Source: Gammaproteobacteria bacterium
GTDB lineage: Bacteria; Pseudomonadota; Gammaproteobacteria; JAJPIJ01
DNA length: 64,000 nucleotides
Direction of reading: 5' to 3'
NCBI GenBank assembly: GCA_022071965.1
Contig: JAJVIQ010000022.1
Coordinates: forward strand, 1 to 64,000
The position numbers and the translations under genes are program-made. The notes beneath the pieces are model-generated. The model searched no databases, was not told where the DNA came from, and saw only the letters and a program-made list of their open reading frames with translations. This document shows positions 1 through 64,000 of this stretch, piece by piece (the stretch's first letter is position 1; each line of letters starts with the position of its first letter).

Positions 1-80
1 TAGGCGCGGCCATCGGCGGGGCGGCGGGCGCGATCACCGACCCGGACAAGGTGAACCTGGGTCGCCCGATCTGGAAGTAG
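1..80 (+). CDS. C-terminal end of a glycine-zipper protein (partial)
   Basis: Only the last 25 codons are in the window (reading from base 3, TAG at 78-80). The visible peptide is an alternating Gly/Ala stretch with the GxxxG spacing of a glycine zipper, then a short polar tail ending LGRPIWK. Such tails are common in small OsmB/SlyB-like outer-membrane lipoproteins and 2TM glycine-zipper proteins. The N-terminus with any lipobox is outside the window, so the subfamily cannot be set. Confidence 0.5.
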   Translation, partial: GAAIGGAAGAITDPDKVNLGRPIWK

Positions 81-148
81 CCGCCGGCATCGGGCGTGCG
101 CGGGAGGGGGCGTCGCGGCCTCCCGGTTATCGTGCCGCCTGGCGCGGA

Positions 149-1417
149 TCAGATGAGTCCGGCGAAGGGCTGCACCTCGACCGGCTCTCCGACTTCCACG
201 CCGCTGCAATCCTGCGGCAGGATGACGAAGCAGTTGGCGTGCGACATCGAGGTGAGGATCCCAGAGCCCTGCATGCCGGTCTTGCGCACGACGAGGGCGC
301 CGCTGCCGTCCTGCTCGAGCACGCCGCGCTGGAACTCCACGCGCCCCGGGCGCTTCTTCAGCCTCGAAAGGCTCGTGGCCTGCAATCGCAGGCCGGTCGT
401 CTCCGTCTCCCCCATCATCCTGCGCAGGGCCGGCTGCACGAACTGGTAGAAGGTCACCATCACGGATACCGGGTTGCCAGGCAGACCGAAGAAGACCGCC
501 CCGCGCACACGCCCGAAGGTCAGTGGACGGCCCGGCTTCATTGCCACCTTCCAGAATTCCGCGTGGCCGAGCTCGCTCAATACCGATTTGACGAAATCCG
601 CCTCGCCCACCGAGACGCCGCCGCTGGAGATGATCACGTCCTGGCCGGCCGCCGCAGCCTCGAACGCAGCGCGCGTCTGCTCCCGGGTGTCGCGGACGAT
701 CCCGACGTCGTTGATCCGCGCGCCCACGCGCTGCAGCATGCCGCGCAGGGTATAGCGGTTGCTGTCGTGCACGTCGCCCGGTTCCAGCCGCTCGCCCACG
801 GGCTTCAGCTCGTCGCCGGTGGAGAAGATCGCGACGCGAAGCGGGCGGTGCACCGCGATCTTGGCGATCCCCAGCGAGGCGATGAGTCCGATGTCCGCGG
901 GCATGAGCCGCCGTCCCGCGGCGAGCACGGCCTGGCCCTCGCGGATGTCCTCCCCGGCGTAGCGGACGTTGTCGCCGGGCTGCAGACGGCCGTCGAGCCG
1001 GATGGCACCGTCGCCGCGGCGCTCGATGCGCTCCTGCATCACGACGGTGTCCGTGCCCGGCGGCAACGGCGCGCCGGTCATGATCCGGACACACTGCCCG
1101 GCGGCGACGGCGGACTCATACGGCCGACCGGCGTAGGCGGCGCCGATCACCTGGAGCTCGCGCGTGCCCTGCGCGGGGATGTCCGCGGCGGACAGCGCGT
1201 ATCCGTCCATCGCCGAGTTGGTGTGCGCCGGGACGTTCATCGTGGAGACGACGTCGGTGGCCAGGACGCGGTTCAACGCTTCGTCGATCGGCACCGGCTC
1301 CGCTTCGCAAACCGGCGCGACGTTCCCGAGTATGCGTCTCAGCGCCTCGTTCACCGACAGCGACGTCGGATCAAGCTCGTCGCCGCAGCCGGGGGAAGCA
1401 TGTATGGGTTCGGTCAT
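149..1417 (-). CDS. moeA: Molybdopterin molybdenumtransferase MoeA
   Basis: A 422-residue protein of normal MoeA length. MoeA hydrolyses adenylylated molybdopterin and inserts molybdate, the last common step of molybdenum cofactor synthesis in the cytoplasm. Family motifs are present: HTNSAMDGYA near residue 75, the MoaB/Mog-like catalytic stretch SSGGVSVGEADF near 265, and MKPGRPLTFG plus GLPGNPVS near 295-320. The start codon overlaps the stop of mobB by one base (TGATG), so the two are very likely translationally coupled in a mobA-mobB-moeA operon. Confidence 0.95.
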   Translation of the reverse strand: MTEPIHASPGCGDELDPTSLSVNEALRRILGNVAPVCEAEPVPIDEALNRVLATDVVSTMNVPAHTNSAMDGYALSAADIPAQGTRELQVIGAAYAGRPYESAVAAGQCVRIMTGAPLPPGTDTVVMQERIERRGDGAIRLDGRLQPGDNVRYAGEDIREGQAVLAAGRRLMPADIGLIASLGIAKIAVHRPLRVAIFSTGDELKPVGERLEPGDVHDSNRYTLRGMLQRVGARINDVGIVRDTREQTRAAFEAAAAGQDVIISSGGVSVGEADFVKSVLSELGHAEFWKVAMKPGRPLTFGRVRGAVFFGLPGNPVSVMVTFYQFVQPALRRMMGETETTGLRLQATSLSRLKKRPGRVEFQRGVLEQDGSGALVVRKTGMQGSGILTSMSHANCFVILPQDCSGVEVGEPVEVQPFAGLI

Positions 1418-2091
1418 CAGCGGGTCCCCATGTCCACCTTTCCGCTGCCGACATTATCCGCCAGCGCGAGGAAGCGGACGATGAAGGCGGCGATCTGGTC
1501 AGGGTCGTTGAGGTCGAGCAGGGCGACCGACGGCGGCACCACGAGCGGCCGATCGACGGCGACGGCCACGAAATGCGGGTCGCCGGGAAACAGCGTCGGC
1601 AGGCCCAGCGCCGGCCGGTGCAGCTCGATCTTCGGGATCGCCTCGCGCTTGAGGCCCTCGATCAGGATCAGGTCCAGGTCCTCGCCGCTCAGATGAGCGA
1701 GCATGTCGGCCAGCGACGGGTCCTCCTGGAGGTCGGTCTCCACCACCAGGGCCCAGCGCCGGCGCGAGCCGACCAGCACGTGCGTGGCGCCGGCGCGGCG
1801 CAGTTCGTAGCTGTCCTTGCCCGGGATGTCGATGTCGAAGTCATGGTGCGCATGCTTGACGACGCCTACGCGCAGGCCGCGCTGCCGCAGCCGCGGCAGC
1901 AGCGCCCGCAGCAAGGTCGTCTTGCCAGTCCCGCTCCAGGCGGCCAGGCCGATCATCGGGATCCTGTCGAACGCCTTCCGCATGGCTCCACAGCTTGCGT
2001 GCTGGGCACTGCGATGACAAGCCCCGCCGCCGCGTCGGCATCCCCGTGCGGGAGCGGGGGTGCGTCGCGGCTCGGGTCGCGGGCGACTCAT
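1417..2091 (-). CDS. mobB: Molybdopterin-guanine dinucleotide biosynthesis adaptor MobB
   Basis: GTP-binding adaptor that assists MobA in attaching GMP to molybdopterin. The P-loop WSGTGKTT sits near residues 52-59 and is followed by the MobB-typical VVKHAHHDFDIDIPGKDS and, later, DLILIEGLK. The start at 2091 overlaps the mobA stop as ATGA, which favours it by coupling. However, it adds 36 Arg/Pro-rich residues not usual in MobB. The conventional start would be the ATG at 1983 (188 residues), which has only a weak, very close GGAG. Function is secure; the start is not. Confidence 0.9.
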   Translation of the reverse strand: MSRPRPEPRRTPAPARGCRRGGGACHRSAQHASCGAMRKAFDRIPMIGLAAWSGTGKTTLLRALLPRLRQRGLRVGVVKHAHHDFDIDIPGKDSYELRRAGATHVLVGSRRRWALVVETDLQEDPSLADMLAHLSGEDLDLILIEGLKREAIPKIELHRPALGLPTLFPGDPHFVAVAVDRPLVVPPSVALLDLNDPDQIAAFIVRFLALADNVGSGKVDMGTR

Positions 2092-2729
2092 CTGCCGGCG
2101 GAGCCTCCATCCGCGGCGGTGCGTGACCGGATCGTTGCCTCGGCGGCCGCGACCTCCTCCGGCGTGTTGAGGTTGAGAAACATCGCGGACTCATCGGCGA
2201 AGTCCACGCGCGTCATGGGGTGCTGTGCGTACCAGCGGTCGATCTTGCGCTCGCCGGCCTCGAGGTAGGCGAGCAGCGATGGCAGCAGTGATCGATCCAG
2301 CAGGGCGAACACCGGCTCGAGCCGACCGCCGCTGTCGGCCACCGCGATCCGCGCCCCGTCGAGGACGAGGCCGCGATGCAGGCGCGCGGCGAGGTCCTCG
2401 GACAGGAACGGGGAATCGCACGGCACGCTCAGGACATATGCGGTGCGCGCGACCTGCATCGCGCTGGCCATGCCCGCCAGTGGCCCGCAAAAGCCCTCCA
2501 TGAGGTCGGTCACCACGGTCACGCCGAATTCCCGGTAGCGGTCGATATTGCGGTTGGCATTGACGAGCAGGTTGCCGACCTGCGGGCGCAGGGCGCGAAG
2601 CACGTGCTCGACCATCGGCCGGCCGGCCACGCGCAGCAGACCCTTGTCCGCGCCACCCATGCGGGTGGCGCGTCCGCCCGCGAGTACGACGCCCGTGATC
2701 TCGCCGCGCACGGCCGGGTCGACGCTCAT
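2088..2729 (-). CDS. mobA: Molybdenum cofactor guanylyltransferase MobA
   Basis: A 213-residue nucleotidyltransferase that transfers GMP from GTP to Mo-molybdopterin, giving the MGD cofactor used by DMSO-reductase-family enzymes such as formate dehydrogenase. The N-terminal signature VVLAGGRATRMGGADKGLL carries the glycine-rich GTP loop and the conserved Lys. VPCDSPFL and the NLNTPEE segment near the C-terminus are also typical. The ATG at 2729 has CAGGG upstream; a GTG six codons earlier (2747) is possible. It is the first gene of the mobA-mobB-moeA operon. Confidence 0.93.
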   Translation of the reverse strand: MSVDPAVRGEITGVVLAGGRATRMGGADKGLLRVAGRPMVEHVLRALRPQVGNLLVNANRNIDRYREFGVTVVTDLMEGFCGPLAGMASAMQVARTAYVLSVPCDSPFLSEDLAARLHRGLVLDGARIAVADSGGRLEPVFALLDRSLLPSLLAYLEAGERKIDRWYAQHPMTRVDFADESAMFLNLNTPEEVAAAEATIRSRTAADGGSAGR

Positions 2730-2790
2730 GCGCGCAGCCCTGGCCACGGCACGAACCCGGGCGCCGCCGGTGGTCGAGGCGTGGTCGCGC

Positions 2791-3540
2791 TCATGCGATC
2801 GATTCCAGGCGGAACAACAGTTTCATCCCCGTCTTGCGCGGCGGCAGACGCAGGACGGGTCTGAAACCATAGCGATGGAAGAGCGTGCGCAGATTCTCCT
2901 CGGTGAACAACCCGGTGTGCACCGGGGGCGCGAAACCCGGCCATCTCCCGACCGGGGTCGGCACATTCGGACTGCCGAGGTCGGGCGTGGTGACGAAGAC
3001 GTGTCCGCCCGGCCGGCAGCAGGCGCCCAGCAGCCGCATGAGAACGTGGGGATCAGGGGCGTGTTCCATCACCTCCGAACAGTGCACGAGATCGTAACGC
3101 GCGGCCGGCACGAACAGCTCCAGCGGGACGCAATGGAAATTGCATCTCGGGTAGGCGCGCTGCGCGTAGGCGACGGTGCTGGCATCCACGTCGACGCCGG
3201 TCGCGGCGGTGGCGCCGAGCAGACGCGCGGCGCCGACGAAGAATCCCCCGCCGCAGCCGATGTCGATGACGGTCCGGCCGCGGATGTGCCGGATGAGGCG
3301 CAGCGCCCGGAACAGCGCCTTGCGTCGTCGTGACGCCGCGTGCGGGTAGTAGTCCGCGTTGATGCCCTTGTGCCCCTGATATTCGGCGTTCAGATTCATC
3401 TGGCTCGGCATCGGGTCGAGGAACGCGAAGCCGCAGTCCTCGCAGCGGTGGTAGGTATAGCCCTTGACGACGACGTACGGGGCGTGGCGCGACCCCCGGC
3501 AGAGGGGGCAGGGGCTGCTGGCGCGGGCGGCGACGTTCAT
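2791..3540 (-). CDS. Class I SAM-dependent methyltransferase with N-terminal zinc-ribbon-like motif
   Basis: A 249-residue protein. Two CxxC knuckles (C11/C14 and C33/C36) resemble the small zinc ribbon seen in type-12/type-11 methyltransferases. The Rossmann domain follows, with motif [14 protein letters not shown] near residue 90 and an acidic end of beta-2 (GVDVDAS). The substrate is unknown; relatives modify sugars, quinones or small metabolites. It lies 62 bases upstream of mobA on the same strand, so it may be co-transcribed. The ATG at 3540 has no strong ribosome-binding site. Confidence 0.75.
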
Positions 3541-3609
3541 CCGGCGCCATTATGGAGAAGTTGCGCCGGCCGGCAAGTGCGGCCCGGGCGCGCGGCGCAC
3601 CGGCGCCGC

Positions 3610-3615
3610 TATACT
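3610..3615 (+). promoter_or_regulatory. Candidate -10 element (TATACT) of the AIM24-family gene
   Basis: TATACT matches the sigma-70 -10 consensus at five of six bases. It lies 38 bases before the start codon at 3648 in an otherwise very GC-rich stretch. No convincing -35 hexamer is found 16-18 bases upstream. Confidence 0.35.
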
Positions 3616-3647
3616 GGAAGGCCCCAGTTCATGCAGGAGTCTTCGAC

Positions 3648-4451
3648 ATGGCTATGGACGCAATCGATTACGAGATCCTCGGCGACGACATGCAGTACGT
3701 GGAGATCGAACTCGACCCGGGCGAGGCCGCGATCGGCGAGGCGGGCGCGATGATGATGATGCAGGATGGCGTCGAGATGGACACGATCTTCGGCGATGCC
3801 TCAGCGCAGTCGCAGCAGGCCGGCCTGTTCGGCAAGCTGATGGGCGCGGGCAAGCGCGTGCTGACCGGCGAGTCGCTGTTCACGACGGTCTACCACAACG
3901 AGTCCTCCGGCAAACGGCGCGTCGCGTTCGCCGCCCCCTATCCGGGCAAGATCATCGCGATCGATCTCGAGGAGGCCGGCGGAACGCTCATCTGCCAGAA
4001 GGACAGCTTCCTCTGCGCTGCGCGCGGCGTCGCGCTGGGGATCGCGATCCAGCAGAAGCTGGGCGTCGGCCTCTTCGGCGGCGAGGGTTTCATCATGCAG
4101 AAGCTCGAGGGCGACGGCATGGTGTTCGTACACGCCGGCGGGACGCTGGTCATACGCGACCTCGGGCCCGCGGAGACGATTCGCGTGGACACCGGCTGCG
4201 TGGTCGCGTTTCAACCGGGGGTGAATTTCGAGATCAAGTACGTCGGCAAGCTAAAGAGCGCGATCTTCGGCGGCGAAGGACTGTTCTTCGCGACGTTGAC
4301 CGGACCGGGGCGGGTGTGGCTGCAATCGCTGCCGCTCTCGCGGCTGGCGAACCGCATCATCGGTTCGGCCCCGGCAGCCGGCGGGCGCGCGGTCGGCGAG
4401 GGCTCGCTGCTCGGAGGGCTGGGGGCACTGATGGACGGGGACAACCGGTGA
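3648..4451 (+). CDS. AIM24 / TIGR00266 family protein
   Basis: A 267-residue member of the TIGR00266/AIM24 family (double-stranded beta-helix-like fold), widespread and of no established biochemical role in bacteria. Supporting stretches are the opening [19 protein letters not shown], the met-rich [23 protein letters not shown], and the C-terminal [20 protein letters not shown] that is diagnostic for the family. The ATG at 3648 is chosen because AGGAG (3635-3639) lies eight bases before it. The frame is open upstream to 3552 but that stretch looks non-coding. It appears monocistronic. Confidence 0.88.
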
Positions 4452-4706
4452 TCCATCCGGCGCTCGGGCCGTTCCTGCGCTACCGGAGCGCGGGAGGTCT
4501 TCGGGAGGTTGGCGCGGCACGCGGACGGCGCCCGGGCCTCGTGAGTCTGCCGCATCCGGTCACTGAAGAGCGCAGGCAGAGACGGTCCGCGCGCGTCGCT
4601 GGGCTCGAGGACCGGCGTTTCGTGCCGCTGCATGCGGGCGAATGGCGCCGCGATGAGGGGTTCGCCTTCGGCCGCCGGCAGGCCCGGCCGCGGTCGCACC
4701 ACCGCT

Positions 4707-6464
4707 TCAGCCGTGCCGGGCGAGCGGCTGCGGCGTGGTCTCGCCGAGGTCTGTGCGGACGCGTTCGCGCCGCAGGTAACCGGTCATCTGCGCGGTGTCC
4801 AGCGGCGCGCTGAACAGGTAGCCCTGGCCCGCGTCGCAGTGGTTGGCGCGCAGGAACGCCAGTTGTTCCTTGGTCTCCACGCCCTCGGCGATCACGTTCA
4901 GGCGCAGGTTGCGCGCCAGGCCGATGATCGCCTGGGTGATGGTCGCGTCGTCGTGGTCGTGCGGGATGTCGCTGACGAAGGAATGATCGATCTTGAGCGT
5001 GTCGATCGGAAAGCGCTTCAGGTAGTGCAGCGAGGAGTAGCCCGTCCCGAAGTCGTCGATCGCGATCCCCACGCCCAGATCCTTGAGTCGTTTCAGCGTC
5101 GCGACCGATGCCTCGGTATCGTCCATCAGGACGCCCTCGGTGATCTCGACCTCCAGGTGCCCGCCGGCAAGCTCGGTCTGCGAGAGCGCCGAGGCGACGA
5201 CCGCCGCCAGGTCGCACTGGCGGAATTGCCGGGGCGAGATGTTCACCGACACGCGCGTGCCTGGCAGCCCCAGGCCGGACCAGCGCCGGATCTGTCCGAG
5301 TGCGGCCTTCAGCACCCACTCGCCGATCGGCAGGATGAGACCGGTGTCCTCGGCCAGGGGAATGAACTCCGCGGGTGCCAACAGCCGGCCGCCGGCCCGC
5401 TGCCAGCGCAGCAGCGCCTCCACGCCCCGCAGCCTGCCGGAGTGCAGGCTCACCTTGGGCTGGTAGTGCAGGACCAGCTCGTTGCGGTCGATCGCCTGGC
5501 GCAGCGCGGCCTGCATCCGCAGGCGCTCGCCGGTGAGCTCGTTCATGGCCGGCGTGAAGAACTTGAAGCCGTTGCGGCCGCCCGCCTTGACCCGATACAT
5601 GGCGGTGTCGGCGTTCCTGATCAGGGCGTCGGCATTGTCGCCGTCGAGCGGATGGAGCGTGATGCCGATGCTGGGCGTGACGTAGAACTCCTGGCCGCCT
5701 ACCAGGAAGGGCCGCGAGATGGCCTCCACGATCTTCTGGGCGATCGCAGCGGCCTGGTCGGGCGATTGCACCTCCTCCAGCGTCACCGTGAACTCATCGC
5801 CGCCCAGCCGCGCGACCTTGTCGCACTCGCGCAGGCACGAGCGCAGGCGCTTGGCCACCATGACCAGCATCCGGTCCCCGGCCTGGTGGCCGAGCGTGTC
5901 GTTGACCGCCTTGAAGCGATCGAGATCGATCATCATCAGCGCGACGCTGCTGCGGCGCCGCGCGCCGCGCTCCAGGGCCTGTTCGAGGCGGCGGCGGAAC
6001 TGGCTGCGATTCGCCAGCCCGGTGAGGCTGTCGTAGTGCGCCAGGCGACGCAGTTTGAGTTCCGCCTGTTTGCGCTTGATCGCCTGCCGTATGGTGCGCG
6101 CGATGACGTGTCCGTCGGTCTGCCCCTTGACGATGTATTCCTGCGCGCCGGACTCGACCGTGTCGAGGATGGCCTGATCCTCGTCGACGGCGCTGAGCAC
6201 GACCACCGGGATGTAGCGGCAGATCTTGAGCAGCCGGTGCACGGTCTCCACGCCGCGCGAGTCCGGCAGGTTGAGATCGGTCATGACCACGTCGAACGCG
6301 GCAGTCTTCAAGGCAGCCAGGCCCGATCTCAGGTCGCTGACGTGGGTGATCACCATCCCGGCGCCGGCATGCGCCGACAGCCGCCGGCGGATCAGCGCCG
6401 CGATGTCGGCCTGATCCTCGATGAACAGTATGTTGACCGCCCGGGCGGGTTCTATGGTTTGCAT
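4707..6464 (-). CDS. Response regulator with REC, GGDEF and EAL domains (c-di-GMP turnover)
   Basis: A 585-residue cytoplasmic regulator. Residues about 10-125 form a receiver domain with acidic pocket IEDQAD and phospho-acceptor Asp in VVMTDLNLPDS. The diguanylate cyclase domain (about 155-315) keeps an intact RLGGDEF active site. The phosphodiesterase domain (about 330-585) opens with VEALLRW, carrying the EAL glutamate, and has IDDFGTGYSSL. Both catalytic motifs look intact, so net activity cannot be predicted. No cognate histidine kinase is adjacent. The open frame continues 89 codons upstream but those residues are compositional noise; the ATG at 6464 starts the REC fold properly. Confidence 0.9.
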   Translation of the reverse strand: MQTIEPARAVNILFIEDQADIAALIRRRLSAHAGAGMVITHVSDLRSGLAALKTAAFDVVMTDLNLPDSRGVETVHRLLKICRYIPVVVLSAVDEDQAILDTVESGAQEYIVKGQTDGHVIARTIRQAIKRKQAELKLRRLAHYDSLTGLANRSQFRRRLEQALERGARRRSSVALMMIDLDRFKAVNDTLGHQAGDRMLVMVAKRLRSCLRECDKVARLGGDEFTVTLEEVQSPDQAAAIAQKIVEAISRPFLVGGQEFYVTPSIGITLHPLDGDNADALIRNADTAMYRVKAGGRNGFKFFTPAMNELTGERLRMQAALRQAIDRNELVLHYQPKVSLHSGRLRGVEALLRWQRAGGRLLAPAEFIPLAEDTGLILPIGEWVLKAALGQIRRWSGLGLPGTRVSVNISPRQFRQCDLAAVVASALSQTELAGGHLEVEITEGVLMDDTEASVATLKRLKDLGVGIAIDDFGTGYSSLHYLKRFPIDTLKIDHSFVSDIPHDHDDATITQAIIGLARNLRLNVIAEGVETKEQLAFLRANHCDAGQGYLFSAPLDTAQMTGYLRRERVRTDLGETTPQPLARHG

Positions 6465-6624
6465 GAAGCGCAGCGATCCCGGTCTGTTTGAGCTCTGTCG
6501 CGCATCTGGGGGGGTAGCGGCCGGAAGGGGATGGACTTTACCGGGCCAGGGACCGGGGCCGCGTGCAGCGGCCGGCGCCCGATCCGCAAGGCCCGCGGAC
6601 GGACCGTGCCGGCGCGGGCTGCGA

Positions 6625-7500
6625 TCAATCCCCGTCCGCCGACCGGACCCGCGTGCCCTGCGGGCGCGGCGCCGGCATCTCGTCGTAGACGATGTTCTCG
6701 GCGCCGTGGAACGCAAGGAAGTGGCGGCCATTGGCCCTCGCGATCAGGGTGACTCCGACCTTCCGCGCCAGCTCCAGCCCCATCTTCGTGATGCCGGAGC
6801 GCGAGAGCAGCGCGGGGATGCGCATCTGTGCGACCTTGATGACCATCTCCGAGGTCAGCCTCCCGGTCGTGTAGAAGATCTTGTCCTCCCCCGGGATGCC
6901 ATCGAGCCACATCTGCCCGGCGATGGCATCGACGGCGTTGTGCCGCCCGACATCCTCGACGAAGGTCACGATCTCCATGCCCGCGCACAGCGCGCAGCCG
7001 TGCACCGCGCCGGCATTGCGATACACCTCGTTGTAGGCCTTCAGGTTGCGGAGCAGGCCGTAGATCACGGACTGGTGCAGCGGCACCGGCGGCAATCGCA
7101 ACTGATCGAGCTCCTCCATGATGCGGCCGAATACGGTGCCCTGTCCGCAGCCGGTGGTGACCGTGCGCCGGCCGAGCTTCTCGTCCCAGTCCGCGGTTCC
7201 CGTGCGCGTGGTGACGGCCACGGCATTGACGTCCCAGTCGACCTGCACGGAGACGATGTCCTGCAGGGCGCTCACCAGGCCCTGGTTGCGCAGGTAACCG
7301 AGGGCCAGCAGCTCCGGATGCGTGCCGAGCGTCATCAGGGTGACGACCTCGCGCTTGTCGACGTAGAGCGTGAGCGGATTCTCCCCGGCGATCTGCGTGA
7401 GTTGCGGCTGACGGTACTCGTCGAAGACGGTGACGGCGTGCGTCGCCGGGAGTCCGCTGAGGGTCATGACCGGGCGATAGCGTGCCGAAGTGGTCGTCAT
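6625..7500 (-). CDS. fdhD: Formate dehydrogenase accessory sulfurtransferase FdhD
   Basis: A 291-residue protein. FdhD carries sulfur from the cysteine desulfurase IscS to the bis-MGD cofactor, which is needed for active formate dehydrogenase. The CALC motif (CxxC, sulfur-carrying cysteines) near residue 175 is present. So are GCGQGTVFG, the EDVGRHNAVD cofactor-binding stretch, and TTGRLTSEMV. It sits between moaA and the c-di-GMP regulator, in a neighbourhood with five other molybdenum cofactor genes and a formate-type transporter. A formate dehydrogenase is therefore expected elsewhere in the genome. The ATG at 7500 lacks a clear Shine-Dalgarno sequence. Confidence 0.94.
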   Translation of the reverse strand: MTTTSARYRPVMTLSGLPATHAVTVFDEYRQPQLTQIAGENPLTLYVDKREVVTLMTLGTHPELLALGYLRNQGLVSALQDIVSVQVDWDVNAVAVTTRTGTADWDEKLGRRTVTTGCGQGTVFGRIMEELDQLRLPPVPLHQSVIYGLLRNLKAYNEVYRNAGAVHGCALCAGMEIVTFVEDVGRHNAVDAIAGQMWLDGIPGEDKIFYTTGRLTSEMVIKVAQMRIPALLSRSGITKMGLELARKVGVTLIARANGRHFLAFHGAENIVYDEMPAPRPQGTRVRSADGD

Positions 7501-7608
7501 GGCGAGGAGCCGGGAGCGGGGCGGGTCACGCTGCCGGCAATCCGCGGCCGGGATCTGTGGCGTGTCCGGGGCTGGCGGTCACGGCGGCGGCCCGCAGCGC
7601 GGCGGCGG

Positions 7609-8619
7609 TCAACCGCCGGTCACGTTCATGTGGCGGATGATGACCGGTCGGGCGGCGAGGTCGAACTCGTGTCCCCGGGGTTTGATCGCCATGGCGTCGC
7701 GGATGGCCTGCTTCAGCGATTCGAGATCGCCGGGGTTGGCGCGCACCACCCGCTTCAGATCGACGGAGTGCTCCTGGCCCAGGCAGAGCAGCAGCCGCCC
7801 CTCGACGGTCAGGCGCACGCGGTTACAGGTGTCGCAGAAATTGTGGCTGTGCGGCGAGATGAAGCCGACCCGCGTACCGGTCTCGCTGATGCGGAAGTAG
7901 CGCGACGGGCCGCCCGTGGTCTCGGTCGTCGCCGTCAGCGTGTACACCCGCTCGATGTCGCGGCGTACCTCGTCGCTCGAATAATAGGCCTCGGCGCGAT
8001 CGTGATCGCCGATGATGCCGAGCGGCATCTCCTCGATGAAGCTGATGTCCATGCCGCGATCGCTGGCGTAGCGGACCAGGTCGATGACTTCGTCGTCGTT
8101 GCGATGGCGCAGGATGACGGCGTTGATCTTGATGCGCTCGAAGCCGGCCCGCCTCGCCGCCTCGATGCCGGCGAGGACCTGGTGGAGGTCGCCGACGCGG
8201 GTGATCTTCCTGAATCTGTCGGGGCGCAGCGAATCCAGGCTGATGTTGACGCGCCGCACGCCGGCGTCCCTGAGATCCTGCGCCATGCGCGGGAGCTGGG
8301 AGCCGTTGGTGGTCAGCACCAGCTCGCGCAGCGGCAGCGCGCCCAGGTCGCGGAACAGTTGAATGACGTTGCGCCTCACCAGCGGCTCGCCGCCGGTGAG
8401 GCGTATCTTCTGCACGCCGAGCTCGACGAAGGCGCGGCCGATGTACGCCAGTTCCTCGAGCGTCAGCACCTGCGCGCGCGGCAGGAATTCCATGTCCTCG
8501 GCCATGCAATACACGCAGCGGAAGTCGCAGCGATCCGTCACCGAGATGCGCACGTAGCTGACGACGCGGCCGTAACGGTCGACGAGCTGCGGGGGGTGGT
8601 TGGCGGGCGCGGGGCTCAT
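7609..8619 (-). CDS. moaA: GTP 3',8-cyclase MoaA
   Basis: A 336-residue radical SAM enzyme that starts molybdenum cofactor synthesis by converting GTP to 3',8-cyclo-GTP. The N-terminal radical SAM cluster motif CDFRCVYC lies near residue 32 and is preceded by VRISVTDR. The C-terminal cluster cysteines appear in [11 protein letters not shown] and LLLCLG. The protein ends in Gly-Gly (NVTGG), the double-glycine tail needed for activity in this family. GGAG eight bases before the ATG supports the start. The gene runs toward fdhD with a 108-base gap. Confidence 0.96.
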
Positions 8620-8640
8620 GACGTTTCTCCGTCGCGATGC

Positions 8641-8646
8641 AGTATA
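8641..8646 (-). promoter_or_regulatory. Candidate -10 element (TATACT) for moaA
   Basis: Read on the minus strand, 8646-8641 is TATACT, five of six bases of the -10 consensus, 21 bases upstream of the moaA start codon. The -35 region is weak. I saw no obvious Moco-riboswitch-like structure in the 188-base moaA/MFS intergenic region. Confidence 0.35.
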
Positions 8647-8807
8647 TCACCGTCTTTCCGGCCGAAGAGGTCCGTCGGGACAACGGCTTGACTTATGACA
8701 GCGGGTTAGACACTCTGCCTGCCTGCACGGTTCGGCATCCCCGCGCCGCTCGCAGCCGCGGCGACAGCGAGAACGACAATAACGCCTGACTTGGAGGACC
8801 CTGCATC

Positions 8808-10340
8808 ATGGCGGAGCTGCTGTCCAAAGAACGCATCATCGCCAGGCCGGGATTCAACCGCTGGCTGGTGCCCCCGGCCGCCCTGGCCATACACCTGTGC
8901 ATCGGCATGGCCTATGGCTTCTCGGTGTTCTGGAAGCCTCTCGGCGGCGCCCTGATCGATGCCGAGGGCAAGGCGGTGCCGGCCTGCGCCGCCGGCGCGA
9001 CGACCTTCGCCGAGAAGGCGAGCGGGACGCTGAAGGCGCTGGCGGCCACCGACTGCAACTGGACGCAGTTCGACCTGGGCTGGATGTACACGCTGTTCTT
9101 CGTCCTGCTGGGGTGCGCGGCCGCCATCTGGGGCGGATGGCTGGAGCGGGCGGGGCCGCGCAAGGCCGGCCTGGTCTCGGCAGTGTGCTGGTGCGGCGGG
9201 CTGCTCATCTCCGCACTGGGCGTCTACTGGCATCAGCTGTGGCTGATGTGGCTGGGTTCCGGCGTCATCGGCGGCGTCGGCCTGGGCCTCGGGTACATCT
9301 CGCCGGTCTCGACCCTGGTCAAGTGGTTCCCCGATCGCCGCGGCATGGCCACCGGCATGGCCATCATGGGCTTCGGCGGCGGCGCCATGATCGGCTCGCC
9401 GTTCGCGACCCTGCTGATGAGCCATTTCAAGACCCCGACCGACCCCGGCGTGTGGCAGACGTTCGTGACCATGGCGGCGGTGTATTTCGTGTTCATGCTC
9501 GGGGGCGCCTTCGGCTACCGCGTGCCGCCACCGGGCTGGCGACCGGAGGGCTTCAGGCTGCCGGCGAGCACCGTCGGCAATACGATGATCACCATGCACC
9601 ACGTGCACCTGAAGGATGCCCACAAGACCCCGCAGTTCTGGCTGCTGTGGCTGGTCCTGTGCCTGAACACCTCCGCGGGCATCGGGATCATCGGCGCCGC
9701 CTCGCCGATGCTGCAGGAGACCTTCGGGGGGCAGCTTTTCGACCGCCCGGAGGTGGATTTCGGGCAGTTCACCGCCGCGGACCGGGTCGCGGCGGCGGCG
9801 GTGGGCGCCGGCTTCGTGGGCCTCATCTCGCTGTTCAACATCTTCGGCCGTATCGGCTGGGCGTCGTTCTCCGACAAGCTCGGGCGCAAGCCCACGTACG
9901 TGACGTTCCTGCTGCTCGGCGCCGTGCTTTACGCGCTCGCGCCGATGGCGGCACGCGGCGATCACCTGGCGCTGTTCGTCGGCAGCTTCTGCATCATCGC
10001 CTCGATGTACGGAGGCGGCTTCTCCACCATTCCCGCCTACCTCGCCGATTTGTTCGGCACCCAGTTCGTGGGCGCGATACACGGCCGGCTGCTCACCGCC
10101 TGGTCGGCGGCAGGGATCCTCGGGCCGGTGGTCGTGAACTACATACACGACACGCACGTGGCACGGGGCATCGCCCCGGAGCATCTCTACGATTCCACGT
10201 TCTACATCCTGGCTGGCATGATGGTGATCGGCTTTGTCTGCAACCTGCTGGTGAGGCCGGTTGCCGACCGGTATTTCATGACGGCCGCCGAGCTCGAGGC
10301 GGAGAGAAGACTCAGCCATGAAACAGGAAACCCGAAGTAG
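8808..10340 (+). CDS. Oxalate/formate antiporter (OFA) family MFS transporter
   Basis: A 510-residue inner-membrane carrier with about 12 hydrophobic segments and a long periplasmic insertion after the first helix. The family pattern GMAYGFSVFWKPL, FVLLGCAAAIWGGWLERAGP and KWFPDRRGMATGMAI identifies the OFA branch of the major facilitator superfamily, which exchanges small carboxylates. Formate, oxalate or another monocarboxylate is the likely substrate; fdhD and moaA next door favour formate, but this is inference. GGAGG about nine bases before the ATG supports the start. Its last 23 bases overlap the following small gene. Confidence 0.88.
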   Translation: MAELLSKERIIARPGFNRWLVPPAALAIHLCIGMAYGFSVFWKPLGGALIDAEGKAVPACAAGATTFAEKASGTLKALAATDCNWTQFDLGWMYTLFFVLLGCAAAIWGGWLERAGPRKAGLVSAVCWCGGLLISALGVYWHQLWLMWLGSGVIGGVGLGLGYISPVSTLVKWFPDRRGMATGMAIMGFGGGAMIGSPFATLLMSHFKTPTDPGVWQTFVTMAAVYFVFMLGGAFGYRVPPPGWRPEGFRLPASTVGNTMITMHHVHLKDAHKTPQFWLLWLVLCLNTSAGIGIIGAASPMLQETFGGQLFDRPEVDFGQFTAADRVAAAAVGAGFVGLISLFNIFGRIGWASFSDKLGRKPTYVTFLLLGAVLYALAPMAARGDHLALFVGSFCIIASMYGGGFSTIPAYLADLFGTQFVGAIHGRLLTAWSAAGILGPVVVNYIHDTHVARGIAPEHLYDSTFYILAGMMVIGFVCNLLVRPVADRYFMTAAELEAERRLSHETGNPK

Positions 10341-10503
10341 AGGATCGGCCCACGCCAGCGGCATGGAATCCGGACCGCAGTGGCATCCGGACCCGTCGAG
10401 CTGGCCGCTGGTGGCGGTAAGCTGGCTGCTGGTCGGCATCCCGCTGTTGTGGGGGATCTACGAGACCTTCGACAGGGCCAAGATCCTGCTGTTCGGCGAC
10501 TGA
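10318..10503 (+). CDS. Small single-helix partner of the OFA-type MFS transporter
   Basis: A 61-residue protein with one predicted transmembrane helix (LVAVSWLLVGIPLLWGIYETF, residues about 31-51) followed by a short cytoplasmic FDRAKILLFGD tail. Its start lies inside the carrier gene, overlapping it by 23 bases in another frame, so the two are translationally linked. Tiny membrane proteins of this kind accompany OFA-type carriers in many proteobacteria and are described as MFS transporter small subunits. Their mechanistic role is not established. An internal ATG at codon 16 is an alternative start. Confidence 0.75.
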   Translation: MKQETRSRGSAHASGMESGPQWHPDPSSWPLVAVSWLLVGIPLLWGIYETFDRAKILLFGD

Positions 10504-10541
10504 GCCGGCGCGCCGACGGCCGCGACGGAGAACAGGAGGTG

Positions 10542-10562
10542 CCGCCACCGCTCAGGTGGCGG
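10542..10562. terminator. Hairpin between converging genes
   Basis: Perfect eight-base arms CCGCCACC and GGTGGCGG with a five-base loop, between the MFS small-subunit stop (10503) and overlapping the stop of the converging CYTH gene (10552). No T-run follows on either strand, so a termination role is only plausible. Confidence 0.35.
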
Positions 10563-11037
10563 TATTCCAGCCGCTGTAGGGGTGTCTCACGAGGTTGTTG
10601 TTGTAGTAGCGCCGGTCGTGGGAGACCTCCTCGCCGATCCAGTCCGGCCGCTCGAAGACCTCCCGCTCGTGGCGCAGTTCGATCTCCGCGAGTTCCAGGC
10701 CGGCGTTCTCGCCCTCGAAGACGTCGATCTCCCACCAGTGCCCCGCGTGCTCCACATAGTGGCGCGTCTTCTCGATGAAGGGGCGCACGCACAACTGTTC
10801 GAGAATGGCGCGGCCGTCGGCGGCCGGGATGCCGAAGTCGAACTCCGTCCGCGTCGTGCCCGGCGTGGCGCTCTTTATGTTGAGACGGGCCTCGTCGCCG
10901 TCCACGCGCACGCGGATGGAGCAGGCGCTGCCGGCACCCGTCTGCAGATAGCCCTGGCAGAGATGTACGGACTTGACGATACCCCGTTTCCAGCCGTCGT
11001 GGCGGAGCAGGAACTTTCTTTCGATTTCGATGCCCAT
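10552..11037 (-). CDS. CYTH-domain protein, inorganic triphosphatase-like
   Basis: A 161-residue triphosphate tunnel metalloenzyme. It opens with the family-defining EIERKFLL (residues 3-10). It continues with alternating charged strands, including IRVRVDGDEARLNIKS, EFDFGIP, the tunnel residues of FIEKTRHYV, and ELAEIEL. Close relatives are short bacterial CYTH proteins of the NeuTTM type, several of which hydrolyse inorganic triphosphate with Mg2+. Substrate here is inferred from family only. It converges on the MFS small subunit gene and is divergent from ampG with a 60-base gap. Confidence 0.85.
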   Translation of the reverse strand: MGIEIERKFLLRHDGWKRGIVKSVHLCQGYLQTGAGSACSIRVRVDGDEARLNIKSATPGTTRTEFDFGIPAADGRAILEQLCVRPFIEKTRHYVEHAGHWWEIDVFEGENAGLELAEIELRHEREVFERPDWIGEEVSHDRRYYNNNLVRHPYSGWNTAT

Positions 11038-11097
11038 CTTCGGTCTCTCGCGGTGTAAGCTTCCCGACTGTCTGGCCGGTCGCGGCCGTTACTCTAC

Positions 11098-12360
11098 ATG
11101 ACTGGCCGCATGGAGCCGAAGCCCTCACAGACAGTATCCGGCCGCCGCCTGGTCGAGATGGCGCTGCTGGGATTCGCCTCCGGACTGCCGCTCGCGCTCA
11201 CCGCCTCGACCATGCAGGCATGGCTGACGGTGGCCAATGTCGACATCCGCAAGATCGGCCTGTTCAACCAGGTGCAGATCCCCTATACGCTGAAATTCCT
11301 GTGGTCGCCGCTGGTGGATCGCTATTCCCTGCTGGGGCTCGGGCGTCGGCGCGGCTGGATGTTGCTCAGCCAACTGGCGCTGATCGCCGCGATCGTCTGC
11401 ATGGGCATGCTCGCGTCGGCGGAGCACCTGCCGCTCGTCGCCGTGGCGGCGTTGGCGGTGGCGTTCTTCTCCGCCACCCAGGACGTGGCGGTCGACGCCT
11501 ATCGCACGGACTCCCTGAAGGAGCGCGAGCGCGGCCTGGGCACCGGCGTGTTCATCTCGGGCTACCGGGTGGCGATGCTCGTCTCCGGCGCCCTTGCCCT
11601 CATCATCGCCGCCAGCGTCGGCTGGCGCTACACCTACTGGCTGATGGCGGGGCTGATGATGATCGGCGTGCTGACGACGCTCAACGCGCGCGAGCCGGAC
11701 GCCGACGGGCAGCAGCCGCGCACGCTGCGGGCGGCGGTGGTCGAGCCGTTCCTCGACTACTTCTCGCGCCGGGGCGCCGCGGCGATGCTGGTGCTGGTGC
11801 TGCTCTACAAGCTGGGGGACGCGCTCGCGGGCTCGCTCAGCACGACCTTCTTCATCCGCGAGCTCGGTTTCACGATGCAGGAGGTGGGCCTCATCAACAA
11901 GGTGCTCGGCCTGGCGGCGACGATACTTGGCGCGATCGCGGGCGGACTGTGGATGACGCGGCTGCGGCTCTATCCGGCGCTGATGGGATTCGGCATTTTG
12001 CAGGCGCTGACCAACCTCGGGTTCTGGTTCCTGGCGCTGATCGGCAAGAGTTACCTCGGCATGGCCGCGGTGGTCGCGCTCGAGAACCTCACCGGCGGGA
12101 TGGGTGCGAGTGCGGTGACCGCGCTGCTCATGGCCCTGTGCAACGCGCGCTACTCGGCGACCCAGTTCGCGCTGTTGTCGGCGCTCGCGGCAGTGGGTCG
12201 CATCCTCATCGGGGCGCGCTCCGGTTACATGGTCGAGGCATGGGGCTGGCCGCAATTCTTCCTCGTCACCTGCGCCGCGGCGATCCCCGGCCTCGTGGTT
12301 CTGCATCTGTGGCGCAATCGCCTGCCGATGTCGACCTTGAACGGCAGCGGCGCCGCCTGA
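11098..12360 (+). CDS. ampG: AmpG-family muropeptide permease
   Basis: A 420-residue MFS carrier with about 12 membrane segments. The start LLGFASGLPLALTASTMQAWL, the AmpG-typical GLFNQVQIPYTLKFLWSPLVDR and SATQDVAVDAYRTD match AmpG. These carriers import GlcNAc-anhydroMurNAc peptides from the periplasm for cell-wall recycling and, in some species, AmpC induction. No ampR or beta-lactamase gene is close by. The ATG at 11098 has a poor ribosome-binding site and the ATG at 11110 is equally possible. The gene is followed after 13 bases by the Nramp-like carrier, so the two probably share a transcript. Confidence 0.85.
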   Translation: MTGRMEPKPSQTVSGRRLVEMALLGFASGLPLALTASTMQAWLTVANVDIRKIGLFNQVQIPYTLKFLWSPLVDRYSLLGLGRRRGWMLLSQLALIAAIVCMGMLASAEHLPLVAVAALAVAFFSATQDVAVDAYRTDSLKERERGLGTGVFISGYRVAMLVSGALALIIAASVGWRYTYWLMAGLMMIGVLTTLNAREPDADGQQPRTLRAAVVEPFLDYFSRRGAAAMLVLVLLYKLGDALAGSLSTTFFIRELGFTMQEVGLINKVLGLAATILGAIAGGLWMTRLRLYPALMGFGILQALTNLGFWFLALIGKSYLGMAAVVALENLTGGMGASAVTALLMALCNARYSATQFALLSALAAVGRILIGARSGYMVEAWGWPQFFLVTCAAAIPGLVVLHLWRNRLPMSTLNGSGAA

Positions 12361-12373
12361 TCGGCCGTTTGCC

Positions 12374-13822
12374 ATGACCGCAGCACGCACCGCCACCGAG
12401 TCCCTTCACGAATTACCCCGGCGCGCCGTGCCGGCCTTCCCGGGCTGGCTCGCCGCGCTCGGTCCGGGCGTGGTGTGGATGGCGCTGGCGCAGGGCAGCG
12501 GGGAGCTCATCTGGTGGCCGTACATGGTGGCCAAGTACGGGCTGGCGTTCCTGGCGCTGCTGGCGCCCGCCTGTCTGCTGCAATACCCGCTGACGGTGGA
12601 GATCGGACGTTACACGCTCGCGACCGGCGAGAGCATCTTCCACGGCTTCATCCGGCTGAATCGGCGCTTCGGCATACTGCTGTGGATACTGATGACCGCC
12701 TCGTTCCTGTGGTTCGGCGCCTTCGCCTCGGCCGGGGGCACCGCACTCGCGGCATTGACCCACTTTCCGCACGGCTGGGATCAGCGGGGCCAGTCGCTGT
12801 TCTGGGGCTACGCCTCCATCGCCGTCTTCTTCGTGGCCATCGTGCTCAGCCCGGTCGTCTATCTGCTCATCGAGTGGACCATGAAGGCCGTCGCGGCAAT
12901 CACCCTGCTCGGGCTGCTGTGGGCCTGCGCGCAGCCGGAGGTGCTACGCGTCGTGCCGGACTTCCTGGGCGGCCTCGCCGGTCACGGCGGACCGATGCCG
13001 CGGCCCTGGGATCCGGCGGACGCGACCAAGCTGCTCACCGCGATCACCTTTGCCGGGCTGGGCGGTTTCTGGATCCTCTTCTACTCCTACTGGCTGCGCG
13101 ACAAGGGCAGCGGCATGGCCGCGCACAACGGCCGCATCACCGGGCTCATCACCGGGCGCGCGGAGACCGCGGCGCTCGGCGGGAGCCTGCCTCAGGATAC
13201 CGGCGAGAACGCGGGGCGCTGGCGCGCATGGGAGCGGTATCTGCGCACCGATGCGCTGATCGGCATCCTCGGCAACCTCGCCACGACCTTGATGACCTGC
13301 CTGCTGGCCTACGCGCTGCTGTTTCCGCGGGGCCTGTTGCCGAAGGATTACGAACTCGCCGTCGTGCAGAGCGAATTCTTCGCGGCGAGCCTAGGCGAAG
13401 CGGGGCGCGTGCTGTTCCTCGTCGTCGCGGCCGCGTTTCTCGCCGACACCTGGCTGGCGACCGCCGATGCGGTGGCGCGGACACAGGCCGACATCGTGCA
13501 GGTACTGTTCCCCGCGGCGCGCCGCTGGCCGCAGCGCCTCTGGTATTTTCTGTTCATCTGCATCCTCACGGCAGTCACCGGCCTGACCATGCTGGCGGAT
13601 CAGCCCGGCACGCTCATCCTGTTGAGCGCGGTCATCGGATTCATCGGCACGGTGACGTTTCCGGTTGCGCTCTACCTGCTGAACTATCGACTCCTGCCGA
13701 GCCACCTTCCGCCGTGGGCCAGACCGCGGCAGCGCCGCGCCGTAATGCTGGGCGTGAGCTTTCTCGCCTATGTGGCGCTGGCGGTGATGTATCTCCTGGC
13801 GGTACTCGGCGCGGGCGAATAG
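12374..13822 (+). CDS. Nramp-family transporter, non-canonical metal site
   Basis: A 482-residue integral membrane protein with about 11-12 helices and the Nramp/SLC11 layout. The first helix of true Mn/Fe carriers has DPGN as metal ligands. Here the equivalent stretch reads LGPGVVWMALAQGSGELIWW, so Asp and Asn are replaced. Helix 6 lacks the usual MPH motif, reading GGFWILFYSYWLRDKG. The substrate may therefore not be Mn2+ or Fe2+. A loop of about 60 residues after helix 6 is hydrophilic. The gene follows ampG closely and converges on the hydrolase at 13841. Confidence 0.75.
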   Translation: MTAARTATESLHELPRRAVPAFPGWLAALGPGVVWMALAQGSGELIWWPYMVAKYGLAFLALLAPACLLQYPLTVEIGRYTLATGESIFHGFIRLNRRFGILLWILMTASFLWFGAFASAGGTALAALTHFPHGWDQRGQSLFWGYASIAVFFVAIVLSPVVYLLIEWTMKAVAAITLLGLLWACAQPEVLRVVPDFLGGLAGHGGPMPRPWDPADATKLLTAITFAGLGGFWILFYSYWLRDKGSGMAAHNGRITGLITGRAETAALGGSLPQDTGENAGRWRAWERYLRTDALIGILGNLATTLMTCLLAYALLFPRGLLPKDYELAVVQSEFFAASLGEAGRVLFLVVAAAFLADTWLATADAVARTQADIVQVLFPAARRWPQRLWYFLFICILTAVTGLTMLADQPGTLILLSAVIGFIGTVTFPVALYLLNYRLLPSHLPPWARPRQRRAVMLGVSFLAYVALAVMYLLAVLGAGE

Positions 13823-13840
13823 CCGCCCGGCCGGCACGTG

Positions 13841-14674
13841 CTAGTCCGGTACGGGGACCGTGTCGAGGAAGGTCGTGATGGCGGGCCAGTACCCGGCGTG
13901 CTCGGCGACGCTGGCGTGATCGGTGCCCGGCAGCTGCAACCAGCGCTTCGGTCCCCCCCAGGCGTCGTGCAGGATGCGCGAATGCAGCGCGGGGATGACC
14001 TCGTCGTTCGTCGCGGTGATGAACAGCGCCGGCTGCCGGATCGCGGAGGCGTGCGCCAGCGAGTCGAAGGGGTGTTTCAGCAGCGTTCGTACCGGCACGT
14101 ATGGGTAGCGCCGCTCGGCGACGTGGACGATGCTGTCGAACGGCGTGACGAGGACGACGCGCCGGACGGGTCGTCGGGCGGCCACGTGTACGGCCACGCC
14201 ACTGCCGAGGCTGCGGCCCATCACGGAAATCCTCCGGGCATCGACGTCACCGCGCGTGGCCACGGCATCGTGGATGAGCAGTGCGTCGTTCAGCAGCGCC
14301 GCCTCGCTCGGTCGGCCGTGGCTCAGACCGTAACCGCGATAGTTCATCAGCAGCAACGCACGATCGCCGAGCGCCTGCTGCTGCGCAATGTACGAGGACA
14401 CCTCCTCGCTGTTGCCGCCGTAATAGATGAGCAGCGGGCAGGGCGCCTCGATGCGGGGCCGTACCAGCCAGCCGTGCAGTCGGGTCCCGTCGCGCGCCTC
14501 GAGGTGCAGCTCCGTCGCGTGGTCGTGTTCGCCGCGGATGCGCGCGGCCGCCTCGGTGGACAGCGGGGTGCGTTCGAACAGCAGACGCTCCTGCCGCAGG
14601 TACATCCACAGGGGAAGACCCACGGCGGTGGCGGCGGCCAGCTTGGCGGCGTGCAGGGCGCGTTGCGTCCACAT
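13841..14674 (-). CDS. Membrane-anchored alpha/beta hydrolase
   Basis: A 277-residue serine hydrolase. A short hydrophobic segment (residues about 8-24) probably anchors it in the inner membrane. The nucleophile elbow GRSLGSG carries the catalytic Ser near residue 154. ITATNDEVIP supplies the Asp, and GTDHASV the His near 256. It resembles the BEM46/YfhR-like family of hydrolases with unknown natural substrate. Its stop lies 18 bases from the stop of the converging Nramp-like gene. Its start faces the CbiM-type gene 120 bases away. Confidence 0.8.
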   Translation of the reverse strand: MWTQRALHAAKLAAATAVGLPLWMYLRQERLLFERTPLSTEAAARIRGEHDHATELHLEARDGTRLHGWLVRPRIEAPCPLLIYYGGNSEEVSSYIAQQQALGDRALLLMNYRGYGLSHGRPSEAALLNDALLIHDAVATRGDVDARRISVMGRSLGSGVAVHVAARRPVRRVVLVTPFDSIVHVAERRYPYVPVRTLLKHPFDSLAHASAIRQPALFITATNDEVIPALHSRILHDAWGGPKRWLQLPGTDHASVAEHAGYWPAITTFLDTVPVPD

Positions 14675-14794
14675 GGGCGCATTCTACTTCACGCCCATGC
14701 CCCGCCGCTGCACGCAACAGCGCCGATCAGGCCATGACAACGATCAAATCCGCCGTTCGCGGCAGCCGGTAGACTTTGCCCGTGCGGGGCGACG

Positions 14795-15427
14795 ATGCCA
14801 ATGACTGAAGGCTGGCTGCAGTGGGCCTGGTGGCCGCTTTTCATCTGGATACTGTGGGGCGCGCAGTGGCGATGGCTGTTTCGAAACAGCAATCTCAACC
14901 GGCTGCTCGCCTGCGCGGTCGTGCAGTTCCTCATCTGGCAGATCCGCACCGACATCCTCGGCCTGAACCTGCACCTCCTGGGCGCGACGGTGATGACCCT
15001 GATGTTCGGGTGGCGGCTGGCCGTCATCGGCGGCATCCTCGCCATCGCCCTGGACCTCCTGCGCCGGCATGTGCCGGTCGCCGCCGCGATCACCGATGCA
15101 TGGCTCACCGTCGTGCTGCCGGTGACGGTGAGCTACCTGCTGGCGCGCGGCGTGGAGCGCTGCCTGCCTCGCAATTTCTTCATCTACATCTACGCCTCGG
15201 CCTTTCTCGGCGGCGCGCTCAGCATGCTGGCCGTGGGCACGGCGACCGTGATGCTGATCCCCTCGGCGGTGCCTTACGGCGATGGATGGTTCGCCCGAGT
15301 CGTGCCTTACGTGCTGATGATGTTCGGCGAGGCATTCGTCAGCGGCGCGCTCCTCACCCTCATGGTCGTCTACCGGCCCGCCTGGGTGGCGTCCTTCGAC
15401 GACCGCCGCTATCTCGCCGATCGCTGA
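14795..15427 (+). CDS. CbiM-type energy-coupling factor permease-like membrane protein
   Basis: A 210-residue protein with about six hydrophobic segments. DILGLNLHLLGATVMTLMFG is a CbiM-family signature, though the N-terminal metal-binding His loop of genuine Co/Ni CbiM (starting MHIPDG) is absent. Proteobacteria carry many such short stand-alone homologues with no CbiQ/CbiO partners nearby, as here. Function is therefore open: divalent metal uptake is possible but not shown. It converges on corA with a three-base gap, which makes a shared metal-homeostasis theme tempting but unproven. Confidence 0.7.
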   Translation: MPMTEGWLQWAWWPLFIWILWGAQWRWLFRNSNLNRLLACAVVQFLIWQIRTDILGLNLHLLGATVMTLMFGWRLAVIGGILAIALDLLRRHVPVAAAITDAWLTVVLPVTVSYLLARGVERCLPRNFFIYIYASAFLGGALSMLAVGTATVMLIPSAVPYGDGWFARVVPYVLMMFGEAFVSGALLTLMVVYRPAWVASFDDRRYLADR

Positions 15428-15430
15428 GGT

Positions 15431-16405
15431 TCAGATCCAGCCGGCGCGGCGCAGGCGCCGGTACAGCAGGAGGCAGGCGCCGAAGGTCAGCGCGAGCACC
15501 AGGGGATAGCCCCAGCGCCACCTGAGCTCCGGCATGAAGTCGAAGTTCATGCCATAGACGCTGGCCACGAGCGTCGGCAACGCCAGGATCCCCGCCCATC
15601 CGGCCAGGCGCTTTACGACATCGTTCTGGCGTATCGTCACCATGGCGATGTTCACGTCCATGGCGCCGGTCAGCGTCTCGCGCAGGGTGTCGATCGCCTC
15701 GTTGATGCGCGTGGCATGGTCGGCGATGTCGCGGAAGTAGGGGCGCACCGCGTCGGGCACCAGGCTGGCGTGCAGCCGTATGAGCTGGTTGCAGATCTCG
15801 ACGACCGGCACCACCGCCAGCCGCAGCTCCACCAGCGCGCGCCTGAGATGATAGAGGCGCAACAGCGTGGCGCGACTGAACGAACCGTCGAACACGAGGT
15901 GCTCGATGTTGTCGAGCTCCTCCTCGAAGCCGTCGACGACCGGCGCGTAGTTGTCGACGATGCGATCCATGACCGCGTACAGCGCGTAGGAGGACCCATG
16001 ACGCAGGAGGGCGGGCTGCTCCTCGCAGCGGGCGCGCACGTCGGTGTAGCCGCTGGAGGCGCCATGGCGGACGGTGATGAGGTAGCGGCGGCCGAGAAAG
16101 AGGTGGGTCTCGCCGAAATGCAGTTCGCCGGCCCGGAATTGCGCGGTCTTCAGGACGATGAAAAGACCGTCGCCGTAGGTCTCGAGCTTGGCGCGTTGAT
16201 GGGCGCGGTGGGCGTCCTCGATGGCGAGCTCATGCAGGGCGAACTCCTCCTGGATCTTGCCGAGCAGCGCCTGGCCGGGCTCGTGCAGGCCGATCCAGAC
16301 GAACCCCTCGGCAGTCGGCAGGATCTCGCTGATCTCCTCCACCGTGCAGTCGCGTTCGCGTCTGCCCTGCGGGGTGTAGATGGCGCAATTGACGACGCTT
16401 TCCAT
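15431..16405 (-). CDS. corA: CorA-family magnesium/divalent cation channel
   Basis: A 324-residue protein with a large soluble N-terminal funnel domain and two C-terminal membrane helices. The pore signature YGMNF ends the first helix (near residue 287) and the protein finishes with a short basic tail. CorA proteins mediate Mg2+ (also Co2+/Ni2+) influx as pentamers in the inner membrane. The ATG at 16405 starts the conserved domain and gives the usual CorA length, although GGAG lies very close. The frame extends 35 codons upstream, overlapping the divergent leader region. Some CorA homologues (ZntB type) export Zn2+. Confidence 0.87.
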   Translation of the reverse strand: MESVVNCAIYTPQGRRERDCTVEEISEILPTAEGFVWIGLHEPGQALLGKIQEEFALHELAIEDAHRAHQRAKLETYGDGLFIVLKTAQFRAGELHFGETHLFLGRRYLITVRHGASSGYTDVRARCEEQPALLRHGSSYALYAVMDRIVDNYAPVVDGFEEELDNIEHLVFDGSFSRATLLRLYHLRRALVELRLAVVPVVEICNQLIRLHASLVPDAVRPYFRDIADHATRINEAIDTLRETLTGAMDVNIAMVTIRQNDVVKRLAGWAGILALPTLVASVYGMNFDFMPELRWRWGYPLVLALTFGACLLLYRRLRRAGWI

Positions 16406-16491
16406 TTCTCCGCGTGCCCTTGTCATCGCCCGCGGGTCATGCCATGGTCGCCCTCCCGGGAGGCGGGCAATGCCGGGCGGAGGTGCGGACG

Positions 16492-16785
16492 ATGCATGGA
16501 CAGGGCCCACGCGTGGCGATCCGGTACTGCACCCGGTGCCGCTTCGTCCTGCGCGCGAGTTGGCTGGCGCAGGAGCTCCTGATGACCTTCGGCGAGATGC
16601 TGGGCGAGGTCGCGCTGCTGCCCGGCACCGGCGGCGTGTTCGAGGTCCACCTCGACGGCGAACTGCTGTTCTCGCGGCAGCGCGAGGGACGCTTCCCGGA
16701 GTCCCGGGAACTCAAGCAGCTGATCCGCGATCGGATCGCCCCGGCGATGGAACTCGGCCATAGCGATCGCGGCGGCGAGTGGTGA
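16492..16785 (+). CDS. SelW/SelT/Rdx-family thioredoxin-like protein
   Basis: A 97-residue protein with the CxxC redox motif CTRC near residue 14, at the end of the first strand, as in selenoprotein W-like Rdx proteins. Cysteine stands where selenocysteine occurs in some homologues. GVFEVHLDGELLFSR matches the second family block. Suggested roles are thiol redox or glutathione-linked chemistry, unproven in bacteria. GGAGG eight bases before the ATG at 16492 fixes the start. It converges on the PP2C-FGE gene, 13 bases apart. Confidence 0.85.
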   Translation: MHGQGPRVAIRYCTRCRFVLRASWLAQELLMTFGEMLGEVALLPGTGGVFEVHLDGELLFSRQREGRFPESRELKQLIRDRIAPAMELGHSDRGGEW

Positions 16786-16798
16786 GTGCGGGCGTTCG

Positions 16799-18733
16799 CT
16801 ATTCGTCGCGAACGACGCGGAGGCCGATGCTTTCATGCCCGCGCGTGGCCGGCCACTTGTCGCGACGGGCGGAACGTATCGATTTCGGCGGCACGTCGTA
16901 GCTCCCGCCGCGCACCACGCGATCGGCGCAGCCGTCGGTCTCGCGAGCGGCGCCGTCCGTAGGCGCGCCATCGTAATTCGGCAGGTAGCAGTCCTGCACC
17001 CATTCGGCGACGTTGCCGGCGGTGTCGTAGAGGCCGAAGGCGTTCGGGCTGAAGCTGGCGACGTCCACGGGCTTGATCGGCTTCAGATCCGGCGAGCACC
17101 CGAAGCATTGCGCCATGCCCGGCTGCGGTGTCCGGCCCCAGTACCAGTACTGCGGATCGGATCCGGCCGCGGCCGCGTATTCCCACTCTGCCTCGGTCGC
17201 CAGGCGGTAGTTCTTGCCCGTCTGCGCCGACAGCCAGCGCGCGTAAGCCGCGGCATCGTTCCAGCTGATACCGGAGACGGGGGCGGAGTCACCGAGGCCG
17301 AACGGATCCGGCGGCTGCCGGAACTGCGCGTACTGCGCATTGGTGATCTCGGTGCGGCTGATGGCGAACCTGCGCAGGGTGACCGTGTGGCGGGGGTGCT
17401 CGCTCGGCTCGGGCCAACTCCCCGCGCTGCCCATCTCGAAGCTTCCACCCGGCAGCCAGACCATCGGCGGGCCGTTGCCGTCGCGGAACTCCTCGACGGG
17501 TGGCGGCGAGGGTGGTGTGGTCGTGACCGCAGGTTCCGGCTGGGGCGCCACTTCGGGGCCCGACGCTGGCTCCGGCACGGTCGGCGCGGACCCCGGCTCC
17601 TGCGGTTCCGACTCGGGCTCCGGTGCCGGCGTGACGACCGTCGTGGTCGCCGGCGCGGTCACGCTGGCGAGGAGGGCGGCCACGGCCGGATTGGCGAGGA
17701 TCCGCTCGCGATACAGATAGGCGGCGGCGCCGCCGCCCGCCAGCACCAACAGCAGCAAGACCAGCGGCCAACGGCTGGGACGCACGTAGGCGTCGCGCGG
17801 GTCGGTGCGCCTGGCCGCGCGACGGACGGTGCGCGGCGCCGGGGCCCGCTCGGGGACCGGTGTGCTGACGAACTCGGCGGGCCCGCTGATGCTGGCCGCC
17901 GCACGGTCCGCCGGTCGACCCTCGGCGACGACGTCCTTCAGCACCGGCTTGCCGTTGGCGGTGCGCTCGCCGCGTCCGGGCAGGTCGATGACCACGACCG
18001 TGGTGTTGTCCTGACGCGGGATCGCGGCTTCCTCGACACCCTTCAGGAGCACCGACACGAAGTCGCGCGCGCCCTTGGCTCCGCCGGAGTAGGAGAGGAT
18101 CTTGGCCGCGTTCAGTGAATCCAGCCCGTCGGTGGACATGATGATCCGATCACCGGGCTGCAGCGTGTACGGTTCGTCCGGGCAGTCGACCTCGGCGATC
18201 TCATCGCCCGAGAGGGCGCTCATGAGCATGTTGCGGGAGAAACCCGCCTCCGGCTCCACCGGCCGGCCGGCCGCGGCCATGCGATCGAGAAACCCGCCGT
18301 AGCTGTGGCAGACGTTCTTCTTCTCCAGCGTGCCGCCGCGCAGCAGGTAGAGATGGCTGTCCCCGACGCTGATCCAGTGAAGTCTCTGGTCCACGACCAG
18401 CGCGGCGACCAGCGTGCAGCCCATGCCGCGCAGCGCCGGGGTCTCGCGTACCGTGTCGGTGATCGACGCGTTGGCGGCGCGCACCGCCGCCTGCAGCATC
18501 GCCGGGACATCGGCTGTGGGAAAGTGGGAGGTGACGTGCTTGTTGAAGGTCTGCACCGCCATGTTGCTCGCGACGTTGCCGGCGGCGTGCCCGCCCATGC
18601 CGTCGGCGACGATGACCAGCGACGCGGAATCCTTCTCGTCACTGCCGCCGATGGTTGTGATCAGAAATGCATCTTCCTGATAATCGCGTGCCCCGTTGAT
18701 CTGCGAGCCGGAGATGTCTAGCGTCTGCGCCAT
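16799..18733 (-). CDS. PP2C protein phosphatase - transmembrane - FGE-like fusion protein
   Basis: A 644-residue fusion. Residues about 1-250 are a PP2C-type Ser/Thr phosphatase with metal-binding motifs RDYQEDA, VADGMGGHAAG, VGDSHLY, STDGLD and DNTTVVV. One helix near 325-347 follows, then a Pro/Glu-rich linker of about 70 residues. The C-terminal domain (about 430-644) is formylglycine-generating-enzyme-like, from MVWLPGGSFEMGS through ATEAEWEYA, GNVAEWV and VVRGGSY to SIGLRVVRDE. The usual cysteine-bearing end of catalytic FGE is absent, the segment after VVRGGSY reading DVPPKS, so this domain is probably a ligand-binding module. The phosphatase should face the cytoplasm and the FGE-like domain the periplasm. 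No kinase gene is adjacent. Confidence 0.88.
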   Translation of the reverse strand: MAQTLDISGSQINGARDYQEDAFLITTIGGSDEKDSASLVIVADGMGGHAAGNVASNMAVQTFNKHVTSHFPTADVPAMLQAAVRAANASITDTVRETPALRGMGCTLVAALVVDQRLHWISVGDSHLYLLRGGTLEKKNVCHSYGGFLDRMAAAGRPVEPEAGFSRNMLMSALSGDEIAEVDCPDEPYTLQPGDRIIMSTDGLDSLNAAKILSYSGGAKGARDFVSVLLKGVEEAAIPRQDNTTVVVIDLPGRGERTANGKPVLKDVVAEGRPADRAAASISGPAEFVSTPVPERAPAPRTVRRAARRTDPRDAYVRPSRWPLVLLLLVLAGGGAAAYLYRERILANPAVAALLASVTAPATTTVVTPAPEPESEPQEPGSAPTVPEPASGPEVAPQPEPAVTTTPPSPPPVEEFRDGNGPPMVWLPGGSFEMGSAGSWPEPSEHPRHTVTLRRFAISRTEITNAQYAQFRQPPDPFGLGDSAPVSGISWNDAAAYARWLSAQTGKNYRLATEAEWEYAAAAGSDPQYWYWGRTPQPGMAQCFGCSPDLKPIKPVDVASFSPNAFGLYDTAGNVAEWVQDCYLPNYDGAPTDGAARETDGCADRVVRGGSYDVPPKSIRSARRDKWPATRGHESIGLRVVRDE

Positions 18734-18956
18734 GTTGAACCGTCGCCCGTCTGTTACCCGTCTGTCGGACCAGCACCTGGCCCATGGTTGGACTGACCCC
18801 GCCGCTTGTACCGGCCGCGCGCCTGCACTGCCGGTTTCCGTACTCCGCACACGCTATATTGAGTGCTATCAGGTGGTTACAGGTTAATGCTAGCAGCAAA
18901 CCTAAGAATTGACAAAACTTCTCCGCCCGGTCTGCCCCGAGGCTGATCCCCCCGCC

Positions 18957-21900
18957 ATGAGCGTCCACACCCAGGCGGAGCTCAACGCCGTACTGGCAGA
19001 TTGTATGCCGGCGGACCGGCGTGCGCTGCAGCGGCTCTGGCATCGCCTGCGGCAACAGCGTGCCCGGCCGGAGGACCCGCCGCCGGCGGGCGAATTCGAG
19101 GCACGGCTCGCGCGTGCCCGCGAGCGGCTGCAACGGCGCGCCGCGATGCGCCCGGTGCCGAGCTTCCCGGAGGAGCTGCCGGTGTGCGCGCGCCGCGAGG
19201 AGATCGCGCGCGTCATCGACGCCCACCAGGTCGTCGTCGTCTGCGGCGAGACCGGCTCGGGCAAGTCCACGCAGTTGCCGAAGATCTGCCTGTCGCTGGG
19301 CCGAGGCGTTCGGGGCCTCATCGGGCACACCCAGCCGCGGCGCATCGCCGCACGCACGCTTGCCGGGCGCATCGCCGCGGAGCTGGGCAGCGCGGTCGGC
19401 GCGGCGGTCGGCTACAAGGTGCGCTTCAGCGAACAGGTCGGCGAGAACACCTACGTGAAGCTCATGACCGACGGCATCCTGCTCGCGGAGACCCAGGCCG
19501 ATCGCCGCCTGGAGGCCTATGACACGCTCATCATCGACGAGGCCCACGAGCGCAGTCTGAATATCGATTTCCTGCTCGGGTACCTGAAGTCGCTGCTGCC
19601 GAAGCGGCCCGACCTGAAGGTGATCATCACCTCCGCCACCATCGATCCGGAGAAGTTCTCGCGCCATTTCGACGGCGCGCCGATCATCGAAGTCTCCGGG
19701 CGCACCTATCCCGTCGAAATACGCTACCGGCCGCCGGCGCAGGACGAGGAGACCGGGGAGGCCGACGTCAACGCCGGCGTCGTCGAGGCGGTGCGCGAGC
19801 TCTCGCGCATCGATCGCGGCGACATCCTGGTGTTTCTCCCCGGGGAGCGGGAGATCCGCGACGCCGCCGACGCGCTCGGGCGGGAGCGACTCGGCGACAC
19901 GGAGGTCCTGCCGCTGTACGCGCGGCTCACGGCCGCCGAGCAGCAGCGCATCTTCGATCCGCACGCGCGCCGCCACATCGTGCTCGCCACCAACGTCGCG
20001 GAGACCTCGCTCACCGTGCCCGGCGTGCGGTACGTGATCGATACCGGACTCGCCCGCGTGAGCCGCTACAGTCCACGCACCAAGGTGCAGCGCCTGCCGA
20101 TCGAGCGCATTTCGCAGTCCTCCGCCGACCAGCGCGCCGGCCGCTGCGGGCGCACCGCTCAGGGCGTGTGCGTACGCCTGTACGGCGAAGAGGATCACCT
20201 GAGCCGGCCCGCCCATACCGATCCGGAGATCCGGCGCACCAACCTGGCCGCCGTCATCCTGCAGCTGGAGTCGCTGGGATTCGGCGAGGTCGACGAGTTT
20301 CCCTTCCTCGACCCGCCGGAAGGGCGCTACGTCAACGACGCCTACACACTGCTATACGAGCTGGGGGCCGTCGACGAGTCGCGAACCCTCACCGCGCTCG
20401 GCCGCACGCTGGCGCGCCTGCCGGTGGATCCGCGCATCGGCAGGCTGATCGTCGCCGGTCAGGAAGGGCACTGTCTCACGGAGCTGCTGATCATCGCCGC
20501 CGTCCTCGGCATCCAGGATCCGCGCGAGTTTCCGCTCGATGCGCGCGAGTTGGCCACCGCGGCCCAGGCGATCTTCAACGACGAACGATCGGATTTTCTC
20601 TGGTACGTGAATTTCTGGAACGCCTACGGGGAGCAGGCCCGTACGCTGTCGAAAAAGCGGCTCGCGCAGTGGTGCCGCGAGCATTACGTCTCGCCCGCGC
20701 GCGTGCGCGAGTGGCGCGACACCTGGAATCAGCTGCGCGAGCTGGCCTCGGAGCTCACGTACCGCTGCAACGCGACGCCCGCGGAGTACTCGGCGGTGCA
20801 TCGCGCCCTGCTGACGGGCTATCTCAGTCAGATCGCGTTTCGCACGGACGCCAACGAATACCTCGGAACGCGCGGGATCAAGCCGGCCATCTTCCCGGGC
20901 TCCACGCAGTTCCGGCGCCGGCCCAAATGGTTCGTGGCCGCCCAGATCGTGGAGACCTCCCGGCTGTACGCGCGCAACGTGGGGGCCGTGGAACCGGAGT
21001 GGATCGAGGGGGTCGGGGCGCATCTCGTGAAGCGCAGTCACAGCGATCCGCACTGGGAGCGCCGCGCCGGGCGCGTCAACGCCTACGAGAGATCGACACT
21101 ACTCGGCCTGACGATTGCCAGCGGCCGACGGGTGGACTTCGGTCGCATCAATCCCGCCGAGGCGCGCGACATCTTCATCCGCGAGGCGCTGGTGAACGGG
21201 GAATTCGACACCGATGCGCCGTTCCTCGCCCGCAACCGGGCGCTGTTCGAGGAGTTGCGCATCCTTGAGCACAAGGCGCGCCGGCTGGACATCCTGGCCG
21301 ACGAGCAGGCTGTTTTCGACTTCTACGATCAGCGCATCCCCGAGAACGTCTGCGAGCGCCGCAGCTTCGAGCAGTGGCTGAGGGAGGCCGAGCGCGCCGA
21401 TCCGGAGCTGCTGTTCATCCCGCGCGAGTATCTCCTGCGCGGCGAGCCGGCGACCTCCGGATTGTTTCCCGATCAACTGCGCATCGGCGAGCTGGACCTC
21501 AGTCTGTCCTACCGCTTCGAACCTGGCCACGGGGAGGACGGGGTGACGGTGCAGGTGCCGATGCTCGCCTTGACGCAGCTCCCGGCGGAGCCGTTCGAAT
21601 GGCTAGTGCCGGGGCTCATCAGGGAGAAGGTCGGACTGCTGCTGCGCTCGTTACCCAAGCCGCAGCGCCGCGCGCTGGCGCCGATACCGCAGTTCGTCGA
21701 CCGTTGCCTGGACCGGATGCCCTTCCGGGTCGGCAACCTGCGCGCGGGGCTCGCGCGCCATCTCGGAGAGATCGCGGGGGTCGGCCTGAGTGCGGCGGAT
21801 TTCCGCAGCGAGGTGCTGCCGGAGCATCTCCTGATGCGATTTTGCGTGCTTGACGATCGGGGACGCGTGCTCGACGGCGGACGGGATCTCGGGGAACTGC

Positions 21901-22844
21901 AGCGGCGGCTGGGCGGAGCGGTGCGCGCGTCCTTCGCGGGATCCACGGGATGGCAGCCGCGGGCGGGGAAGATCACGCGCTGGGACTTCGGTCGTCTGCC
22001 GGCTACGGTCGTGGTGGAACGCGCGGGCACGAAGGTGACGGGCTATCCGGCCATCGAAGATCTGGGCGATGCCGTGCAACTCCGCGTGGTCGACAGTGCC
22101 GCGCGCGCAGGCGCACTGAGCCGCGCGGGGCTGCGTCGCCTGTTCATGCTCGAGCTCGGCGCCCAGGTCAAATACCTCCGCCAGAACCTGCAGGACTTTC
22201 AGAAGATGAGCCTGTTGTTCGTCCCCCTCGGCAGGGCCGACGCCCTTCGCGAGGACATCATCGCGGCGGTCTTCGAGCGTGTATTTCTCACCGACGCCGG
22301 GATGCCGGCCGGGCAGGAGGATTTCCTCCGCCGCCGCGAAGCGGGCAGGGCGCAGATCGTGCCGGCTGCCCAGGCGCTTTGCGCGCAGCTGCTGGAATGC
22401 CTGGAGCGCGCGCAGCAACTCCGGGAGCGGCTCGCAGCGCCCGATCATCCGGCCTCGCGGGAGGCGCTGACCGACGTGCGGGCACAGATGCAGGCATTGG
22501 TTTATCCGGGCTTCGTGAGCGCCACGCCGCCGGAGCGGTTCCGCCACCTGGCGCGCTACCTGAAGGCCGCGATCGCGCGCCTGGACAAGCTCGCGCGCGA
22601 GCCGGCCAGGGACAGGCAGCGCGCCGAACAGCTACGTCCCCGTCTGCGGCGCTACGCCGAATACTGCGGCCGGCACGGGGGAGACGCCGCGCCGGAGACG
22701 TTGCAGGCGTATCGCTGGCTGCTCGAGGAATTCCGCGTGTCGCTGTTCGCGCAGGAGCTGGGTACGGCCACCGCGGTGTCCGCAGCGCGGCTCGATCGGG
22801 AATGGCAGGCCATCACGGCTGCCGCCCGGGGGGGTCAGGGATGA
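18957..22844 (+). CDS. hrpA: ATP-dependent RNA helicase HrpA
   Basis: A 1295-residue DEAH-box helicase, close to the 1300 residues of E. coli HrpA. Motif I GETGSGKST lies near residue 100, then TQPRRIAA (Ia), DEAH with IIDEAHERSLN (II), SATID (III), and the QRAGRCGR motif VI near 395. The long C-terminal part corresponds to the HrpA-specific DUF3418 region. The family acts on mRNA cleavage and processing and on rescue of stalled ribosomes. The ATG at 18957 is preferred over an upstream TTG at 18909 on length grounds. Confidence 0.96.
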   Translation: MSVHTQAELNAVLADCMPADRRALQRLWHRLRQQRARPEDPPPAGEFEARLARARERLQRRAAMRPVPSFPEELPVCARREEIARVIDAHQVVVVCGETGSGKSTQLPKICLSLGRGVRGLIGHTQPRRIAARTLAGRIAAELGSAVGAAVGYKVRFSEQVGENTYVKLMTDGILLAETQADRRLEAYDTLIIDEAHERSLNIDFLLGYLKSLLPKRPDLKVIITSATIDPEKFSRHFDGAPIIEVSGRTYPVEIRYRPPAQDEETGEADVNAGVVEAVRELSRIDRGDILVFLPGEREIRDAADALGRERLGDTEVLPLYARLTAAEQQRIFDPHARRHIVLATNVAETSLTVPGVRYVIDTGLARVSRYSPRTKVQRLPIERISQSSADQRAGRCGRTAQGVCVRLYGEEDHLSRPAHTDPEIRRTNLAAVILQLESLGFGEVDEFPFLDPPEGRYVNDAYTLLYELGAVDESRTLTALGRTLARLPVDPRIGRLIVAGQEGHCLTELLIIAAVLGIQDPREFPLDARELATAAQAIFNDERSDFLWYVNFWNAYGEQARTLSKKRLAQWCREHYVSPARVREWRDTWNQLRELASELTYRCNATPAEYSAVHRALLTGYLSQIAFRTDANEYLGTRGIKPAIFPGSTQFRRRPKWFVAAQIVETSRLYARNVGAVEPEWIEGVGAHLVKRSHSDPHWERRAGRVNAYERSTLLGLTIASGRRVDFGRINPAEARDIFIREALVNGEFDTDAPFLARNRALFEELRILEHKARRLDILADEQAVFDFYDQRIPENVCERRSFEQWLREAERADPELLFIPREYLLRGEPATSGLFPDQLRIGELDLSLSYRFEPGHGEDGVTVQVPMLALTQLPAEPFEWLVPGLIREKVGLLLRSLPKPQRRALAPIPQFVDRCLDRMPFRVGNLRAGLARHLGEIAGVGLSAADFRSEVLPEHLLMRFCVLDDRGRVLDGGRDLGELQRRLGGAVRASFAGSTGWQPRAGKITRWDFGRLPATVVVERAGTKVTGYPAIEDLGDAVQLRVVDSAARAGALSRAGLRRLFMLELGAQVKYLRQNLQDFQKMSLLFVPLGRADALREDIIAAVFERVFLTDAGMPAGQEDFLRRREAGRAQIVPAAQALCAQLLECLERAQQLRERLAAPDHPASREALTDVRAQMQALVYPGFVSATPPERFRHLARYLKAAIARLDKLAREPARDRQRAEQLRPRLRRYAEYCGRHGGDAAPETLQAYRWLLEEFRVSLFAQELGTATAVSAARLDREWQAITAAARGGQG

Positions 22845-22865
22845 GCGCGCCGCGACCGTCAGCCG

Positions 22866-23594
22866 TCAGGGCCGTGGCCGTGACCGCACCATCCCCATGA
22901 AGTTGTCGTAGAGCGTTCGGGCGTCGCGTGCAAAGGCGGGCAGCCTCGCCTCGGTTTCCCGCGCCAGGGTCGCCCCGGCGCCGGCGCCAAGCACCTTCTC
23001 GAGCGCGGCCTCGTACTCGGGCACGGCCGACCACTGCGGGACCGTCTCGGCCATGACCTCGACATGAAACTGGATGCCATAGGCGTGGCGGCCGACGCGC
23101 ATCGCCTGCACGTCGCACAGCGGCGAGCTGGCGAGGACCGTCGCCCCGGGCGGCGGAGTGAGCACGGCAGCGCCATGCCATTGCAGACACTCCAGGACCG
23201 GAGAGATGCCGGCGAACAGCGGATCGGTCTGCCCGGCGCCGGTCAGGTTCACCTGCATCAGGCCGACCTCGGGTGCGGACGCCTTGCCCACGCGTCCGCC
23301 CAACGCATCACCCAGCAACTGGTGCCCGAGACAGATGCCAAGATAGGGCATCTGGCGATCGACGACCGCCGCGCGTATGGCGCGCTTCTCGGGCACCAGC
23401 CACGGGTGCTGGTCCTCCTCCCACACGTCCATCGGACCGCCCATGGCCACCAGCGCCGTGTACCGATCCAGATCGGGGATGGGATCCCCCGCGTCGAGCT
23501 CCACGACATCCCATGGAATACCATCGGCGCCAAGGAAATCGCGAAAGATGCCGGGGTGTTCGATATCGAGGTGCTGGAAGACTAGAATGCGCAT
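22866..23594 (-). CDS. Type 1 glutamine amidotransferase (GMP synthase-like)
   Basis: A 242-residue class I glutamine amidotransferase domain protein. The catalytic Cys is in YLGICLGHQLLG near residue 87, and the His-Glu pair in YGIQFHVEV near 175. Stand-alone homologues of this type act on varied substrates, including gamma-glutamyl compounds. The target cannot be inferred from neighbours. GGAG nine bases before the ATG at 23594 supports the start. It converges on hrpA with 21 bases between stops. Confidence 0.85.
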   Translation of the reverse strand: MRILVFQHLDIEHPGIFRDFLGADGIPWDVVELDAGDPIPDLDRYTALVAMGGPMDVWEEDQHPWLVPEKRAIRAAVVDRQMPYLGICLGHQLLGDALGGRVGKASAPEVGLMQVNLTGAGQTDPLFAGISPVLECLQWHGAAVLTPPPGATVLASSPLCDVQAMRVGRHAYGIQFHVEVMAETVPQWSAVPEYEAALEKVLGAGAGATLARETEARLPAFARDARTLYDNFMGMVRSRPRP

Positions 23595-23951
23595 GGGTTC
23601 GGCTCCAGTTCGATCCGACGCGCATACTATCAAGCTGAAGGCGTCGCTGACGATACCGGCCCGGTGAGACGGCGGGGATGCGATATTGCTGAAAAATGAC
23701 GGCGCCTTGCCCCTGATCCGCACACGCCTTGACGTGCGTCCCCCGCCCTGGACGGACCAGGGTCCCCGGCGGCATGGCGGCGGGCCCGCGGCCGCCGCGA
23801 CGGCCGCGGGCGCCATGGGGCTGGCGGTGCAGCGGCAGCTCCGGCGATGGGCGGAGTTCGTGCCGTCGCCGCGGCTCGGCGAGGGCGACGCCATCTGGTG
23901 TGCGTGGTTCCCGCGCAAGCCGTCTCCACCACTGCAAGGGGGAAGCAATCG
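23595..23951. other. Gene-free stretch with a GC-rich imperfect palindrome
   Basis: This 357-base gap separates the amidotransferase from the divergent antiporter cassette, so it should hold both promoters, but I see no strong -35/-10 pair. The clearest structure is an inverted repeat. Arms CCCGCGGCCG (23785-23794) and CGGCCGCGGG (23801-23810) flank a six-base loop, extended by CATGGCG (23773-23779) and CGCCATG (23811-23817) after a five-base bulge. No T-run follows, so it is not a standard terminator. Open frames here have shadow-like composition. Confidence 0.45.
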
Positions 23952-25121
23952 GTGCATGACGGCTCCATCGGCAACGCGATCTTCCTGATCTTTGTCGGCG
24001 CCTCCGTGCTCGCCACGCTGGCCCTGTACGCGCGGCAGGCGATGATCGTCGCCTACATCGTGGTCGGCATGCTGCTCGGCCCCACCGGGCTGGGATTCGT
24101 GAACGATGTCGTCTGGCTGAACGGGATCGCGGAGATCGGCATCATGTTCCTGCTGTATCTGCTCGGTCTGAATCTGGCCCCCGCCCAGCTCGTCCGCATG
24201 TTTCGCGAGGCACTCTGGGTGACCGTGGCCAGTTCACTGGCGCTGGGATTCATCGGTTTCGCGGTCGCGAGCGTCGGTGGCTGGACGACCACCCAGGCGC
24301 TCGTGGCCGGCGCCGTGCTCATGTTCTCCAGCACCATCATCGGCGTGAAGCTGCTGCCCACGACCACGCTGCATCAACAGCGCATGGGCCAGGTCATGAT
24401 CAGCGTGCTCCTGCTGCAGGATCTGATCGCGATCGTCATCATTCTGCTCATCCAGGGCGCCGGCGGCGAGACGGATCCCCTCGGCGGCATCGCGCGGCAG
24501 CTCGGGGCGTTGATGGCGGTGGGGATCGCGGCGGCGGCGCTCGATCGGCTGATGATCGAAAAGCTCATCGAGCGCTTCGATCGCATACAAGAATACCTGT
24601 TCCTGCTGGTGATCGCCTGGTGCCTGGGCATCGCCGAATTCGGCGCGTGGCTGGGGCTGCCGCGGGAGATCGGTGCCTTCGTGGCCGGGGTGACGCTCGC
24701 TTCCAGCCCGGTGTCGCAGTTCATCGCCGAGAGCCTGAAACCGCTGCGCGACTTCTTCCTGGTGCTGTTCTTCTTCTCGCTCGGGGCGAGCTTCAATCTT
24801 TCCTCCCTCGCCGAGGTCGCGTGGACGGGGGGGCTGCTGGCACTGTGCTGCCTGACCCTCAAGCCCCTGGTGTTCCGAACGCTCCTGACAAAGGTCGGCG
24901 AGAAACCGGGCATGTCCTTCGAGATCGGGGTTCGTCTCGGCCAGATCAGCGAGTTCTCGCTGTTCGTCGTGGTGGTTGCACTCAAGGCGGGCGTGATCGG
25001 ACAAATCCATGCGGATGCGCTTAAAATGGCCACGCTGCTGACATTCCTGGCGTCCTCCTACTGGGTGGTGATGAGATATCCGACGCCGATGGCGATTGCG
25101 GATCGATTGCGGCGCGACTGA
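23952..25121 (+). CDS. CPA2-family cation:proton antiporter membrane domain
   Basis: A 389-residue protein of about 12 helices matching the membrane half of KefB/KefC and other Na+(K+)/H+ exchangers (CPA2). LGPTGLGFV, the LFLLYLLGLNLAP-like segment and FFFSLGASFNL are typical. The cytosolic RCK/TrkA-N nucleotide-binding domain of KefB/C is missing; the protein ends 20 residues after the last helix. The GTG at 23952 is preferred because a purine-rich AAGGGGGAAG lies about eight bases upstream; the frame before it is not protein-like. It is first in a four-gene plus-strand group. Ion specificity is unknown. Confidence 0.82.
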   Translation: MHDGSIGNAIFLIFVGASVLATLALYARQAMIVAYIVVGMLLGPTGLGFVNDVVWLNGIAEIGIMFLLYLLGLNLAPAQLVRMFREALWVTVASSLALGFIGFAVASVGGWTTTQALVAGAVLMFSSTIIGVKLLPTTTLHQQRMGQVMISVLLLQDLIAIVIILLIQGAGGETDPLGGIARQLGALMAVGIAAAALDRLMIEKLIERFDRIQEYLFLLVIAWCLGIAEFGAWLGLPREIGAFVAGVTLASSPVSQFIAESLKPLRDFFLVLFFFSLGASFNLSSLAEVAWTGGLLALCCLTLKPLVFRTLLTKVGEKPGMSFEIGVRLGQISEFSLFVVVVALKAGVIGQIHADALKMATLLTFLASSYWVVMRYPTPMAIADRLRRD

Positions 25122-25137
25122 AGGCCACAGGCGAAAA

Positions 25138-25599
25138 ATGAAGAAAGCCGTCGCGATCCTCGTAATGGCGCTCCTCGGCGTGGTGGGCGCCGACTATTTC
25201 GGCCTGTTCGGCGTCAGGCAGGTCGACATGGCCGATCTCCTGCACCTGCGCGTGAAGCCCGTCGACAAGGAATCCGGCCAGATCATCACGGACGTCCACG
25301 TCACCTGTGTGCGGCGCCGCTCGGAGGAGGCCTGTTCGCAGAAGCAGCAGGCCGGGGACGGCGTGCTGACCCTGAATTTCCTTGTCAACCGCAGCGCGAA
25401 ATACTCGCGTCTGTTCAGGTTCAAGACCGCCGAGAAGCTCTGGCTGGACGAGGAGGCGATTGTCGTGCTGGTGTTCATACATCCGAACTACGATCGCCTG
25501 TTCCTGCAGGTCACGACGCCGGATATCGTGCAGTGGGGCGACTCCGTGAAGGTGATCGAGCTCACGCCGATCGCGGAGACGGCCGGAGCGGCATCATGA
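25138..25599 (+). CDS. Membrane-anchored or exported protein of unknown function
   Basis: A 153-residue protein with an N-terminal KK and a hydrophobic stretch (residues about 4-20), then a soluble region rich in beta-type alternation. Two Cys (CVRRRSEEAC, about residues 58-67) could form a disulfide if periplasmic. I do not recognise the family. AGG eight bases before the ATG supports the start. It lies 16 bases after the antiporter gene, and its stop overlaps the next start as ATGA, so it is co-translated with the CMD-Rieske gene. Confidence 0.7.
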   Translation: MKKAVAILVMALLGVVGADYFGLFGVRQVDMADLLHLRVKPVDKESGQIITDVHVTCVRRRSEEACSQKQQAGDGVLTLNFLVNRSAKYSRLFRFKTAEKLWLDEEAIVVLVFIHPNYDRLFLQVTTPDIVQWGDSVKVIELTPIAETAGAAS

Positions 25600-26225
25600 G
25601 CGAGGCGCTGGAGTATCTCGTCGCCGCACGCCCGGAGGCGATGCGCGCGTATTTTCGTTTCCTGCGCGAGGCGGGCAAGCACCTGGATCCCAGGACCCGC
25701 GCGCTGATCTCCATCATCACCAAGGTGGCGGCGCAGACCGACGACGGATTTCGCCAGTACATCGCCCGCGGCCTGCAGGCGGGACTCACCGCCAACGAGA
25801 TACTCGACGGCCTGCTGATGGCCTTCCCCGCGCTGGGATTGACCAAGATTACCTGGGCCATGGACATCTTGCTGGCGATGGACATACCGGAGTTCCGACT
25901 GGAGTCGATGAATGCACAGCCCGGCCGGTGGCACCGCGTGGCCGCCATCGCCGATCTGCCGGCGCGCGGGGTGCGGCGCCTCGCCTGCGACGATCGCGAG
26001 CTGTTCGTGACCTGCCACGATCTGGAATTCCAGGTCCTCGACAGCCGCTGCCCGCACCAGGTGACGAACATACCGGAGCTCGCGCTGCAGGGCGATCGCC
26101 TGGTCTGCCCGCGGCACGGCTGGGTGTTCGACATCGCCTCGGGCGCCTGCGTGGAGAAGGGCGATCGGCCGCTGCGCCGATTCGAGTCACGCACCGAGGA
26201 AGGTTCGCTGCTGGCATACTGGTAG
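25596..26225 (+). CDS. Fusion of carboxymuconolactone decarboxylase-like and Rieske [2Fe-2S] domains
   Basis: A 209-residue fusion. Residues about 1-105 are an all-helical AhpD/CMD-like domain (LDPRTRALISIITKVAAQTDD, then LTANEILDGLLMAFPALG) but without the CxxC thiol pair of active AhpD. Residues about 108-209 are a Rieske ferredoxin-like domain with both ligand motifs, CPH near 147 and CPRH near 172, the latter followed by GWVFDIASG. The pairing suggests a redox partner for a small-molecule reaction. The start overlaps the previous stop by four bases (ATGA). Confidence 0.82.
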   Translation: MSEALEYLVAARPEAMRAYFRFLREAGKHLDPRTRALISIITKVAAQTDDGFRQYIARGLQAGLTANEILDGLLMAFPALGLTKITWAMDILLAMDIPEFRLESMNAQPGRWHRVAAIADLPARGVRRLACDDRELFVTCHDLEFQVLDSRCPHQVTNIPELALQGDRLVCPRHGWVFDIASGACVEKGDRPLRRFESRTEEGSLLAYW

Positions 26226-26286
26226 GGCTGTTCCGCGGCGTCCTGGGCGGCGCCGGGTGCAAGGAGCGGGGGAAGACGGGATACCG

Positions 26287-27015
26287 ATGAGGCCATTCGA
26301 ACGATTGCTGTATGCAACCGATGCGGAGTTGGCGAGGATATTCCGGCATCTGCAACCACCCGCGCCGGGGCAGCAGGAACGCCTGCTCGACGAGGAGGCG
26401 CGGGAGCTGGGCCTGGAGCGCGGACAGCTCATCTGCGCCTGCGGTTTCAACCCGAATCTGCTGCGCGTCCCGGCGCTGGTTCGCCTGCTCGGATACGCGA
26501 ATTTCGACGGCCTCTGGAAGAGCCGCAACCGGATATTCGTCGTGGACGCCTACCGGAGCCTGTCCATCGACGACATACTCGCGATCTATACCGTGCTCGG
26601 ACGGGGCGACGGCGATACGGCGTTCTCCGACCTCATCAAGGAGCGTCTCACGCAACTGGAGGAGAACATCGAGGCGACGATCAACCCGATCACGCTCGGG
26701 AGCTACAGACTCGAGGTGCGCAGCATCTACGGGCGGAATCTCGTGTCGCGCCGTTTCCTCGACTGGCGGCTGGGCGGCAGTTACGCCGTCCTGCGTCGGC
26801 AGACCGGGGAGGTGGCGATGATGCTGGACACCGGTCTCATCTCCCCGGCGGAGATCCTCGCCGAGCCCGGGGTGACCGTCGAGGAGAAGGTCCGGCTGGT
26901 GCAGGACGGCCTGATCCCGGTGGAGACGGCGCGCGAGCATCTCGCCGAGCCGTCGCTCTCCGACGGCGAGCGACGCGCGATGCAGCAGGCGATTGCCCGG
27001 GTTGCCGCGGGCTGA
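26287..27015 (+). CDS. Protein of unknown function, last gene of the antiporter/CMD-Rieske cassette
   Basis: A 242-residue soluble protein with no signal peptide or membrane helix. I do not recognise a domain. It has a mixed helical pattern, one CAC pair near residue 52, a strongly charged mid-region (IKERLTQLEENIEATI) and a helical C-terminus. Codon use and GC bias resemble the neighbours, so it looks like a real native gene. It follows the CMD-Rieske gene after 61 bases on the same strand and stops 34 bases before the converging transglutaminase operon. Confidence 0.65.
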   Translation: MRPFERLLYATDAELARIFRHLQPPAPGQQERLLDEEARELGLERGQLICACGFNPNLLRVPALVRLLGYANFDGLWKSRNRIFVVDAYRSLSIDDILAIYTVLGRGDGDTAFSDLIKERLTQLEENIEATINPITLGSYRLEVRSIYGRNLVSRRFLDWRLGGSYAVLRRQTGEVAMMLDTGLISPAEILAEPGVTVEEKVRLVQDGLIPVETAREHLAEPSLSDGERRAMQQAIARVAAG

Positions 27016-27049
27016 CGGCGGCGGCCGCGCCGCGCGGAGGATCGCGGAG

Positions 27050-29002
27050 TCAGCCGCGCGGGAGACTGGCGGCAAGTTGCAGCCGGGCGCGTTCCGATGG
27101 CGACAGCCCGCGCGGGTCGAAGCGGTGGCGGTTGTGCAGATCCAGCAGAGCGGCAAGGCGTTTGATCTCGGCCTGATCCGCTGACGGCAGCCGGTGCAGC
27201 CAGGCCCTCAGGGTTTCTCCGTCACGCGGCGGCGCGTGCCGACGGCTGAGGCGATCGACCAGCGCGTAGAATTCGGAATCCGCGCCGCGCATCGGGATCG
27301 AAGCCGGTCCGCTCGCGCGGCGACGCGCGCCGGCGCGGCCCGTGCCGCGCAACCTCCACAAAAGCAGCGCGAGCAGCGGCGGCAACATCCAGGGCAGGGC
27401 CGCGCGCAATCCGGCGCCGGAGGCGCGCACCTTCGACCACCGGTAACCGAGCCACGCCTTGATGTCCGTAAAGGCGAGCAGCGGGCTCGATGCCGCGTCC
27501 TCTTCAGCGCGCCACGTGGCCGGCGTGGTGTCCACGACCCGCCACGCCCCGCCGACGTGCGCCACCACCCATGCGTGCGCGTCGCGCTGTCGCGCGACAT
27601 AGCTGCCCTCGAGCGGACTGTATTCGGAGACCGAGTATCCCACCGCGTAGCGCGCGGGGATCCCGAGCTGGCGCAGCAGCAGCGCGGTAGCCGTGGCGAA
27701 GTACTCGCAGTGCCCGCTGCGGCGGTGGAGCAGAAATTCGTTGAGCGGCTGCGTCCAGGGCCCGCGACCGCGCTGCACCAGCGAGTAGCTGAAGTTTTGC
27801 CGGAAGAAGGTTTCGATCGCCTTCAGCCTGCCGTCGTCATTGCCGGGCAGGACGCCCAGCTCGGCGCTCACCCGGCTCAGCACCGATCGGTAGGCCTCAG
27901 GGACCGTCAAATCCCCCGGGCGCGGGTCGGGTTCGCCGCGCAGTTCCCCGCCGAATTCGACCTCGTAGCGGACATAGCCGGGGCGCGCGTCGGCCAGCAG
28001 CGCGCTCCCGTAGTGGCGCTGCAGCCCGAGGATGTCCGTGCTCGCCAGTCCGCAGGCCCCCTGGGGGACGGGGATCGCCTCCGGATCGTTCTTCACGGGC
28101 GCGGTGATGACGGCACGCATGACGTGCGCGGGCGGTTCCGCCAGGCGCCAGCGATGGCCGTCGCCATAGGGGTCGATGGCCGACATCGTGCTGTCCGTAT
28201 TGCGCCAGGTCCCGTGGCGAAACTCCTCGTAGGTCGATTCGCGCAGCAACAGCGGCCCGGCAAGCTCGCCATCGGTCTCGAGCCGCAGGCGAACGCGGTC
28301 GGAGAACTTCAGCCGTCCGAGCATGCCGATTGCCGTGAATGCCTGGTTCGGCGAGACGGATGCGACAAACGAATCCTGCATCCACCGCATCACCCAGAGT
28401 TCCACTTGCCCCTGCAGCTGATAAAGCCCCGATCGCGTGGCCAGGCCCGCGCCCAGGGCCGCCAGCACGCAGAGGGTCCACGGCAGGAGGCTCCGTCGCG
28501 ACCATCGCGGCGGTGCGAGCATGCCCACCAGCAGCGTGAAGGCGGCGAGCAGGAACGCATCGCTGGTCTTCGAGCCGACGCTGGCGGCGATGAGGCAGAC
28601 GATGACATAGGGCCGGGTGAGGTCGGCGAACCTCGGGACGTGCTCCAGCACGGTCCCGCGGGTGCGGCGCAGGCTCGCGAACAGCGCCGAGAGCGGAATG
28701 GCTCCGCCGACGCTGTAACGCTGCCCGACGAGCAGCGGCGCAAGCACGGCAGGCATCCACTCCAGGATGCGGTAGATGCCGCCCACCGCGTCGTCGCTGA
28801 AGCCGATGAACACCAGCGCGAGGAACAGCACACTGGTCACGTCCGCGATGCGCTGGAAGTCGGGCTCGTGCAACTCGAGGCGGCGGTGCAGGAACGGTCT
28901 CGCCTCGAACACCACGGCGAGTGGCAGGGCGACGTGGAAATGCCCGCTCTGCCAGCCCCATAGCAGGAGTGCCGCGGCGACGAGCAATGGCCGCTCGTTC
29001 AC
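27050..29002 (-). CDS. TgpA-type transglutaminase-like membrane protein
   Basis: A 650-residue protein. About five N-terminal membrane helices (DUF3488-like) precede a periplasmic transglutaminase-like core with Cys in SGHCEYFATA (near residue 400), His in QRDAHAWVV and Asp in RVVDTTPA. One further helix (near 535) and a cytosolic DUF4129-like tail follow. It starts with GTG at 29002, overlapping the DUF58 stop as GTGA. Relatives such as Pseudomonas TgpA are essential or envelope-related; the substrate is undefined. The long frame continues upstream into the DUF58 gene, but that part is a shadow. Confidence 0.87.
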   Translation of the reverse strand: MNERPLLVAAALLLWGWQSGHFHVALPLAVVFEARPFLHRRLELHEPDFQRIADVTSVLFLALVFIGFSDDAVGGIYRILEWMPAVLAPLLVGQRYSVGGAIPLSALFASLRRTRGTVLEHVPRFADLTRPYVIVCLIAASVGSKTSDAFLLAAFTLLVGMLAPPRWSRRSLLPWTLCVLAALGAGLATRSGLYQLQGQVELWVMRWMQDSFVASVSPNQAFTAIGMLGRLKFSDRVRLRLETDGELAGPLLLRESTYEEFRHGTWRNTDSTMSAIDPYGDGHRWRLAEPPAHVMRAVITAPVKNDPEAIPVPQGACGLASTDILGLQRHYGSALLADARPGYVRYEVEFGGELRGEPDPRPGDLTVPEAYRSVLSRVSAELGVLPGNDDGRLKAIETFFRQNFSYSLVQRGRGPWTQPLNEFLLHRRSGHCEYFATATALLLRQLGIPARYAVGYSVSEYSPLEGSYVARQRDAHAWVVAHVGGAWRVVDTTPATWRAEEDAASSPLLAFTDIKAWLGYRWSKVRASGAGLRAALPWMLPPLLALLLWRLRGTGRAGARRRASGPASIPMRGADSEFYALVDRLSRRHAPPRDGETLRAWLHRLPSADQAEIKRLAALLDLHNRHRFDPRGLSPSERARLQLAASLPRG

Positions 29003-30372
29003 GCGCTCACGCTCGCGGCCGGCGCGGCGCGTGAGACGTGCGCGCGGTGACGGGCGAGATCCTCCTCCATGGACTCCGGCCGCACCTCGAGCACGCCATC
29101 GGCATCCGTGACGGGCGCGGGCGATGCCCCGCGCGCGGTGACCAGACACTGCAACGGCACCCCGCGCGCCCGCAGCGCGCGCAGAAAGGCGCGCCGGGCC
29201 TCGTCCCAATGCGGCAGGACGACGATCGCTGCGCTGATCCGCGGCAGCACCGCAAGCACTTCGCGCATGAAGCGATGGAACTCCCCGGGCGGCGCGGGTT
29301 CGGCGCACGCCAGCAGCGCCAACTGGGCGTCGACCGTCCCGAGGCCGCGACCGGCGGAGCTCTCGAACAGTCGCGGACCCATGAGCATCAGATCGATCAC
29401 CATGTCGGCGGGATGATCGCCGGTCAGGTAGGAGGCGCCGATGGACAGCGCCGCCTCGAGCGGCAGACCGGGCGCCGTGCAGGTGTCGATGACCAATGCC
29501 AGCCGGCTCAGGTACTCGTTCTCGAACTGCTTGACGATGGGGGCGCCGGTCCGCGCCCAGCTGCGCCAGTGGATGTGGCGCAGCGCGTCGCCGTGCATGT
29601 ACTCCCGCAGCGCGAGGAACTCCTGTGAGTCGCCGACGTTGCTGGCGCGACGAACGCGGCCGGCCTGATGCCGTCGGGACATGCCGGCGTCGAGCGGCGG
29701 GACCGCGTACCGACGCGGCAGTATGAGCAGCCGGTCCGGCGCGCCGCACGATTGCAGGGCATTGATGAGTCCCAGCGGGTCGGGGATACAGAGGCTCGCA
29801 CGGCCGAAGTGCAGATAGCCTCGGCGCAACGGCTGCAGCGTCATCTCCAGCGAGGCAACGGCGCGCGGCGGCAGCGTGTGGCCGCGCTGCGCCGGGATGA
29901 GCCCGCCGCGGCGCGTGAGCGCCAGCCTGAGCCAACGCCGGAACCCGAGCCAGCGCTCCACTCGTCCGTCCAGGCCGTCCGGTTCGACGAAGCGCGCGTA
30001 CTCCTCGCGCGTCGGCCACGATGCGGTCAGTTCGTCGATGAGCTCGAATTCGGGCAGCGCCCGGGAGGACGAGAGGTTCGTGATCCGCAGCGCGTAGGTG
30101 AGCGGCACGCCGACCGTGCCGTACCGCGGCAGCTCACGCGACAAGGCGAGGGGCAGGCGCCGCCGCAGCAGGAAGACCGCCGCCACCAGCAGCAATCCCG
30201 TCGCGGCGGCGGCCACCTGCAGCGCCCGCGTGCGCGAGATGTCGATACCGAAGGCGGTGGCGACGATCGCCGCGGCGAGGATGGCGCGACCGGAGGGCGT
30301 GAAGCGCAGACGGAGCGCGCGGCCCATGTGCGCACCCCGGCGCAGTACCAGCATCTGAGCGGCGCGCCACAT
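28999..30372 (-). CDS. DUF58 domain protein
   Basis: A 457-residue protein with two N-terminal membrane helices (residues about 28-68) and a C-terminal vWA-like DUF58 region. The hallmark LREYMHGDALRHIHWRSWART occurs near residue 255 and the MIDAS-like VIDTCTA shortly after. DUF58 proteins are usually encoded between a MoxR ATPase and a transglutaminase, as here, and are thought to be partners or clients of MoxR. It starts 12 bases after moxR. ATGs at 30354 and 30327 are alternative starts. Confidence 0.87.
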   Translation of the reverse strand: MWRAAQMLVLRRGAHMGRALRLRFTPSGRAILAAAIVATAFGIDISRTRALQVAAAATGLLLVAAVFLLRRRLPLALSRELPRYGTVGVPLTYALRITNLSSSRALPEFELIDELTASWPTREEYARFVEPDGLDGRVERWLGFRRWLRLALTRRGGLIPAQRGHTLPPRAVASLEMTLQPLRRGYLHFGRASLCIPDPLGLINALQSCGAPDRLLILPRRYAVPPLDAGMSRRHQAGRVRRASNVGDSQEFLALREYMHGDALRHIHWRSWARTGAPIVKQFENEYLSRLALVIDTCTAPGLPLEAALSIGASYLTGDHPADMVIDLMLMGPRLFESSAGRGLGTVDAQLALLACAEPAPPGEFHRFMREVLAVLPRISAAIVVLPHWDEARRAFLRALRARGVPLQCLVTARGASPAPVTDADGVLEVRPESMEEDLARHRAHVSRAAPAASVSA

Positions 30373-30384
30373 GCGCGTTCGTGC

Positions 30385-31317
30385 CTAGCGCGGTACCGGC
30401 AGCCGCCGAAGGATGCCCTCGACGATCTGCGCTGCCGAGAGCCCGCCGAACTGGGCCTCGGCCTCCAGCCCGATCCGGTGGGCCAGCACCGGTATCGCCA
30501 GCTCCTGCACATAGTCGGGGGAGACGTAATCCATTCCGTCAGCGAGCGCCAATGCCTGCGAGGCCTTCAGGAGCGTTATGGAGGCGCGCGGGCTGGCGCC
30601 GAGACGGACCCCGGCGCCCGTGCGCGTGGCCGCGACGAGATCGACGATGTATCGCTTGATCTCTTCGCTGACCCGTATCGCCGTCACTGCCCGGCGCATG
30701 ACATGCACGTCATCCACGGTCGCCACCGCGCGCAGGTCCTCGAGCGGAGGATGGTCCTGATGCGCATCGAGTATCTCGATCTCCTGCGCCGGCGTCACGT
30801 ATCCCAGATGCAGCCGCAGGGCGAAACGATCGAGCTGCGCCTCGGGCAGGGGATAGGTACCGTGCGTCTCGACCGGGTTCTGGGTGGCAATCACGAAAAA
30901 CAGCTCGTCGAGCCGGTGCGTTTCCCCTTCCAGGCTGACCTGTGACTCCGCCATGGCCTCGAGGAGCGCGGATTGCGTGCGCGGCGAGGCGCGGTTGATC
31001 TCGTCGGCGAGAAGCACCGTGGTGAAGATGGGTCCACGGTGCAGTCGAAAGCTCTGGTCGCGCGGATTGTAGATCGAGGCGCCGAGTATGTCGGAGGGCA
31101 GCAGGTCGGGCGTGAACTGGATCCGCTGAAACGGCGCATCGACAGAACGGGCCAGCGCCTTGGCCAGGGTGGTCTTGCCGGTTCCCGGGTAGTCCTCGAT
31201 CAACACGTGCCCGCCGCTCGTGAACGCGGCGAGCAGCAGCCGAATCGCCGCGTGCTGGCCGCGTATCACCTGTTCAATATTCGCGGCGATGGCGGCGATC
31301 GAATCGTGAGGGGGCAT
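30385..31317 (-). CDS. MoxR-family AAA+ ATPase
   Basis: A 310-residue AAA+ ATPase. Walker A is YPGTGKTT near residue 44, Walker B VLLADEINRA near 105, sensor FFVIATQNPVE near 140, and the lid region LRRLPVPR ends the protein. MoxR ATPases act as chaperone-like remodelers for vWA/DUF58 partners. First gene of the moxR-DUF58-transglutaminase operon on the minus strand, with short gap and overlap between members. Confidence 0.92.
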   Translation of the reverse strand: MPPHDSIAAIAANIEQVIRGQHAAIRLLLAAFTSGGHVLIEDYPGTGKTTLAKALARSVDAPFQRIQFTPDLLPSDILGASIYNPRDQSFRLHRGPIFTTVLLADEINRASPRTQSALLEAMAESQVSLEGETHRLDELFFVIATQNPVETHGTYPLPEAQLDRFALRLHLGYVTPAQEIEILDAHQDHPPLEDLRAVATVDDVHVMRRAVTAIRVSEEIKRYIVDLVAATRTGAGVRLGASPRASITLLKASQALALADGMDYVSPDYVQELAIPVLAHRIGLEAEAQFGGLSAAQIVEGILRRLPVPR

Positions 31318-31450
31318 GGTCGGTGCTCGCGCTGGCCGTGACGCGCCCAGTTATCGGGTATTCATCCGCGAATTGCAACCGTGCGGCAGCGCGCTTCCGC
31401 GCAGCGCATTGCCGCGCGCGCCAGGGTGCGATGGACGGCGCGGCGGGCGC

Positions 31451-31864
31451 TCAGCCGCCGCGTTTGCGAGTGAAGTGCACGATGTGGCGCCGGTCGCGCT
31501 TGCCCGGCCGGCCGGCGAATTGCGGCGCGCTCGCCGCCGTCAGCCGCAGCTCGCGCGCCAGGGCCTGTCTGCGTTCGATGCTTTCGACTGTCTCCTCGTA
31601 GAGCGCCGCGGCCGCGGCCGCGGACTGGCGTTGACGCGACAGCGCCGCGACCCGAACGTCGGATTCGAACTGGCCGCGCCGTATGCGCAGCATGTCGCCG
31701 ATGCGCACGGGCCGCGCAGGCTTGGGTCGCTCGCCGTTGACCTCGATCTTGCCTGCCTTGATCGCCTCCTGCGCCAGTCCACGCGTCCTGAAGAAACGCG
31801 CCGCCCACAGCCATTTGTCGAGGCGCAGGTCGTCACCGCCGGGTTCGGGGAGTTTGCCTGTCAT
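31451..31864 (-). CDS. hslR: Heat shock protein 15 (S4-domain RNA-binding protein)
   Basis: A 137-residue protein, equal in length to typical Hsp15 (133). The S4 RNA-binding domain covers residues about 13-75 (LRLDKWLWAARFFRTRGLA, then GKIEVNGERPKPARPVRIGD). The C-terminus is basic (RPGKRDRRH). Hsp15 recycles erroneously dissociated 50S subunits carrying peptidyl-tRNA. The ATG at 31864 is chosen because the S4 domain begins soon after; the frame continues to 31933 but would run into the divergent moaB start region. Confidence 0.9.
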   Translation of the reverse strand: MTGKLPEPGGDDLRLDKWLWAARFFRTRGLAQEAIKAGKIEVNGERPKPARPVRIGDMLRIRRGQFESDVRVAALSRQRQSAAAAAALYEETVESIERRQALARELRLTAASAPQFAGRPGKRDRRHIVHFTRKRGG

Positions 31865-31934
31865 CGCTGCCGGGGGCGGGTGCAGTGATATGATACCCGA
31901 GGTCGATTCGATCTCCGCAGCCGTGAGCAACACG

Positions 31935-32462
31935 ATGGAGCACCGCAGTGAACGTCAGTTCGTCCCCCTGGGCATCGGCGTGCTGACCGTTTCCGACACG
32001 AGGCAACTGGACAACGACAGGTCCGGCGACACGCTGGTGGAGCGGCTGGAATCGGCGGGTCATCGCCTCGCGGGCCGTCGGATCTGCCGGGACGACGTAT
32101 ATGAGATCCGGGCGATCGTCTCGAACTGGCTGATCGAACCGGAGCTGCAGGTCGTGCTGATCACGGGTGGTACGGGCGTTACCGGCCGCGACGGCACGCC
32201 GGAGGCCGTGCGCGTACTGTTCGACAAGGAACTCGACGGCTTCGGGGAGATGTTCCGTGTACTGTCCTACGAGGAGATCAGGACCTCGACCCTGCAATCG
32301 CGCGCCATCGCCGGTGTGGCCAACGGTCGGTACGTGTTTTGCCTTCCGGGATCGCCCGGTGCATGCCGCACGGCCTGGGATCGGCTGATCGGCGACCAGC
32401 TCGATTACCGCACGCGCCCCTGCAATCTGGTCGAGCTGATGCCGCGCCTGCTCGAACGCTGA
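31935..32462 (+). CDS. moaB: Molybdenum cofactor biosynthesis protein B
   Basis: A 175-residue MoaB/Mog-fold protein. GIGVLTVSDTR opens the fold, LITGGTGVTGRD (near residue 78) is the molybdopterin-binding loop, and LPGSPGACRTAWD (near 140) the second family motif. In bacteria having both MoaB and MogA, MogA is the main adenylyltransferase; no mogA is in this window, so this copy may serve that role. A GTG four codons upstream (31923) is an alternative start. It is divergent from hslR and 23 kb from the other molybdenum cofactor genes. Confidence 0.92.
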   Translation: MEHRSERQFVPLGIGVLTVSDTRQLDNDRSGDTLVERLESAGHRLAGRRICRDDVYEIRAIVSNWLIEPELQVVLITGGTGVTGRDGTPEAVRVLFDKELDGFGEMFRVLSYEEIRTSTLQSRAIAGVANGRYVFCLPGSPGACRTAWDRLIGDQLDYRTRPCNLVELMPRLLER

Positions 32463-32767
32463 CCAGCGCGTCCAGGGGCACTCATGCCCGTCGTGCTTTG
32501 AACCGCCGGCCAGCTGGTGCTGCCCGACGCTTTCATGACCTTCACGCAGTACGCGCATCGGCGCGATCTCGGCGGCAGGCCCTGGTACATCGCCGCGCTC
32601 ATCGGCCGGGGTCACCGTGTTGTTCGGGTTCCGACATCAGGTTTCCGCCAGTCGCAGCGGGTATACGCGACACTCCCTGGCGCAGTTGACGATCGCGCAG
32701 GCGGCGCCGGCGCTCGCCGTGTTTGTACGGTCTGCGCTCGTGTTCATGCGAAGCCGCTCGGGCCCGA
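32463..32767. other. Long intergenic stretch downstream of moaB
   Basis: This 305-base gap lies between converging genes (moaB and the phytase-like gene). Apart from a possible 36-codon minus-strand frame at 32637-32747, I see no coding signal, strong hairpin with T-run or repeat. Several overlapping short frames exist on both strands but have shadow-like composition. Confidence 0.4.
32637..32747 (-). CDS. Possible 36-residue Cys-containing small protein
   Basis: ATG at 32747 lies 20 bases after the stop of the phytase-like gene on the same strand, so it could be read from the same transcript. The peptide carries three cysteines at 17, 22 and 26 (CX4CX3C) in CAIVNCARECRVYPLR. The ribosome-binding site is weak (GAGCGG). 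Composition differs from the surrounding shadow frames, but a frame this short could be chance. Confidence 0.28.
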   Translation of the reverse strand: MNTSADRTNTASAGAACAIVNCARECRVYPLRLAET

Positions 32768-33775
32768 CTACCTGTGGGCGTCGAGCTCGAAGTAGAGCAG
32801 CAGCGTGCTCTGCAGCGCGCTGTTGTTGTCGTCGCTGACCATGAAGTAGCGGTTGTCGCGATGGTGGGCGAGACCCTCGAAGTTGTCGAGAGACCATCCC
32901 CGCGTGTTGTCGAGTATCGCCAGGTCGTCGACGACCGTGGCGCCGCCGTTTGGCTGGCGCGCGGGATCCACGCGCAGGCGACGGATGGCGATGACAATCG
33001 GCGAGAATACGTTCCTGTAGCGACGTTCCAGTACCAGCAGCCCGCCCTGAGGCGTGCTGGCGAGGTCTACCAGCGAGCAGTGACTCTCCGCGACGGCCGG
33101 GAAGCTCCACGCCCGCGACCTCGCATCGAAGACGGAGTGGAGGTCGCGGGGCTGGCCGCGCAGCGGGCGTTGCGGAGCAAGCAGAAGACCGAGGACGGGA
33201 TCGAGCGCGATGCCCTCGAGCTGGCAGTTGCGGCAGGCATACCGTGAACCGTCCCCGAGCACCCCGGGCAGGGGTACGCCCGCGATCCATTGCCCGTTCG
33301 GGCGATAGCGTTCGACGCGCGGCGTACCCTCGAAGGAGATGAGCAGCTCCGCGTCCCCCGTCACCCCGTTGCTGCCGTTGACGATCGCCAGACCCTCGGC
33401 GTCGCCGAGGTAGTGCGGCAGCCTGTCCTGCTTCCTGCCGCGCAGGCCGTGGGCAGCCGTCAGCTCGACGCCAACGATGCGCCCTTCGTCGAAACGGGGT
33501 TGCATGTGCAGCAGATATCCGCGGTCGGAAACCGCGTATAGCAGCCCTTCGTCCTCGTCCCAGGCCAGACCCGACAGGCCGCTCGCGGAGTGATCGTCGA
33601 CCGGATCCTTGGCAAGGCGAACGGTCCCGAGCAGACGGATGCCCATGTAGGTGTCGCCTGTGCGATAGCGTGCCGAGATCTCCGTCGGCTCACCGATCTG
33701 CTTCGCGACGCCGGCGCCGGGAACGAGGATCGCGGCGGCGAGCAGACCGGCCGCGGACTGCCACGTCATGCCCAT
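32768..33775 (-). CDS. Exported phytase-like / esterase-like beta-propeller protein
   Basis: A 335-residue protein with an N-terminal signal peptide (hydrophobic residues about 8-22, cleavage near AGVAKQ). The body matches the phytase-like domain family (PF13449 type): SGLSGLAWDEDEGLLYAVSDRG near residue 65, GDAEGLAIVNG, QLEGIALDP and the closing NFEGLAHHRDNRYFMVSDDN. Members of this family are often annotated as esterase-like and act in the periplasm or outside; the true substrate is unknown. The ATG at 33775 is chosen to give a proper signal peptide; the frame runs much further upstream. Confidence 0.83.
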   Translation of the reverse strand: MGMTWQSAAGLLAAAILVPGAGVAKQIGEPTEISARYRTGDTYMGIRLLGTVRLAKDPVDDHSASGLSGLAWDEDEGLLYAVSDRGYLLHMQPRFDEGRIVGVELTAAHGLRGRKQDRLPHYLGDAEGLAIVNGSNGVTGDAELLISFEGTPRVERYRPNGQWIAGVPLPGVLGDGSRYACRNCQLEGIALDPVLGLLLAPQRPLRGQPRDLHSVFDARSRAWSFPAVAESHCSLVDLASTPQGGLLVLERRYRNVFSPIVIAIRRLRVDPARQPNGGATVVDDLAILDNTRGWSLDNFEGLAHHRDNRYFMVSDDNNSALQSTLLLYFELDAHR

Positions 33776-33853
33776 CGTTCGAATGATATCGCAGTTGCAC
33801 TCGAACTTCGGCGGGCGACAGCGTAGCCTCGAAGGCGTGAGAGGGGGTGAGAC

Positions 33854-34249
33854 GTGAGCAACCGGGTTTTTCTCCGGGTGGGAGCCTGGGCGGCGCTTCT
33901 GGCCGTCATCGCCGGAGCCTTCGGCGCGCACACCCTGCGGCCTCACGTCGACACGGAGGCGATGGCGACGTTCCGCACCGCCGTCCTTTACCACTCCCTG
34001 CATGCGCTCGCGCTGTTTGCCATCGGTGTATGGCGGGTTCCGCCGGCCATCCGGCTGTCGGTTCAACGGGCGTCGTGGTTGCTGACGGCGGGAATGCTGC
34101 TGTTCAGCGGCAGCCTCTACCTGCTGGTGGTGACCGGCTCAGGGTGGTGGGGAATGCTGACTCCGGTCGGCGGCTTGTCGTTGTGCGCGGGCTGGGCGTG
34201 GCTCGCGATGGTGACGGGCGGATCGGGGCAAGGCCCATCCGAGTCCTAA
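33854..34249 (+). CDS. DUF423 family inner-membrane protein
   Basis: A 131-residue protein with four hydrophobic segments. The family signature GAFGAHTLRPH (near residue 22) and TAVLYHSLHALALF are clear. It is homologous to E. coli YgdD; function is unknown. It starts with GTG at 33854 preceded by a G-rich GAGGGGGTGA. It is divergent from the phytase-like gene. Confidence 0.87.
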   Translation: MSNRVFLRVGAWAALLAVIAGAFGAHTLRPHVDTEAMATFRTAVLYHSLHALALFAIGVWRVPPAIRLSVQRASWLLTAGMLLFSGSLYLLVVTGSGWWGMLTPVGGLSLCAGWAWLAMVTGGSGQGPSES

Positions 34250-34389
34250 GCCTTTGTGTCGAAACTGGTTTTTATCCGCCAAATGCGGCATGATCGCGCC
34301 CGGCGAACGAGAACTGCGAACACCGACGGATTTGCCCGGTCGAATTTCTGATGAACTGCACCGGGGCCCGACAAGGACCAAGCGAAACT

Positions 34390-35430
34390 ATGAGTCACAA
34401 GGAAATCTTTGCCTTTGAGGATGAACGTGCACGCAAGCGGCACGGGTTGAGCGCACTCCTGATGCTGCTCACCAGTCTCTCCGTCTCGGCGGAGACATTC
34501 GTGCTACCCGCCAACGGCGACAACGTCATCGGCTCCCTCAACATCGCCACCGTACCGCCGAACGCGCGCGCCGTGGACGTCGCGATGGCCTACGACCAGG
34601 GTTATCAGGAGTTGAAGATCGCGAACCCGGGTGTGGACATGATCGCGCACAACACATTCGCGGAGGTCGTGGTACCCAGTCAGTACGTGCTGCCGGACAG
34701 CCCCAGGGAGGGCATCGTCATCAACGTGCCCGAGATGCGCCTGTACTACTACCCCAAGCGGCCGGAGGGGCAACCGCAGGTGGTCGTCACGCATCCCGTC
34801 AGCATCGGCCGGGAGGACTGGACGACCCCTCACGGAGTCACGAAGGTGGTCAAGAAGATCGAGAACCCCACCTGGGTGCCGCCGGCATCCATACGCGCAG
34901 AGCACCTGCGCGACTGGGGAGAGGTATTGCCGGCAGTAGTTCCTCCCGGCCCGAACAATCCGATGGGTCTTTTCAAGCTGCAACTCGGACTGTCGAAGTA
35001 TTACATTCACGGCACCGACGTGGCGAAGGTCGAGGGCATCGGGATGAGGGTGACCCACGGCTGTATCCGCATGTATCCCAAGGACATCGAGTCGTTGTTC
35101 CATCAGGTGGAAGTCGGCACGCCGGTGCGCATCGTCAATCAGCCCATCAAGCTCGGACGGCTGAATGGCGCGTTGTACCTCGAGGCACATCCCCACCTCG
35201 AGGAGGATCCGACTGCCGCGCACGATCAGTACGACAACGTCGTCAATCAGCTGATCAAGGTGATCGGCGAGTCCGGATCGGAGGTGGACTGGAATCAGAT
35301 TCGAAGCGCCATCGGGATGCGCAACGGAATTCCGGTGGCGATAGGCCAGTGGTTCCATCAACCGGCTGGGCAGCGCACGGCGGATGTTGCCGGCGAACCG
35401 CCTCAGGCCGCGGGCGACCAGGTCTGGTGA
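34390..35430 (+). CDS. L,D-transpeptidase (YkuD family), likely Lpp-attaching
   Basis: A 346-residue periplasmic enzyme. A signal peptide ends near residue 34 (LLTSLSVSAET). A LysM-like stretch follows (VDVAMAYDQGYQELKIANPG), then the YkuD catalytic domain at about 105-260 with HGTD and MRVTHGCIRMYPKD carrying the catalytic Cys. This is the ErfK/YbiS/YcfS/YnhG layout, whose members crosslink peptidoglycan or attach Braun lipoprotein to it. The convergent neighbour is an Lpp-like lipoprotein ending in Arg-Lys, which makes the attachment role likely. The ATG at 34390 has AAGGA about 12 bases upstream. Confidence 0.9.
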   Translation: MSHKEIFAFEDERARKRHGLSALLMLLTSLSVSAETFVLPANGDNVIGSLNIATVPPNARAVDVAMAYDQGYQELKIANPGVDMIAHNTFAEVVVPSQYVLPDSPREGIVINVPEMRLYYYPKRPEGQPQVVVTHPVSIGREDWTTPHGVTKVVKKIENPTWVPPASIRAEHLRDWGEVLPAVVPPGPNNPMGLFKLQLGLSKYYIHGTDVAKVEGIGMRVTHGCIRMYPKDIESLFHQVEVGTPVRIVNQPIKLGRLNGALYLEAHPHLEEDPTAAHDQYDNVVNQLIKVIGESGSEVDWNQIRSAIGMRNGIPVAIGQWFHQPAGQRTADVAGEPPQAAGDQVW

Positions 35431-35438
35431 CCGGGCTC

Positions 35439-35456
35439 CCGCCGCTGGGGCGGCGG
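35439..35456 (+). terminator. Hairpin after the L,D-transpeptidase gene
   Basis: Perfect seven-base arms CCGCCGC and GCGGCGG with a four-base loop, starting nine bases after the stop codon. No T-run follows, so it may only protect the 3' end or need Rho. Confidence 0.4.
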
Positions 35457-35472
35457 AAGTCTCGCGGTAAAG

Positions 35473-35509
35473 ACAACAAAATCCCCGGCGATCCTGCGAC
35501 CACCGGGGA
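35473..35509 (-). terminator. Intrinsic terminator of the Lpp-like gene
   Basis: On the minus strand, TCCCCGG and CCGGGGA pair (35509-35503 with 35488-35482) around a 14-base loop and are followed by the T-rich tail TTTTGTTGT. It lies 42 bases after the lipoprotein stop codon, the expected place for a strong terminator of an abundant mRNA. Confidence 0.75.
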
Positions 35510-35550
35510 CTCATCTACAGATTAAGTAACTGCTGTCGTCTCAGGCGCAA

Positions 35551-35838
35551 TTACTTGCGCATGATGCGGTTCCACAGCTGGTCGATCTTGTCGCTGTTGG
35601 CCTTGCAGCAGGCGTTGGCTTCGTCAGCCGCACGCTTGGCCTCGTCAGCCGACGCCTGGGCCGCGCTGGCCGCGGAAGCGGCAGCGTCAGCAGCAGACTT
35701 GGCCGCACGTGCCTCGCTCAGCGCCGTGTCGGCCGTCGACTTCACCGCCTCGAACTCCTCGCGAGTGATCTGCTGGCAGCCGGCTGCCATCGCGAGGATC
35801 ATGGCCAGTGCGGAAACTTTAACGAACTTCATCTGCAT
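35551..35838 (-). CDS. Lpp/OprI-like alanine-zipper outer-membrane lipoprotein
   Basis: A 95-residue lipoprotein precursor. The signal sequence ends in MAAGC with the lipidated Cys at position 21. The mature part is an Ala-rich coiled coil with heptad-like repeats (SAADAAASAASAAQASADEA), then ANACCKANSDKIDQLWNRIMRK. The terminal Arg-Lys matches Braun lipoprotein, whose last Lys is joined to peptidoglycan by L,D-transpeptidase. A pair of cysteines near residue 78 is unusual for Lpp and could link helices. AGGAG eight bases before the first ATG favours the 35838 start over the ATG two codons later. Confidence 0.87.
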   Translation of the reverse strand: MQMKFVKVSALAMILAMAAGCQQITREEFEAVKSTADTALSEARAAKSAADAAASAASAAQASADEAKRAADEANACCKANSDKIDQLWNRIMRK

Positions 35839-35902
35839 GATGTTATCTCCTGTTTTTCACTTATCACGAAGGGCCCCAAGGTCGTTCGACCTTTAGTTAA
35901 TA

Positions 35903-35931
35903 ATGATGAACCATTTTTTCAGAAATCGCAA
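35903..35931 (-). promoter_or_regulatory. Promoter of the Lpp-like gene
   Basis: Reading the minus strand: TTGCGA (35931-35926), a 17-base AT-rich spacer, then CATCAT (35908-35903). This gives four of six matches at each hexamer with ideal spacing, 65 bases before the start codon, in an AT-rich island that stands out from the GC-rich surroundings. It overlaps the last codons of the upstream nudL gene. Confidence 0.6.
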
Positions 35932-36578
35932 TTTCCCCTTGTAGCGCGTAGCGATTCGTGCAAATCGGGGGCTAGTCCGTTCAGGATCGCGACGAGATTG
36001 ACGAGCATCGTCGCGGTCGCTCCCCAGATCACATTACTACCATACTGAATGGTGTCGAAAACGCGAGCTTGATCGCGATCCGGCACCGGCCGCGTTTGGT
36101 AATTTCGCCCATTCAGGACGAATGGCAGGGGGATCTCGAACACTGCGGTGACTTCAGACTGCTGCAACACCAGCCGGAATCCCTCCTCGATCACGCCGAC
36201 CACGGGTACGACGCTGAATCCCGTGCGGGTGTCGAGCGCCGGCAGGGCACCGGCGAGGTGCACGTGGCGTTGGGCGATCCCGGTTTCCTCCTCCAGTTCG
36301 CGCAGCGCCGCCTGAGCGTACGTCGCATCCGCGTCACTGACGGTTCCGCCCGGGAAGCAGATCTGGCCGGCATGATGGGTCAGCGTCGGCGCCCGGCGGG
36401 TGAACAGCACCGCGTTGCCCTCGCGCCGGCTGACGATCGGTATGAGCACCGCGGCCGGACGCAGGGCCGGCGTGGAAAAAGACGGCGCGTATTCCGGCGC
36501 AGGGCGAAGGCAGCCGCTCAGGGCGGCGGCCAGATCGACCGCTGCCAGGACTCCGCGCTCGGGAACGATCAGGGCCAC
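35919..36578 (-). CDS. nudL: NUDIX hydrolase, CoA pyrophosphatase type
   Basis: A 219-residue NUDIX enzyme. The NUDIX box GGTVSDADATYAQAALREL continues into EEETGI near residues 77-100. It is preceded by the coenzyme A pyrophosphatase block FTRRAPTLTHHAGQICFPGG, which distinguishes NudL (YeaB) from other NUDIX proteins. It should split CoA and oxidised CoA into 3',5'-ADP and phosphopantetheine. Its start overlaps the stop of the upstream exported protein by 10 bases. Confidence 0.85.
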   Translation of the reverse strand: MALIVPERGVLAAVDLAAALSGCLRPAPEYAPSFSTPALRPAAVLIPIVSRREGNAVLFTRRAPTLTHHAGQICFPGGTVSDADATYAQAALRELEEETGIAQRHVHLAGALPALDTRTGFSVVPVVGVIEEGFRLVLQQSEVTAVFEIPLPFVLNGRNYQTRPVPDRDQARVFDTIQYGSNVIWGATATMLVNLVAILNGLAPDLHESLRATRGNCDF

Positions 36579-36946
36579 CGGGCGCCGTCTGCCGGGCTGG
36601 TCTTCTGACGCTTCCCGTGCATCTCGTCGACGAGGGCATGCATGGCGTCGGCGAAGCTCATCGTCTGGCTATCGGCGCAGTGCGCATCCAGCCATGCGAT
36701 GATCGCGTTCGTGTCCATGTCGGGAACGATGTTGTAGGTCTCAGGCACGAAGGCGTTGTAGGCCGTGAGGTAGCCGGCCACGTACTCCTTGTAGTGCTCG
36801 AAGTCGCCGGCGGCCCGGGCCTGATTGTAGCTGTGGCACGATTTCTGGCCCAGCCCCCAGATGACGTAGTGATCCTCGATGTCGGCCGCGCTGGAAATCG
36901 ACGCCGGCAGGAACAGGGTCAGGGCAAGCAGGATTTTCAATCGCAC
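36569..36946 (-). CDS. Small exported protein of unknown function
   Basis: A 125-residue protein with a clear signal peptide (LLALTLFLPASISSAA, cleavage about residue 21). The mature part has two cysteines (in KSCHSY and DAHCAD) suited to one disulfide, and the motif EYVAGYLTAYNAF. Short periplasmic proteins with this two-Cys helical pattern are frequent in proteobacteria, but I cannot name the family. It overlaps nudL by 10 bases, so the two share a transcript. Confidence 0.72.
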   Translation of the reverse strand: MRLKILLALTLFLPASISSAADIEDHYVIWGLGQKSCHSYNQARAAGDFEHYKEYVAGYLTAYNAFVPETYNIVPDMDTNAIIAWLDAHCADSQTMSFADAMHALVDEMHGKRQKTSPADGARWP

Positions 36947-37010
36947 GTGGTGGTCTCCTCGGTGTTCGTGGGCGTTGGGATTTCAGGCTGGTGCAGCGGC
37001 GGCGGCGATA

Positions 37011-38207
37011 TCAGCCGCCGCCGTTTAGCGTGGTCCGAATGCCGTTGGCCAGGCGCTTGACGCCGGCGATGGCGAAGTCAGGCTCCAGGGCGCCGTAGGA
37101 TACGCGTATCGCGCAGCCCCCCTCGATGCCGAAGGCGGATCCCGGCAATACCGCCACGCGGTGCTCGCGGATGAGCCGCTGCGTGAGCAGCAGCGGGTCC
37201 ATGTCCGCATCGAGCCGCACGAGCACGTAAAATGCGCCGGTCGATGCGGAGAGCCGGCAGGTATCGCCGAGCTCCGCGAGCTCCCGCATCACAACCTCGC
37301 GAACGCCGCTCAGCGTGCGGCACATCTCCTCCCGGTAGGCAGCGCCGCTCTCGATGACGGCGGCAGCGGCCTCCTGCGCGAGCAGGTTGGCGCAGATGAG
37401 GTTTGTGTCCTGCGCCTTCATGACCGCGCTGAAGAGGTGATCCGGCAGGACCATGTACCCAATGCGCCAGGCGGCGAATCCGAAGCTTTTCGACAGCGAG
37501 AATATGGAAATCGTGTGGCAGGCGCTCTGCGGCAGCGAGCCCGGGGAAAAATGAGTGCTGCCGGCGTAGGTGAAGTGTTCGTAGGCCTCGTCGCTGACGT
37601 GATATATGTTCATCTCCCGGCACATCGCATTCACGGCGCTCAATTGTTCGCGGGAGTAGACCATGCCGGTGGGATTGTTCGGTGAGACTGTGACGACGGC
37701 GCGCGTGCGGGGCGTAATCGACTCGCGCAGCGCCTGGAGATCGAGATTGAGATCCGGGGCGGTCGGGACCAGCACCGGCCGCGCGCCGACCATGCGTATC
37801 GCCATCTCGTGGTTGAAGTAATACGGCAACGGCAGCACGACTTCGTCGCCTGTGTCGCAGATCGCGAACATGGCATTCAGGAAGGCCATGTTGCCGCCCG
37901 CCGTGACGACTATACGCGCGCCGTCGCCGTCGACATTCATGCCGTTCTCGCGCCTGAGCTTGGCTGCGATCGCGGCGCGCAGACTCGAGGTACCCTGCAC
38001 GGCGCCATACCTGTGATGGCCATGCTGCAGGTAGTGCTCCGCGGCGCGCAGCGCCTGCGGTGGGGGCGGGTAGAAGACCACGCCCTGCGCCAGCGAAAGG
38101 GTGCCCGGGTGCTCCTGGATCCATCTTCCCACCGTTGGAATGATGGGGGTCTGCACCGCGCGCATCCGCTCGCTCTGTCGCCAGGGGCCGTTTGAGAGGG
38201 GCGCCAT
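37011..38207 (-). CDS. Class I/II pyridoxal-phosphate aminotransferase
   Basis: A 398-residue fold-type I aminotransferase. The PLP-binding Lys is in SIFSLSKSFGFAAWRIGYM near residue 235. Other family marks are VTAGGNMAFLNAM, TVSPNNPTGMVY near 175 and VSYGALEPD near the end. It resembles the aspartate/aromatic aminotransferase group; the substrate cannot be set from sequence. The ATG at 38207 is favoured; an ATG about 14 codons later (MRAVQTP) is possible. It runs downstream of the Gre factor gene with a 47-base gap. Confidence 0.87.
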   Translation of the reverse strand: MAPLSNGPWRQSERMRAVQTPIIPTVGRWIQEHPGTLSLAQGVVFYPPPPQALRAAEHYLQHGHHRYGAVQGTSSLRAAIAAKLRRENGMNVDGDGARIVVTAGGNMAFLNAMFAICDTGDEVVLPLPYYFNHEMAIRMVGARPVLVPTAPDLNLDLQALRESITPRTRAVVTVSPNNPTGMVYSREQLSAVNAMCREMNIYHVSDEAYEHFTYAGSTHFSPGSLPQSACHTISIFSLSKSFGFAAWRIGYMVLPDHLFSAVMKAQDTNLICANLLAQEAAAAVIESGAAYREEMCRTLSGVREVVMRELAELGDTCRLSASTGAFYVLVRLDADMDPLLLTQRLIREHRVAVLPGSAFGIEGGCAIRVSYGALEPDFAIAGVKRLANGIRTTLNGGG

Positions 38208-38254
38208 CGGATGGACGTGACCAGGAGTCTCGGAAGCTCGCGAGTCCCGGAGGC

Positions 38255-38761
38255 TCAGCTGAGGTCGGGATAGCTGATGCCGGTGATCTCCAGCTCCACG
38301 TTTCCGGCGGGCCGCTCCCAGGTGACGACGTCGCCCACGCGGCGTCCGATGAGCGAGCGCGCCAGCGGTGACACCCAGCTGATCAGTCCGGTCGGCGCGC
38401 AGGCCTCCTGTTCGCCGACGATCACAACGTGGTGCCGATGACCGTCTTCGTCCAGGAGATCCACGGCGGCACCGAAACGGATCTCGTCGTGGGATGCCGG
38501 CGGGGTGACCAGTATCGCGTTCTGCACGCACTGCTCGAGATAGCGCTCGTCGCGCTCGACCCGCTTCAACTCGGCCATGACCGACATGTCTTCGCCGCCA
38601 GCCTGCAGTCCGCGCCGCTGCTCGCGCAGCTCGTGCAGCTCCTGCTGCAGCTTGCGCAGACCGCGGGGGGTGACATAGAGCGGATGTTCGCTCAACGGCC
38701 GCTCCGGCAGATCCGCATCGGCGGCATCGCCGTCGGGTTCCTTGACGAAGGCCCGGCTCAC
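38255..38761 (-). CDS. GreA/GreB-family transcription elongation factor
   Basis: A 168-residue Gre factor. The N-terminal coiled coil (residues about 30-85; LYVTPRGLRKLQQELHELRE) should enter the RNA polymerase secondary channel. The C-terminal FKBP-like domain includes SWVSPLARSLIGRRVGDVV. It starts SRAFVKEPDGD, a pattern seen in the GreB-like group rather than housekeeping GreA. The two acidic tip residues of the coiled coil cannot be confidently assigned. The start is GTG at 38761 with AGG eight bases upstream. Confidence 0.85.
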   Translation of the reverse strand: MSRAFVKEPDGDAADADLPERPLSEHPLYVTPRGLRKLQQELHELREQRRGLQAGGEDMSVMAELKRVERDERYLEQCVQNAILVTPPASHDEIRFGAAVDLLDEDGHRHHVVIVGEQEACAPTGLISWVSPLARSLIGRRVGDVVTWERPAGNVELEITGISYPDLS

Positions 38762-38961
38762 GGCTGCACCTGCAGGCTGCCTGATGGGATGAAGGTGTGC
38801 ATGGGAGGGATTGTAACCGGAATGCCGGGCGTTTCCCGCGCGGGACGCCCTGGTCGGCCGGGCTCGCCCTTCGTGGGCAGCCGGACCCGTCCCGCAGTGC
38901 ATGCCCGGCGCCCGAGATACCGGTGCCGCAGCCATGCGGATCGGCCTGTCCCGGAGTGAGG

Positions 38962-39534
38962 CTACTGGAAGCTGAGCAGGCGGCCCTTCTGCTTGAACTG
39001 CGACTTCAGGAACTCCATCTGATCCACCAGGATCCGCCGGTTGCTCAGTGCCAGGAACTCGGCCCAGTTGGGCACGTAGGGGATCGCCAACAGGCTGACG
39101 CCGGCCTGCTCCGGCAGGCGAGATCCCTTGCGCGCGTTGCACGACTTGCAAGCGGCGACCACGTTGGACCAGCAATCCCGGCCGCCCCGCGACAGCGGGA
39201 TGACGTGATCACGCGTAAGCTGGCTGTCGTGAAACTCATCGCCGCAGTACATGCACAGGCTGCCATCGCGCAGGAACAACTCACGATTGTTCAGTGGCGG
39301 GATGCCCCGGCGCTGGTAGCCGTGACGGTCCGAGCGCTTGACGGCGATGATCGAATTGATCGTCACCAGCGATGGCGCGCCCGTTCGCCGCGAGATGCCC
39401 CCGTGAAAGGTGAAGACGCTCTCGCCAGCGGTCCAGGCGATCATGTCGCGGCTATACAGGCATACCGCATCCTCCCAGGGTATCCAGGTTATGGGCGTCC
39501 CCGAAATGTCCAGTCTGAGGATGAGTGGCGACAT
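38962..39534 (-). CDS. HNH endonuclease domain protein
   Basis: A 190-residue protein with a C-terminal HNH domain. Zinc knuckles are CMYC (near residue 95) and CKSC (near 130), and the catalytic core is LTRDHVIPLSRGGRDCWSNV. Stand-alone HNH proteins of this type are widespread chromosomal genes without proven restriction roles. There is no methylase or phage gene nearby, so I read it as a housekeeping or orphan nuclease. Confidence 0.85.
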   Translation of the reverse strand: MSPLILRLDISGTPITWIPWEDAVCLYSRDMIAWTAGESVFTFHGGISRRTGAPSLVTINSIIAVKRSDRHGYQRRGIPPLNNRELFLRDGSLCMYCGDEFHDSQLTRDHVIPLSRGGRDCWSNVVAACKSCNARKGSRLPEQAGVSLLAIPYVPNWAEFLALSNRRILVDQMEFLKSQFKQKGRLLSFQ

Positions 39535-39672
39535 GACGGTTACAGCAGCGTATTGCCAAGTATTGACCGAAATTCCCGCATGCCGTTCATTCTACATGCG
39601 AATTAGCGGGTAAGATCAATCGGGGCGCGCCGCCGCAGCAAGCGGTGCGCGTCGCGGAACAGGCTGTTTCGA

Positions 39673-40458
39673 ATGACCAACATAGAGCGACTGCTTGAGA
39701 TCATGGACCGGCTGCGCGATCCGGTATCCGGCTGCCCGTGGGACCGCCAGCAGACCTTCGCGACCATCGTGCCGCACACGCTTGAGGAGGCTTACGAGGT
39801 GGCCGACGTCATCGAGAGCGGTCGCTACGACGCACTGGCCGGTGAACTCGGCGATCTGCTGTTCCAGATCGTGTTCTACGCTCGGCTGGCGAAGGAGCGC
39901 GGCTGGTTCAGCTTCGATTCGGTCGTCGAGGCGACATGCGAAAAGCTGGTTGCCCGGCACCCGCATGTGTTCGCCGGGGCTGCCGTCGGCGACGCTGGGG
40001 AACAGTCGCGCCGGTGGGAGGCGATCAAGGCGCGTGAACGCAGCGCGGGAAACGCCGGTGCCGGAACGCTCGGCGGCATCGCCCTCGCCCTGCCGGCCAT
40101 CACACGTGCGGCCAAGCTGCAGCGGCGGGCCGCGCAGGTCGGCTTCGACTGGCCGGAGGCGGGACCTGTGTTCGAAAAGGTCCTCGAGGAACTCGGCGAG
40201 GTGCGCGACAGCCTCGGGCAGGGGCGCGAGCGCATGGTGGCCGAGGTCGGCGATCTGCTGTTTGCCTGCATCAATCTGGCGCGGCATCTGGACGTCGAGC
40301 CGGAACAGGCCCTGCGCGGGGCGAACACCCGGTTCGAGCGGCGCTTCGGTCACATCGAAAGGAATCTCGCGAACCAAGGCAAGGCGATCGCGGAGGCAAC
40401 CGCATCGGAGATGGAGGCGCTCTGGGAGGACGCGAAGCGCGGTGACGGCGGCGCGTGA
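39673..40458 (+). CDS. mazG: Nucleoside triphosphate pyrophosphohydrolase MazG
   Basis: A 261-residue tandem-domain MazG, equal to E. coli MazG (263). Both halves carry the EExxE...ExxD metal-binding pattern (HTLEEAYEVADVIE and ELGDLLFQIV; VLEELGEVRDSL and EVGDLLFACINLARHL). It hydrolyses NTPs and dNTPs to NMPs and can lower ppGpp in E. coli. AACAGG lies upstream of the ATG. It converges on the small exported protein at 40475. Confidence 0.95.
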   Translation: MTNIERLLEIMDRLRDPVSGCPWDRQQTFATIVPHTLEEAYEVADVIESGRYDALAGELGDLLFQIVFYARLAKERGWFSFDSVVEATCEKLVARHPHVFAGAAVGDAGEQSRRWEAIKARERSAGNAGAGTLGGIALALPAITRAAKLQRRAAQVGFDWPEAGPVFEKVLEELGEVRDSLGQGRERMVAEVGDLLFACINLARHLDVEPEQALRGANTRFERRFGHIERNLANQGKAIAEATASEMEALWEDAKRGDGGA

Positions 40459-40474
40459 GAGCGCCGCCGGCGAG

Positions 40475-40804
40475 TCAGGGACGGTACCGTTCTATCTGCT
40501 GGATCCGTCCCCGATGGTCGAAGGTAATCTCGGTGACCCAACCCCGCTTTCCGTACGCCGGCAGATAGGCCCAGCGCTTTCGGATCGGAAGGTGATAGTA
40601 GTCGGAATAGACCGTTTCATAGTCGTACGGCCCCAGCCGATACAATACCTCGGCCTCGGTCATGCCCTCATCGAGCATGATGTAATCGCGCATGTCGACC
40701 TCGCCGGCCACGGCCGATGCCGATCCGCAGACCAAGGCCGCCAAAGTCAGCGGCACCGCGAACGAAAGCAGCCGTGAGGTTCGGTTCATCGAGGTGGCGC
40801 TCAC
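40475..40804 (-). CDS. Small exported protein with BamE/SmpA-like fold pattern
   Basis: A 109-residue protein with a signal peptide (LLSFAVPLTLAALVCGSASAVAG, cleavage near residue 34). The mature part has EGMTEAEVLYRLGPYDYET then VTEITFDHRGRIQQIERYR, the helix-helix-strand pattern of SmpA/OmlA (BamE)-like domains. It lacks a lipobox, so it is not BamE itself. The start is GTG at 40804, which has GGAG at suitable distance; an ATG at 40789 has none. It converges on mazG. Confidence 0.68.
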   Translation of the reverse strand: MSATSMNRTSRLLSFAVPLTLAALVCGSASAVAGEVDMRDYIMLDEGMTEAEVLYRLGPYDYETVYSDYYHLPIRKRWAYLPAYGKRGWVTEITFDHRGRIQQIERYRP

Positions 40805-40815
40805 GTGTCGGTTGC

Positions 40816-40844
40816 TCCCGGACGGCGGATGTCATCCGCCCGGG
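40816..40844 (-). promoter_or_regulatory. Leader hairpin covering the ribosome-binding site of the BamE-like gene
   Basis: On the minus strand GCGGAT and ATCCGC pair around a three-base loop, extended by CCCGG and CCGGG after a small bulge. The right arm runs into GGGAG, the only Shine-Dalgarno-like sequence before the GTG at 40804, so folding would partly hide it. Confidence 0.45.
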
Positions 40845-40853
40845 ACACGGTAG

Positions 40854-40859
40854 ATGATA
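40854..40859 (-). promoter_or_regulatory. Candidate -10 element for the BamE-like gene
   Basis: TATCAT on the minus strand, five of six bases of the -10 consensus. Transcription would begin a few bases before the leader hairpin. The -35 region is weak. Confidence 0.35.
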
Positions 40860-40891
40860 GTCTGACAACGGAGCTGAACCGAGGCTTACGA

Positions 40892-40993
40892 GAAAAATCA
40901 GGGCGCCCGAGGCGCCCTGCAAGACCCAAGGGAGGAGTGCAACAGTCACTAGACTGATGTTACACGCCGTGGGTCCTGCATCGCGTATGCCAG
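40892..40993 (-). ncRNA. Candidate small RNA with anti-Shine-Dalgarno loop
   Basis: About 100 nt on the minus strand fold into three parts. An outer stem pairs GCAGGACCCA (40979-40970) with TGGGTCTTGC (40928-40919), ten pairs with one G-U. An inner stem-loop pairs GTGTAAC (40965-40959) with GTTGCAC (40943-40937). A terminator hairpin with a five-T tail follows. CTCCTCCC (40937-40930), complementary to ribosome-binding sites, lies unpaired between inner and outer stems. A TGGTATTAC extended -10-like sequence lies at 41007-40999. It is not 4.5S, 6S or tmRNA by any motif I can recognise. Confidence 0.4.
40893..40919 (-). terminator. Intrinsic terminator downstream of folE2 / candidate sRNA
   Basis: Nine-base perfect arms CAGGGCGCC and GGCGCCCTG (40919-40899) with a three-base loop, followed on the minus strand by ATTTTTCT. 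It is a textbook intrinsic terminator, about 200 bases beyond the folE2 stop. Confidence 0.8.
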
Positions 40994-41060
40994 ACTATGT
41001 AATACCATGGAAAACAATCGGTTATGTGAGGAGGATCGCCAACGGCCCGGCGTCGGCGTC

Positions 41061-41103
41061 AAAAAGCCGGCAGGATCCGTCCGATGTTGCGAGAGGCGCC
41101 GGC
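41061..41103 (-). terminator. Possible terminator just after folE2
   Basis: Self-complementary GCCGGC blocks (41103-41098 and 41071-41066) around a 26-base loop are followed on the minus strand by TTTTTG, starting 18 bases after the folE2 stop. The stem is short and the loop long, so this is weak. If real, it separates folE2 from the candidate sRNA. Confidence 0.3.
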
Positions 41104-41120
41104 CCGGAGTGCGGGCATTC

Positions 41121-41960
41121 CTACCCCCGCGCCGAAACGCCGGAGCGGGGCGATTCGCCGTCCTTGTCGCGCGTGATCATCGCGTAGGCCGAATGATTGT
41201 GGATGGATTCGAAGTTCTCGGACTCCACCACATAGGCGGCGATGCGATGGTCGCCGTTCAGCTGCACCGCGACGTCGCGCACGATGTCCTCCACGAACTT
41301 CGGGTTGTCGTAGGCGCGCTCGGTCACGAATTTCTCGTCCGGGCGCTTGAGCAGGCCGTACAGCTCGCAGGAGGCGATCCGCTCGACCATGTCGATGATC
41401 TCCTCGATCCAGAGAAACCTCCGGATGAGGACACTGACGGTCACGTGGGAGCGCTGGTTGTGCGCGCCGTAGTCGGAGATGCTCTTGGAGCACGGGCACA
41501 GGGAGGTGATCGGCACCACGACCTTCACCCAGATCTCCGAGCGGCCGCTCTTGACCTCGCCGACGAAGGTCACGTCGTAGTCCATCAGGCTTTTTACCCC
41601 CGAGACGGGCGCCGCCTTCTGGATGAAGTACGGAAAGGTCATCTCGACGTGGCTGTCGCGGGCGTCCAGGCGCCCGGCGGTCTCGTTGACCATGCGCATG
41701 AAGCTCTCCACAGAGATCTCGTATTCGTGCTCGTTGAGGATCTCCACGAAGCGCGACATGTGCGTGCCCTTGAACTTGTGGGGCAGGCCGACATACATGT
41801 TGAACTTGGCGACGGTGTGCTGCTCACGGCCGGATCGGTCGCGTACGACGACCGGATGACGGATGTCCTTGATGCCTACGCGATCGATGGAAATGCGGCG
41901 CAGGTCCTCCGTGGACTGCGTGTCGGGGATGGTCCCGGCGATGCCGACGGGCTTGTTCAT
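41121..41960 (-). CDS. folE2: GTP cyclohydrolase FolE2 (type IB)
   Basis: A 279-residue enzyme for the first step of folate synthesis, GTP to dihydroneopterin triphosphate. It is the metal-promiscuous type IB form, unrelated in sequence to zinc-dependent FolE. The metal-ligand Cys is in [20 protein letters not shown] near residue 150. [12 protein letters not shown] and [14 protein letters not shown] are family blocks. AGGAG eight bases before the ATG supports the start. FolE2 genes are often under Zur control, but I found no convincing Zur-type palindrome in the 134 bases upstream. Confidence 0.96.
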
Positions 41961-42094
41961 CAGGCTTGCTCCTCTCCGCGGGATGCCCGCTGACGCAGGC
42001 GGATTTCCATTGTTCAGATGGGCGCGCGGCGCACGAAGTTCAACGGTATAGGCCGGTCCGACGGGATTCTAGTGGAGTTTCCGCGTGGCGGCCA

Positions 42095-42985
42095 TCAGCG
42101 ATCGCGGCGGACGATGTAATCGGCCATCGCCCGCAGATTCTCGCCCTGCGCGCCGAGTATCTCGACGGCCCCCAGGGCGTCCTTGTACAGGCGCTCAGCC
42201 ACTGCCTTGGCCGCCTCCAGGCCGAGGAGGTTCGGATAGGTCGGCTTGTTGCGAGCGGCGTCCGAGCCCTGCGGTTTGCCGATGGTCTCGGTCGCCCCTT
42301 CGATGTCGAGAATGTCGTCCTGGACCTGGAAGGCCAGGCCGATGCATCGTGCATAGTCGTCGAGGCGCGCGAGCGTCACTTCGGTGACCGAGGCGGAGGT
42401 CAGCGCGCCGAGGCGGACGCTGGCGCGGATCAGGGCCCCGGTCTTGTGCAGGTGCATGTTCTCCAGTTCCTCGAGAGTGAGCCGGCGGCCCACCGCGCCA
42501 AGGTCGAGGGCCTGTCCGCCGGCCATGCCCAGCGAGCCGCTGGCGCCGGCGAGCGTATCGATCATGGCCAGGCGCTGTGCAGGCGTGAGACCGCCAGCGG
42601 TGGCCTGCGTGATCACGTGCAGGGCGTGTGCCTGCAATGCATCCCCGGCCAGGATCGCCATCGCCTCGCCGAAGACGCGGTGGCAGGTCGGCCGTCCCCG
42701 CCGCAGGTCGTCGTTGTCCATGGCGGGCAGGTCGTCGTGCACCAGGGAGTATGCGTGGATGAGCTCGACCGCCACCGCCGGTGCGTCCAGGGCCTCCGGT
42801 TCTGCGCCCACCGCTTCCCCGGCCAGGTAGACGAGCAGGGGCCGAACGCGTTTTCCGCCGCCCAGCACGGAGTAGCGCATCGCTTCATGCAGCATGGTGG
42901 GCGGCAGAGTGGTCGGAGGCAACCAGCGATCAAGCGCGATTTCGCTGCGCGCCTGCAGGGCGCGCACGGTGGCATCGAAGGACAT
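42095..42985 (-). CDS. ispA: Geranyl/farnesyl diphosphate synthase IspA
   Basis: A 296-residue prenyltransferase matching E. coli IspA (299). The first Asp-rich motif is LVHDDLPAMDNDDLRRG near residue 82 and the second FQVQDDILD near 225, with GGGKRVRPLL near the N-terminus. It condenses IPP with DMAPP and GPP to give FPP for quinones and undecaprenyl carriers. It follows xseB with a seven-base gap, the usual xseB-ispA arrangement. The dxs gene that often follows is replaced here by folE2. Confidence 0.95.
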   Translation of the reverse strand: MSFDATVRALQARSEIALDRWLPPTTLPPTMLHEAMRYSVLGGGKRVRPLLVYLAGEAVGAEPEALDAPAVAVELIHAYSLVHDDLPAMDNDDLRRGRPTCHRVFGEAMAILAGDALQAHALHVITQATAGGLTPAQRLAMIDTLAGASGSLGMAGGQALDLGAVGRRLTLEELENMHLHKTGALIRASVRLGALTSASVTEVTLARLDDYARCIGLAFQVQDDILDIEGATETIGKPQGSDAARNKPTYPNLLGLEAAKAVAERLYKDALGAVEILGAQGENLRAMADYIVRRDR

Positions 42986-42992
42986 GGGGCTC

Positions 42993-43253
42993 TTATTCGT
43001 CGTTGTCGTTGGTGTCGGGATCTGCGGCCTCGAAGGCCTGCAGCCCCGCCTCGCCGTCGCGGGACAGGAGTATCTTCACCTTTTGCTCCGCGTCGGAGAG
43101 GGCCTTCTGGCACGAGCGGGTGAGCGCGACGCCGCGCTCGAAATCCTTCAGCGATTGTTCGAGCGTCAGATCGCCGCTCTCCATGCGCTCCACGAGCGCC
43201 TCGAGTTCGGCGATAGATTTTTCGAAATCAACGCCTTCGCGTTTCTTGGTCAC
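42993..43253 (-). CDS. xseB: Exodeoxyribonuclease VII small subunit
   Basis: An 86-residue protein with the two-helix XseB pattern: DFEKSIAELEALVERMESGDLTLEQS, shortened here to its marks FEKSIAELE, MESGDLTLE and FERGVALTRSCQKAL. It joins XseA to form the single-strand-specific exonuclease VII; xseA is not in the window. The C-terminus is acidic and slightly longer than in E. coli. It is divergent from the rubrerythrin cassette. Confidence 0.94.
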   Translation of the reverse strand: MTKKREGVDFEKSIAELEALVERMESGDLTLEQSLKDFERGVALTRSCQKALSDAEQKVKILLSRDGEAGLQAFEAADPDTNDNDE

Positions 43254-43348
43254 CTGGCCGCCGCTCCCTTCCCGTGCGGGCGCAAAGTTAGCCCAGTGTC
43301 GGGACCGGGGTCAAATTGACCGACGGCGACGATAGTCCCCGGACGTTG

Positions 43349-43376
43349 TTGACAGGCGGCAGGCATGGGTTAAACT
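43349..43376 (+). promoter_or_regulatory. Promoter of the rubrerythrin cassette
   Basis: A perfect -35 hexamer TTGACA (43349-43354), a 16-base spacer and TAAACT (43371-43376, four of six). Transcription would start near 43383, about 70 bases before the rubrerythrin ATG. Confidence 0.6.
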
Positions 43377-43392
43377 GAGTTAGACCAAGTCC

Positions 43393-43413
43393 AAAGTTGC
43401 TCTCGGCAACTTT
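43393..43413 (+). repeat. Inverted repeat in the rubrerythrin leader
   Basis: Perfect eight-base arms AAAGTTGC and GCAACTTT with a five-base loop, just downstream of the predicted transcription start. It could be a repressor operator or an mRNA leader hairpin; the sequence alone does not decide. Confidence 0.5.
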
Positions 43414-43453
43414 CCACGATGACCCATCGAGACAGTCGAAAGAGGAGGCACAC

Positions 43454-43873
43454 ATGGCGGCATTGAAAGGCAGCAAGACCGAAGAGAATCTGAAGTACGC
43501 GTTCGCGGGCGAGTCGCAGGCCAATCGGCGCTATCTGTACTTTGCCCAGAAGGCCGACGTGGAAGGCTACAACGACGTGTCGGCGGTGTTCCGCTCCACC
43601 GCGGAGGGCGAGACCGGCCATGCGCATGGACACCTCGAATATCTCGAGCAGGTCGGCGACCCGGCCACGGGGCTCCCGATCGGCAGCACGGCCAACAACC
43701 TGAAGGCCGCGATTGCGGGCGAGACCCACGAGTATTCCGACATGTACCCGGGCATGGCAAAGACCGCCCGTGACGAGGGCTTCTCCGAGATCGCCGACTG
43801 GTTCGAAACCCTGGCCAAGGCCGAGCGTTCGCACGCCAACCGATTCCAGAAGGCGCTCGATTCCCTGGGCTGA
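43454..43873 (+). CDS. Rubrerythrin family diiron protein (no rubredoxin domain)
   Basis: A 139-residue four-helix-bundle protein. Glu/His ligand patterns are visible in [49 protein letters not shown] and [11 protein letters not shown]. The C-terminal rubredoxin-like FeS4 domain of full rubrerythrin is absent, as in sulerythrin/erythrin types. The role would be peroxide reduction or diiron redox chemistry in the cytoplasm. AGGAGG five bases before the ATG makes the start certain. First gene of a three-gene cassette with the Fe-S oxidoreductase and DUF3501. Confidence 0.92.
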
Positions 43874-43974
43874 TACCGCCCGCGTGCCAGCCGCGGAGCC
43901 GGCGAAGCGCCGGCTCTGCGGTTTCCGGGACCGACCGGCACCCATGAGCCGGCGTTGCGTGGAGAGGGGAGAGC

Positions 43975-45321
43975 ATGACAGCAGGACGAGAAGGTTCGCG
44001 CGAGGGTAGCCTCCAGGCGCCGACACGGCACGCGGTGCCCTGGCGCGAGGCGGAATTCCGGGATGCGGCCGCCCTGGACAAGGAGCTCGAGCGCGTCTAC
44101 GACATCTGCCACGGGTGTCGCCGTTGCGTGAGCCTCTGCCACGCCTTCCCGACGTTGTTCGATCTGGTCGACGAGTCCTCCACGATGGAGGTCGACGGGG
44201 TCGCGAAGTCGGATTACATGAAGGTCGTCGATCACTGCTACCTCTGCGATCTGTGCTACATGACCAAGTGCCCCTACGTTCCTCCGCACGAATGGAACGT
44301 GGACTTCCCGCACCTGATGCTGCGCGCCAAGGCACAGAAGTTCAGGCGCGGCGGGACGAGGTTCCGCGATCGGGTGCTGACTGCGACCGACGTGGTGGGT
44401 TCGCTCGCCGGCATACCGGTGGTCGCGCAGATCGTCAACGCCGCCAACAAGATGCCGCCGGTTCGCAAGTTGCTGGAGAGCGCGCTCGGCATTCACGCCG
44501 ACGCGGTCGTGCCGGAATACCACAGTCGTACCGCCCGCAAACGGGTAGCGGGCCGCGTGCGGCGCCAAATCGAGGCCACGCCCACGGAACAGACCCGCGG
44601 CAAGGTCGCACTGTTCGTCACCTGTTACGGCAACCGCAACGAGCCCTCGGCAGTGGAGGATCTCGTGGCCGTGTTCGAGCACAACGGCATACCCGTGACG
44701 CTGGTGCCGCAGGAGCGCTGCTGCGGCATGCCCAAGCTCGAGCTCGGCGACCTGGAGACCATCGAGACGCTCAAGGACTTCAACGTGCCGAAGCTCGCGC
44801 AGATGGTGGACGAGGGCTACGACATCATCGCGCCGATACCCTCCTGCGTGCTGATGTTCAAGCAGGAGATCCCCCTGCTGTTTCCGGAAGACCCGCTCGT
44901 CCTGAAGGTGAAGAAGGCGATGTACGATCCGTTCGAGTATCTCATGCTGAGGCACAGGGCGGGAGCGCTGAAGACCGATTTCAGGAACGGGCTGGGCAAG
45001 GTTTCCTACCACGTCCCGTGTCACCAGCGCGTGCAGAACATCGGTCTGAAGACCCGCGACGTCCTGCAACTGGTGCCGGAGACGACCATCGACGTCATCG
45101 AGCGCTGCTCGGGGCACGATGGCACCTACGCGGTCAAATCCGAATATCACAAGATCTCGATGAAGATCGCCGGCCCGGTCGTCAGCCGCGTGCAGCAGTC
45201 GGGTTGCGACCACTACGTCAGCGACTGCCCCATGGCCGGTCACCAGATCGAAAACGGCCTGAAGGAGGGACGGCATCCGGAGAGCCCCTTCTCGCTGCTG
45301 CGCCACGCCTACGGGATCTGA
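43975..45321 (+). CDS. Heterodisulfide reductase-related Fe-S oxidoreductase (GlpC/HdrD-like)
   Basis: A 448-residue protein. Two [4Fe-4S] ferredoxin-type motifs are near the N-terminus ([11 protein letters not shown] at about 45-55, [13 protein letters not shown] at about 88-100). Two CCG-type cysteine-rich blocks follow ([12 protein letters not shown] near 245; [11 protein letters not shown] and [11 protein letters not shown] near 345-385), as in GlpC and HdrB/D. It is likely a cytoplasmic electron-transfer protein that oxidises a donor or passes electrons to rubrerythrin. It begins 101 bases after the rubrerythrin gene. Confidence 0.9.
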
Positions 45322-45333
45322 AAGAGCCGGGAG

Positions 45334-45936
45334 ATGAGTGCAACGATGAGAGCGTTGGCCCGCGAAGACCTGATGTCCCTGGAACAGTACGCCAGGGAGC
45401 GTGCGGCCTTCCGCGCACGGGTGCTGGCGCACAAGCGCGCCCGGCAGCTGCATCTCGGCGGGCACGCGACCCTGTATTTCGAGGATCGAATGACCATTCA
45501 GTATCAGGTCCAGGAGATGCTGCGCATCGAGCGCATCTTCGAGGAGGAGGGCATCCGGGAGGAGTTGCAGGCCTACAATCCGCTCATTCCTGATGGCCGG
45601 AACTGGAAGGCGACGTTCATGCTCGAGTACGCCGACCTGGCGGAACGGACACGCGCGCTCGCCGAGCTGGTCGGCATCGAGCGCAGGGTCTGGATGCAGG
45701 TGGAGGCGCATGCAAGGCTTTTCCCCTTCGCTGACGAGGACCTGGAACGCGCCACGGAGGCGAAGACCTCGGCTGTCCACTTCCTGCGTTTCGAACTCAC
45801 GCCCGACATGATTCGTGATGTGAAGGGCGGCGCGGTCATTGCCGCCGGCATCGACCATGCGAAGTACCGGTTCTCACTTGCGCGTATCCCCGAGGTCATT
45901 CGCAACTCGCTGGCCGCGGACCTCGATTCCATCTGA
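45334..45936 (+). CDS. DUF3501 family protein
   Basis: A 200-residue soluble protein matching DUF3501: [23 protein letters not shown] at the start, [22 protein letters not shown] near residue 50, and [11 protein letters not shown] near 150. The function is unknown; the gene regularly follows the rubrerythrin and Fe-S oxidoreductase genes, as here, 12 bases after the latter. An ATG four codons downstream (45346) is an alternative start. Confidence 0.9.
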
Positions 45937-46012
45937 TTTCCCGCGGGGAATAATCTCCAGATTGTTCAATTGGCGGGCGGGATGCGCGTCCGCCGGCGCC
46001 GGGATCTATTGA

Positions 46013-47992
<1,980 letters not shown>

Positions 47993-48338
47993 CGGCCGCT
48001 TCGCAGCGGCCTGTCTGCGCGGCGCGTCATCCCTTCCGTGCATGCCGCCCCTGCGGCATCGATGGGGCCCGGCGGCCGTGCCTCTCCGGCTCCTGTCATC
48101 GCAGGGCCTGCACCCGGCCGGTCGCCAGGCGCCCGGAGAGTTCAGTCCGCGTTAAGTTGCAGCGCCACAAACTGTCGCCCGGGACACTGGAAAGTGGCGG
48201 TCGGTCACGTTTCTTGTGGCCCAACATCAGTAGCTTGGACACAAAGACAAGAATGCTGCGCTGCAGCGACACAAGCCGCGCGAAAGGCGGCGCTCGCGGA
48301 GATTGGCACGGGTGGAACGACGTGATTCGCAGGACCCT
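47993..48338. other. parE to glucan synthase intergenic region
   Basis: A 346-base gap without a convincing gene. It begins with a hairpin right at the parE stop: seven-base arms GGCCGCT (47994-48000) and AGCGGCC (48005-48011) around TCGC, without a T-run. The distal half turns locally less GC-rich and should hold the glucan synthase promoter. Weak -35-like TTAAGT and TTGGAC sequences occur, but no matched -10. I see no recognisable riboswitch. Confidence 0.4.
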
Positions 48339-51044
48339 ATGGTATCAGGGAGAGGTCTCGATTCGACAGACCGCGGCCTGGCCGGCCCGCCGCCCGCGGA
48401 CATGCGCCACTCGCACGCCGGGCGGGCAGCGCGTCTCAGGGCGGTCACCACCACCTTGTTCGTGGTTGCGGCCGTCATCGGCGTGCACCTCGGCGCGTGG
48501 GCCTGGCTGAACCGGCCGGTCGCGGAGGTGGGATACACCGACGTCATCCGCGGCGTCTCCTTCAGTCCGTACCAGCCCGGGGACAATCCCTACGAGGAGC
48601 GCTACCCGTCCGTCGAGGAGATCGATACCGATCTTGCGCGCCTGCAGGGCAAGGTCGCGGCCGTCCGCACCTACTCATCCACCAACGGTTTCGAGGCCGT
48701 TCCGCGCCTGGCGCAGCAATACGGCATCAGGGTGATGGCCGGCGCGTGGCTGGACAGGCGCAAGGAGAACAACGTCAGGGAGATCGTCAACGCGGTCAAG
48801 AACGCGCAGCGCTACTCCAACGTCAATCGCGTCATCATCGGCAACGAGACCATCCTGCGCGACGACCTCTCGGTGGAGCAACTGACGGCCTATCTGAAGA
48901 AGGTTCGTCAGCGCGTGCGCCAGCCGGTCAGCACCGCCGAACCGTGGCATGTCTGGCTGCAGCATCCGGAGCTGGCGAGATCGGTGGATTTCATCACCAT
49001 CCACGTGCTGCCGTACTGGGAAGGATTGCCGGCGGATCAGGCGCTCGACTGGGTCCTGGAGCGTTATCGCCAGGTGCAGGCCGCCTTCCCGAACAAAAAG
49101 GTGGTGATCGGGGAGACCGGCTGGCCGAGTAACGGCAATCGCAAGAAGGACGCCAAGCCGTCGATGGTCAATGCCTCGCGCTTCATCCGCCAGTTCCTCA
49201 ATCAGGCGCAGACGCGGAAGCTCGATTACTACATCGTCGAGGCCTACGATCAGCCCTGGAAGCGGCTCGAGGAGGGCAGCGTGGGTCCGCACTGGGGGCT
49301 GTTCACCGCGGAGCGCGAGCAGAAGTTTCCGATGACCGGCGAGGTGGTCAACGACGAGTACTGGCTGCCGAAGGCCCTGGCCGCCTCGCTGCTGGTCCTT
49401 GGACCCATGCTCTGGTTCGCCGGGCGTCGCCAGGACGTGCGCGTCGGCGGGAGGCTGTTTTTTTCCTCGCTGCTGCAGATGGCCGGCGCGGCGCTGGTGA
49501 TCGGCGCGCTCATGCCCATTGCCGAAGGTCTCTCGGGCGCCAGCCTGATGGTCTGGGCGCTGCTGTTCCCGGCGCAGGTGATGTTGCTGACCGTCGTGCT
49601 CATCAACGGGTTCGAGATGGCCGAGCTGCTCTGGCGGCACCGCATGCGGCGGCAATTCAGGCCGCTGCCCGCCGGGACCGGCGATTATCGCCCGATGGTC
49701 TCGCTGCACCTGCCCATCCACAACGAGCCACCCGAGGTGGTCATCGAGACGCTCAACAGCCTGGCGCGCCTCGACTACCCGGACTACGAGGTCCTGGTGC
49801 TGGACAACAACACCAAGGACCCGGCCGTGTGGCAGCCGGTGCGCGAGCATTGCGAGCGGCTCGGGCCGAAGTTCCGCTTCTTCCATCTGGAGAACTGGCC
49901 CGGATACAAGGCCGGGGCGCTGAACTTCGGTCTGACGGTGACCGCGCCGCGGGCCGAGGTTGTCGGCGTCATCGACAGCGACTACGTCATCGACGCCCAC
50001 TGGCTGTCATCGCTCGTTCCGTATTTCGGGCGCAGCCAGGTCGGATTCGTGCAGGCGCCGCAGGATCATCGCGCCTGGGACCGGAGTGCCTTCAAGCAGA
50101 TGATCAATTGGGAGTACAACGGCTTCTTCGAGATCGGGATGGTCCAGCGCAATGAACGCAATGCGATCATCCAGCACGGCACCATGACGCTCATCCGGCG
50201 CAGCGCGCTGGCGGCCAGCGGCAACTGGGGCGAGTGGTGCATCTGCGAAGACGCCGAGCTCGGCCTGCGCCTGCTCTCCGCCGGCCACGAGGCTGTCTAT
50301 GTCAATCACGTCTTCGGGCGCGGACTGACCCCGGAGACCTTCTCCGCCTACAAGAACCAGCGCTTCCGCTGGGTGTTCGGCGCCGTGCAGATCATCCGCG
50401 GCCATTGGCGCAAGCTGCTCGGCCTGCAGCCGGGCCTGTCACCAGGCCAGCGCTTCCATTTCATCGGCGGCTGGCTGCCGTGGTTCGCCGACGCCGTGCA
50501 CGTGGTGTTCACTCTCGGCGGCATCTTCTGGACCGTCGGTATTCTGGCCTCGCCGCGCTACTTCGAGTTCCCCATGCGCGACTTCATCTGGCCGGTGATG
50601 GCGGTATTCGCCTTCAAGCTCCTGCACAGCCTGGCGCTCTACAGGGCGCGCGTGAAATGCGGCTGGCTGGACCGGATCGGTGCGGCGGTTGCCGGCATGG
50701 CGCTGACCCACACTATCGGCAAGGCGATCTTCACGGGGGTGATGCACAAGTCGCGTCCCTTCCTGCGCACGCCGAAGTCCGAGAGCCGGCACGCGTGGGT
50801 GCAGGGTTTCGCCATGGCGAGGGAGGAGGCGTTCGTCGCCGTCGCGCTCATCGCCGCCGCCATCGCCTCCGTGTGGCGGTATGGCTCCGGGAGCGCCGAG
50901 GTTGCGTGGTGGGCGGCGGTGCTGATCGTGCAGAGCGTGCCGTACCTGGCGGCGCTTGCCATGGGCGTGGTGAGCGGTCTGCCCGAGCGTGAGGTCCGGC
51001 CTGCCGTGCAGGGGGCCCTGCGGCCCGCGCCGACGGCAGCCTGA
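48339..51044 (+). CDS. GH17-GT2 fusion, NdvB-like beta-glucan synthase
   Basis: A 901-residue bifunctional membrane protein. One N-terminal helix leads to a periplasmic GH17 glucanosyltransferase-like domain (about 65-330) with acid/base Glu in VIIGNET and nucleophile Glu in VVIGETGWPS. Several helices follow, then a cytoplasmic GT2 processive glycosyltransferase (about 460-700) with VLDNNTKD, VIDSDYVID, ICEDAELGLR and QRFRW. C-terminal helices complete it. This is the layout of Pseudomonas NdvB, which makes cyclic beta-1,3-glucans linked to biofilm drug tolerance. The start may be ATG 48339 (AGGA nearby) or ATG 48402. It is inserted between parE and parC. Confidence 0.87.
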   Translation: MVSGRGLDSTDRGLAGPPPADMRHSHAGRAARLRAVTTTLFVVAAVIGVHLGAWAWLNRPVAEVGYTDVIRGVSFSPYQPGDNPYEERYPSVEEIDTDLARLQGKVAAVRTYSSTNGFEAVPRLAQQYGIRVMAGAWLDRRKENNVREIVNAVKNAQRYSNVNRVIIGNETILRDDLSVEQLTAYLKKVRQRVRQPVSTAEPWHVWLQHPELARSVDFITIHVLPYWEGLPADQALDWVLERYRQVQAAFPNKKVVIGETGWPSNGNRKKDAKPSMVNASRFIRQFLNQAQTRKLDYYIVEAYDQPWKRLEEGSVGPHWGLFTAEREQKFPMTGEVVNDEYWLPKALAASLLVLGPMLWFAGRRQDVRVGGRLFFSSLLQMAGAALVIGALMPIAEGLSGASLMVWALLFPAQVMLLTVVLINGFEMAELLWRHRMRRQFRPLPAGTGDYRPMVSLHLPIHNEPPEVVIETLNSLARLDYPDYEVLVLDNNTKDPAVWQPVREHCERLGPKFRFFHLENWPGYKAGALNFGLTVTAPRAEVVGVIDSDYVIDAHWLSSLVPYFGRSQVGFVQAPQDHRAWDRSAFKQMINWEYNGFFEIGMVQRNERNAIIQHGTMTLIRRSALAASGNWGEWCICEDAELGLRLLSAGHEAVYVNHVFGRGLTPETFSAYKNQRFRWVFGAVQIIRGHWRKLLGLQPGLSPGQRFHFIGGWLPWFADAVHVVFTLGGIFWTVGILASPRYFEFPMRDFIWPVMAVFAFKLLHSLALYRARVKCGWLDRIGAAVAGMALTHTIGKAIFTGVMHKSRPFLRTPKSESRHAWVQGFAMAREEAFVAVALIAAAIASVWRYGSGSAEVAWWAAVLIVQSVPYLAALAMGVVSGLPEREVRPAVQGALRPAPTAA

Positions 51045-51154
51045 TCGCGCATTTCCTCTCCGCAGCAACTAAGATATCCGTTTCAAATCCCGCCCCGACC
51101 GGTCGCTGCCGGCCGGGGCGTTGATTTTTCCAACAATTTTCGTCGGAGAGCCCG

Positions 51155-53401
51155 ATGAGCACGACCGTGCGATTCGAAAACGTCGAGCGCCAGCCTCTGC
51201 ACCAGTTCACCGAGGGCGCATACCTCGCCTACTCGATGTACGTGATCCTCGATCGCGCCTTGCCGCACCTCGGCGATGGGCTGAAGCCCGTGCAGCGCCG
51301 GATCATCTACGCGATGTCCGAACTCGGGCTCGACGCTGGGGCGAAGTTCAAGAAATCCGCACGCACCGTCGGTGACGTGATCGGCAAGTTCCACCCGCAT
51401 GGCGATTCCGCATGCTACGAGGCCATGGTGTTGATGGCGCAGCCGTTCTCCTACCGCTATCCCCTGGTGGACGGACAGGGCAACTGGGGATCGATGGACG
51501 ATCCGAAGTCCTTCGCGGCCATGCGTTACACGGAGGCGAGGCTCACCCGATATGCCGATCTGCTGCTGGGCGAGCTGGGACAGGGCACGGCGGACTGGAT
51601 GCCCAATTTCGACGGTACGCTGGAGGAGCCCAGGGTGTTGCCCGCGCGGCTGCCGAACGTGCTGCTCAACGGCACGACCGGCATCGCCGTCGGCATGGCC
51701 ACCGACATCCCGCCGCACAACCTGCGCGAGGTGGCGGCCGCCTGCATCCACCTCATCGACGAGCCCGAGGCCACGGTCCGGGAACTGTGCAGGCACCTGC
51801 CGGGGCCCGACTTCCCGACCCGCGCGGAGATCGTCACCCCGAAGAGTGAACTCCGGCGGATCTACGAGAACGGGACCGGATCGCTGCGCATGCGTGCGGT
51901 GTACGAGCGCGAGGACGGCAACATCATCATCACGGCGCTGCCGTACCAGAGCTCCGGGGCGAAGATCCTCGAGCAGATCGCGCAGCAGATGAACGCCAGG
52001 AAGCTGCCGATGCTCGAGGACCTGCGCGATGAGTCCGATCACGAGACTCCAACCCGCCTGGTGCTCGTCCCGCGCTCCAGCCGCGTGGAGGTGGAGCCGC
52101 TCATGGCGCACCTGTTCGCCACGACGGAGCTGGAACGCAGCTATCGCGTCAATCTCAACGTCATCGGCGGCAACGGCCTGCCCCAGGTCAAGGACCTGAG
52201 GACCCTGCTCGCGGAGTGGCTGGAGATCCGCGTCGAAACCGTGCGGCGCCGGCTGCAGTACCGCCTCGACAAGGTCCTCGCGAGACTGCACATCCTCGAG
52301 GGCCTGCTCGCCGTCTTCCTGAACCTCGATGAGGTGATCGCCATCATCCGACACGAAGACGAGCCGCGCGTGGTATTGATGGCGCGTTTCGGCCTGAGCG
52401 AGGTACAGGCCGATGCCATACTCGATCTGAAGCTGCGACATCTGGCCAGGCTAGAGGAATTGAAGATCCGGGCAGAGCAGAAGGACCTCGCGGCCGAGCG
52501 GGCGGAGCTCGAGAAGACGCTGGCCTCGCGTGCCCGGCTGCGCACGACGGTGAAGAAGGAGATCGAGGCCGACGCGGCGAAGTACGGTGACAGGAGGATG
52601 TCGCCGATCGTCGTGCGCGAACAGGCCCAGGCCATGAGCGAGACGGATCTGATCCCGGCCGAGCCGGTCACCGTCGTCCTGTCGCAGAAGGGCTGGATCA
52701 GGGCGGCGAAGGGGCACGACATCGACCCGGTGGCGCTCAGCTATCGATCCGGCGACGCCTACCAGGCGCACGCCCTGGGGCGGTCCAACCAGACCGCCGT
52801 GTTCATCGACTCGACCGGCCGATGCTACTCCCTGGCGGCGCACAGCCTGCCCTCCGCGCGCGGCCTGGGCGAGCCGTTGTCGGGCCGCCTCACCCCGCCG
52901 GACGGCGCCACGTTTGCCGGCGTCATGCTCGGTAACGCGGAGTCGCAGTTCGTGCTGGCCACGGAGGCGGGCTACGGGTTCCTCGCCCGGCTGGAGGATC
53001 TTTGCGCCAAGAACAAGGCCGGCAAGTCGGTGCTGAGCGTCACGCAGGGCGGGGTGGTCGCACCGGCGCCGGCCGTGAATCCGGACAGCGACGTCCTGCT
53101 GATCGTCACCCGCCAGGGGCGCGCCCTGGTGTTTCCGGTGCGCCAGTTGCCGGTCATGAACAAGGGCAAGGGGCTGAAGCTCATCCAGATCCCGGCCACG
53201 GAGGTCGCGAAGGGCACGGACGGTGTGATTGCCGTCCTGGCGATACCCGGCGGCGCGGCGGTACGGATCCACAGCGGCCAGCGCTACATGACCCTGAAAT
53301 TCGGCGACCTGGCGGGATTCCGCGGCGAGCGCGGTCGCCGGGGCGAGAAACTTCCCCGCGGCTACCAGCGCGTCGAGCGCGTGACCCTCGCGGTGGATTG
53401 A
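51155..53401 (+). CDS. parC: DNA topoisomerase IV subunit A
   Basis: A 748-residue type IIA topoisomerase subunit, close to E. coli ParC (752). It opens with the winged-helix region [25 protein letters not shown], shown by [11 protein letters not shown] and [14 protein letters not shown]. The quinolone-resistance region [13 protein letters not shown] is near residue 80, and the catalytic Tyr lies in [14 protein letters not shown] near 120. The C-terminal beta-pinwheel follows from about 490. GGAGA six bases before the ATG supports the start. Serine at the position corresponding to Ser80 fits the quinolone-sensitive type (inference from alignment by eye). Confidence 0.96.
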
Positions 53402-53484
53402 GATCGATGCCTCGACAGGACGCGAGGTGTCGCAAAAAAACCAATATCCATCATTCAGATATCGGCATTACCGAAGAAAAAGGT

Positions 53485-53507
53485 GCCGGGGCGTGGGGAG
53501 CCCCGGC
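53485..53507. terminator. Hairpin after parC
   Basis: Seven-base perfect arms GCCGGGG and CCCCGGC with a nine-base loop, 84 bases after the parC stop. A run of A bases lies just before it, so the T-rich side is on the minus strand. On the plus strand it lacks a T-run, so it may act only as a 3'-end structure. Confidence 0.35.
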
Positions 53508-53510
53508 GGA

Positions 53511-53550
53511 ATTGGAACGGACCAGGGAGGGGAGGGGAATCCGTTCCAAT
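53511..53550. repeat. Inverted repeat with G-rich loop upstream of htpX
   Basis: Perfect 11-base arms ATTGGAACGGA (53511-53521) and TCCGTTCCAAT (53540-53550) enclose an 18-base purine loop with three consecutive G-tracts (GGG, GGGG, GGGG). It is 138 bases before the htpX start and could be a regulator site or leader structure. Confidence 0.5.
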
Positions 53551-53687
53551 ATCAGGTATCGGCGCCGCCGATCCATACTTGAGGTTTATTTTTCTCCTCC
53601 GGCCATGCCGTGATCGAATGGGCGCGCCAATCGCATGTCAAAGACGGACGTGGCAACATTGAGTTCACTGATAGGGAGGGACACGGA

Positions 53688-54602
53688 GTGAAGAGACTGA
53701 TGCTGTTCCTGGGTACCAACATCGCGGTGCTGATGGTGATCTCCGTCGCGCTGAAGGTGTTCGGCCTCGAGCGATACCTGTATCAGCAGGGCGTGGACAT
53801 GAACCTGGGCGGGCTGCTCGCGGCCTGCGCCGTCATCGGCATGACCGGCTCGCTGGTCTCACTGCTGATGTCGAAGTCGGTCGCGAAGATGTCGACCGGG
53901 GCTCGCGTGATCGCCCAGCCGGCCACGCCGCTGGAGCAGTGGCTGGTCACGACCGTCACGCGCCAGGCGAGCGCTGCCGGTATCGGCATGCCCGAGGTGG
54001 CCGTCTACGAAAGCGCGGACGTGAACGCGTTCGCGACTGGCTGGAACCGCAGCCACGCGCTCGTGGCGGTCAGCACCGGCCTGCTGTACTCCATGGACCG
54101 CGCCGAGGCGGAGGCGGTGCTGGCGCACGAGGTGTCGCATGTTGCCAATGGCGACATGGTGACGCTCGCGCTCATCCAGGGTGTGGTCAACACCTTCGTC
54201 GTCTTCCTGGCGCGCGTCGTCGGCATGATCGTCGACCGGGCGCTGTCGCGCGGCGAGGAGCGTCAGGGCTATGGACCTGGATACTGGGTCACGACCATGG
54301 TGATGGAACTGCTCTTCGGCATCATCGCCAGCGTCATCGTCATGTGGTTCAGCCGCCAGCGCGAATTCCGGGCCGACGCCGGCGGCGCATCGCTGGCGGG
54401 CCGTGGCGCGATGATCGCGGCGCTGGAGCGCCTGCAGGCGCTGCACCGCCCGAGCGAGCTGCCGCGGCAGATGGCCGCGTTCGGTATATCAGGCAACCTC
54501 CGGCAGGGGCTGATGCGGCTGTTCATGACGCATCCGCCGCTGGAGGAGCGCATCGCGGCCCTGCGTCAGGGCGCGGACGCCGACGAGCGCCGGGCCGCCT
54601 GA
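53688..54602 (+). CDS. htpX: Membrane metalloprotease HtpX
   Basis: A 304-residue M48 protease (E. coli HtpX 293). Two N-terminal helices precede the zinc motif HEVSH in [15 protein letters not shown] near residue 147. Two more helices follow, then the third ligand region [13 protein letters not shown] near 230. It degrades damaged inner-membrane proteins together with FtsH. The GTG at 53688 is preferred because GGGAGGG lies about seven bases upstream and the protein then opens with [14 protein letters not shown] as in other HtpX. The frame continues 26 codons upstream without protein-like content. Confidence 0.94.
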
Positions 54603-54620
54603 AACGCCTGCGGAAGCACG

Positions 54621-54646
54621 GCGGGCGCGGCCATGGCCGCGCCCGC
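54621..54646. repeat. 26-base perfect palindrome after htpX
   Basis: A perfect palindrome with 13-base arms (left arm GCGGGCGCGGCCA), starting 19 bases after the htpX stop. No T-run follows. It may fold at the 3' end of the htpX mRNA. Confidence 0.45.
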
Positions 54647-54666
54647 TCCGGCATGCGGTATCGTGG

Positions 54667-54700
54667 AAAAAAAGGGCGTCCGCACCTCCTGCCGGACGCC
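54667..54700 (-). terminator. Intrinsic terminator of the nrd operon
   Basis: On the minus strand, GGCGTCCG and CGGACGCC pair perfectly around a 10-base loop and are followed after one C by seven T. It lies 37 bases after the stop of the 85-residue gene at 54738, so that gene appears to be the last of the nrdA-to-54738 transcript. Confidence 0.85.
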
Positions 54701-54737
54701 GAACCTGCGGTCGCCTACCAAACCGCAATTCCCCCCA

Positions 54738-54995
54738 CTAGTGACCCTTGCGCACGACGTAGATGACGTCGGCGTCGAACTCGATCCTCTCGCCGGTCTC
54801 GCATGCGCCCTTCACACCGTGCTCGACGATGCCGATACAGTGGTCGTCGACACAGCTCAGCAGCGCCACCGCGATCAGACGCCCCTCGCAGTTCAGGTAA
54901 ACCGAATCGCCGGGCTCCAGTCCGTGAGCCGGCTCGCCCCCGCTCTGCGTCGCGTAATGCATTGCCCCGCGTCTCGGCAGCAATCGCGGCGTCAT
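54738..54995 (-). CDS. 85-residue protein of unknown function, last gene of the nrd operon
   Basis: A small soluble protein with no signal peptide. It has a beta-rich pattern (GDSVYLNCEGRLIAVALL, then RIEFDADVIYVVRKGH) and four cysteines, including CVDDHC near residue 50. I do not recognise the family. It lies 28 bases after nrdB and 37 bases before a strong terminator, which argues that it is a real member of the operon. The start may be ATG 54995 or ATG 54962; neither has a strong ribosome-binding site. Confidence 0.65.
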   Translation of the reverse strand: MTPRLLPRRGAMHYATQSGGEPAHGLEPGDSVYLNCEGRLIAVALLSCVDDHCIGIVEHGVKGACETGERIEFDADVIYVVRKGH

Positions 54996-55023
54996 CTTCG
55001 TGCTGCCGTGGCCCGGGCTCCAC

Positions 55024-56277
55024 TCAATCCCATGACAACGCGCCGCCGGTCTGGTACTCCGTGACGCGGGTTTCGAAGAAATTCTTCTCCTTCTTCAGGT
55101 CGATCACCTCGCTCATCCACGGGAACGGGTTGGTGGCCCCGGGGTACTGCTCCGGCAGGCCTATCTGCGCGCAGCGGCGATTGGCGATGAAGTGCAGGTA
55201 CTCCTCGAACACGGCGGCGTTCAGGCCGAGCACGCCGCGCGGCATGGTGTCGCGGGCGTAGGCGACCTCGAGTTCCACGCCGGTGTGGATGATCTCGGCG
55301 ATCTCACGGCGGAACTCCGCCGCCCACAGGTGCGGATTCTCGATCTTGATCTGATTGATGACGTCGATGCCGAAGTTCATGTGCATCGACTCGTCGCGCA
55401 TGATGTACTGGAACTGCTCGGCGCAGCCGACCATCTTGTTGCGTCGGCCCATCGACAGCACCTGCACGAAGCCGACATAGAAGAAGATGCCTTCGAAGAC
55501 GACGTAGAAGGCGATGAGATCCCGCAGCAGGCGCTGATCGGCGGCGTGCGTTCCCGTGTGGAAGGTCGGGTCGCCCAGGCTCTCGGTGAAGCGCATGGCC
55601 CAGGACGCCTTGTCGTGCACCGAGGGGACCTCGCGATAAGTGTTGAAGACCTCGCCTTCATCCAGCCCCAGGCTCTCCACGCAGTACTGGTAGGCGTGGG
55701 TGTGCAGGGCCTCCTCGAAGGCCTGCCGCAGCAGGTACTGGCGGCATTCCGGGTTGGTGATGTGGCGGTAGACCGCGAGCACCAGGTTGTTGGCGACCAG
55801 CGAGTCGGCGGTGGAGAAGAATCCGAGGTTGCGCTTGATGATGAGGCGCTCGTCGGCGGTCAGTCCGCCGGGGTCTTTCCACAGGGCGATGTCCGCATTC
55901 ATGTTGATCTCCTGCGGCATCCAGTGGTTGGCGCAGGCGTCCAGGTACTTCTGCCAGGCCCATTTGTACTTGAACGGCACGAGCTGGTTGACGTCCGCGC
56001 GGCAGTTGATCATCCGCTTGTCGTCCACGGCCAGTCGGCGCGCGCCGAACTCCACCTGCTCCAGGCCCGTCAGCCCATGCGCCTCGCCGTTGTCGAGGTC
56101 GGCGGCCTCGCGCGTATTGGAGGGCATCAGGCGGCCAACCGCTTCCACCAACGCCGAGTCGGGCACCGCCATCACCTTCGCCACGGCGCCGCCGGCATCC
56201 ATCGCCGCGGGCGCGGCGGGCTCAAACCCGGCGTCTTTGACGCTGAAGCGCGCGACAGGATCTTCCCAGTTCAACAT
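55024..56277 (-). CDS. nrdB: Class Ia ribonucleotide reductase, beta subunit
   Basis: A 417-residue R2 protein that holds the diiron-tyrosyl radical. The ligand and radical pattern is visible in [12 protein letters not shown] (Glu, His and the Tyr four residues after the His, about residue 170). [12 protein letters not shown] precedes it and [15 protein letters not shown] (second Glu/His pair) is near 275. The terminal peptide [11 protein letters not shown] should bind NrdA. The ATG at 56277 has AAGGGGGAG six bases upstream. It shares the operon with nrdA, but a 99-codon gene lies between them. Confidence 0.94.
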
Positions 56278-56311
56278 GCGGTTCTCCCCCTTGCATCCCG
56301 GTTCTGTTGGT

Positions 56312-56611
56312 CTATCGGTACTCACCCGCCATCGCGGCGTTCACGATCGCCACGGTGGCCACCACTTGCTGGCGCGCGTCCCGCTCCTGCACGAAGCAGC
56401 GCACTTCGCGGCCGCTCAGCCGCGCCGCCAGCGCGCTGCGGCGCGACAGCCACGCCAGCGCGTCCAGATTGCTGACATCTATGTTGGCCAGCCTCACGCG
56501 CTCCCAGCGGCGATAGGCGCGCTGGTTGTTCACGCCGACATAACGCACCTCGATGTCGAAGCTGCCGCCATCGATCACCTTCAGGACGTTGCCGCGTATG
56601 GTGTCGGTCAT
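56312..56611 (-). CDS. Degenerate staphylococcal-nuclease-fold protein between nrdA and nrdB
   Basis: A 99-residue protein. [27 protein letters not shown] and later [14 protein letters not shown] follow the strand order of the thermonuclease (SNase) OB-fold. The usual catalytic residues are altered, with DGGSF for the DGDTF motif and IDVSN for IDAPE, so it is unlikely to be an active nuclease. It lies 16 bases after nrdA and 34 before nrdB, on the same strand. The role may be structural or regulatory within the nucleotide-reductase operon; this is inference. Confidence 0.7.
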
Positions 56612-56627
56612 CGGTGACCTCCGGTCC

Positions 56628-59525
<2,898 letters not shown>

Positions 59526-59617
59526 CTGCCTTCCTCCAGAAGATCTTCTTGTGTCTTGTTCGGGGACCGGCTGCGGCACCTCCGGATGCGGACCCCAGCG
59601 TCAAAAGGACTGTGAGA

Positions 59618-59646
59618 GTTTTAGCACCACAAGGGAAGGGGGTCAA
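59618..59646 (-). promoter_or_regulatory. Promoter of the nrd operon
   Basis: On the minus strand TTGACC (59646-59641, five of six bases), an exact 17-base spacer, then TAAAAC (59623-59618, four of six). Transcription would start near 59611, about 86 bases before the nrdA ATG. Confidence 0.6.
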
Positions 59647-59658
59647 GAAAGCAATGGA

Positions 59659-59674
59659 CCGCAATATGTTGTGC
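59659..59674 (-). promoter_or_regulatory. NrdR-like operator box
   Basis: A 16-base element whose core CAATATGTTGTG follows the NrdR consensus aCaCwATATaTwGtgt closely. It sits 13 bases upstream of the -35 hexamer. NrdR usually binds two boxes about 31 bases apart; a second good match was not found at that spacing. Confidence 0.5.
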
Positions 59675-59832
59675 AATAGTCTGTGAGGACTGCGTGAAGA
59701 GGCGGGGGAAAAGCTGGGGATAATCACCCCGGACCCATGGGATTCAGGGGGTTGCCCGCGTCACTCAACGGCGTCGGAGATCTGGCGCACGCGGCCTCCC
59801 ACTAGGCGTAGTATCAGCGTGGGACAGAAAGA

Positions 59833-60513
59833 CTAGATCTTGGGCTCTACGGGAAGCTTCAACGCGAGGGTGATGCCGTCGCCGATCGGCAGCATGCTGA
59901 GCATCACGCGCCCGTCATCCCGTAGGTGTGCGTTGAAGGCTCGCAATGCCGCCGTGGCGGTGTCGATGGCCGACGGATCGGCCACCTTGCCACCCCACAG
60001 CACGTTGTCCACCACGATCAGCCCCCCGGTGCGCAGCAGCCGCAGCACCCGCTCGTAGTAGTGGAGATAGTTCTCCTTGTCGGCGTCGATGAAGGCCATG
60101 TCGAAGCTGCCCGCCTCGCCGCGGGCGAGGAGATCGTCAAGTGTCTGCAGCGCCGGCGCGATCTTCAGTTCGATGCGATCCGCGACGCCCGCGACCTCGG
60201 AATAGCGGCGCGCCACGGCTGTCCACTCAGGGCTGACGTCGCAGGCTACCAGCCTGCCGTCCGCCGGCATTTGCAGGGCGACACTGAGCGTGCTGTAGCC
60301 GGTGAAGGTCCCGATCTCCAGCGCGCGGCGGGCGCCGGTCAGACGCGCGAGCATGCCCATGAACTGCCCCTGCTCCGGGGCGATCTGCATATTGGCGTTC
60401 GCCATGCCCGCGGTCTCCTCACGCAGGTGGCGCAGCACCTCGGGCTCGCGCAACGAGACGCGCAAGAGGTACTCGTATAGTGCGTCGGTGAGCGTGATAG
60501 TCTTGGTCGTCAT
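59833..60513 (-). CDS. SAM-dependent O-methyltransferase (COMT-like)
   Basis: A 226-residue class I methyltransferase of the catechol/caffeoyl-CoA O-methyltransferase family. ALEIGTFTGYSTLSVALQMP (motif I) is near residue 63, and FDMAFIDADKENYLHYYE near 135 contains the metal-binding Asp. LIVVDNVLWGGKV is near 165. The natural substrate is unknown. GGGGAGGG lies five bases before the ATG. It is divergent from cpdA with only 30 bases between start codons. Confidence 0.9.
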   Translation of the reverse strand: MTTKTITLTDALYEYLLRVSLREPEVLRHLREETAGMANANMQIAPEQGQFMGMLARLTGARRALEIGTFTGYSTLSVALQMPADGRLVACDVSPEWTAVARRYSEVAGVADRIELKIAPALQTLDDLLARGEAGSFDMAFIDADKENYLHYYERVLRLLRTGGLIVVDNVLWGGKVADPSAIDTATAALRAFNAHLRDDGRVMLSMLPIGDGITLALKLPVEPKI

Positions 60514-60543
60514 CGTTGCCCTCCCCGGGAGGCCTTGCCCGTC

Positions 60544-61365
60544 ATGGGTCCAGCAAGCAGTGCGGAGACGGACGCCCATGGTAGCGCGCCGGAGCCGGGA
60601 TCCATCCGCCTGGTGCAGATCTCGGACACGCATTTTGGGCGCGACCGGGACTTCGAGTTCGATGGCGTCAATCCTCGCCGGTCGCTGGGCGGCCTGATCG
60701 GGCAGATCCGGCGCGAGGAATCCGGCGTGGCGGCCTTTCTCGCCACCGGCGATCTCAGCCACGACGCCAGTCCGGAATCCTACACCGCCTTGCGCGAGGC
60801 GCTGCAACGGCTGGCGGCGCCCGTCTTCTGCATACCCGGCAATCACGACGACCCGGGCACCATGCGGCGTTTCCTCAGCGGCGGCCGGGTGGTGTGCCCG
60901 GAGGCGGCGCAGCTGGGCGGCTGGCACCTGATCTTCCTGAGCACCCACCTCCAGGGCAGCCAGGGCGGGGCACTGGATCCCGGGCAACTCACCGCGCTGG
61001 AGGAGGCCCTCGCCGCCAGGCCGCAGCCGCATGCGCTCATCGCCTTGCACCACCCGCCGGTGCCGATAGGCAGCCCGTGGATGGACGCCATGGGATTGGA
61101 GAACGGCGAGGACCTCTTCGCCGTTCTCGACCGGCACCCGCAGGTGCGTGCAGTGATCTGGGGACACATCCATCAGGAAGTAGACGCGCTGCGCAATGGC
61201 GTGCACCTGTGGGGCGCACCGTCCACCTGCGTGCAGTTCAAACCCGGGGCCACTCGTTACGAACGCGATGATCGCCCTCCCGGCCACCGCCGCCTGACCC
61301 TCCACCCCGACGGGCGGATCCTCACGCAGGTGGTGCGCCAGGTCAGCGCCGGCACGCAAGCCTAG
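60544..61365 (+). CDS. cpdA: 3',5'-cyclic-AMP phosphodiesterase CpdA
   Basis: A 273-residue calcineurin-like metallophosphoesterase, near the length of E. coli CpdA (275). The metal motifs are DTHFG (near residue 28), ATGDLSHD (near 68), CIPGNHDD (near 98), ALHHPPV and WGHIHQ (near 205). It lowers cAMP levels, and so Crp activity. The ATG at 60544 is chosen; a TTG three codons upstream is possible. The GGGAGG serving it overlaps, on the other strand, the ribosome-binding site of the divergent methyltransferase. Confidence 0.9.
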   Translation: MGPASSAETDAHGSAPEPGSIRLVQISDTHFGRDRDFEFDGVNPRRSLGGLIGQIRREESGVAAFLATGDLSHDASPESYTALREALQRLAAPVFCIPGNHDDPGTMRRFLSGGRVVCPEAAQLGGWHLIFLSTHLQGSQGGALDPGQLTALEEALAARPQPHALIALHHPPVPIGSPWMDAMGLENGEDLFAVLDRHPQVRAVIWGHIHQEVDALRNGVHLWGAPSTCVQFKPGATRYERDDRPPGHRRLTLHPDGRILTQVVRQVSAGTQA

Positions 61366-61543
61366 GCCGCGTATTGGACCCGATCGCGCGGCGCACTCGA
61401 CGCGGCGCAACGGCTGGTGGCGAGCTGCCGGCGGACAAGGGCGCGCGGCGTGTGGCGAGAGTGACCGCGGCGCTTGTTAAAGCCGCCCCGATGACGGCCG
61501 TTAACCGTTCAAGGTTGCACACGAACGGGGGCGGAGAGCGGTC

Positions 61544-61771
61544 ATGTTCGCGACGTACGCACGCAAGCTCCACGCAGGCTACCGCCGGGCCCTCAAGCGC
61601 TATCCGGTCGAGAGCCGTTTCTTCCTCTTCCTTACCGGCATGGGCTGTATCGGCCTGCTGCTGCAGAAGGAGTCGCTCGCCCAGGGGGTGGGCTACGCGG
61701 CGTTCTGGTTCTCGTTCATGGTGTCCCTGCTGAGCTTCTGGCACGACGATCTGTTCACGGTAGACGGCTGA
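61544..61771 (+). CDS. Small membrane protein of unknown function
   Basis: A 75-residue protein with a basic amphipathic N-terminus (residues 1-20) and two hydrophobic segments (FFLFLTGMGCIGLLLQ and GVGYAAFWFSFMVSLLSFW), ending in an acidic DDLFTVDG tail. I do not recognise a family. GGAG upstream of the ATG supports it. There is a 178-base gap to cpdA, so it may be transcribed separately. Confidence 0.65.
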   Translation: MFATYARKLHAGYRRALKRYPVESRFFLFLTGMGCIGLLLQKESLAQGVGYAAFWFSFMVSLLSFWHDDLFTVDG

Positions 61772-62020
61772 CTGCCCACATCGCGGGCGCGCGCATGTCG
61801 GCTTGGCCGGGCGCGCGGGGACGGCGCCGCCTTCCTCCTCGGGCGGCCGGCCTCGACCGGCAGAACCTCGGGGTCTCCGGGCGTAACGGAATCCCCGGCG
61901 CCGGCACCCAAGCGGGGAGGGCGGGATCGGTCCGGCGGCGGCAGGCCTTGAGTCCCGGACATTCTCCCCGCACCAGGTACTCGCCCCCTGCAAGCCGCCA
62001 CCTCCAGGCGGGAGGTCCGT

Positions 62021-62788
62021 ATGCCATTGCCGTTCCGAACGCCGTCGGCCGTGGCGATGTTCCTGGTGCTCGTACTGGCGGGCGCCCGTCTGCAGGCGGA
62101 CGCGCTGGTCATGCGCAGCGGTCCGGCCGCGGTCCCGCTCATCGAGCTGTACACCTCCGAGGGCTGCAGCAGTTGTCCGCCGGCGGAGCAGCGGCTCGGT
62201 GGCCTGAAGCGTTCCCCGGAGCTCTGGCGACGCTTTGTTCCCGCCGCATTTCACATCGACTACTGGGACCACCTTGGCTGGTCCGATCGCTACGGCTCTC
62301 CGCTGCACGGCCTGCGGCAGCGGGCCCACGTCGCCGCGGGGGGGCTCAGCCAGGTATACACGCCCGCCTTCGTGGTGCACGGACAGGAGTGGCGCGGGTG
62401 GTTCAGGGATCGTGAGGTACCCGTGCCAGCCGTGGACCCGCCCGGCTCCCTCGCGCTCGAGATCTTCGACAACGCGCGGGCGCGTGTGACCTTCGAGCCC
62501 CTGCGGTCGCGCGCTGCCGCACTTAGCGCGACGGTCGCGGTGCTCGGTATGAATCTCGTCTCGGCGATCGAGGCGGGCGAGAATCGCGGACGCCGGCTCG
62601 ATCAGGATTTCGTCGTCCTCGGCACCGTGCAGGTCCCGATGCAGGGCGAGCCCGGGCCATACGTGGCGGAACTGGTGCTGCCCGCGCCGGCCAGCCCCGC
62701 CGCGCGGTACGCCTATGCGGCGTGGGTGAGCGCCGGCGCCGACCCGGCCCCGTTGCAGGCCGTCGGCGGCTGGGCCGGCGGCCTCTAA
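62021..62788 (+). CDS. DUF1223 family exported thiol protein
   Basis: A 255-residue protein with an N-terminal hydrophobic signal (residues about 8-28). The DUF1223 hallmark IELYTSEGCSSCPPAEQ (CxxC, thioredoxin-like position) lies near residue 42, followed by FHIDYWDHLGWSDRYG and QVYTPAFVVHGQEW. It is predicted to be a periplasmic thioredoxin-fold protein of unknown client. GGAGG five bases before the ATG supports the start. It converges on the small membrane protein at 62785, sharing four bases. Confidence 0.88.
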   Translation: MPLPFRTPSAVAMFLVLVLAGARLQADALVMRSGPAAVPLIELYTSEGCSSCPPAEQRLGGLKRSPELWRRFVPAAFHIDYWDHLGWSDRYGSPLHGLRQRAHVAAGGLSQVYTPAFVVHGQEWRGWFRDREVPVPAVDPPGSLALEIFDNARARVTFEPLRSRAAALSATVAVLGMNLVSAIEAGENRGRRLDQDFVVLGTVQVPMQGEPGPYVAELVLPAPASPAARYAYAAWVSAGADPAPLQAVGGWAGGL

Positions 62789-63006
62789 TCCGTATGGCGG
62801 GCGCCACGGCGCCCGGCACGAAGATATGCGATCAGAAAGCCGGCGATGGCGGCCGCGGGACCGAATACGAATGCGCCGGTCATGGCCGCCTCCAGGCTGC
62901 GATCATGGGCATTCGGGGAAAACTGGAGCAGCAGGGCCCCGCCCCCGAACGCGCCGGCCAGGTAGGCGATCAGCGCGACGGACAGGCTGAGGAGCCACCG
63001 GCGCAT
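62785..63006 (-). CDS. Small two-helix membrane protein downstream of tsaB
   Basis: A 73-residue protein with two hydrophobic stretches (LLSLSVALIAYLAGAFGGGA and AFVFGPAAAIAGFLIAYL) and a basic end. The family is not recognised. It follows tsaB after 37 bases on the same strand. The ATG at 63006 is used; the frame continues upstream into the tsaB 3' end. Its stop overlaps that of the DUF1223 gene by four bases. Confidence 0.6.
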   Translation of the reverse strand: MRRWLLSLSVALIAYLAGAFGGGALLLQFSPNAHDRSLEAAMTGAFVFGPAAAIAGFLIAYLRAGRRGARHTD

Positions 63007-63043
63007 CAGGCGGCGCCCGCTGCGGAAGGCCGCGGACGGCTTT

Positions 63044-63739
63044 TCATGGCGGCATGGCCGCGGCATCGACCACGCGGTCGCGCAGATAGACGGGCAGGGC
63101 GAGTTCGGCCTCCACTGCCTCGCCGCGCGCGAACATCCCCACCGCCAGCGTCGCCGCGTCCTGCGCCAGCGGATAGGTCTGCGGATAGATCGCTGCCAGG
63201 TGGTCCCCCAGCCTGGCCCCGAGCACCTCCCCGTAGACCGCGAAGGCGCTGCCGGCGCCGGACCATCTCCCGTCCTGCGGCAGCGTCACGTCGGCGGCCC
63301 TGCCGATGGCCTCGGCCGACACGGCGGTCGCCTCACCCCGGTGCGCCGCGTACGCGGCGATGTAGATCTCGCCCATGCGCGCGTCCATGCCCGCCAGGAC
63401 CTGGCTCGCCGCGCGCGTGCGCACGACCCCCTGTGCCAGCGCGGCGAGCGAGGAGACCGCGGCCACCTTCAGTCCGGTGCCCAGCGCGATCCCCTGGATC
63501 ACACCGGCGGCGATCCGCACGCCGGTGAAGGCGCCGGGCCCACGGCCGAAGCCCAGGCCGTCGAGATCCTGCAGCCGCAGGCCGGCCTCGGCAAGGACGG
63601 CCTCGCACATCAGCAGGATCAACTCCGCATGCCGCTGCGGGGCGATCTCCGCGCGCGCGCATATGCGGCCGTCGTCATGGACGGCGGCGGAGCAGGCCTC
63701 GGTGGAGGTTTCGATCGCGAGCAGTTTCACCGCCGCCAT
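63044..63739 (-). CDS. tsaB: tRNA threonylcarbamoyladenosine biosynthesis protein TsaB
   Basis: A 231-residue ASKHA-fold protein, the same length as E. coli TsaB. It opens LLAIETSTEACSAAV, then GLGFGRGPGAFTGVRIA near residue 70, and AGMDARMGEIYIA near 115. It partners TsaD and TsaE to add the t6A37 modification to ANN-decoding tRNAs. The ATG at 63739 is chosen on length; the frame extends further upstream over the lolC start region. It is divergent from lolC with 47 bases between. Confidence 0.95.
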   Translation of the reverse strand: MAAVKLLAIETSTEACSAAVHDDGRICARAEIAPQRHAELILLMCEAVLAEAGLRLQDLDGLGFGRGPGAFTGVRIAAGVIQGIALGTGLKVAAVSSLAALAQGVVRTRAASQVLAGMDARMGEIYIAAYAAHRGEATAVSAEAIGRAADVTLPQDGRWSGAGSAFAVYGEVLGARLGDHLAAIYPQTYPLAQDAATLAVGMFARGEAVEAELALPVYLRDRVVDAAAMPP

Positions 63740-63772
63740 TATTCCATACAAGCGGGCGGCGGGCCGCACACG

Positions 63773-63778
63773 TATAAT
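63773..63778 (+). promoter_or_regulatory. Candidate -10 element (TATAAT) for the lolC/E gene
   Basis: A perfect TATAAT eight bases before the lolC/E start codon. The -35 region is not convincing. If used, transcription would begin at or very near the ATG, giving an almost leaderless mRNA. Confidence 0.4.
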
Positions 63779-63786
63779 GCCCGCCC

Positions 63787-64000
63787 ATGTTTCATCCGCT
63801 GCCGGTATACATTGGGTTGCGTTACACACGCGGGGGCAAGGCGACCCGACATCGCAATCGGTTCCTCTCGTTCATCGCGGCGACCTCGGTACTCGGCATG
63901 GCGCTCGGGATCACGGCCCTCGTCACCGTGCTGTCGGTGATGAACGGGTTCGAGAAGGAACTGCGCAGCAAGATCCTCGGCGTGTCCGCGCACAGCACGG
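63787..64000 (+). CDS. lolC: Lipoprotein-releasing system permease LolC/LolE (5' end)
   Basis: The first 71 codons are present; the gene runs off the window. The peptide opens FHPLPVYIGLRYTRGGK, then SFIAATSVLGMALGITALVT (first helix) and VMNGFEKELRSKILG, which is the LolC/LolE N-terminus. These permeases extract outer-membrane lipoproteins from the inner membrane with LolD, fitting the Lpp-like lipoprotein elsewhere in the window. LolC and LolE cannot be told apart from this fragment, so the symbol is provisional. There is no clear Shine-Dalgarno sequence. Confidence 0.88.
   Translation, partial: MFHPLPVYIGLRYTRGGKATRHRNRFLSFIAATSVLGMALGITALVTVLSVMNGFEKELRSKILGVSAHST

Follow-up and report, generated by a model that had tools for sequence, protein, structure and literature searches.

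A gammaproteobacterial PP2C phosphatase joined through one membrane helix to an FGE-like outer domain, and its candidate partner kinases

The window, by which we mean the whole 64,000-nucleotide stretch of gammaproteobacterial DNA analysed here, encodes a protein in which a PP2C phosphatase domain is joined through a single predicted membrane helix to an FGE-sulfatase-like domain. We put at roughly 0.5 the probability that this protein is a single-pass receptor-type Ser/Thr phosphatase that opposes a group of soluble Ser/Thr kinases with cNMP-binding domains (kinase-cNMP), its FGE-like domain binding an envelope ligand or protein. The domains, the predicted folds, the topology bias, the conservation and the single origin of the protein are solid, and its pairing with the kinases is statistical.

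Bacterial Ser/Thr kinases that bear a sensor domain on the outside have been studied in depth, while phosphatases are mostly regarded as brakes that act at a constant level. Even for PstP of Mycobacterium tuberculosis one may ask whether a membrane-bound PP2C uses its outer portion for sensing. The PP2C-TM-FGE family is a conserved and genetically simple case with a defined outer fold and a named set of candidate kinases, and the sensing question is therefore directly testable in it. PP2C phosphatases, FGE-like domains and the plan of a PP2C followed by a TM helix and an outer domain are each already known separately. For FGE/SUMF1 combined with PP2C, no description was found in the literature searched, which covered few subscription papers, so that an earlier description is possible.

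Domain layout and phosphatase domain

The gene runs on the minus strand from an ATG at 18733 to a stop at 16799, and its start position is common to the orthologues in the alignments. Its parts are as follows.

16799..18733, minus strand: whole gene, 644-aa PP2C-TM-FGE protein (P0001); ORF, with 8-row and 63-row orthologue alignments
17969..18733, minus strand: PP2C (PPM) phosphatase domain, residues 1-255, predicted cytoplasmic; Pfam PF13672/PF00481, AF2 fold matches, invariant metal positions
17768..17968, minus strand: low-complexity, predicted cytoplasmic linker, residues 256-322, Arg-rich ahead of the membrane; pLDDT <50 over most of 256-321, dN/dS
17705..17767, minus strand: single predicted transmembrane helix, residues ~323-343; AF2 helix 323-347, positive-inside bias
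17489..17704, minus strand: Pro/Glu-rich, predicted periplasmic spacer, residues 344-415; sequence, low conservation
16802..17488, minus strand: FGE-sulfatase-like (PvdO-like) domain, residues 416-644, predicted periplasmic; Pfam PF03781, PvdO fold match, cysteine columns

Two of the Pfam matches lie above their curated cut-offs, namely PP2C_2 (PF13672, 1.8e-13, residues 31-207) and FGE-sulfatase (PF03781, 1.5e-54, residues 422-642), and PF00481 (PP2C) also matched at 5.3e-09. Together with helix prediction and the sequence itself, these matches confirm the order of PP2C, one TM helix, Pro/Glu-rich spacer and C-terminal FGE domain that an earlier note on this DNA had described. The same note had called the PP2C motifs intact, and indeed the metal-binding positions D21, D44, G45, D125, D202 and D242 are invariant in 63/63 orthologues. 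In a structure search, the PP2C part of the AlphaFold2 (AF2) model matched tPphA at Z 30.0 and PstP at Z 28.4, and a fold search gave 33% identity to PstP structure 1txo. By Pfam and by these Z scores of 28-30, the domain has the catalytic fold of the PP2C/PPM Ser/Thr phosphatases (PstP/Stp1 subclass), and these results support residues 1-255 as an intact phosphatase domain that is predicted from its sequence to be active. A substitution particular to the window's genus was seen at residue 142 (window 18308-18310, minus strand), where Cys replaces the Asp of the DHS motif (NVCHS rather than NADHS; Cys in 2/63 sequences, Asp in 61/63), outside the metal positions checked.

Against a same-genus orthologue, dN/dS was 0.09 for the PP2C domain, 0.16 for the FGE domain and 0.38 for the linker region (256-415). 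Both domains are under purifying selection, and values this low in each of them argue that the fusion gene is not a chance product.

The AF2 model, built from the 63 orthologues (mean pLDDT 80, pTM 0.48), has two confident domains, one long helix (323-347) and disordered linkers; because the pTM is low, the model does not fix the placement of the two domains relative to each other. Lys/Arg residues are more numerous in the 20 residues before the helix than in those after it in 51/61 orthologues in which a helix was detected (6 ties), and the PP2C domain is therefore predicted to face the cytoplasm and the FGE domain the outside. This predicted orientation is the layout of a receptor-type PP2C, with the N-terminal phosphatase inside, one TM helix and the C-terminal domain outside.

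The FGE-like outer domain

The best structural match of the FGE part of the model was PvdO (5hha; Z 33.1, rmsd 1.9 over 231 residues), followed at Z 26-30 by TvpA (2y3c, Z 29.7), the PorK/GldK ring protein (Z 27.5) and structures of true FGEs (Z 26-27). The domain thus has the FGE-sulfatase fold of formylglycine-generating enzyme (FGE/SUMF1), as judged from PF03781 and from the Z scores to true FGEs. However, an active formylglycine-generating enzyme is ruled out by the cysteine columns: positions 614 and 619, after the RGGS motif, which from the motif spacing in the FGE literature we take to be the catalytic, copper-binding Cys pair, hold Cys in 0/63 sequences. The earlier note had reported the loss of these cysteines from the one protein, and none of the homologues kept them. 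In contrast to its close structural match, the domain falls far below the curated cut-off of the NCBIfam PvdO model (NF051459, 146 vs 500 bits), and it differs from PvdO and the rest of the PF03781 family also in being anchored to a phosphatase.

Four other cysteines (543, 546, 582 and 602, including the pair C543-x-x-C546) are invariant in the 63 sequences, a pattern suggestive of structural disulphides on the extracytoplasmic side. With these putative disulphides the protein resembles PstP, which likewise has a cytoplasmic PP2C, one membrane helix and a periplasmic domain, the latter with two disulphides, dispensable and of no known function (PMC12421883). PstP differs in going with the PknA/PknB kinases, and its outer domain has not been described as FGE-like.

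Spread, origin and relatives

Full-length PP2C-TM-FGE relatives were found in 7 of the nearest genomes searched and at a further 60 or more loci (60-70), all from Gammaproteobacteria or from genomes labelled Proteobacteria only, so that the architecture occurs in at least ~70 gammaproteobacterial species. Two of the full-length matches among named genomes bear a doubtful Klebsiella label, and one carrier, Methylohalomonas lacus (L085), can be cultured. Of 229 gammaproteobacterial genomes drawn evenly, 24 held the fusion, across 15 families; in a draw of 299 genomes from the phylum, the window's own genome alone matched at E 1e-150. As to whether the layout is common and already described, as the earlier note had asked, it is thus common within some gammaproteobacterial families, and the literature search reported above stands for the second part. 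The domain trees support a single origin of the fusion (98/94 for PP2C, 100/83 for FGE), and together with the orthologues they rule out a one-off gene fusion or an assembly artefact. At one locus (L114:8001-9951) the PP2C and the TM-FGE are split into two adjacent ORFs in different frames, possibly through a frameshift in the linker or an assembly error.

The nearest FGE domains (42-47% identity, on neighbouring branches of the FGE tree) belong to proteins in which the FGE domain also follows one TM helix, but whose cytoplasmic part consists of cNMP-binding and rhodanese domains rather than a phosphatase. These proteins (L153:3951-8348, L154:2914-7254, L155:7299-12569 and L157:6749-12226) are 1400-1800 aa long, with cNMP-binding and rhodanese domains, a coiled coil, a long middle region, one TM helix and a C-terminal FGE domain, and resemble another FGE-headed receptor family.

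FGE domains also occur on kinases. Kinase-TM-FGE proteins adjoin PP2C genes at L146 and L141, in other lineages, and two genomes of the window's family (G002, L221:4500-11953; G003, L222:6452-13864) carry an operon-like set of a PP2C, a ~1450 aa kinase protein whose C-terminal stretch is FGE-like, and a TM-FGE protein. These four sets make an FGE domain outside and phosphorylation control inside a recurrent plan. They share that plan with the window's protein, but their FGE domain sits on the kinase, with the PP2C encoded separately, whereas in the window's protein it sits on the phosphatase. The idea of the earlier note that the fusion mirrors kinase-sensor receptors is strengthened accordingly by the occurrence of such kinases beside PP2C genes.

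Gene neighbourhood

The immediate neighbours of the fusion gene in the window encode Rdx, CorA and HrpA (Pfam). No kinase gene adjoins the fusion in the window's genome to form a kinase-phosphatase operon pair, which bears out the earlier note on this point. Stp1/PrpC-type PP2C phosphatases are usually encoded beside a kinase (review PMC6213207). The window's phosphatase shares their catalytic domain class, as the match to the NCBIfam Stp1/IreP equivalog (NF033484) indicates, but it is unlinked to a kinase, spans the membrane and bears an FGE domain, and that match is below the curated cut-off (127.5 vs 230 bits).

Across orthologous loci, the most conserved neighbours are AmpG (38/72 loci, convergent; identity confirmed by TIGR00901), HrpA (35), MoaA (30) and Rdx (23), an arrangement that probably reflects shared synteny; at best, AmpG hints weakly at muropeptides. 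Since no phospho-signalling gene is conserved beside the fusion, the search for a partner by gene neighbourhood was set aside. Models of defence systems gave no match for the PP2C-TM-FGE protein. Window positions 149-12360, not far from the phosphatase gene, hold a conserved block of molybdopterin genes (MoaA, MobA-like, MoeA-like) with a CYTH protein and the AmpG muropeptide transporter, and the AmpG, MoaA and Rdx parts of this block recur beside orthologues in many genomes.

Unlinked candidate partners

The window's genome gave ~16 kinase matches and two PP2C_2 matches, and its second PP2C adjoins a kinase of its own (L063:5052-5828 and 5859-7247). Four of the genome's Ser/Thr kinases are soluble and have a C-terminal cNMP-binding domain. 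One of these kinase-cNMP proteins (L056:8440-9753) was run as a query through the same 229 gammaproteobacterial genomes, with the presence lists scored by eye, and full-length relatives were found in 47/229. They were present in 24/24 fusion genomes (G202 being counted from two contig-edge fragments) vs 23/205 others (Fisher p 8e-20), and the family-level count, which corrects for relatedness at that level only, was 15/15 vs 33/167 (p 1e-12). The control, an HDOD kinase encoded by the window's genome, was enriched too (9/24 fusion genomes vs 9/205 others) and was absent from 15/24 fusion genomes at the same threshold; its weaker co-occurrence set it aside as the partner.

At 14/16 kinase-cNMP loci no PP2C gene lies nearby, and the other two (L207 and L208) hold the PP2C-TM-FGE gene itself. 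Among the orthologues, only those in L100, L107, L125 and L126 have a kinase within 8 kb, and there it is a kinase-cNMP 3-4 kb from the fusion; in most genomes the kinase-cNMP genes are on other contigs or far from the fusion. From their co-occurrence and from the kinase-cNMP loci that lack a PP2C, we therefore take the orphan phosphatase to be associated with the orphan kinases, which makes the kinase-cNMP proteins, on correlational grounds, unlinked candidate partners of the fusion phosphatase. It may just be that the fusion and kinase-cNMP have both long been present in the same lineages; 23 of the 229 genomes carry kinase-cNMP without the fusion, and fusion genomes are rich in other kinases too.

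Proposed function and alternatives

As a receptor-type phosphatase, the protein would use its cytoplasmic PP2C to dephosphorylate proteins phosphorylated by soluble kinase-cNMP, perhaps including the kinases themselves. Its periplasmic domain, having lost formylglycine chemistry, would act as a disulphide-stabilised binding module, and when an envelope ligand or protein is bound to it, the PP2C would change in position, assembly or activity; both ligand binding and the direction of this control are what we infer for the FGE-like domain. A more elaborate version, which we offer tentatively, is that a ligand-gated PP2C sets the phosphorylation of several unlinked kinase-cNMP, such that a signal from outside would enter via the phosphatase and one from inside via the cNMP domains of the kinases, the two meeting on the same substrates.

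A sensing role of the outer domain is not to be assumed, because PstP can do without its outer domain, for which no function is known, and anchoring is the main rival. The FGE-like domain would then merely position the enzyme on a fixed envelope partner, as a scaffold free of signal-dependent control. We consider this possible, if somewhat doubtful: FGE-like folds serve protein binding, as in the closely matching PorK/GldK ring protein and in T6SS immunity proteins reported to form an FGE-like family (Lopez 2021, as cited in PMC13340143), and the long, fast evolving and disordered linker would be a poor rigid transmitter, yet many families retain the FGE domain, it is under strong purifying selection, and its domain family is also joined to kinases and cNMP-rhodanese modules, as a sensor module would be. 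A different doubt concerns the client. The phosphatase might have a general role, acting for other membrane or HDOD-type kinases instead of kinase-cNMP, since kinases so outnumber PP2C_2 proteins in the genome that any orphan kinase could be a client, and the HDOD kinase is itself enriched with the fusion. Kinase-cNMP alone, however, is present in all 24 fusion genomes of the draw, which leaves a general role rather unlikely.

Two further alternatives concern the outer domain alone. That it is an enzyme with another chemistry (PvdO-like oxidation or CxxC redox), tethered to the phosphatase, seems improbable to us. Its closest fold, PvdO, is named dihydropyoverdine dehydrogenase in NCBIfam and the C543-x-x-C546 pair is invariant, but the PvdO score and the missing FGE Cys pair speak against it, as do the neighbours, of which the conserved ones are HrpA, Rdx, AmpG and molybdopterin genes and none is biosynthetic. 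The fold shared with the variable protein TvpA raises the idea that the domain is the variable protein of a diversity-generating retroelement. The chance of this is negligible, and for the window's genome (98.7% complete) such an origin is refuted by the lack of any reverse transcriptase or template-like repeat of the gene's 3' end and by a C-terminus that is conserved in the 63 sequences.

Other kinase loci

In the window's genome (L056:5214-9753) and at L201-L205, L209 and L213, tandem kinase-cNMP genes flank a gene for a CBS-domain protein, mostly together with phosphoglucose isomerase, and in some genomes SCO1, copper chaperone and phosphatidylserine decarboxylase genes follow. The window's genome also holds an FHA-ABC transporter gene near a kinase gene truncated at the contig edge (L169:16478-18940 and L067:7931-10456), and a cluster (L066:3006-8904) that combines a fusion of a kinase and a small-GTPase-like domain with Roadblock/LC7, FIST-domain and TPR proteins and unknowns.
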